Source of the DNA: a virus
DNA: 21,146 bases
Reading direction: 5' to 3' (one strand)
IMG/VR virus record: IMGVR_UViG_3300027736_000286
Location: 1 to 21,146 of that record
The stretch's first letter is position 1; the number at the start of each line of letters is the position of its first letter. The notes beneath the pieces were generated by a model, which ran no database searches, was not told the DNA's origin, and was given only the letters and a program-made list of their open reading frames with translations. Both the position numbers and the translations under genes were made by a program. Positions 1-21,146 of this stretch are shown here, piece by piece.

Positions 1-3000
1 GCTTTGGTTCAGACCATGCGGGAGACCCCCGCAAAGCAGCCCGAGTACAGTCTCGATGAGACTAAGAAAGCTGGGTCTGTCGGCCCCGGCCCCGCTGAGA
101 ATTTAGCGGCGGCAATGGCTAAATTGAAGAGCAAAGAAGGTATCACCGAGGATGAGTTCCAACTCCTTGTTAGCAACAAGATACTCAAGCCCGAGTCGAG
201 ATCTTCGGTAAAATTTGCCGTACCCAGAGTTGATACAGCTCTAGAAGAACAAACCAACGCGGCTACTCTTCAAGACGCTGCCAAAACCGACCAAGTAACT
301 CAAGCTGCTCAAGTTCAAGCCGCTCTTCAACAACGGCAGCAACAAAACGAAGCAGTTCGTCAGGGCGCTCTGGCCCAAGCGCAAGAGGCTACGAAGCAGC
401 GGCAAGAAAGGGAAGTTGCTGATTTTCAAGCTAAACAACGAGCAGCTTCCGAAGCCGCAATCGCTGAACGGCAAGCCGAAGCTGAAGACCGAACCGCAGC
501 CCTACAGGAGCAAGCAAATGTCGAACCAAGTGCAGCACCTGCTGAAAATGTCCCGCCAGCAGTTGGAACAAGCGATGCAGTACCTAGCAGACCCGGAGCA
601 GGAGTACCCGCCGGAGAACCTTCAACATCTCCACCCCCTAGAGTGGTCTCTGCTGAGCAACCTTCTCAACAAACTGGAGTGGGAAAAGGACCACAGCCCA
701 CTACAGTAGAAGTAGGTACACCCGCCGAAGAGTGGAACACTCAGTTCCGCACTAGCGATGCTGAACCCACGTTTGAGCAACTGCCTCCACATCTGCGTAG
801 GAAGTGGATGGACGCCCCTGCTAAAACGGTGGAGTTGTTTGATTCAATCGTCAATGATTTTGGCGCTGCTGCACCGCTGGCTCCAGAAAGGCCCGGACTT
901 CTCAATCAACCTTATACGTATTACTCGCCCAAAGAGATCGGCATACCCGGTGATCGCCTTGCGTTACGCAAGTTGAAGAACGACAGTCCATTTGCCAATT
1001 CGTATTTTGACCGCTCCCGTCTGGCAGACAATCTGATTAACCTTGCGCATGATCGGGTGTTCGAAAACTACACTGCGGCTAGGTCACAAGAAAACCTTGA
1101 TAAGTTAGATGATTGGGTTCGCAGTAACCTGACCGATGACGCGGTGCGTGGGTATGACGAACAAATAGATAACCAACGCGCGCTATTAGGTAAAGCTCAG
1201 CTTAAAGAGTTAGAGGATAAAGCGTTAGAAAAAACAGCAACGGCAGAGGCGGAAGCAGAAGTAGAAGCTCAGCCACCCCAGCCCCCTGCACCTGTTGTAA
1301 AAGCTAAAGCGCCACCCGCGCCGCCACAGCCAAAACCTAAAAAACCAAAACGCCAACAGACCTTAGAACAGTTGGCGAATAAACGCGCTAAAGAAGCTGA
1401 GGGGCAGGAGACCGCCCTCGAAGAAGATATTCAACGGGCACAGAAAAACCAAACCGAAACGCAACGGATTGCCGCGCAAGCTCGGGCACGTGCTGTTGAA
1501 GCAAACGCAGAAAACGAACGGCTGATGCAAAGGCGGCAAGAAGAACTTGCCCGAGCTGCGGGGAAACCAACAGAAGCTAAACCAGCCGAAGTCAAACCAG
1601 CCGAAGCCAAGACGAGTAAACTCCCCGAAGGAAAAATAGTTTTTGGTGAAGATCCGGGCGATGGTAGTTCATATATAGCGCAAGCCGTTCAAAATTACGG
1701 CGATATGGTTATTGACGCCCAAAGGGATAACATACGAATTGACTTTGCGCCGCCTTTGAAAATTACTAATTATACTGTTAATTATGTTAGTTTATTGCCA
1801 AACAGAGTAAGTATAAGCTTAAATAGTAATAGAACTGGAGATTCATTTAGAATAATTTTAGGAGTGGTTCCTAAAAATACAGGTTTAAATTATTTAGATA
1901 TTAGAAATATAAATAAAGATACACAATCTTCTTTAACTCGCAACAAACCAAATTCTGATTTAGAACAAAAATTTAGAGCTGCTATTGGTAACGCAGCGGT
2001 TGATACTTTTTTAAAGGGTGGCGAATTACCTACATTTATAACTAACGTCATTGGGGTTGATTTAACCCCGCGTATAGAAGAAATGTACGCTGCGTTTGAT
2101 AAACATTACCTTGTACAATCAAAGCCCCAAGTCGCGGAGCCCACGACTTACACCAAACTTCTTTCTCCCAGCATCTCTCGGGAAGACTTTGCCCGCGCTC
2201 TTGGTGTGCAGCAACATAGCTCCGGCTGGCTCACCACTAAGTACAATCAAGCGCTGGCTGATGCTGTTACCAAAGGCGATGCTAATGCAGTTATTGAAGC
2301 CCTATCGGGCAGCGCAAATCCTATTATTCGTGATATTGCTAACCGCGCTAGAGCGTTGCAGCGTTTCGCTACCGAGCGTGTAAATTTTGTTGTAGACGAT
2401 GCGGTCTTACGGCAAGAGGAGATGGACGAGAACTACCCACCTAACAGCGTTGGTGGACTGTTCAACCCCGCAAATCGTACGATCTACATTAGCTCTACCC
2501 ATGCTGGCAGCGAAGTAACTGCGGCCCACGAGCTTATTCACGCGCTGGTTGATAGGATACTGCGTAATCCAATTACCGCAAAGCAGCGCGAAGCTGCTGC
2601 TCGCTTGCGCGCCTTGCACAAAGAGCTTGTAAATAAAGCCTTTGCTGTCTACAAAACTAACAATATCAAGGACTTGCCATACGGGTTGCAAAATGTCCAT
2701 GAGTTTTTAGCAGAAGGGTTGGCGAACCCCGAGTTCCAATATCTGCTTGCGGCTATACCTCATGAGTCTGGTACAGCTTCAATCTGGACGAAGTTTGTCC
2801 AAGCAATCGCTGACCTGCTAGGGTTTACCAAACCCAATGCCTTGACTGAGGTGCTGGATATCTATGGCGCTCTTGTAGCGGAAGGACCGTCCACGGCACC
2901 GATTGATCAAAGTACGCGCAAGCTCGCCTCGATGGGCATCCCGGTTGATGACCCTGCCACTCCTCTTGCTGATGACTTGCCCAAGAACGCGCAAGTCCCT

Positions 3001-5934
3001 CCTACGGTATCAACGCCGGTAGCCTCTACTCCGCAACGGGCAACCGCCCGCGCTATGCAAGATCCCATGCAGGAGTATCTGAAAGCCGCTAAAGATAGTG
3101 AGCTTTATATCAACGCAATAGATCAAGTTGGGCGGTCAGCTCTGTCTGTGCAGCCTATGTGGTATATCGCTGATACCGCGCGGAAGCTGGGCTTCCGGCA
3201 GATTGGCGAGATTGAAAACTCCCTGCGTAAAGCAGGGGCGATGAAGAACACCTTGCTCAAGCGTAGTTCGGACTTCATGATCAAAGCATTAGCGATTGCT
3301 AAATCTGACCCTGCCGGTAAGAAGGCGATGGACGCCTTCGTGAACCGCGCGTCTGGTCTTACGATTGATGTGACCCGTAGCAAAGACCCGTCAGCAGAGT
3401 TTGTTAAGACCCGCCCTGATTCGGTTGCTGACTACATTTCTCTACGTGCCGAATACGACAAGCTCCCTGCCAAGTTCCAGACCTTAGCGTCCGATCTTGT
3501 TAGTCAGTACCGGCAATTCCGTGATGAGTATTTTGAGGCTCTGAAAAAGTCTGTGCAGGATCAGTATCAAGATGACCCCGTTAAAGCGGACAAGATCTTG
3601 TCTGGTCTAGATGAGAAGTACAAAAAGTTTAATGAAGCCTACACGCCGTTTGTCCGCATAGGGGATTACTGGATTACGTACGTCAACCCTGATACTGGGG
3701 AGAATGTTGCCGAGTCCTACACCAGTCTGGGTGCTCAGAAGACGCGGCTCAACGACCTTAAAAGAGAAGGCATCGTCCACGTCCAGTCATTCAAACAAAC
3801 GGACTTTAGGAAGTTCAGCTACAAGAGTGGCCCGGTCAATCAGTTCTTTGATGAGATTAAAGCTAACGTGGACAAGGCGCTGCCCATCCACAAGGATGAC
3901 TCCACTGCCACGGCTGACCGCATCCGTGAAGCTCGTGAAGAAATGAAAGAACGCTTGTATCAAGCGTCTTTGTTGCTGCACCCGGAGTCATCCATGCTTC
4001 GGCAGTTTGGCCTTGAGCGTAAAGGCACGCTGGGTTATATCGAGGATACGCTTGCCGCGTTCGACCACAAGGCTCCGGTCTACGCTACTCAGATCTCCCA
4101 AGTTGCTAACAAGGGTCAGATTGAGCATCAGATTGACAGCGCACGGAAACAGAACGCCAGCAACCCTGAGACGAAGATGAGTGACATCATCACGCACGTT
4201 GCCAAGGTTGTCTATGGGGTGGACACAATCCGCTCGGATGATCCTCTGAACCAGATTGCCAACAACGTGAACCGGCTGGGCTTTACGTTCTACATGGGCT
4301 TCAACCCTGCATCGGCTCTCGTAAATATGTTGCAGACGCCTACCGTGATGTTCCCACTGCTGGCTGGTGAGTTCCACGGGCTGGGTCAAAGCAAGATCAT
4401 GAGCACCCTGTTCAGTGCCATGACCAAGGTCATTAGCGGCTCAGTGGGCCAGCAGACGTACGGCGAGAAGTTGGTTGAGTCTGCGGAAGCTAAGATCGAC
4501 GCCGCTGTTGCCAAGGGTAAGACTCGTGAAGAAGCTATTGCGGCCCTACCCGAGATGGAGCGCGTGTTCCTCTCGTTCCGTGATCAAGGCGTCCTCAACG
4601 CCGGTGACCCTAGCCATGACTTTGGTTCGGTAGCGAAATACGGGTCAGGTGAGACTTCCGCATTTGGTAAGGGCGTGCAAGCCTTTACTAAATACTCCGC
4701 AATCATGTTCCAACGGGCTGAAGCAGTTAACCGTGAAGCCGGGGCGCTCGCAACCTACCAACTGATGAAGCAGCGGTTGAGTGGTAAAGCGGATATGAGT
4801 AACCAAGACAAGTACGACCAAGCGATTCGCAAGGCTACTGATATGGTGACAAGAGCGCATGGAGACTACCAACAAGGTCTGGCTCCTAAAATCTTTTTGA
4901 GCCCGACGATGCGCGTCATCTTAATGTTCAAGAAGTTCCCCGCTCACATGGCTGCACTCTATGTGCGTCTCTTCAAAGATATGTTTAGTGACGTGGACCC
5001 TGAGGTTCGTAAGGTAGCTCGCATCCAGTTTGCTGGTTTGATGGGGATGTCCAGTCTTTTTGCCGGGACCATGGGGATGCCGTTCTACTTCATCGTTCGG
5101 GATTTGATGAATTTGATACTCGATGATAAGGACGACCCATACGACTTTGACTTTGCCTTCTACAACTACCTGTCCGACATGTGGGGCCAGCCTATGGCTA
5201 ACCGCATTACTCGTGGTTGGTTGGGCGATCTCGGTGGGGATGTTGCTAGTAAAGTGGGGTACGCGAGTTCTCCCCTTTTGGGAGGCACTAAGCAACTGCC
5301 ATTCATCGGCGGTATCTTGGGGCTGCGCGACGGCAAGAACACTGCGTCCGCTGAAGATGATCTGAAGAACTATGTTGCTGAAGCTGCGGGCGCGTCTGCC
5401 GGTATGGCCCTACAGATTGCACGTGGTGTAGACAAGCTGGCCCAAGGCGACGTGTATCGTTTCTTGGAAGGCGTCACTCCTATGGCCGGTATGCGTAACA
5501 TTGCCAAGTCCATCCGACTAACCAATGAGGGTGCGTTGACCACTCGCGGCGAGCCGATCATCGAGGACGTGTCTACCATCGAGACCGCTTTGCAAGCGGT
5601 AGGCTTTACTCCGCAGCGGTTGGCCGGTCAGTATCAACTCAACGCTTGGCAAAAAGATACTGAGAAGCAGGTTCTTGATCGCAGGCAGAGCCTCATCAAT
5701 CAGAAGTTCAACGCTCGTGCGCGTGGGGACTACGATACGGAGGCTGATGTCAAAGCTGAGATCGACAGGTTCAACATCATGAATCCTGAGAAGGGCTTAA
5801 AGATTACTTCTGAAACCCTTGCTGCTTCGGCCCGCACCCGTGCCAAGCAAGAAAAAGAAACCAAAGCTGGTATCTACCTCTCCAAGCCGTTCCGTCAACG
5901 CTTTGCCGAAGTGCCGGTATACGCGGAACAATAA
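1..5934 (+). CDS. Giant polyvalent virion-type protein with zincin metallopeptidase domain (5' partial)
   Basis: The reading frame is open at the left edge, so the true start may lie outside; residues here are numbered from the TTG at position 4. Residues 1-540 are Ala/Gln/Glu/Lys-rich with coiled-coil character, a Pro/Lys-rich linker near 420-450 and short EAKPAEVKPAEAK-type repeats near 520-535. Residues about 545-690 lie in an AT-rich stretch and look like a separate domain. A zinc-protease motif HELIH is at 842-846, with a downstream HEFLAEG (899-905) that could supply the third ligand, as in gluzincins. The long C-terminal part contains helical, phage-typical sequence, including FKKFPAHMAALYVRLF near 1642 and a hydrophobic stretch at about 1680-1706. 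Very long multidomain proteins like this are known in phages as polyvalent or internal virion proteins, ejected with the DNA or packaged in the capsid. That assignment is inference from architecture. It is the only rightward gene and converges on the replication operon. Confidence 0.75.
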   Translation, partial: ALVQTMRETPAKQPEYSLDETKKAGSVGPGPAENLAAAMAKLKSKEGITEDEFQLLVSNKILKPESRSSVKFAVPRVDTALEEQTNAATLQDAAKTDQVTQAAQVQAALQQRQQQNEAVRQGALAQAQEATKQRQEREVADFQAKQRAASEAAIAERQAEAEDRTAALQEQANVEPSAAPAENVPPAVGTSDAVPSRPGAGVPAGEPSTSPPPRVVSAEQPSQQTGVGKGPQPTTVEVGTPAEEWNTQFRTSDAEPTFEQLPPHLRRKWMDAPAKTVELFDSIVNDFGAAAPLAPERPGLLNQPYTYYSPKEIGIPGDRLALRKLKNDSPFANSYFDRSRLADNLINLAHDRVFENYTAARSQENLDKLDDWVRSNLTDDAVRGYDEQIDNQRALLGKAQLKELEDKALEKTATAEAEAEVEAQPPQPPAPVVKAKAPPAPPQPKPKKPKRQQTLEQLANKRAKEAEGQETALEEDIQRAQKNQTETQRIAAQARARAVEANAENERLMQRRQEELARAAGKPTEAKPAEVKPAEAKTSKLPEGKIVFGEDPGDGSSYIAQAVQNYGDMVIDAQRDNIRIDFAPPLKITNYTVNYVSLLPNRVSISLNSNRTGDSFRIILGVVPKNTGLNYLDIRNINKDTQSSLTRNKPNSDLEQKFRAAIGNAAVDTFLKGGELPTFITNVIGVDLTPRIEEMYAAFDKHYLVQSKPQVAEPTTYTKLLSPSISREDFARALGVQQHSSGWLTTKYNQALADAVTKGDANAVIEALSGSANPIIRDIANRARALQRFATERVNFVVDDAVLRQEEMDENYPPNSVGGLFNPANRTIYISSTHAGSEVTAAHELIHALVDRILRNPITAKQREAAARLRALHKELVNKAFAVYKTNNIKDLPYGLQNVHEFLAEGLANPEFQYLLAAIPHESGTASIWTKFVQAIADLLGFTKPNALTEVLDIYGALVAEGPSTAPIDQSTRKLASMGIPVDDPATPLADDLPKNAQVPPTVSTPVASTPQRATARAMQDPMQEYLKAAKDSELYINAIDQVGRSALSVQPMWYIADTARKLGFRQIGEIENSLRKAGAMKNTLLKRSSDFMIKALAIAKSDPAGKKAMDAFVNRASGLTIDVTRSKDPSAEFVKTRPDSVADYISLRAEYDKLPAKFQTLASDLVSQYRQFRDEYFEALKKSVQDQYQDDPVKADKILSGLDEKYKKFNEAYTPFVRIGDYWITYVNPDTGENVAESYTSLGAQKTRLNDLKREGIVHVQSFKQTDFRKFSYKSGPVNQFFDEIKANVDKALPIHKDDSTATADRIREAREEMKERLYQASLLLHPESSMLRQFGLERKGTLGYIEDTLAAFDHKAPVYATQISQVANKGQIEHQIDSARKQNASNPETKMSDIITHVAKVVYGVDTIRSDDPLNQIANNVNRLGFTFYMGFNPASALVNMLQTPTVMFPLLAGEFHGLGQSKIMSTLFSAMTKVISGSVGQQTYGEKLVESAEAKIDAAVAKGKTREEAIAALPEMERVFLSFRDQGVLNAGDPSHDFGSVAKYGSGETSAFGKGVQAFTKYSAIMFQRAEAVNREAGALATYQLMKQRLSGKADMSNQDKYDQAIRKATDMVTRAHGDYQQGLAPKIFLSPTMRVILMFKKFPAHMAALYVRLFKDMFSDVDPEVRKVARIQFAGLMGMSSLFAGTMGMPFYFIVRDLMNLILDDKDDPYDFDFAFYNYLSDMWGQPMANRITRGWLGDLGGDVASKVGYASSPLLGGTKQLPFIGGILGLRDGKNTASAEDDLKNYVAEAAGASAGMALQIARGVDKLAQGDVYRFLEGVTPMAGMRNIAKSIRLTNEGALTTRGEPIIEDVSTIETALQAVGFTPQRLAGQYQLNAWQKDTEKQVLDRRQSLINQKFNARARGDYDTEADVKAEIDRFNIMNPEKGLKITSETLAASARTRAKQEKETKAGIYLSKPFRQRFAEVPVYAEQ

Positions 5935-5963
5935 AAAAACCCCAGCGGCACATGCGGCTGGGG
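5933..5963 (-). terminator. Intrinsic terminator of the leftward operon
   Basis: A 7-bp stem, CCCCAGC (5940-5946) with GCTGGGG (5957-5963), has a 10-nt loop. Read leftward it is followed directly by seven T residues (the A run 5933-5939 on the plus strand). On the plus strand no T run follows the hairpin, so it is oriented to end the leftward replication transcript just after the primase gene stop at 6002. The stop codon of the rightward giant gene overlaps its T tract. Confidence 0.8.
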
Positions 5964-6001
5964 TGAACCCTTGGAGGAGGGAGGAGAGAGACAGAGAGCA
6001 A

Positions 6002-8842
6002 TCAGGGCTGATTATCCTCTAAATCTGGTGGAACATCAAGCACCGCTGGGTCCATGCCCGCTCTTGCAAGATCAATCTCTAGCGCATCAACCGCCGTGGC
6101 GATAATGTGCGTACCTTTACTAAGCCGTTTCTTGACATTCTGCAAGTAGATACCGGCATCCCCCAGATCCTTAATCACGTCCTTGTACGTCAACTGCTGG
6201 CGTGTGCAGAAGTCACGCATCCCCCGCGCAGATATGTACATCCGCTTGGTGTCAGGCTCGATACGCACTATCAGGTCGCTACGGGGTTCACGTATCGCTG
6301 CTTCAGGTAGTCCCGTCCGTAAGGTAGAATTCTCGTTAATGATCAATATGTTAGCCATGTGATCATTGATAAACTCACCCAGCGTGGATACGGCATCCCG
6401 ACTCTTGAGGTTCATCGACGATTGCATCCGGCTAAACTCGTGCAGAGTCCACTGATAGATCCGGTCGAAGTCATAGTCAATCAGGCCCAAGTCACGCGCA
6501 ATGCTTCCACCGGCTAGGTTGCAAGCCACCGTCGCAGACCAGAACCGCTCCCGGCCCGTGTACCCCAGTGCCTTGTCCAGCCGCTGCTGGATGCGCTCAC
6601 GCAAAGCGATAGCCTTATCTTTATTAGCAACCACCCACTGCATGTATGGGATTCCGGCGTGTCCGTAGTTATCGGCCAGCTTGTTAAATAATTTGTCAGC
6701 CTCTGTCTTATCTAGATTGCCAGCACGTTCAATCTTGTACTCAATAATCCGCATAGACTCCCCGTCGGGGAACGCCTTCAATTGCAGCAGCTTGTCGTAG
6801 AGTGATGCGTTGGACGAGGACAGTAGGATCATCGACCAGCGGGTATGATTAACCCGCTCAGAGTTGGACTGACTCTGCATCCGGTTCTTACCCCGGCCAT
6901 GGGTGACGGTGTACGAAGTGTCTGAGATCAACTCAGACTTCATATTGGTTACTTCATCCAGCGTCCCAGCAATGTTGGACAGGACTCCCATGCGGTGAAT
7001 CCGTGCGTTCTGCGTATCGTCCGCAAGCATCATCAGATCGGTCGGATGCCCAAAGACAGAGTTGCACATGCCCAGAATCGTAGACTTGCCGGTTCCTGAT
7101 TCGTTGTTTAGCAAGTTGATGATTGACCCACGGTGTCCAGTGAATTTGAATAGTGGGCTACCGAAGGCAGTACACGCAGCGAACGCGTGTGGCTCAAACC
7201 CCGGCCTAGCATATATATTAAAGATATCTCGCCACTCTTTCAGTGTGCCCTTCGGCTCAAACATTGGGGTGACGTTCTTGGTCTGCACGGACGGTGGGGT
7301 ATATATCACTGCCGTGGGCGTAATCTCTGACTCTCCGACTACGAACGAATCTTCATTCTCAGTCCATCCAAAATGTGCGTGCGCTCTCAATGCTTTCTCT
7401 GACACCTGCAACTCCTTTAATACTCTAGTTATATAGGTCATGATGTTGTCCATCTGTTTGCCGTACGCAAATACACCGTTCGCTGACAGCAGATCCCTGC
7501 ATTTATCTTTAGACAGCAGGTCGCCAACTGGGGTAGTAAATTGGCGTAGCCCATCTCGGGGTAGGTATAGCCGTAGCCATGCGATCTCCCCGACTCCCGC
7601 TTCGTATAGCCGTTGCGTTACGAAGAAGTCATGCTCATAGATACAGGTTTCTTTCTCGCTATCTCCATCTTTTTCTTTCCAGATGCCACCAGCTTTGCCT
7701 CGAAAGTAGGGCCATGGCAGTGAGGGGATCTGGTACTGAACCGCTATCCCCGACGAGTTAAACGCCGCTACCGTAGTGCCGGGAGCAGCCTTCTCAATGA
7801 TCGCCCCTAGCTGAATCGGACTTGTGATCTGATTGTAGTGGGGACAGTTCTTGCAGATACCGGGGGCTAGGGTGTCAAAAGTTTTACAGACGTACGGGCC
7901 TTTGGTCTTCTCAGCCTTCTGCCTAGTTTCATCCGCATCGTAGTTAGGGTGATCCTTCGACATCTTGTGGATGGAAGTCTCAGCGTCATCGCAGTACCAT
8001 GCAATCGACAACCCCGCGCGCCACATCGGTTCGGATACCGACGTTTGTTCAGAGACAATGTGCTTGATATGAGCACACCCCTCATCTTGCAAACTACGTT
8101 TAGCAATCAGGGAGAACTTGGTTGCCTTATTATTAAGCAACGCTTTTGTAGCTTCATCTAACTCACGGCGCGGCCCCAGCTTGCTATCGGGCTTCGATAC
8201 TGCCAGCCCCTTCTCACGCAGCGTCGTAACTTCTATGACGTTGAGAGGACGCGTAGCCTGATGGATGATCCGCGAAACATTGCGAGAAATAATATGCGTT
8301 GTACCCGGAACCCGAAGAATCCGAGACGCATCCGTAGTGCAAGCGTTGTCGATGTCAAGCCCATGCTGAGCCCCTAGTACCGCCATCCCCCGCGCTATGG
8401 GTTGCCATTCTTCTTTTGGAATCTCGGCTTCAAGCGGCCAGTACACATGCAGGCCACCACCTGAATCCACAATCCACGGATCGGGTAGGGCGGTGTCTGT
8501 AACGAATTTACGGATGGCTACCGCAGCTTCTGTGCGGTCTTTGTATACAGCCTTTTCCTTGTGGGAGAGTGTCTCTTGTGTATCAATATCAAACCAAACT
8601 GCCTTGACATAAGCCGCGTTGTCACTCTCACGGCTATCGCCATTGGCAAACGAACTCAGGGCAAAGTAAACATTTATTCCTTTCTTTTCAAAATCTAATG
8701 CACCCTGCTCTAACTCTGCAAAGTTGTTTGCGGCTTTATGCAGTACGATGGCTTTCTTCGGTCCATTGATCTTTTTGATCCCAACGGCGAAGTAAATACC
8801 GTGCCCCGGTCCGGGCAGGACCGCCTTAAACAGCGACTGCAT
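6002..8842 (-). CDS. Primase-polymerase / DUF927-type helicase fusion
   Basis: This 946-aa protein combines priming and unwinding. The N-terminal part has archaeo-eukaryotic primase hallmarks: the metal-binding pair D85-x-D87 in WFDID, the SGGGLHVYW motif at 127-135 (His132), and DASRILRVPGT from D171. The middle contains a Cys/His cluster of the form C...GICKNCPH followed by SPIQLG, the linker usually found before DUF927-like helicase domains. The C-terminal ATPase has a Walker A ESGTGKST at 581-588 (Lys586) and a Walker B-like GTLDEV with D629/E630. Together these predict primer synthesis plus a hexameric superfamily 3/AAA-type helicase at the phage fork. It is the last gene of the leftward operon. 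Its ATG starts 1 nt after the stop of the HTH gene, so translation is probably coupled. Domain calls come from motif recognition. Confidence 0.88.
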   Translation of the reverse strand: MQSLFKAVLPGPGHGIYFAVGIKKINGPKKAIVLHKAANNFAELEQGALDFEKKGINVYFALSSFANGDSRESDNAAYVKAVWFDIDTQETLSHKEKAVYKDRTEAAVAIRKFVTDTALPDPWIVDSGGGLHVYWPLEAEIPKEEWQPIARGMAVLGAQHGLDIDNACTTDASRILRVPGTTHIISRNVSRIIHQATRPLNVIEVTTLREKGLAVSKPDSKLGPRRELDEATKALLNNKATKFSLIAKRSLQDEGCAHIKHIVSEQTSVSEPMWRAGLSIAWYCDDAETSIHKMSKDHPNYDADETRQKAEKTKGPYVCKTFDTLAPGICKNCPHYNQITSPIQLGAIIEKAAPGTTVAAFNSSGIAVQYQIPSLPWPYFRGKAGGIWKEKDGDSEKETCIYEHDFFVTQRLYEAGVGEIAWLRLYLPRDGLRQFTTPVGDLLSKDKCRDLLSANGVFAYGKQMDNIMTYITRVLKELQVSEKALRAHAHFGWTENEDSFVVGESEITPTAVIYTPPSVQTKNVTPMFEPKGTLKEWRDIFNIYARPGFEPHAFAACTAFGSPLFKFTGHRGSIINLLNNESGTGKSTILGMCNSVFGHPTDLMMLADDTQNARIHRMGVLSNIAGTLDEVTNMKSELISDTSYTVTHGRGKNRMQSQSNSERVNHTRWSMILLSSSNASLYDKLLQLKAFPDGESMRIIEYKIERAGNLDKTEADKLFNKLADNYGHAGIPYMQWVVANKDKAIALRERIQQRLDKALGYTGRERFWSATVACNLAGGSIARDLGLIDYDFDRIYQWTLHEFSRMQSSMNLKSRDAVSTLGEFINDHMANILIINENSTLRTGLPEAAIREPRSDLIVRIEPDTKRMYISARGMRDFCTRQQLTYKDVIKDLGDAGIYLQNVKKRLSKGTHIIATAVDALEIDLARAGMDPAVLDVPPDLEDNQP

Positions 8843-8843
8843 G

Positions 8844-9086
8844 TCACCACTCGATAGTAGAGAAATCGGAGATTAGTTCTTTAACCCTCGGTAAGTGTCG
8901 GTTTTTATTGGGAAGCGTCCGTCCTGTAAACCACATATAGATAGTCATACGGGAAACTTTTAAGTGACGGGCAACTTTGGTGGCAGGGATGTCGCGGTCG
9001 ATACAGAGCAAGCCAAGTTTGACGCCTTCTTTTTCAGGGTCAGCTTTCTTGACTTGATCTACAAATTTAATACTGTAGCCAAGCAT
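8844..9086 (-). CDS. Small helix-turn-helix DNA-binding protein
   Basis: An 80-aa protein starting MLGYSIKF. The start is chosen because AAAGGA (9092-9097) lies 5 nt upstream of this ATG; the longer open frame running to 9200 overlaps the neighbouring gene and has no better site. Residues about 33-57, IPATKVARHLKVSRMTIYMW, read as a helix-turn-helix: a short helix, a turn around Leu-Lys-Val and a recognition helix. It could be a transcription regulator of the operon or a small replication-associated DNA-binding protein. It sits directly before the primase-helicase gene, separated from it by 1 nt. The family is not identified. Confidence 0.72.
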   Translation of the reverse strand: MLGYSIKFVDQVKKADPEKEGVKLGLLCIDRDIPATKVARHLKVSRMTIYMWFTGRTLPNKNRHLPRVKELISDFSTIEW

Positions 9087-9103
9087 GGCGGTCCTTTGGA
9101 AAA

Positions 9104-9130
9104 GGGGTGTAAAGCGATCCTCTACACCCC
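9104..9130 (-). terminator. Weak intercistronic terminator/attenuator hairpin
   Basis: A perfect 8-bp stem, GGGGTGTA (9104-9111) with TACACCCC (9123-9130), has an 11-nt loop. Read leftward it is followed by TTTTCC, a short T tract. It lies between the 96-aa gene and the HTH gene, and the HTH ribosome binding site follows a few bases later. The T tract is too short for a confident full terminator; partial attenuation or an RNA-processing/stability hairpin is plausible. Confidence 0.5.
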
Positions 9131-9138
9131 CAGAGGTC

Positions 9139-9429
9139 TTAGTGAGCGAAGCTGTTCGCTGCCTTGCGGGCTTCTGCTTTGGCTTTCGCTGCAAGTGCAA
9201 GTTTAAGTCCCTGCTCTCTCATTTTAGCCCGACGTTCGGGAGTAACGAGCATCGCGCGACGGACCGTTTTCTCCACAGGCTTTGGCGCGACTGCCCCGTT
9301 CTTGGCTTCGTAGATCCCGGCCCAATAGGAGAGCTGCTGTTCAATGGTACGCATCTCGATTGCGGCAATGCCGGAGATTTTTTTAGCAAGTTGCTCTTCA
9401 ATGTTAAGTTTTACTTTAGGCTGTTTCAT
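9139..9429 (-). CDS. Small basic protein, possibly ribbon-helix-helix
   Basis: A 96-aa protein not recognised by family. Its N-terminal half, KVKLNIEEQLAKKISG followed by a helix containing TIEQQLSYWAGIY (residues about 5-42), resembles a beta strand plus two helices as in ribbon-helix-helix regulators, with a ParD-like SYWA ending. The C-terminal half is Ala/Lys/Arg-rich (TPERRAKM... to the end), helical and probably nucleic-acid binding or disordered. The Shine-Dalgarno sequence is weak (GAG, 7 nt before the ATG). It is flanked on both sides by intercistronic hairpins, which suggests its expression is set separately from its neighbours. Confidence 0.65.
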   Translation of the reverse strand: MKQPKVKLNIEEQLAKKISGIAAIEMRTIEQQLSYWAGIYEAKNGAVAPKPVEKTVRRAMLVTPERRAKMREQGLKLALAAKAKAEARKAANSFAH

Positions 9430-9457
9430 GATTACTCAAAACAAGGTTAAGGAAAAT

Positions 9458-9478
9458 GCCGGGTAAACCCAACCCGGC
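9458..9478 (-). terminator. Weak intercistronic terminator/attenuator hairpin
   Basis: A 7-bp stem, GCCGGGT (9458-9464) with ACCCGGC (9472-9478), has a 7-nt loop. Read leftward it is followed by ATTTTCC. It lies between the SSB-like gene (stop at 9493) and the 96-aa gene. It has the same form as the hairpin 350 bases further on: a GC-rich stem followed by TTTTCC. A role in attenuation after the abundant SSB transcript is inference. Confidence 0.5.
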
Positions 9479-9492
9479 GTGGGTTCGGACAC

Positions 9493-10386
9493 TTAGTCTT
9501 CGTCGTCCCAACGGCTCATAACATCATCAGCCGTCTTGGGTTTCGGGGCTTCAGGTTTAGCGCGTTTGATCGGCTGCTTAACCGGAAGAGGGGCTTCCTC
9601 TTCCTCTTCTTCCTCCACTGCTACAGGGGCAGGTGAGGCTTTCGGTTTCTCCTTCGGGATTACGCCCGGAGTAGCACCGTCAGTTTTGCCGGGGGTAAAT
9701 GCAATTGCATTACGCGCCTCTAAAGTTTGTGCTTTGGCTTGCACTGTCTCCCACTCCGCTTCCTCCAGAGGGCGCACCGCCTTGAAGAAAAGTTTAGGAG
9801 TAGCCGAATCCGTATCAAACTTCATCTCCGTCACGACTGCCGTGATCGGAACCCCGTGCCCAGCCAGATAGCGCGTGTACGCTTCCAACGGGAGCTTGCC
9901 ACCCTCAGGCTTGCCAAACAGCGACGTAGCAGGGATAACGAGTTGGTACACGTCACCCTCAATATCGTTCGCCAAGAGCACCGCAAGGCGGTGCGAGAAC
10001 CGGCAAGCGCGTGAGTTCCCCTGCCCACTACCCGCAATGTTTTGCGGACAAGTTGCACAGGTCTTTGCCTGAGGTTTTTCAGACTCTTCGTCGGGTTTGA
10101 TCCCGTCGTTGCTGAAACATGCAGGGAGAACCTTCTCCCCTTCCTCATAGACCCCAGCGTAAAACGTGCGGCTATGCGAAGGAGCGGCGGCAGCAACGAC
10201 CACTTGCATAGAGCGGTCATCAGACTTGGCAATCTCTTGCCCACCAACGATCATACGGAACACCGACCCACGGATCGAAATCCGCTTAGCTTGTGAACCA
10301 CCCATGAGGGATTTTGTGGCGCTATCCATTTGCGCGTTACGCAGGTAGGACGGCAGGTTACCTTTGAACAGAGCTAGTTCGCTCAT
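9493..10386 (-). CDS. Probable single-stranded DNA-binding protein with acidic tail and four cysteines
   Basis: A 297-aa protein. The N-terminal about 205 residues look like a compact beta-rich domain. It has four cysteines: C90, then C110-x2-C113 (CATCPQN) and C128 (ACRFSHR), a plausible zinc site. Residues about 230-290 form a Pro/Ala/Lys/Glu-rich flexible linker with a run of eight Glu, and the protein ends RWDDED. A flexible linker with an acidic, aromatic-containing C-terminus is the hallmark of phage ssDNA-binding proteins such as T7 gp2.5, which use it to recruit polymerase and helicase. The location within the replication operon supports this. Its ATG overlaps the stop of the upstream 129-aa gene by 4 nt. 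The SSB role is inferred from architecture, not from a recognised signature. Confidence 0.6.
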   Translation of the reverse strand: MSELALFKGNLPSYLRNAQMDSATKSLMGGSQAKRISIRGSVFRMIVGGQEIAKSDDRSMQVVVAAAAPSHSRTFYAGVYEEGEKVLPACFSNDGIKPDEESEKPQAKTCATCPQNIAGSGQGNSRACRFSHRLAVLLANDIEGDVYQLVIPATSLFGKPEGGKLPLEAYTRYLAGHGVPITAVVTEMKFDTDSATPKLFFKAVRPLEEAEWETVQAKAQTLEARNAIAFTPGKTDGATPGVIPKEKPKASPAPVAVEEEEEEEAPLPVKQPIKRAKPEAPKPKTADDVMSRWDDED

Positions 10387-10772
10387 TTTGGTGCTCTCCT
10401 GACAGTGATGTCATAGCGGTTGTCAACATTCAGACCTTTCGGCATCAGATTGGGATTCTCTTGAAGAAACTCCTTCATGTTGCCTTGATGGATGCGCTTT
10501 TCCAAAAGGCCAAGCTCACCCGAGTTTGCGATCAGGTCATACATCGCTTCCCAGTCCGAAGTCCAGTAACGAGTCCTCACCGTTCGCATCACCGTGCCGC
10601 CACTGGTTTTAAGAGTGTCTGCACCGGTATCCTTGCAAATCTCCAGAAGCTGCTGGGATATGACATCCAACTGCTCCTCAAGCTCTGCATCTTCTTCTTC
10701 AAACTTGCGCTTCAGCGCATTGCGGGCGTCACGTATCTTGACGTACACCTTGGCTAATTTATCTGCCGACAT
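10383..10772 (-). CDS. Conserved-looking coiled-coil phage protein, function unknown
   Basis: A 129-aa protein. Residues about 1-48 form a strongly charged amphipathic helix with coiled-coil periodicity (KFEEEDAELEEQLDVISQQ). The second half has a compact motif, TSGGTVMRTVRTRYW, and ends GLNVDNRYDITVRR. This layout, a coiled coil followed by a small domain ending in a V/ITVRR strand, is familiar from unassigned proteins in phage replication regions and loosely recalls Gp157- or Gam-like proteins; I cannot assign it. AGAGGAGAG upstream of the ATG is a good ribosome binding site. Translation is coupled to the following SSB candidate by an ATGA overlap, so a role with ssDNA or recombination is a reasonable guess. 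Confidence 0.7.
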   Translation of the reverse strand: MSADKLAKVYVKIRDARNALKRKFEEEDAELEEQLDVISQQLLEICKDTGADTLKTSGGTVMRTVRTRYWTSDWEAMYDLIANSGELGLLEKRIHQGNMKEFLQENPNLMPKGLNVDNRYDITVRRAPK

Positions 10773-10793
10773 TGGCTCTCTCCTCTGAGTGAG

Positions 10794-10827
10794 TTGACAC
10801 TGTATAACAACTACTTGGCAGTGTCAA
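10794..10827 (-). promoter_or_regulatory. 9-bp inverted repeat with promoter-like hexamers
   Basis: TTGACACTG (10794-10802) and CAGTGTCAA (10819-10827) form a perfect 9-bp inverted repeat around 16 nt. It spans the stop codon of the SNF2 gene and lies just upstream of the coiled-coil gene. Read leftward, the first arm supplies a consensus -35 TTGACA, followed 17 nt later by TACAGT, or 15 nt later by TATACA, as a possible -10. There is no T run, so it is not an intrinsic terminator. It may be an internal promoter with an overlapping operator, or an RNA hairpin; the choice is inference. Confidence 0.45.
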
Positions 10828-12373
10828 GCACTTCTTCGCGGTAGAGACCAACTATTTTTGAGTGGATGTCTTCACGCTCGCGCAGCATCTTGTAGATCTT
10901 GCGCTCGACCGAACTACCCACAATGTGGATGACGGTCACAGGGTGCTTCTGTCCAGCCCTATGCACCCGAGCGTTCGCCTGTAGGTATGTCTCTAAAGAC
11001 ATAGTAGGACCGTACCAGACTACCGTGTCGGCAGCGGTAAGAGTTACCCCATGAGCAGCGGCTTGTGGCTGGATTATCAGAACCTTGGGGTCTGGGGTAG
11101 TTTGAAAAGTCTTGAAGATATCCGTCCTCTTGCCAGCCGACACATCGCCCGAGATGACATCCGCAGTGACACCCTCTTTGGCAAGGTGCTCCCGCACTAG
11201 CTCGATGGCGTTCTTGAAGGGGACGAACACCAGCACCTTGTTGCTGGCTTCCGTAATAATTTCGGACAGCACGCTGAGCCTAGAAGAAGCGTCGAAGTTC
11301 ACAGTTTCTTTTGAGTCTGTGTAAACTGTGCCGCACGCCATCTGTAGCAACTTGTTCATCAGGACTGCGGCGTTGACTGCGCTAATCTCCTCGTCTGCCG
11401 CTGAGACCATGTTGTGTACTAACATGCTTTTGTAGTACGCCTGTTGCGTCTTGGTCATCGGTACGTCCCGGTCAACGTACGTCATGTCTGGCAGGTCTAG
11501 GCAGTCGGCCTTCAGAAACCGAATCGCTGGCTGCAATACCCTGTGCACAATATCTTTTGCGTTATCCCTTGGCAGGTATCTGTATTGCGTCAGGCGGTAC
11601 ATCACCATATCGCGGAACACCCCTGAGAATTTAGGGACACCTGCGGGGTTGACTAGGCGTGCTAAGCCAAAGGCATCTACAGGAGACTGCGCGGCTGGTG
11701 TGCCGGTCAGCATCCACAACCACCGGTCCTCGTTGAGCAGCCGGTTCATCGCCTTCCATCGCTTGGTAGTGGCAGTCTTGTATGCCGACGCCTCGTCGAT
11801 GACGATCAGGTCAAACTCACTCGTGTTGATTTCTTTCTCAACGATCTCGATCCCGTCATAGTTAATGATGACGAACTCGGCGTCGCCGTTGATTATCTTC
11901 CTGCGTTTTTCTGAAGAGCCGTGAGCCACGTCTACCGTGCGGTGCATGGCAAACTTAAAAAGATCCGACTGCCACGCCGACTGCATGATGGACAAGGGGC
12001 ATACCACCAAGACCCTACGCAGGAAGCCAAGAGTCATGAGGTAGTCAGCGGCCCAGATGACGCTGGCGGTCTTGCCTGTCCCCTGCTCGTTAAAGCAGAA
12101 GGCGCGTTTGTGCAAGGTTAGAAACGCAGCCGTTTCCTTCTGATGGGAAAAGGGTTTATGCACCCCCGGCCACTTGTAGTCCCGCTCGATGGGACTAGGA
12201 ATGTTCTTGATCTTTAGGATCTTAAGCGCGTGTGTTTCAGGTATACCCCAAGGTACAAGCACCTGTGAAACATCGCCTAACTTATTGACTAACTTACTTG
12301 TTTTTATTGCGTCTAGAACTCTCTCGGGCTTACTAAGGTTAAGTAGTAAGCCTTTCCCCTCTAGTATTTCCAT
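10811..12373 (-). CDS. SNF2-family DNA helicase/translocase
   Basis: A 520-aa superfamily 2 ATPase. It has a Q-motif-like FSHQKE (75-80), Walker A NEQGTGKT (95-102), motif Ia VVCPLSIM, Walker B DEAS (193-196), motif III LTGTPA (222-227), a second RecA-like lobe with motif IV-V elements (VLVFVPF, IIQPQAAAHGVTL), and motif VI QANARVHRAGQ (465-475). The HRAGQ signature is typical of SNF2-like enzymes (Rad54/SWI2-type), which translocate on double-stranded DNA rather than acting as simple unwinding helicases. Its size fits short phage SNF2 proteins lacking accessory domains. GAGAGAG lies before the ATG and the gap to the upstream HNH gene is 6 nt. In phages such enzymes are thought to clear protein from DNA or assist recombination-dependent replication. 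Confidence 0.92.
   Translation of the reverse strand: MEILEGKGLLLNLSKPERVLDAIKTSKLVNKLGDVSQVLVPWGIPETHALKILKIKNIPSPIERDYKWPGVHKPFSHQKETAAFLTLHKRAFCFNEQGTGKTASVIWAADYLMTLGFLRRVLVVCPLSIMQSAWQSDLFKFAMHRTVDVAHGSSEKRRKIINGDAEFVIINYDGIEIVEKEINTSEFDLIVIDEASAYKTATTKRWKAMNRLLNEDRWLWMLTGTPAAQSPVDAFGLARLVNPAGVPKFSGVFRDMVMYRLTQYRYLPRDNAKDIVHRVLQPAIRFLKADCLDLPDMTYVDRDVPMTKTQQAYYKSMLVHNMVSAADEEISAVNAAVLMNKLLQMACGTVYTDSKETVNFDASSRLSVLSEIITEASNKVLVFVPFKNAIELVREHLAKEGVTADVISGDVSAGKRTDIFKTFQTTPDPKVLIIQPQAAAHGVTLTAADTVVWYGPTMSLETYLQANARVHRAGQKHPVTVIHIVGSSVERKIYKMLREREDIHSKIVGLYREEVLDTAK
12327..12352 (-). other. Strong RNA hairpin near the SNF2 gene start
   Basis: GGCTTACTA (12327-12335) and TAGTAAGCC (12344-12352) form a perfect 9-bp stem with an 8-nt loop, beginning about 20 nt inside the SNF2 coding sequence. 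It encodes residues around LLLNLSKP. No T run follows. Such a hairpin just behind the start codon could slow early elongation or modulate initiation; it could also be coincidental. Confidence 0.4.
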
Positions 12374-12379
12374 GCTCTC

Positions 12380-12646
12380 TCACGTGTTTTTCTTGACCGT
12401 ATGGTCAGAGTTTCTTTGGAAGGAACGATTGTCGCTCGGGCTAACTAAGCGTAGGTTGCCCTTTGCATTAGTCCCTCCTTTAGAGAGGGGCTTGACATGA
12501 TCAATGTCTTTTCCCTTCCTGTCAACCCCCTTCGCATCCATTTCGCGCCGAGCACGTGCACGTGCGGCTCGCGGGGCTTTCTCGTTACGCTTTTGCTCCA
12601 TCTCCCACTCGTGCTTGTAGGGGCGAGGCTTCTTGGTGTAGGGCAT
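12380..12646 (-). CDS. HNH endonuclease
   Basis: An 88-aa protein with an HNH fold. It has a basic Arg/Lys-rich N-terminal helix region (residues about 15-45), then DIDHVKPLSKGGTNAKGNL (47-65) carrying the D49-H50 catalytic pair, the central Asn (N60/N64) and a closing NRSF (N73). The GG-T-N-NL-x-LV pattern is that of small HNH endonucleases in phages. The zinc-binding CxxC pairs seen in some HNH subfamilies are absent. It could be a free-standing homing endonuclease or a nuclease used in replication or packaging. Both neighbouring genes are complete, so it does not interrupt a coding sequence. Its ATG directly abuts the stop of the Cas4-like nuclease gene with no gap. Confidence 0.88.
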   Translation of the reverse strand: MPYTKKPRPYKHEWEMEQKRNEKAPRAARARARREMDAKGVDRKGKDIDHVKPLSKGGTNAKGNLRLVSPSDNRSFQRNSDHTVKKNT

Positions 12647-13327
12647 TTAGCTTCTTCCGTTGTGTGGGCAGATTGCCACTGGACAATATTTTTGGCAGGT
12701 GAAGTTAGGTTTCGGGTTCCACACGTCAGTAGCATAGGCTTCCTTCAGTGGGACGTAGCTATCCCAAGTCTCCTGCATAAGCCGAGGCACGGAAGATTCT
12801 CTATGGTACTTGCGTTTGACCAACTCGTTGGCTACAACGAAGATGAGCGCGGCCTTGATGACCTTGACATCGGGGAAGTGGGCGAACGTAGCTAGTGCAA
12901 GCAAGTCTAGCTGTACGGTATCTGCGTAGCGAGAAGTCTTTCCCGTTTTGTAGTCAATTACTTTGGAGCGTTCTCCGTTGACTACTACCAAGTCCGCGAT
13001 ACCCCGCCACCATACATCAGGCGCGGTGAACGTGCAGGGCGTACCATCTTCACGCAGCCCCATCTTGTACTCGGCGTACTTATCCCCCTCGTACGCATCT
13101 ATCTTGTTCATGTACCCCTCCATATATTTATACTGGGGAGGGATCGGTTTTTTCTCAGTGATGTAGTCTTCAGCGGCTTTGTGGACGGCGCTGCCGTACA
13201 GCAGCGCTTCTGTTTCTTTATCCTTAAAATCTTTAAGAACCCTAAGATGGTGGTACTTTTTGGGGCACTGCTTAAACAGCGACATCCCGCTGTACGACCA
13301 AACTATAGGCTTCTCAAGAGTCTGCAT
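12647..13327 (-). CDS. PD-(D/E)XK exonuclease, Cas4/RecB-like, with probable Fe-S cluster
   Basis: A 226-aa protein. After an N-terminal SYSGMSLFKQCPKKY (11-25) come GSAVHKAAE (45-53, His49), RGIADLV with D112, IDYKTGK with D125 and K127, and Q139 in DTVQLDLLALA: the ordered motifs of the RecB/Cas4 nuclease fold. Cysteines C21, C211, C215 and C220 are arranged as one N-terminal plus three C-terminal residues, the pattern of the 4Fe-4S cluster in Cas4 and AddB-type nucleases. The protein probably resects DNA ends for phage recombination or degrades host DNA. The start codon overlaps the polymerase 3' end by 14 nt, and the protein begins at the usual position for the family. No other CRISPR-related gene is present, so an adaptation role is not suggested. 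Confidence 0.88.
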   Translation of the reverse strand: MQTLEKPIVWSYSGMSLFKQCPKKYHHLRVLKDFKDKETEALLYGSAVHKAAEDYITEKKPIPPQYKYMEGYMNKIDAYEGDKYAEYKMGLREDGTPCTFTAPDVWWRGIADLVVVNGERSKVIDYKTGKTSRYADTVQLDLLALATFAHFPDVKVIKAALIFVVANELVKRKYHRESSVPRLMQETWDSYVPLKEAYATDVWNPKPNFTCQKYCPVAICPHNGRS

Positions 13328-15149
13328 AAGTAGGGCCGCATCCTATTTCACAATCTACGGGTAAACCATTAGCCCACGTCGGTGTCCATCGCATACATTC
13401 CTGAACGTATGCCATAGCCTCGTTAGACTCTTGCTCTGGAACAATTATAGACACTGCATCATGTACTGTCAAGACCGGACGATATCTCTTTGCGATCCTT
13501 AACATTTGCTCCCCCACAATGATCCGGGCAAGAGCCTGCACCACATTCTCCACCAGCTTACCACCGTAGAGCTTCACGTTCTTCTCACGCAACGTGCTGT
13601 ACATGACACCCTCCACCGGTGTCGCCCTTAAATTGTTGTATTCAATCTTCATGGTGTTGGGCAGCACGATGCAATTGTGTCCTATCTCCAGCAGGTCATT
13701 CTTTCCTAGTCTCCAGCCTTGGGAAGTGAGCATGTAGTGTATAGCTCTGTCTGCCAGCTTCCACAGACGCACGATGTTGGGGTTGAAGGCCCGGTACACT
13801 TGAATAATCCGGTCGGCCTCGTTCTCGGAAATCTGAGTCTCTTTCTTGAGAGACAACATGCCATGAAACTTTTCTGCCCCCATGCCGTAGCCGCACCCGA
13901 GGATCACGGTCTTGCCAAAGAATCTTTCCTCCTTGGATATCCTAGCAACGGGCTTGTTGTAAATCTTTGATGCCATGATCTTGTAGACATCCTTGCCATC
14001 AGCGAAGGCAGTCACTAAGTCTTCCTGCCCAGCCAGCCACGCGAGGGTGCGCGCCTCGATCTGCGAGGAGTCACAGGAGATGATGACGTGCCCAGCCGGT
14101 GCGCGTAGCGATTTCTTTAGGGCGGAGGCCGCCCCCCTACTAGGTAGGTTCTGCATATTAAGTTTGTCAGACCCGCCCCATCTGCCGGTGTGCGCTGCGT
14201 AGTATCTAAGAGGGACAGGCAGTGGGCCGCGTTTGCCTATGCCAATGAACCGCTCGGTGCGGGATTCTTCGATGGTTGTCTTGACCCCAAGCCGCGCGGC
14301 CACCACTGCTTGCACCCGTAGGTCAGGGTGCTCAAGCAACGCTTGGAACGCCTCGTCCGTCTTGGCAAAGGCGTAGACTTGCTTACCAGTAGTGGGAGAG
14401 GCTTTGATGGGGGGCACAACATCGAGCCTGCGCAGTATCTCGGCAAACTTCGGGTTGCTCATCACGTCCTCAAGATTGATGTCGGCGTCCTTAAGTAGCT
14501 TAGCCTTGTTCTCTTTCACCTTAATCAGATGTTCCTCAAGCAGGTGCACATCCACTTCAAGGGTAGGCTGGGTGAACATGCGGATCGTGAGGTCGATCAG
14601 CTTTAATTCTTTTAGAGGGAACTCATCGAACGTAAAGTCATCGTGGGCACGGAAGTTATACATACGTGTGTACAACGCAGCGGTTAGCTCCACGTCGTTT
14701 CGGCAGTACTCCATGTACCGCTCCATCTGCTCAGGTGTAAAACTTTTACGCGTCTTACCCAGTGCGTTGATGACTTCAGTTCCCTTCGCACCCAACTGAA
14801 AATACTCGGCAAGGGGAGCCAGCCCTACCTTGTGTCTCGTGCCAAGAAGCGCTTGCGCCATCGACATAGTATCGAGCCAAGCCTTTGGGTAGATGTCGAA
14901 ATGCCACGCCAGAATAGCTGCGTCAAATACTGCGTTGTGAGCACAGGCTGCTGACGATGCCCAATCGAACTGCTCCAGCCACCTTTTCGTATCGGCGCGT
15001 GAACCAGAGAAGCTCTCCGTCTTCTCATCGTCCACTTTAACCGCCACCCCGATGACTTCAAATCTTGGATCACGGACGTACTCCTCAGTAGATATTTTGG
15101 AGAGACTGAAGTCTCGGTCGTAATAAGTTTCAAAGTCTATGGTTATCAC
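13314..15149 (-). CDS. Family A DNA polymerase with 3'-5' exonuclease domain
   Basis: A 611-aa replicative polymerase. The DnaQ-like proofreading domain has Exo I D5-F-E7, Exo II AHNAVFD (D76) and Exo III Y148-x3-D152. The palm has motif A CDSSQIEAR (D360, E365), motif B RFFGKTVILGCGYG (R409, K413, Y421) and motif C TVHDAV (H563, D564). There is no 5' nuclease domain, as is usual in phage enzymes. The residue matching E. coli Pol I Phe762 is Leu417, a variant described in virioplankton polymerases. The second motif C carboxylate (Glu883 in Pol I) is replaced by Ala565. The start is GTG, with GAGGGA 7 nt upstream (15157-15162), and the frame begins directly at the exonuclease strand ITIDFET. 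It heads the replication part of the operon. Confidence 0.95.
   Translation of the reverse strand: MITIDFETYYDRDFSLSKISTEEYVRDPRFEVIGVAVKVDDEKTESFSGSRADTKRWLEQFDWASSAACAHNAVFDAAILAWHFDIYPKAWLDTMSMAQALLGTRHKVGLAPLAEYFQLGAKGTEVINALGKTRKSFTPEQMERYMEYCRNDVELTAALYTRMYNFRAHDDFTFDEFPLKELKLIDLTIRMFTQPTLEVDVHLLEEHLIKVKENKAKLLKDADINLEDVMSNPKFAEILRRLDVVPPIKASPTTGKQVYAFAKTDEAFQALLEHPDLRVQAVVAARLGVKTTIEESRTERFIGIGKRGPLPVPLRYYAAHTGRWGGSDKLNMQNLPSRGAASALKKSLRAPAGHVIISCDSSQIEARTLAWLAGQEDLVTAFADGKDVYKIMASKIYNKPVARISKEERFFGKTVILGCGYGMGAEKFHGMLSLKKETQISENEADRIIQVYRAFNPNIVRLWKLADRAIHYMLTSQGWRLGKNDLLEIGHNCIVLPNTMKIEYNNLRATPVEGVMYSTLREKNVKLYGGKLVENVVQALARIIVGEQMLRIAKRYRPVLTVHDAVSIIVPEQESNEAMAYVQECMRWTPTWANGLPVDCEIGCGPTYADS
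14737..14749. repeat. Palindromic 13-mer GTAAAA-S-TTTTAC, copy 1
   Basis: GTAAAACTTTTAC is a perfect copy of the motif repeated through the right third of the window. It lies inside the DNA polymerase gene, where it encodes part of RKSFT, a different reading frame from the copies that encode VKLLR. This rules out a shared peptide motif as the cause. Confidence 0.85.
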
Positions 15150-15153
15150 TAAG

Positions 15154-15348
15154 TCATCCCTCAGATTTTCTATAGTCGGCGTTACGCGTAGCGTACTCCC
15201 ATCCCGCTATGAACGCATCGTACAACGCATGTTCCATGGGGTGCGCCCCGCCAGCGACCATGAATCGTCCTCTAGTTTCATACCACCATTTCTGCCACGC
15301 CTGACCCTTATTCATCGGCGGGGGCATTTCTTCGACTGAATAGTTCAT
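15154..15348 (-). CDS. Small unrecognised phage protein
   Basis: A 64-aa protein with an aromatic-rich middle (QAWQKWWYETRGR) and a helix ALYDAFIAGWEYA. It is probably soluble: no signal peptide, membrane segment or cysteine is seen. The AFIAGWE-type helix is common in very small phage proteins of unknown role. Its ATG overlaps the stop of the preceding gene by 4 nt (ATGA), and the polymerase GTG follows its stop by 4 nt. It is therefore tightly embedded in the operon and likely real. Confidence 0.65.
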   Translation of the reverse strand: MNYSVEEMPPPMNKGQAWQKWWYETRGRFMVAGGAHPMEHALYDAFIAGWEYATRNADYRKSEG

Positions 15349-15737
15349 GTGTTTTTCTCCTTTAACCTAGCTTCGAGTGCAACCACCATGTCAACTACAT
15401 AAGGGCGGTTTGCAAAACTGATTTCCTTAACCTCTTCCGGTGTCAGCCCAACCCACGGGCGCAAATGTTTGTCGTATTCTTTGAAACACTTGTCAAAGTA
15501 GTCTTCCCACATCTTCCGCATTTCCGGGTGCATTTTCTTCGTTTCGTCTGCTCTGCATTTGTCGCATTGACAAACAACGTGCAATGGCCCTTCAACTTTT
15601 ATGTGCGGCTTTGCCAGCCTATCGCGCAGGGCAGTGATAGCGGTATCAGCGGTTTTTAAAGTGTTCTCTGCAAAACAAGCGGGGCGCATAACCTTCAGCG
15701 CATCCAGCGCCTGTTGCATTAGTTCGCGGTCGGTCAT
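15345..15737 (-). CDS. Unrecognised phage protein with CxCxxC motif
   Basis: A 130-aa protein. It opens with MTDRELMQQALDALK and a second helix AITALRDRLA, a pattern frequent in phage accessory proteins. A small cysteine group, CQCDKC (57-62), could bind a metal. A segment RPWVGLTPEEVKEI is followed by a C-terminal helix. GGAG lies 7 nt before the ATG, inside the end of the upstream gene, whose stop overlaps this start by one base (TAATG). Function unknown. Confidence 0.68.
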   Translation of the reverse strand: MTDRELMQQALDALKVMRPACFAENTLKTADTAITALRDRLAKPHIKVEGPLHVVCQCDKCRADETKKMHPEMRKMWEDYFDKCFKEYDKHLRPWVGLTPEEVKEISFANRPYVVDMVVALEARLKEKNT

Positions 15738-15925
15738 TATTTAACTCCAAAATGTTCAGCAATCTTTTTCATAACATGAACACCGAGCATACCGCTCACT
15801 TCTTCATCAATAACATCTAGACATTCCAACACAATCAACTCGGCAAACATTTCAATATCAAAATGATTCCCACTTAATCTTCTATCCCAACATTGTTGGG
15901 CAAGTTGTTTGATTCGTTCCTTCAT
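15737..15925 (-). CDS. Small helical phage protein, function unknown
   Basis: A 62-aa protein: MKERIKQLAQQC, then FAELIVLECLDVIDEEV, ending KKIAEHFGVK. The order ERIKxLA - FAELIVxECxxV - HFGV is recurrent in tiny phage proteins, so it is likely conserved, but no role is known to me. A strong ribosome binding site GAGGAG lies 5-6 nt before the ATG. It is probably a two- or three-helix bundle. Confidence 0.68.
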   Translation of the reverse strand: MKERIKQLAQQCWDRRLSGNHFDIEMFAELIVLECLDVIDEEVSGMLGVHVMKKIAEHFGVK

Positions 15926-15934
15926 GTCATCTCC

Positions 15935-16078
15935 TCAAAACAAAGCATCTGGATAACCAGACGGGTCAAATTTAGGTTTACGCTGCCGCTTAATCTTTAC
16001 GGCAATGTGCGGGTAGTCAGGCTTTTCCCAGACCCACCGCACTACAACTCCTTCGTCATCTATGATTCCGTACTTCAC
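15935..16078 (-). CDS. Small unrecognised phage protein (GTG start)
   Basis: A 47-aa protein beginning VKYGIIDDEG and continuing VVVRWVWEKPDYPH. The open frame extends to an ATG at 16129. I prefer the GTG at 16076-16078 because it overlaps the upstream TGA in the common GTGA arrangement and has AGAGGA (16085-16090) 6 nt upstream, while the ATG would overlap the upstream gene by 55 nt. The peptide is beta-rich with a basic end (KIKRQRKPK). Role unknown. Confidence 0.6.
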   Translation of the reverse strand: MKYGIIDDEGVVVRWVWEKPDYPHIAVKIKRQRKPKFDPSGYPDALF

Positions 16079-16311
16079 CACCGATCCTCTTTTTCCACTT
16101 CTTTGAGTTTCATACGATAGTGTTGGCACTTGCCAGCATCGTCAGAGTCTTTATGCCCCTGACGCATCGCGTACTTGATGATGTTGCCCTTCAGGAACCC
16201 CAAGAACTCCTCGTGAGTCAACACGGACTCAACCACATCCCACGGTTGGACTCCCATTTCCTTGTAGTGGTCGCCCCCGATCTGAATACCGTCAGCTTTA
16301 GTTTCAATCAT
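16075..16311 (-). CDS. DUF3310-domain protein
   Basis: A 78-aa protein with the DUF3310 signature: GGDHYKEMGVQPWDVVE (12-28), FLGFLKGNIIKYAMR (36-50), G-x-KD near 52-55 and a closing HYRMKLKEVE helix. The same domain is found in many phages and, as I recall, in T7 gp1.7, a nucleotide kinase. The short stand-alone form here lacks any other domain, so kinase activity should not be assumed. A role in nucleotide supply would fit the replication operon. The ATG overlaps the upstream stop by 4 nt. Confidence 0.85.
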   Translation of the reverse strand: MIETKADGIQIGGDHYKEMGVQPWDVVESVLTHEEFLGFLKGNIIKYAMRQGHKDSDDAGKCQHYRMKLKEVEKEDRW

Positions 16312-16661
16312 GCTTGCTCCACTGGGTTTTTAGCAGGTGCGCGCTTGGGGCGCGGCGCTCTGTACTTAGCAATTAGTTGCTTGAGGTCCTCCCGCGATAA
16401 GTGCCGACTGTTACCTTTGAAGATACCCGGAGTCCAGATGCGTCGCCACATGTACCTGACCTCTGGCACTGCTTGCATAGCCAACAGCTCAGAAGTTTTT
16501 TTCATAACATTACCAACTCCCACCCACACACCGGGGGTGACGTAGTGCGGCACGTAGAGAGCGAGACCGATTTTGAACACAGGCTCAAACTCGTAGTCGG
16601 TGAAAACTTCATCAGACGGATCGAGCTTTCTGTCGTCCATTTTGTATACTTTGCGTTCCAT
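16308..16661 (-). CDS. Unrecognised 117-aa protein with basic tail
   Basis: A 117-aa protein with an acidic N-terminus (DDRKLDPSDEVFTDYEFE), a hydrophobic central part (IGLALYVPHYVTPGVWVGVG) and a basic Pro/Arg/Lys tail (RAPRPKRAPAKNP) that could bind nucleic acid. The ATG at 16661 has GAGGA 4 nt upstream and is chosen over the internal Met8, which has none. This makes it overlap the upstream gene by 50 nt. No family is recognised. Confidence 0.6.
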   Translation of the reverse strand: MERKVYKMDDRKLDPSDEVFTDYEFEPVFKIGLALYVPHYVTPGVWVGVGNVMKKTSELLAMQAVPEVRYMWRRIWTPGIFKGNSRHLSREDLKQLIAKYRAPRPKRAPAKNPVEQA

Positions 16662-17016
16662 GATTCCTCGGTAAGTTTCTTAAAATTGCTGCGTAATTAG
16701 GTTCGGCTCTGATTGTCTTACTTAGTAATGAGTCTGATGCTTTCTGTTTAGTGTTCTCCTCTGGCACTGGGTAACTATCAATGGTTAGGGGGTATCCCGG
16801 TATACGATAAGCGTAGTATTTCTTTATGCCATCTTGCGTCAAGATTACGTGCCGCTTATGTATCCGACCGACTCGGCTCAAGTACCGCATCCGATACTCA
16901 ATCTGCCGAGAGTTGTACCGTAAAAGTTTTACGCCGCTTAGCACCTGCTCCCCGTTTTCCCGAAGGAACGCGAGGATCTTCTCGTCTAATCGGGCAAGTT
17001 CCTCGCTCTTGGTCAT
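16612..17016 (-). CDS. Probable winged-helix DNA-binding protein
   Basis: A 134-aa protein. Residues about 8-75 read as a winged helix: LDEKILAFLREN, a second helix, a recognition helix RQIEYRMRYLSRVG, then the wing RIHKRHVILTQDGIKKYYAYR. This is the layout of small phage regulators and MarR/ArsR-like domains. The C-terminal 50 residues look unstructured (TIDSYPVPEENTKQK onward). One perfect copy of the dispersed palindrome lies within its codons. It may regulate the operon or bind replication intermediates; the assignment is by pattern only. The ATG overlaps the upstream stop by 4 nt. Confidence 0.6.
   Translation of the reverse strand: MTKSEELARLDEKILAFLRENGEQVLSGVKLLRYNSRQIEYRMRYLSRVGRIHKRHVILTQDGIKKYYAYRIPGYPLTIDSYPVPEENTKQKASDSLLSKTIRAEPNYAAILRNLPRNHGTQSIQNGRQKARSV
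16920..16932. repeat. Palindromic 13-mer GTAAAA-S-TTTTAC, copy 2
   Basis: GTAAAAGTTTTAC, perfect copy inside the winged-helix gene, where the leftward strand encodes VKLL. Only 332 bases separate it from the next copy to the right. Confidence 0.85.
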
Positions 17017-17249
17017 TGGATAGCTTCGGAACTGGCGACGTTTGATTTCTCGCGCCGCATCCGCGCGATCTCTTCGTTAACCCAGTCGGCCATAAGAATA
17101 GCCGAATGAATATCCACAACTTTGTCGAGCATTTCTCTGGCAGTCATCGCCGCCTCATGCGTATTGTTTGCGTTTAGATGCGATTTGATCTCAACCATTA
17201 ACTGTTGAACCTCAACAAAAGGTTCGCTCCAATCTTTATACAATTTCAT
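17013..17249 (-). CDS. Small helical protein, function unknown
   Basis: A 78-aa, nearly all-helical protein (FVEVQQLMVEIKSHLN, EAAMTAREMLDKVVDIHSAIL, DWVNEEIARMRREK) without cysteines or membrane segments. Its start has GGAG (17254-17257 on this strand) and follows a perfect dispersed palindrome by 15 nt. The 12 nt directly before its ATG are identical to those near the VWA gene start. It overlaps the VRR-NUC gene by 14 nt at its start and the winged-helix gene by 4 nt at its end. Confidence 0.65.
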   Translation of the reverse strand: MKLYKDWSEPFVEVQQLMVEIKSHLNANNTHEAAMTAREMLDKVVDIHSAILMADWVNEEIARMRREKSNVASSEAIQ

Positions 17250-17520
17250 TCTCCAGTTGTTCGCGTAAAAGTTTTACGCTGTTCACACAAAAAGAAAGGC
17301 CACCCGCAGAACGGATGGCCTTCAGATTCTTCACTTGCAATGCGGTAGGCTGGTTGTCTCCAGCCTTGCACTCAATACCTACAAACTTTCCATTGAGACA
17401 CGCAACTATATCAGGCACTCCCGAGCGACCGTAGCCGCCCGTGACTGGCATGAAATAGTATGCGCCTAACTCATTTAGATAGGCTATTACCTCCTTCTTT
17501 ACTTTCCCTTCCGGTGTCAA
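17236..17520 (-). CDS. VRR-NUC domain nuclease
   Basis: A 94-aa stand-alone VRR-NUC (PD-(D/E)XK superfamily) nuclease. It begins with TPEGKVKKEV, followed by YYFMPVTGGYGRSGVPD with D37, GIECKAG with catalytic E50 and K52, and QPTALQ (Q57, Q62), then the closing AGG...V strand. This is the length of stand-alone phage VRR-NUC enzymes, which are thought to process branched or Holliday-type DNA. The start is TTG at 17520, supported by AGGAGAG at 17525-17531. The N-terminal region overlaps the end of the 327-aa gene by 50 nt. A terminator-like hairpin lies inside the codons near its 3' end. Confidence 0.9.
   Translation of the reverse strand: MTPEGKVKKEVIAYLNELGAYYFMPVTGGYGRSGVPDIVACLNGKFVGIECKAGDNQPTALQVKNLKAIRSAGGLSFCVNSVKLLREQLENEIV
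17265..17277. repeat. Palindromic 13-mer GTAAAA-S-TTTTAC, copy 3
   Basis: GTAAAAGTTTTAC, extended here to a 17-bp perfect palindrome GCG-TAAAAGTTTTA-CGC (17263-17279). It lies at the 3' end of the VRR-NUC gene and ends 15 nt before the ATG of the following helical-protein gene. It follows the terminator-like hairpin by about 12 bases in the direction of transcription. Confidence 0.88.
17289..17322 (-). terminator. Intragenic terminator-like hairpin in VRR-NUC gene
   Basis: An 11-bp stem with one G-T wobble (arms 17296-17306 and 17312-17322) has a 5-nt loop. Read leftward it is followed by TCTTTTTG. By form it is as good an intrinsic terminator as the one at the operon end, yet it lies within VRR-NUC codons (KAIRSAGGLSF). 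It precedes a dispersed palindrome and the next gene start, so it could trim the transcript between early-operon sections. Coding constraint may also explain it. Confidence 0.5.
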
Positions 17521-18454
17521 GTAACTCTCCTAAATCTTCACCGATAAACCCACAACGGGTAAGCCAACCGCACTCGGATGTTCCCTTGAACCCCACCATT
17601 GATGCTCTGTCCAAAGAACCCAACTGCATCAGCGCGAGCTTACTTTGTACCACGTCTGGAAGAGCCTCGACACTAGGGAAATCCCTAATGATGTAGTCAA
17701 AGTCTTTCCCTTCCATCGAGACACCCGTCGCCTTCTTTGTCATCGTGATCATCCGATACATATGCCGCCCGCCCGGCGGCAGAGCTTGAAGAACTACGAA
17801 AACATCTTTCAAACACGCTTGCTCAAACTGTTTGTCTATGAACAGATCGTGCGCTGCAAGATAGTCCTTCACTACCCCTTGATCCTCTACCGTAGCTTGG
17901 CTCCGCATGAGTCGCGCTAGGAATGAGTAGTCATCGCCGTGGTACAACTTGCGAAGCAAAGTGCCCATTGACTTCATCTCTTCATCCATAGGTACGGACA
18001 TCTTGACCGCATCATTGAGGGACCACCAGCAGTTCTCAAAAATCTTATCGGCGTACTCTGGCAGCTTCTGATAGTTCAAGAGTTCCACCAGCTTCTCAGC
18101 TTTTGACCGAGTGCTGGAACGCTTGATGTTTGTCGGAGCCTTTCGATTCTTGATCCTGTCGCTCGACACCTCTGCTTGGATCGCACCGCGCACGTCGCCT
18201 TGCGGTTTGAACACCCCGAGAGTGCCGATGTGGAAACCTGCTTGAAACACTTCGATGTCGTCATTTCGCCGCAATTTGAAGTAGATCGTGGGGTCTGAGT
18301 ACGTCACACGCATGGCGTCGAGAAGCCACTTCAGGGGCTCTTTTTTGAGCTGATCTCTGGGGGAAATAGCTTCGAAGATTTTCTCTCCCCCATGCTCTCG
18401 CAGCGCGTTGAGGGTGAAGAACATATTGTTCTTGTGCTCATGAATAATAGACAT
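17471..18454 (-). CDS. Unrecognised 327-aa protein of the AAA/VWA cassette
   Basis: A 327-aa soluble protein with no family recognised. Visible features are an N-terminal helical region (FFTLNALREHGGEKIFEAI), a small beta-like part around DIEVFQAGFHIGTLGVF (66-82), a basic stretch (RIKNRKAPTNIKRSSTRSK), and a helical second half with GGRHMYRMITMTKK. No catalytic motif stands out. The ATG has CAGGAGAG just upstream. It lies 14 nt after the DUF3150-like gene and may belong to the AAA+/VWA/DUF3150 cassette, perhaps as its substrate or adaptor; this is inferred from position only. Confidence 0.7.
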   Translation of the reverse strand: MSIIHEHKNNMFFTLNALREHGGEKIFEAISPRDQLKKEPLKWLLDAMRVTYSDPTIYFKLRRNDDIEVFQAGFHIGTLGVFKPQGDVRGAIQAEVSSDRIKNRKAPTNIKRSSTRSKAEKLVELLNYQKLPEYADKIFENCWWSLNDAVKMSVPMDEEMKSMGTLLRKLYHGDDYSFLARLMRSQATVEDQGVVKDYLAAHDLFIDKQFEQACLKDVFVVLQALPPGGRHMYRMITMTKKATGVSMEGKDFDYIIRDFPSVEALPDVVQSKLALMQLGSLDRASMVGFKGTSECGWLTRCGFIGEDLGELLDTGRESKEGGNSLSK

Positions 18455-18468
18455 GATCTCTCCTGAAA

Positions 18469-19353
18469 TTAAAATGCGAACTTGTTGAGAATGTCCTCTA
18501 CCTGCGTACGCACGTCGTGCCGTACAGCTTTACTGTCCCGTAAATCTTTTACAGAAATACCGGCAAGAGCAGCGGCGAGGGAGGCGCGGGCGTTCTCCAA
18601 CTGCGTGTCGTTGGTGATGTTCATACTGTCGAGCGTGTCGATAAGCTCGTTAGCTTTCTCGATCATGGATGTCTGGAAGATCTTGCGATCACCCTCCTCC
18701 CCATCAGTCAGACGGTCAACCAGATGGGTAAGAACTTTGTGCAAGCGTGACCATGCGTCGCCCATAGCCGCACTCACCTGCTTGTCGTATAGCTGGCGGT
18801 AGTGCTCGTTGAGTTCGTCACGGATCTGCATCTCGCAGTCAACACGGAAGTCGCCTGTCTCTGGCACAGGCCAGAAGCTAACCTCCATGTAAAACTTTTT
18901 CTCAATCTGAGAAACCTCTGGGTACTCGTTGCGGTCAAACATACTGCCGAGTTGGAACGCGGCAGCGGACACCATAGTCGGGTAGCAAACAAGTAGCTCC
19001 TTCTTTAGCTCGTTGTACTTGGCGACCCACGTGTCTGCCTCTGCCTTGTAGTCGAAGAACCGCTTCATTGAAAGCAAGCGTGGACCCGAGTCTGCCCACG
19101 GCAGGGTGAGGTGATAGTGCCGGTTGCGCGTGTTCGCTACGAACTTGTTGAGCAGGTCAAGCTGGTGTGCACCAGCCAGTAAGTTCTTATGGTAGTTACC
19201 CGCTCGTCCCTGCGTATTGTTCTGCTTGTCTACGTCCTCGCTCACTTTGCGGTCGAGCTTGCGAGCGGTCCAGTTGCCCACGCTGAGGTTGACCAGCATG
19301 GCGCTGGATGCGATGGATGGACCGAAGGTTGGGGTCGTAATGATCTGGGTCAT
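18469..19353 (-). CDS. DUF3150-like protein
   Basis: A 294-aa protein resembling DUF3150. The N-terminal part has LSVGNWTARKLDRKVSEDV, then GRAGNYHKNLL, then ARN-like RNRHYHLTLPWADSGPRLL (77-95), and then a long helical region to the C-terminus. In several phages and some bacteria, as I recall, DUF3150 genes lie beside CobS/MoxR-like ATPases and CobT/VWA proteins, exactly as here. The function is unknown; a partner or target of the ATPase-VWA pair is the natural hypothesis. The ATG overlaps the stop of the small ORF by 4 nt, and a perfect palindrome copy ends 15 nt upstream of it. There is no signal peptide or membrane segment. Confidence 0.65.
   Translation of the reverse strand: MTQIITTPTFGPSIASSAMLVNLSVGNWTARKLDRKVSEDVDKQNNTQGRAGNYHKNLLAGAHQLDLLNKFVANTRNRHYHLTLPWADSGPRLLSMKRFFDYKAEADTWVAKYNELKKELLVCYPTMVSAAAFQLGSMFDRNEYPEVSQIEKKFYMEVSFWPVPETGDFRVDCEMQIRDELNEHYRQLYDKQVSAAMGDAWSRLHKVLTHLVDRLTDGEEGDRKIFQTSMIEKANELIDTLDSMNITNDTQLENARASLAAALAGISVKDLRDSKAVRHDVRTQVEDILNKFAF
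18540..18552. repeat. Near-match of the palindromic 13-mer (12 of 13)
   Basis: GTAAATCTTTTAC differs by one base from the dispersed motif. It lies inside the DUF3150-like gene, encoding VKDL. Confidence 0.5.
18889..18901. repeat. Near-match of the palindromic 13-mer (12 of 13)
   Basis: GTAAAACTTTTTC differs from the motif by one base in the last arm. It is within the DUF3150-like gene (codons of KKFYM). Confidence 0.45.
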
Positions 19354-19496
19354 GATTGGCTCTCGTCTGTAAAAGTTTTACGTAAAAGTGTTCTAAGCAA
19401 TGCTGATGTTGGCTCGCAGTTGTGCCCCGTGACACGGAGCAGAGCCACCTCGTCGATGTACTCTAGCTCCATGCCTGACAGGGCGAGCAACGCCAT
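19350..19496 (-). CDS. Small unrecognised protein between VWA and DUF3150 genes
   Basis: A 48-aa protein, MALLALSGMELEYIDEVALL and onward. The open frame extends to 19664, but that would overlap the VWA gene by 136 nt. The ATG at 19496 is preceded by AGAGAAG and leaves a 32-nt gap after the VWA stop. Its own stop overlaps the DUF3150-like ATG (ATGA), which suggests translational coupling. It may be an adaptor or simply a coupling leader; nothing in the sequence tells which. Confidence 0.5.
   Translation of the reverse strand: MALLALSGMELEYIDEVALLRVTGHNCEPTSALLRTLLRKTFTDESQS
19369..19381. repeat. Palindromic 13-mer GTAAAA-S-TTTTAC, copy 4
   Basis: GTAAAAGTTTTAC, perfect copy followed on the plus strand by a further half-site GTAAAAGTG (19382-19390). 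It lies at the end of the small ORF and ends 15 nt before the DUF3150-like start codon, the same spacing as copy 3 to its downstream gene. Confidence 0.88.
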
Positions 19497-19528
19497 AAGT
19501 TCTTCTCTTGTGTGTTCGTCATACCTCT

Positions 19529-20734
19529 CTACATGTTGATTGACTGACCGTACGGGGGCTTCCACCCCTTGTTCTCCGTCACTACCCAAAGCGTCGGCGC
19601 GAGACCTGTCCATAACTCCTCCTTGCAGTGTCCGATATGCCCGTCGGTCAGGATGACCACGCACACGGGATCGAGCCGCTCCTTCTTAACATACAGAGGG
19701 ATGCAGTCGGGGTTAGTGCCGCCGCCACCCTTGGGTTTGGTTACATCTAATAGAGACTCGTACATACCTTGTACGTACACTTCATGCCCTGCCACGCGAG
19801 TGTCCCAGTATAAGAGGTCAACGCACTCTGGCGTAACATCTTTACAGATGGCGATAAGCTCAGAATAAAAGTCAGCAAGCTCGCGCGTACCGATAGATCC
19901 TGAGGTGTCGATAGCCACAACGACGCGACCGAGCGCGACACTCTCCATGCTAGGCATGATGATGTCCTCGTGTAAGAACCTACGGTTAGGCTTGCGCCAC
20001 GTAGACCGATCACGCCCTGCCGCAACTGCTTTGCACCACTGACGAAACACCTCGCGCCAGTCAACCTTAGGATCGACAAGCTCATCGAAGGCTTTGTCTT
20101 GGTTAGCACCGAGCTTGCCAGCCAGCATACCGCCCTGACGCAGCGCGTCTTCGATCTGCCGTGTCGCTACTTTCTTTTCCTCCTCGCTCAACGCTTCCGC
20201 GCCCTCGAAGTCGTGCTCATCGAAACCACCGAGTCCATCGTCTGGCTCGCCACCCTTACACGGCTTGTCACCTTGCTTGCCCCCACGTTCCTTTTTCTTC
20301 TTGCGAAGGATGTCGTAGACCTGCTGAGTATCCATGCCCCGGTAGTCCTCGTCGATCAGACCCTCTACAGGCATCTGAATCATGGACTGGTTCGGGTCAT
20401 AGTCAACTAGCTGCTGGTTGATAACAAAGTCACACGCCGCACCGGCACACCGAGCGTCCTCCTTGAACAGGTGCTTCCACGTGGTCAAGTGTCGATACGC
20501 CTTGTGCATGTTCTCGTGCATGACAAGGAAGTTGAGTTCCCTCTCATTAAGAGTTTGCACAAACTCTCTCCCATAGAAAACGTCACGCCCGTTGGTACAG
20601 GCAGTGGGCAACCCGTCCACCACCGTGACCTTGCCGACCATGAACAACCCAGACCAGCGCACGAAGCGCTTGTCTTTCATGAGTTGCACATGCGCGCGCT
20701 CAAGACGCTGCTCTACTGTCAAATCGTTATTCAT
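19529..20734 (-). CDS. Putative metallopeptidase-VWA-like protein (DUF2201 type)
   Basis: A 401-aa protein beginning MNNDLTVEQRLERA. The N-terminal domain has HENMH (73-77, an HExxH zinc motif) and a later CDFVIN with D102 as likely third ligand, as in the putative metallopeptidase domain of DUF2201 proteins. A charged Lys/Gly/Asp linker follows (about 142-200). The C-terminal VWA-like domain has the MIDAS DTSGS (D276, S278, S280), GGGGTN (T340) and a late LTDGH. Such proteins pair with MoxR-like AAA+ ATPases, and the C-terminus of one is encoded just upstream. An in-frame GTG at 20791 overlaps the upstream stop, but the ATG at 20734 has GGAG 6 nt upstream and starts where family members usually do. 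It may recruit or cleave a target for remodelling; the target is unknown. Confidence 0.85.
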   Translation of the reverse strand: MNNDLTVEQRLERAHVQLMKDKRFVRWSGLFMVGKVTVVDGLPTACTNGRDVFYGREFVQTLNERELNFLVMHENMHKAYRHLTTWKHLFKEDARCAGAACDFVINQQLVDYDPNQSMIQMPVEGLIDEDYRGMDTQQVYDILRKKKKERGGKQGDKPCKGGEPDDGLGGFDEHDFEGAEALSEEEKKVATRQIEDALRQGGMLAGKLGANQDKAFDELVDPKVDWREVFRQWCKAVAAGRDRSTWRKPNRRFLHEDIIMPSMESVALGRVVVAIDTSGSIGTRELADFYSELIAICKDVTPECVDLLYWDTRVAGHEVYVQGMYESLLDVTKPKGGGGTNPDCIPLYVKKERLDPVCVVILTDGHIGHCKEELWTGLAPTLWVVTENKGWKPPYGQSINM

Positions 20735-20787
20735 CACTCTCTCCAGTTGTTGGGGACTTTCGTCCCCGTTGTGTAAAACTTTTACGA
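20735..20787 (-). promoter_or_regulatory. Structured leader upstream of the VWA gene
   Basis: This 53-nt gap carries, in leftward order, a perfect dispersed palindrome (20773-20785), a hairpin GGGGAC-GAAA-GTCCCC (20752-20767, 6-bp stem closed by a GNRA tetraloop), and AACAACTGGAGA (20740-20751), which contains the ribosome binding site. The same 12-mer lies immediately before the ATG at 17249, also downstream of a palindrome. It looks like a translational or transcriptional control leader. Confidence 0.55.
20773..20785. repeat. Palindromic 13-mer GTAAAA-S-TTTTAC, copy 5
   Basis: GTAAAACTTTTAC, perfect copy in the gap between the AAA+ ATPase and VWA genes, 38 nt before the VWA start. It is non-coding if the ATG start is right. 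Confidence 0.88.
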
Positions 20788-21146
20788 TCACAGGATGTAT
20801 TTGTTGACTCGCGCCCAGTCAACGAACGGACGGCACGTCGCAGCCATGCCCTGCTTGGGGCTGTTCCAGATACCCGTACAGAACAGAGCCTGATGCTCTT
20901 TGCTGAACCGTTGCAGGTACTTCATCCACGCATCCATATCCTTGCGCTCGACCCACGTGACGGCAGAGAACACCAACATGCACAGAGCCATCGGGTCAGT
21001 GGGGACAGGACAAGTTTCAGGGTTGGTAAGATAGTGCTCACGTACGGGCAACTGATCTGCGACGTGCAAGAACGTCATCAACCGCTGCGCGAACGTCGCA
21101 CCCACCGTACCAATAAGCGCTGCTTCCATCGGCCCATCACCGATCA
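20788..21146 (-). CDS. MoxR-like AAA+ ATPase, C-terminal part (5' partial)
   Basis: The frame is open to the right edge, so only the last 118 or so residues are present. They match the C-terminal lid region of MoxR/CobS-type AAA+ ATPases: IGDGPMEAALIGTVGATFAQRLMTFL, then a LP-x-R-E-x-YLTNPETCPVP-like segment and a helical end. Walker motifs would lie outside the window. An ATG at 21129 is an internal methionine rather than a start. The identification rests on this short region plus the adjacent VWA gene, the classic MoxR partner. The gene is the first of the cassette inside the window and ends 53 nt before the VWA ATG. Confidence 0.65.
   Translation of the reverse strand, partial: IGDGPMEAALIGTVGATFAQRLMTFLHVADQLPVREHYLTNPETCPVPTDPMALCMLVFSAVTWVERKDMDAWMKYLQRFSKEHQALFCTGIWNSPKQGMAATCRPFVDWARVNKYIL

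Follow-up and report, generated by a model that had tools for sequence, protein, structure and literature searches.

We identified in a freshwater phage fragment from IMG/VR a conserved cassette that encodes, all on the minus strand and in 5'-to-3' order, a MoxR-type AAA+ ATPase, a DUF2201 metallopeptidase-VWA protein, an overlapping small open reading frame (ORF), a DUF3150-family protein, and a 327-aa protein (Table 1). The window (the whole 21,146-nucleotide stretch analyzed) ends within the ATPase gene. In a neighborhood survey anchored on DUF3150, with counts limited to loci having enough sequence on the relevant side, the ATPase and VWA genes were kept in 46 of 46 loci with enough upstream sequence, and a fourth gene in the slot of the 327-aa protein was kept in 70 of 72 testable loci. 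Retention at this level indicates that the gene order is not due to chance. Together, the profile matches, motifs, and conserved gene order bear out the initial annotation of a phage-borne MoxR/metallopeptidase-VWA/DUF3150 cassette whose genes stay together in related phages. Across one large phage group, DUF3150 consistently accompanies the ATPase and VWA genes as a third component. Phage ATPase-VWA pairs were already known; DUF3150 as a third component and the link to plasmids described below appear to be new. We tentatively favor counter-defense, the shielding of phage DNA from host nuclease-defense complexes, as the most likely use of the cassette.

Table 1. Features of the cassette and its surroundings (positions in the window)
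Feature	Position	Strand	Basis or remark
MoxR/AAA_5-type AAA+ ATPase, C-terminal part	20788..21146	-	phrog_1297, full-length orthologues, AAA_5; gene cut at record end
13-bp palindrome GTAAAACTTTTAC (+ strand)	20773..20785	.	38 nt 5' of VWA start codon
Metallopeptidase (HExxH)-VWA (MIDAS) protein, 401 aa	19529..20734	-	PF13203, PF09967
Conserved small ORF	19350..19613	-	only frame open in relatives compared
13-bp palindrome GTAAAAGTTTTAC (+ strand)	19369..19381	.	15 nt 5' of DUF3150 start
DUF3150-family protein, 294 aa	18469..19353	-	PF11348 matches in family; Foldseek
One-mismatch palindrome within DUF3150 3' end	18540..18552	.	85 nt 5' of 327-aa gene; present in relatives too
327-aa protein	17471..18454	-	diverged homologues in equivalent slot of related phages
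Hjc/VRR-like nuclease	17236..17520	-	phrog_93 endonuclease, E 6e-18; synteny
13-bp palindrome	17265..17277	.	15 nt 5' of next small gene's start (17249)
Palindrome internal to family A DNA polymerase gene	14737-14749		
Family A DNA polymerase, adjoining replication module	13314..15149	-	PF00476, E 4e-31

Only the C-terminal 118 aa of the ATPase lie in the window (20788-21144), and these matched phrog_1297 ("ATPase"; E 6e-15). Full-length copies in three relatives (L002-L004) contain intact Walker A (GEPGIGKSS) and Walker B (LLMLDELSK) motifs as well as FATGN, and the L002 orthologue matched AAA_5 at 26.4 bits against a cut-off of 22. Through these orthologues, the upstream gene can be assigned to the MoxR/AAA_5 type and is an AAA+ ATPase, as had been supposed from its fragment. 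Its best solved relative is the AAA region of midasin (E 8e-28).

The VWA protein matched PF13203 (E 4e-26, 92.5 bits) and PF09967 (E 5e-18, 66 bits), both far above cut-off, and phrog_1314 (E 2e-85), with homologues in 761 phage records. The HE..H and MIDAS DTSGS/T/D residues, first noted as intact in the window, are invariant in the homologues compared, and HExxH is retained in eight highly diverged phage proteins and in 8/8 plasmid or genomic VWA proteins examined. These findings make the protein a DUF2201 metallopeptidase-VWA protein with predicted peptidase activity. Its 401-aa form starts at an ATG; the listed 420-aa form starts at a GTG that overlaps the ATPase stop. The small ORF overlaps the 3' end of the VWA gene out of frame and encodes 87 aa from an ATG or 71 aa from a GTG (83-86 or 67-70 aa in relatives). 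The 48-aa ORF annotated earlier (19350-19496) is the 3' part of this longer frame; the ORF itself is real and conserved in relatives, but they do not have the 48-aa start in common.

By itself, the DUF3150-like protein of the window had no Pfam match. PF11348 was nevertheless matched by 18 of its 26 aligned family members (best E 1e-6), a family member from genome G005 scored 27.1 bits against the DUF3150 profile (cut-off, 24.9), and a Foldseek comparison of the window protein's predicted fold with a phage DUF3150 protein gave a TM of 0.75. The protein is thus best read as a diverged DUF3150 member. Matches of its model in the PDB were common helical bundles (Z about 8) and were uninformative, and a search of open-access papers found none on DUF3150. 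Diverged homologues of the 327-aa protein (reverse HMM E 2.6e-4, hhalign E 2.9e-8) were detected solely by gene position plus profiles; a sequence-only search of viral contigs gave no match. Its structure model (pLDDT 86) returned nothing below E 0.07 in a PDB fold search and Z of at most 5.0 on a second look, so no fold was assigned. The partners originally termed unknown now include a 327-aa family that fills one slot in almost all related phages, with no function or known fold found for it. An NCBIfam search of the cassette returned nothing.

These phages carry the cassette in their early/replication arm, apart from virion genes, with PolA, nuclease, PD-DExK, and helicase genes as neighbors. 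The Hjc/VRR-like nuclease gene directly downstream of the 327-aa gene is syntenic in related phages, and its Hjc match (E 5e-4) was just under cut-off. In relatives, MoxR is preceded by genes that are small or encode proteins of 220-370 aa; the one scanned had no Pfam match. The palindromic sites described initially are also real: we observed eight matches to GTAAAASTTTTAC with up to two mismatches against 0.35 expected, restricted to the early/replication arm and mostly just 5' of start codons. The site before DUF3150 has an equivalent in L002, L003, L004, and L042, and several related phages use other palindromes likewise. For the 327-aa gene, the sole palindrome is the one-mismatch site inside the DUF3150 gene. 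At most sites no downstream promoter would fit before the Shine-Dalgarno sequence, which makes a simple σ70 operator covering a -10 box improbable there; folded as RNA, the palindrome would give a short hairpin whose loop has 3 nt.

Matches to phrog_1297 and phrog_1314 and the replication-gene neighborhoods place the ATPase and VWA proteins among phage pairs of the N4 gp24/gp25 type, which have no assigned function (PMC4193335, PMC7650795). In Schitoviridae (N4-like phages), adjacent homologues of gp24 (AAA+ ATPase) and gp25 (vWFA) keep HExxH and MIDAS and adjoin helicase and DNA polymerase genes, but no DUF3150 or 327-aa-family gene was found within several kb. The nACB1 VWA protein is 30% identical to that of the window (E 2e-45). 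In Planktothrix/Synechococcus phages Pag-Yong1, Pra-JY27, and MinM2, the early arm also carries MoxR, DUF3150, and VWA genes, and the DUF3150 protein is 29% identical to ours (E 5e-19); they differ in having the order MoxR-DUF3150-VWA with small genes between and no detected 327-aa-family member. Group 2.2 jumbo phages (Iyer et al. 2021, PMC7824862) likewise pair MoxR with a vWA protein that bears a metallopeptidase at its N terminus, whereas DUF3150 and the 327-aa protein are absent from the available portion of that description. The VMAP ternary conflict systems (Kaur et al. 2020, PMC7159879) resemble the cassette in joining MoxR and vWA to a third protein in an anti-invader context. There, however, the order is VMAP-MoxR-vWA rather than MoxR-VWA-DUF3150, the third part is VMAP or iSTAND with effector domains rather than DUF3150, and effectors vary whereas the phage vWA bears a peptidase, setting the phage cassette outside these systems. 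PADLOC assigned no defense family to the cassette; its QatA and mad8 matches were weak and of a generic P-loop kind.

A functional lead came from plasmids and integrative and conjugative elements (ICEs). An AAA_5/CbbQ_C ATPase, DUF3150, and an HExxH-VWA protein occur in one gene run with ssb, bet/RecT, and exo on pR997 (SXT/R391 type), pQBR55, pALVIN02, pAhD4-1, and the IncC plasmid pNDM-116-17, and RadC is also found in this neighborhood. DUF3150 is carried by 1168 plasmids, 978 of them conjugative, and the IncC ATPase-ssb-bet-exo-DUF3150-VWA block is present in 748 plasmids at >=80% coverage. On IncC plasmids, the hde genes vcrx089-090, which act against type I restriction-modification, directly precede vcrx091-093, encoding ssb/bet/exo (PMC8744291; PMC12753305), and deletion of vcrx089-090 raised EcoKI and EcoBI restriction 906- and 424-fold (PMC11602122). 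The two genes at this position in pNDM-116-17 encode a MoxR-type ATPase and a 302-aa protein; by gene order, vcrx089 would be the MoxR ATPase. Phage family profiles matched their plasmid counterparts for the ATPase (E 4e-10), DUF3150 (E 3e-4, a remote link), and VWA (E 3e-3), with off-diagonal comparisons at 0.018 or worse. The plasmid ATPase differs in having CbbQ_C, and the plasmid VWA is CobT-type whereas that of the phage is DUF2201-type, a single-sequence comparison of the two not being significant.

Both the phage cassette and the IncC hde (vcrx089-093) and SXT/R391 modules place a MoxR-type ATPase, DUF3150, and HExxH-VWA among DNA-recombination genes of mobile elements. The phage form has no adjoining ssb-bet-exo and adds the 327-aa family, and no counterpart of vcrx090 or the SXT 255-aa protein was detected in the 327-aa family, the 349-aa family intervening between VWA and DUF3150, or the family 5' of the ATPase. 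Without vcrx090 or bet/exo, the phage cassette is not a member of hde; it may work like hde, with a likeness confined to the ATPase-DUF3150-VWA core.

Of the functions left open by the initial annotation, we now rank counter-defense first because on IncC plasmids the triad borders hde, a locus with anti-restriction and anti-CRISPR activity, followed by takeover or remodeling of a nucleic-acid complex and then virion maturation. For counter-defense, we picture the cassette genes as encoding one machine expressed with the phage early/replication genes. The MoxR-type AAA+ ring, as its family suggests, would spend ATP to remodel a protein complex that serves as its target. The VWA portion of the partner protein would grip this target through the MIDAS metal site as in other MoxR-VWA pairs, and the fused HExxH domain may cleave the captured target. 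The largely helical DUF3150 protein would act as a dedicated adaptor or as the subunit that selects substrates, with the 327-aa protein as a further subunit specific to the phage group. Incoming or replicating phage DNA would be protected by inactivation of host nuclease-defense complexes. We propose type I restriction enzymes as the leading candidate target from the related plasmid machine, and an anti-restriction part for DUF3150 or VWA is put forward by the same analogy. Several points speak against this reading. The hde deletion that was assayed removed both vcrx089 and vcrx090 at once, and the second of these had no detected counterpart in the phage families compared. MoxR ATPases work in a wide range of unconnected processes, the phage and plasmid DUF3150 proteins are remotely related, and the VWA types differ. 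SXT s067, s068, and s070 deletions lowered transfer only <=10-fold (PMC2791158).

The main rival, less probable in our judgment than counter-defense, is that the machine has no defense role and remodels a replication or recombination complex that belongs to the phage or is hijacked from the host, for example by loading, unloading, or activating a polymerase, helicase, or recombinase. This would fit the cassette's replication-gene neighbors, those of the Schitoviridae pair and plasmid trio (the latter ssb-bet-exo-RadC), and the relationship to midasin, a complex-remodeling ATPase. Adjacency, however, does not show interaction, and the nearby SXT genes are largely dispensable for transfer (PMC2791158). 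We consider it rather unlikely that the cassette is a general host-takeover protease or chaperone acting on a complex unrelated to defense, such as those of transcription, respiration, or the envelope. The early-arm position would suit such a role, and RavA-ViaA is a MoxR-VWA pair reported to act on respiratory complexes (PMC10585395, PMC3893208), but nothing in our analysis points to a specific host complex, and wide sharing with conjugative plasmids favors a function in DNA invasion.

More improbable again is virion assembly or maturation, in which MoxR-vWA would fold structural proteins and the metallopeptidase process them, as Iyer et al. propose for group 2.2 jumbo phages, with a precedent in Acidianus two-tailed virus (PMC7824862). 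The gene surroundings seen here do not favor that proposal: relative G001 has its portal, terminase, capsid, and tail genes on one strand and the cassette on the other, among replication genes of the early arm; gp24 and gp25 of N4 are classed as middle genes (PMC4193335); and the triad occurs on plasmids and ICEs, which make no virions. The early-arm position and the virion-less relatives are why we place this function third. A CobS/CobT-like auxiliary metabolic role hijacking host CobN for cobalamin, suggested for archaeal and other tailed viruses (PMC8651126), is very improbable: CobS is also an AAA+ ATPase, CobT also a VWA/MIDAS protein, and plasmid VWA relatives match CobT models, but the window VWA matches DUF2201 and had no match to CobT domains PF06213/PF11775 at E<=0.1, a search of the window's genes turned up nothing resembling CobN, and the cassette's linkage is with replication genes and with DUF3150, a family not known to take part in making B12.

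Extending the counter-defense reading, it is possible, if doubtful, that MoxR, DUF3150, and metallopeptidase-VWA form one ATP-driven, protease-bearing anti-defense machine common to phages, ICEs, and resistance plasmids, which would disarm type I restriction or other nuclease-defense complexes by extracting or cleaving a subunit, with the phage form adding the 327-aa protein for specificity. Hundreds of phage genomes carry MoxR-VWA pairs that have no assigned role, among them core genes of N4-like phages, and the trio flanking the experimentally proven IncC anti-restriction/anti-CRISPR genes offers a concrete test of their function. If true, this would represent a protease-armed AAA+ strategy against bacterial immunity that phages have in common with plasmids disseminating drug resistance.

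The cassette is real and conserved in phages. We surveyed its synteny first in 34 loci anchored on the VWA protein and then, to avoid the bias of that anchor, in DUF3150-anchored loci, keeping 80 of 540 matching viral contigs. Upstream sequence reached 5.5 kb or more in 46 DUF3150 loci, and every one of these encoded both the ATPase and the VWA protein; of the 72 loci with 1.3 kb or more downstream, 70 encoded a member of the 327-aa family. These counts are not independent, since the surveyed phages share descent. The DUF3150 proteins of the survey were mostly only about 43 to 50% identical to that of the window, and gene order was nonetheless kept; the genes grouped in the initial annotation stay together in related phages. 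The upstream gene is also an AAA+ ATPase as proposed there: complete copies with intact GEPGIGKSS, LLMLDELSK, and FATGN motifs occur in three close relatives (L002, L003, and L004), and the one copy scanned, from L002, scored above the AAA_5 cut-off. The AAA region of midasin was its nearest solved relative (E 8e-28). A gene family 5' of the ATPase carries a C..C.NP.H-like motif that recalls His-Me/HNH nucleases.

For the window, a phage fragment and complete IMG/VR record of 21,146 bases, the initial gene list was correct apart from the VWA start and the extent of the small ORF. The most likely VWA start codon is ATG 20734, which has a good Shine-Dalgarno sequence ahead of it. The small ORF is present and conserved, but the reported 48 aa are only the 3' part of a longer frame (87 aa from an ATG or 71 aa from a GTG) overlapping the VWA gene out of frame. 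An additional family of about 340 to 350 aa lies between the VWA and DUF3150 genes in L005, L009, L011, L013, L014, L018, L019, L029, L031, L032, and L034 and is missing from the lineage of the window; a Pfam scan of the L011 member gave no match. The helicase label of the 520-aa protein comes from our reading of its sequence. The open-ended 1977-aa protein, with an HExxH-containing AAHELIHALVDR segment, looks like a large virion or ejection protein with a zincin-like domain.

Features of the window and of related loci
Feature	Position	Strand	Context
ATPase, last 118 residues	right end of window	-	first in transcription order
DUF2201 metallopeptidase-VWA protein, 401 residues		-	second in transcription order
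Small ORF		-	third in transcription order
DUF3150-family protein, 294 residues		-	after small ORF
327-residue protein		-	after DUF3150 gene
Hjc/VRR-like nuclease		-	next after 327-residue protein; followed by several small genes
Family A DNA polymerase		-	after the small genes
226-aa protein, then HNH gene		-	3' of polymerase
Putative 520-aa helicase-like protein, then primase-helicase		-	3' of HNH gene
118-aa protein	8844-9200	-	
1977-aa protein	1-5934	+	open-ended
Palindrome sites	14737, 16920, 17265, 19369, 20773		
Intact palindrome	14737-14749		roughly 400 nt into polymerase gene
Gene family 5' of ATPase	L005:4316-5038; L011:4663-5379		equivalents in other loci
Region of IncC pNDM-116-17 with DUF3150 and HExxH-VWA genes	L155:3157-11150		both genes immediately after published hde anti-defence genes

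The VWA proteins of 13 cassette phages agree at every residue of HExxH, of an AxDxxN-type motif downstream of it, and of the MIDAS. HExxH and MIDAS, originally reported as intact in the window, were likewise identical in the VWA proteins of one Acinetobacter, one Alteromonas, and one Vibrio phage, Bacillus phage G, and phage MinM2. That HExxH persists at an overall identity of about 30% favors a functional metal site, and the protein is a predicted peptidase. The family, phrog_1314, is tagged “HNH endonuclease” in PHROGs and many phage records; the PF13203/PF09967 match here suggests that this label is wrong.

Three close homologues of the 327-aa protein were found by phmmer. Dissimilar-looking proteins of about 290 aa occupy the same slot elsewhere and were joined to it by profiles: their HMM detected the 327-aa protein (E 2.6e-4), hhalign gave E 2.9e-8, and both share a C-terminal “LPxxxQxxLAxLQL...VG” motif. 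Its structure model was good (pLDDT 86), with fold matches only to uncharacterized phage proteins and no convincing match in the PDB.

The palindromic sites noted initially are real, with GTAAAASTTTTAC far above chance in the window. Relatives carried 10 exact sites in 61 kb, 10 in 37 kb, and 4 in 55.8 kb, and none of the reversed control pattern; in the 61-kb relative, all 10 lay at 44 to 58 kb, the early arm. Most intergenic GTAAAASTTTTAC sites end 12 to 20 nt ahead of a start codon, immediately upstream of the Shine-Dalgarno sequence. Other lineages also have dispersed short palindromes at a near-fixed distance 5' of many early-gene starts, with a sequence that differs per lineage: CTAACAWTGTTAG in L017 (22 copies versus 0 expected), GTTCAGNCTGAAC in MinM2 (21 copies), and yet others in L026, L029, and L118. 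Most early-arm GTTCAGNCTGAAC sites lie 12 to 29 nt before an annotated start codon, most of those at 23 to 24 nt. Because they mark many early genes, the palindromes are evidence of shared regulation, not of a regulon private to the cassette. Their arrangement resembles that of the start-associated sequences of cluster K mycobacteriophages. The palindrome within the polymerase gene is in the same place in L002, L003, L004, and L042 and is followed about 22 nt later by an in-frame ATG whose product would be 466 aa. Candidate roles of the palindromes are recognition by a DNA-binding regulator, a phage promoter, or an mRNA element; the 118-aa protein, which weakly matches a resolvase-type helix-turn-helix domain (HTH_7, E 0.0015), is a candidate reader.

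A PF11348 search of 398 genomes gave matches in 10, and in most of those retrieved together with flanking sequence, the DUF3150 gene had an AAA ATPase and an HExxH-VWA protein encoded nearby. One such DUF3150 protein matched those of pR997 and three further records at 100% identity. Of the 1168 plasmid records with DUF3150, 978 were conjugative. Annotated neighborhoods read ssb-bet-exo-AAA-x-DUF3150-x-VWA-radC (pR997), ssb-RecT-exo-AAA-x-DUF3150-VWA (pQBR55), RecT-exo-AAA-x-DUF3150-VWA-radC (pALVIN02), AAA-x-bet-exo-DUF3150-VWA (pAhD4-1), and AAA-x-ssb-bet-exo-DUF3150-VWA (IncC pNDM-116-17), and the IncC block occurred at 80% coverage or more in 748 plasmids. Some records annotate its DUF3150 and HExxH-VWA genes as cobalamin biosynthesis. 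HExxH and a MIDAS-like DxSxS were present in 8 of 8 plasmid or genomic VWA proteins examined, which are CobT-type on plasmids whereas those of phages are DUF2201-type. Single-sequence phage-plasmid comparisons were weak. Each phage family profile paired with its own plasmid counterpart and no other (ATPase, 4e-10, a match generic for MoxR proteins; DUF3150, 3e-4; VWA, 3e-3; all other pairings, 0.018 or worse). The link rests mainly on DUF3150 and on how often the three components recur together.

Others have found that the hde locus of IncC plasmids (vcrx089-093) serves in host-defense evasion: vcrx089-090 counter type I restriction-modification, and vcrx091-093 (ssb, annealing recombinase, and exonuclease) repair CRISPR cuts (PMC8744291, PMC12753305). 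Joint deletion of both 089 and 090 from pKAZ3 raised restriction 906-fold for EcoKI and 424-fold for EcoBI (PMC11602122). By gene order alone, vcrx089 would be the MoxR-type ATPase and vcrx090 a 302-aa protein; in pNDM-116-17, DUF3150 and VWA lie directly 3' of the 093 position. The sole experimental evidence that we found near any DUF3150/MoxR/VWA set therefore points to anti-restriction. We consider counter-defense a possible function of the phage cassette, short of a probable one, because identities are order-based, the deletion was joint, no vcrx090 counterpart was found in the phage families compared, and a role for DUF3150 and VWA is putative. Remodeling in replication or recombination follows close behind. 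Virion maturation, proposed for the jumbo-phage version of the pair (PMC7824862), is disfavored, since the cassette lies with replication genes on the strand opposite the terminase, portal, capsid, and tail genes in the 61-kb relative G001, with the same layout in MinM2, and N4 gp24/gp25 are middle genes (PMC4193335). Any function of the cassette is a hypothesis, though one within reach of routine phage and restriction assays. The ATPase-VWA pair was already known in phages; what appears new is its constant partner DUF3150 and the tie to plasmid anti-defense loci.
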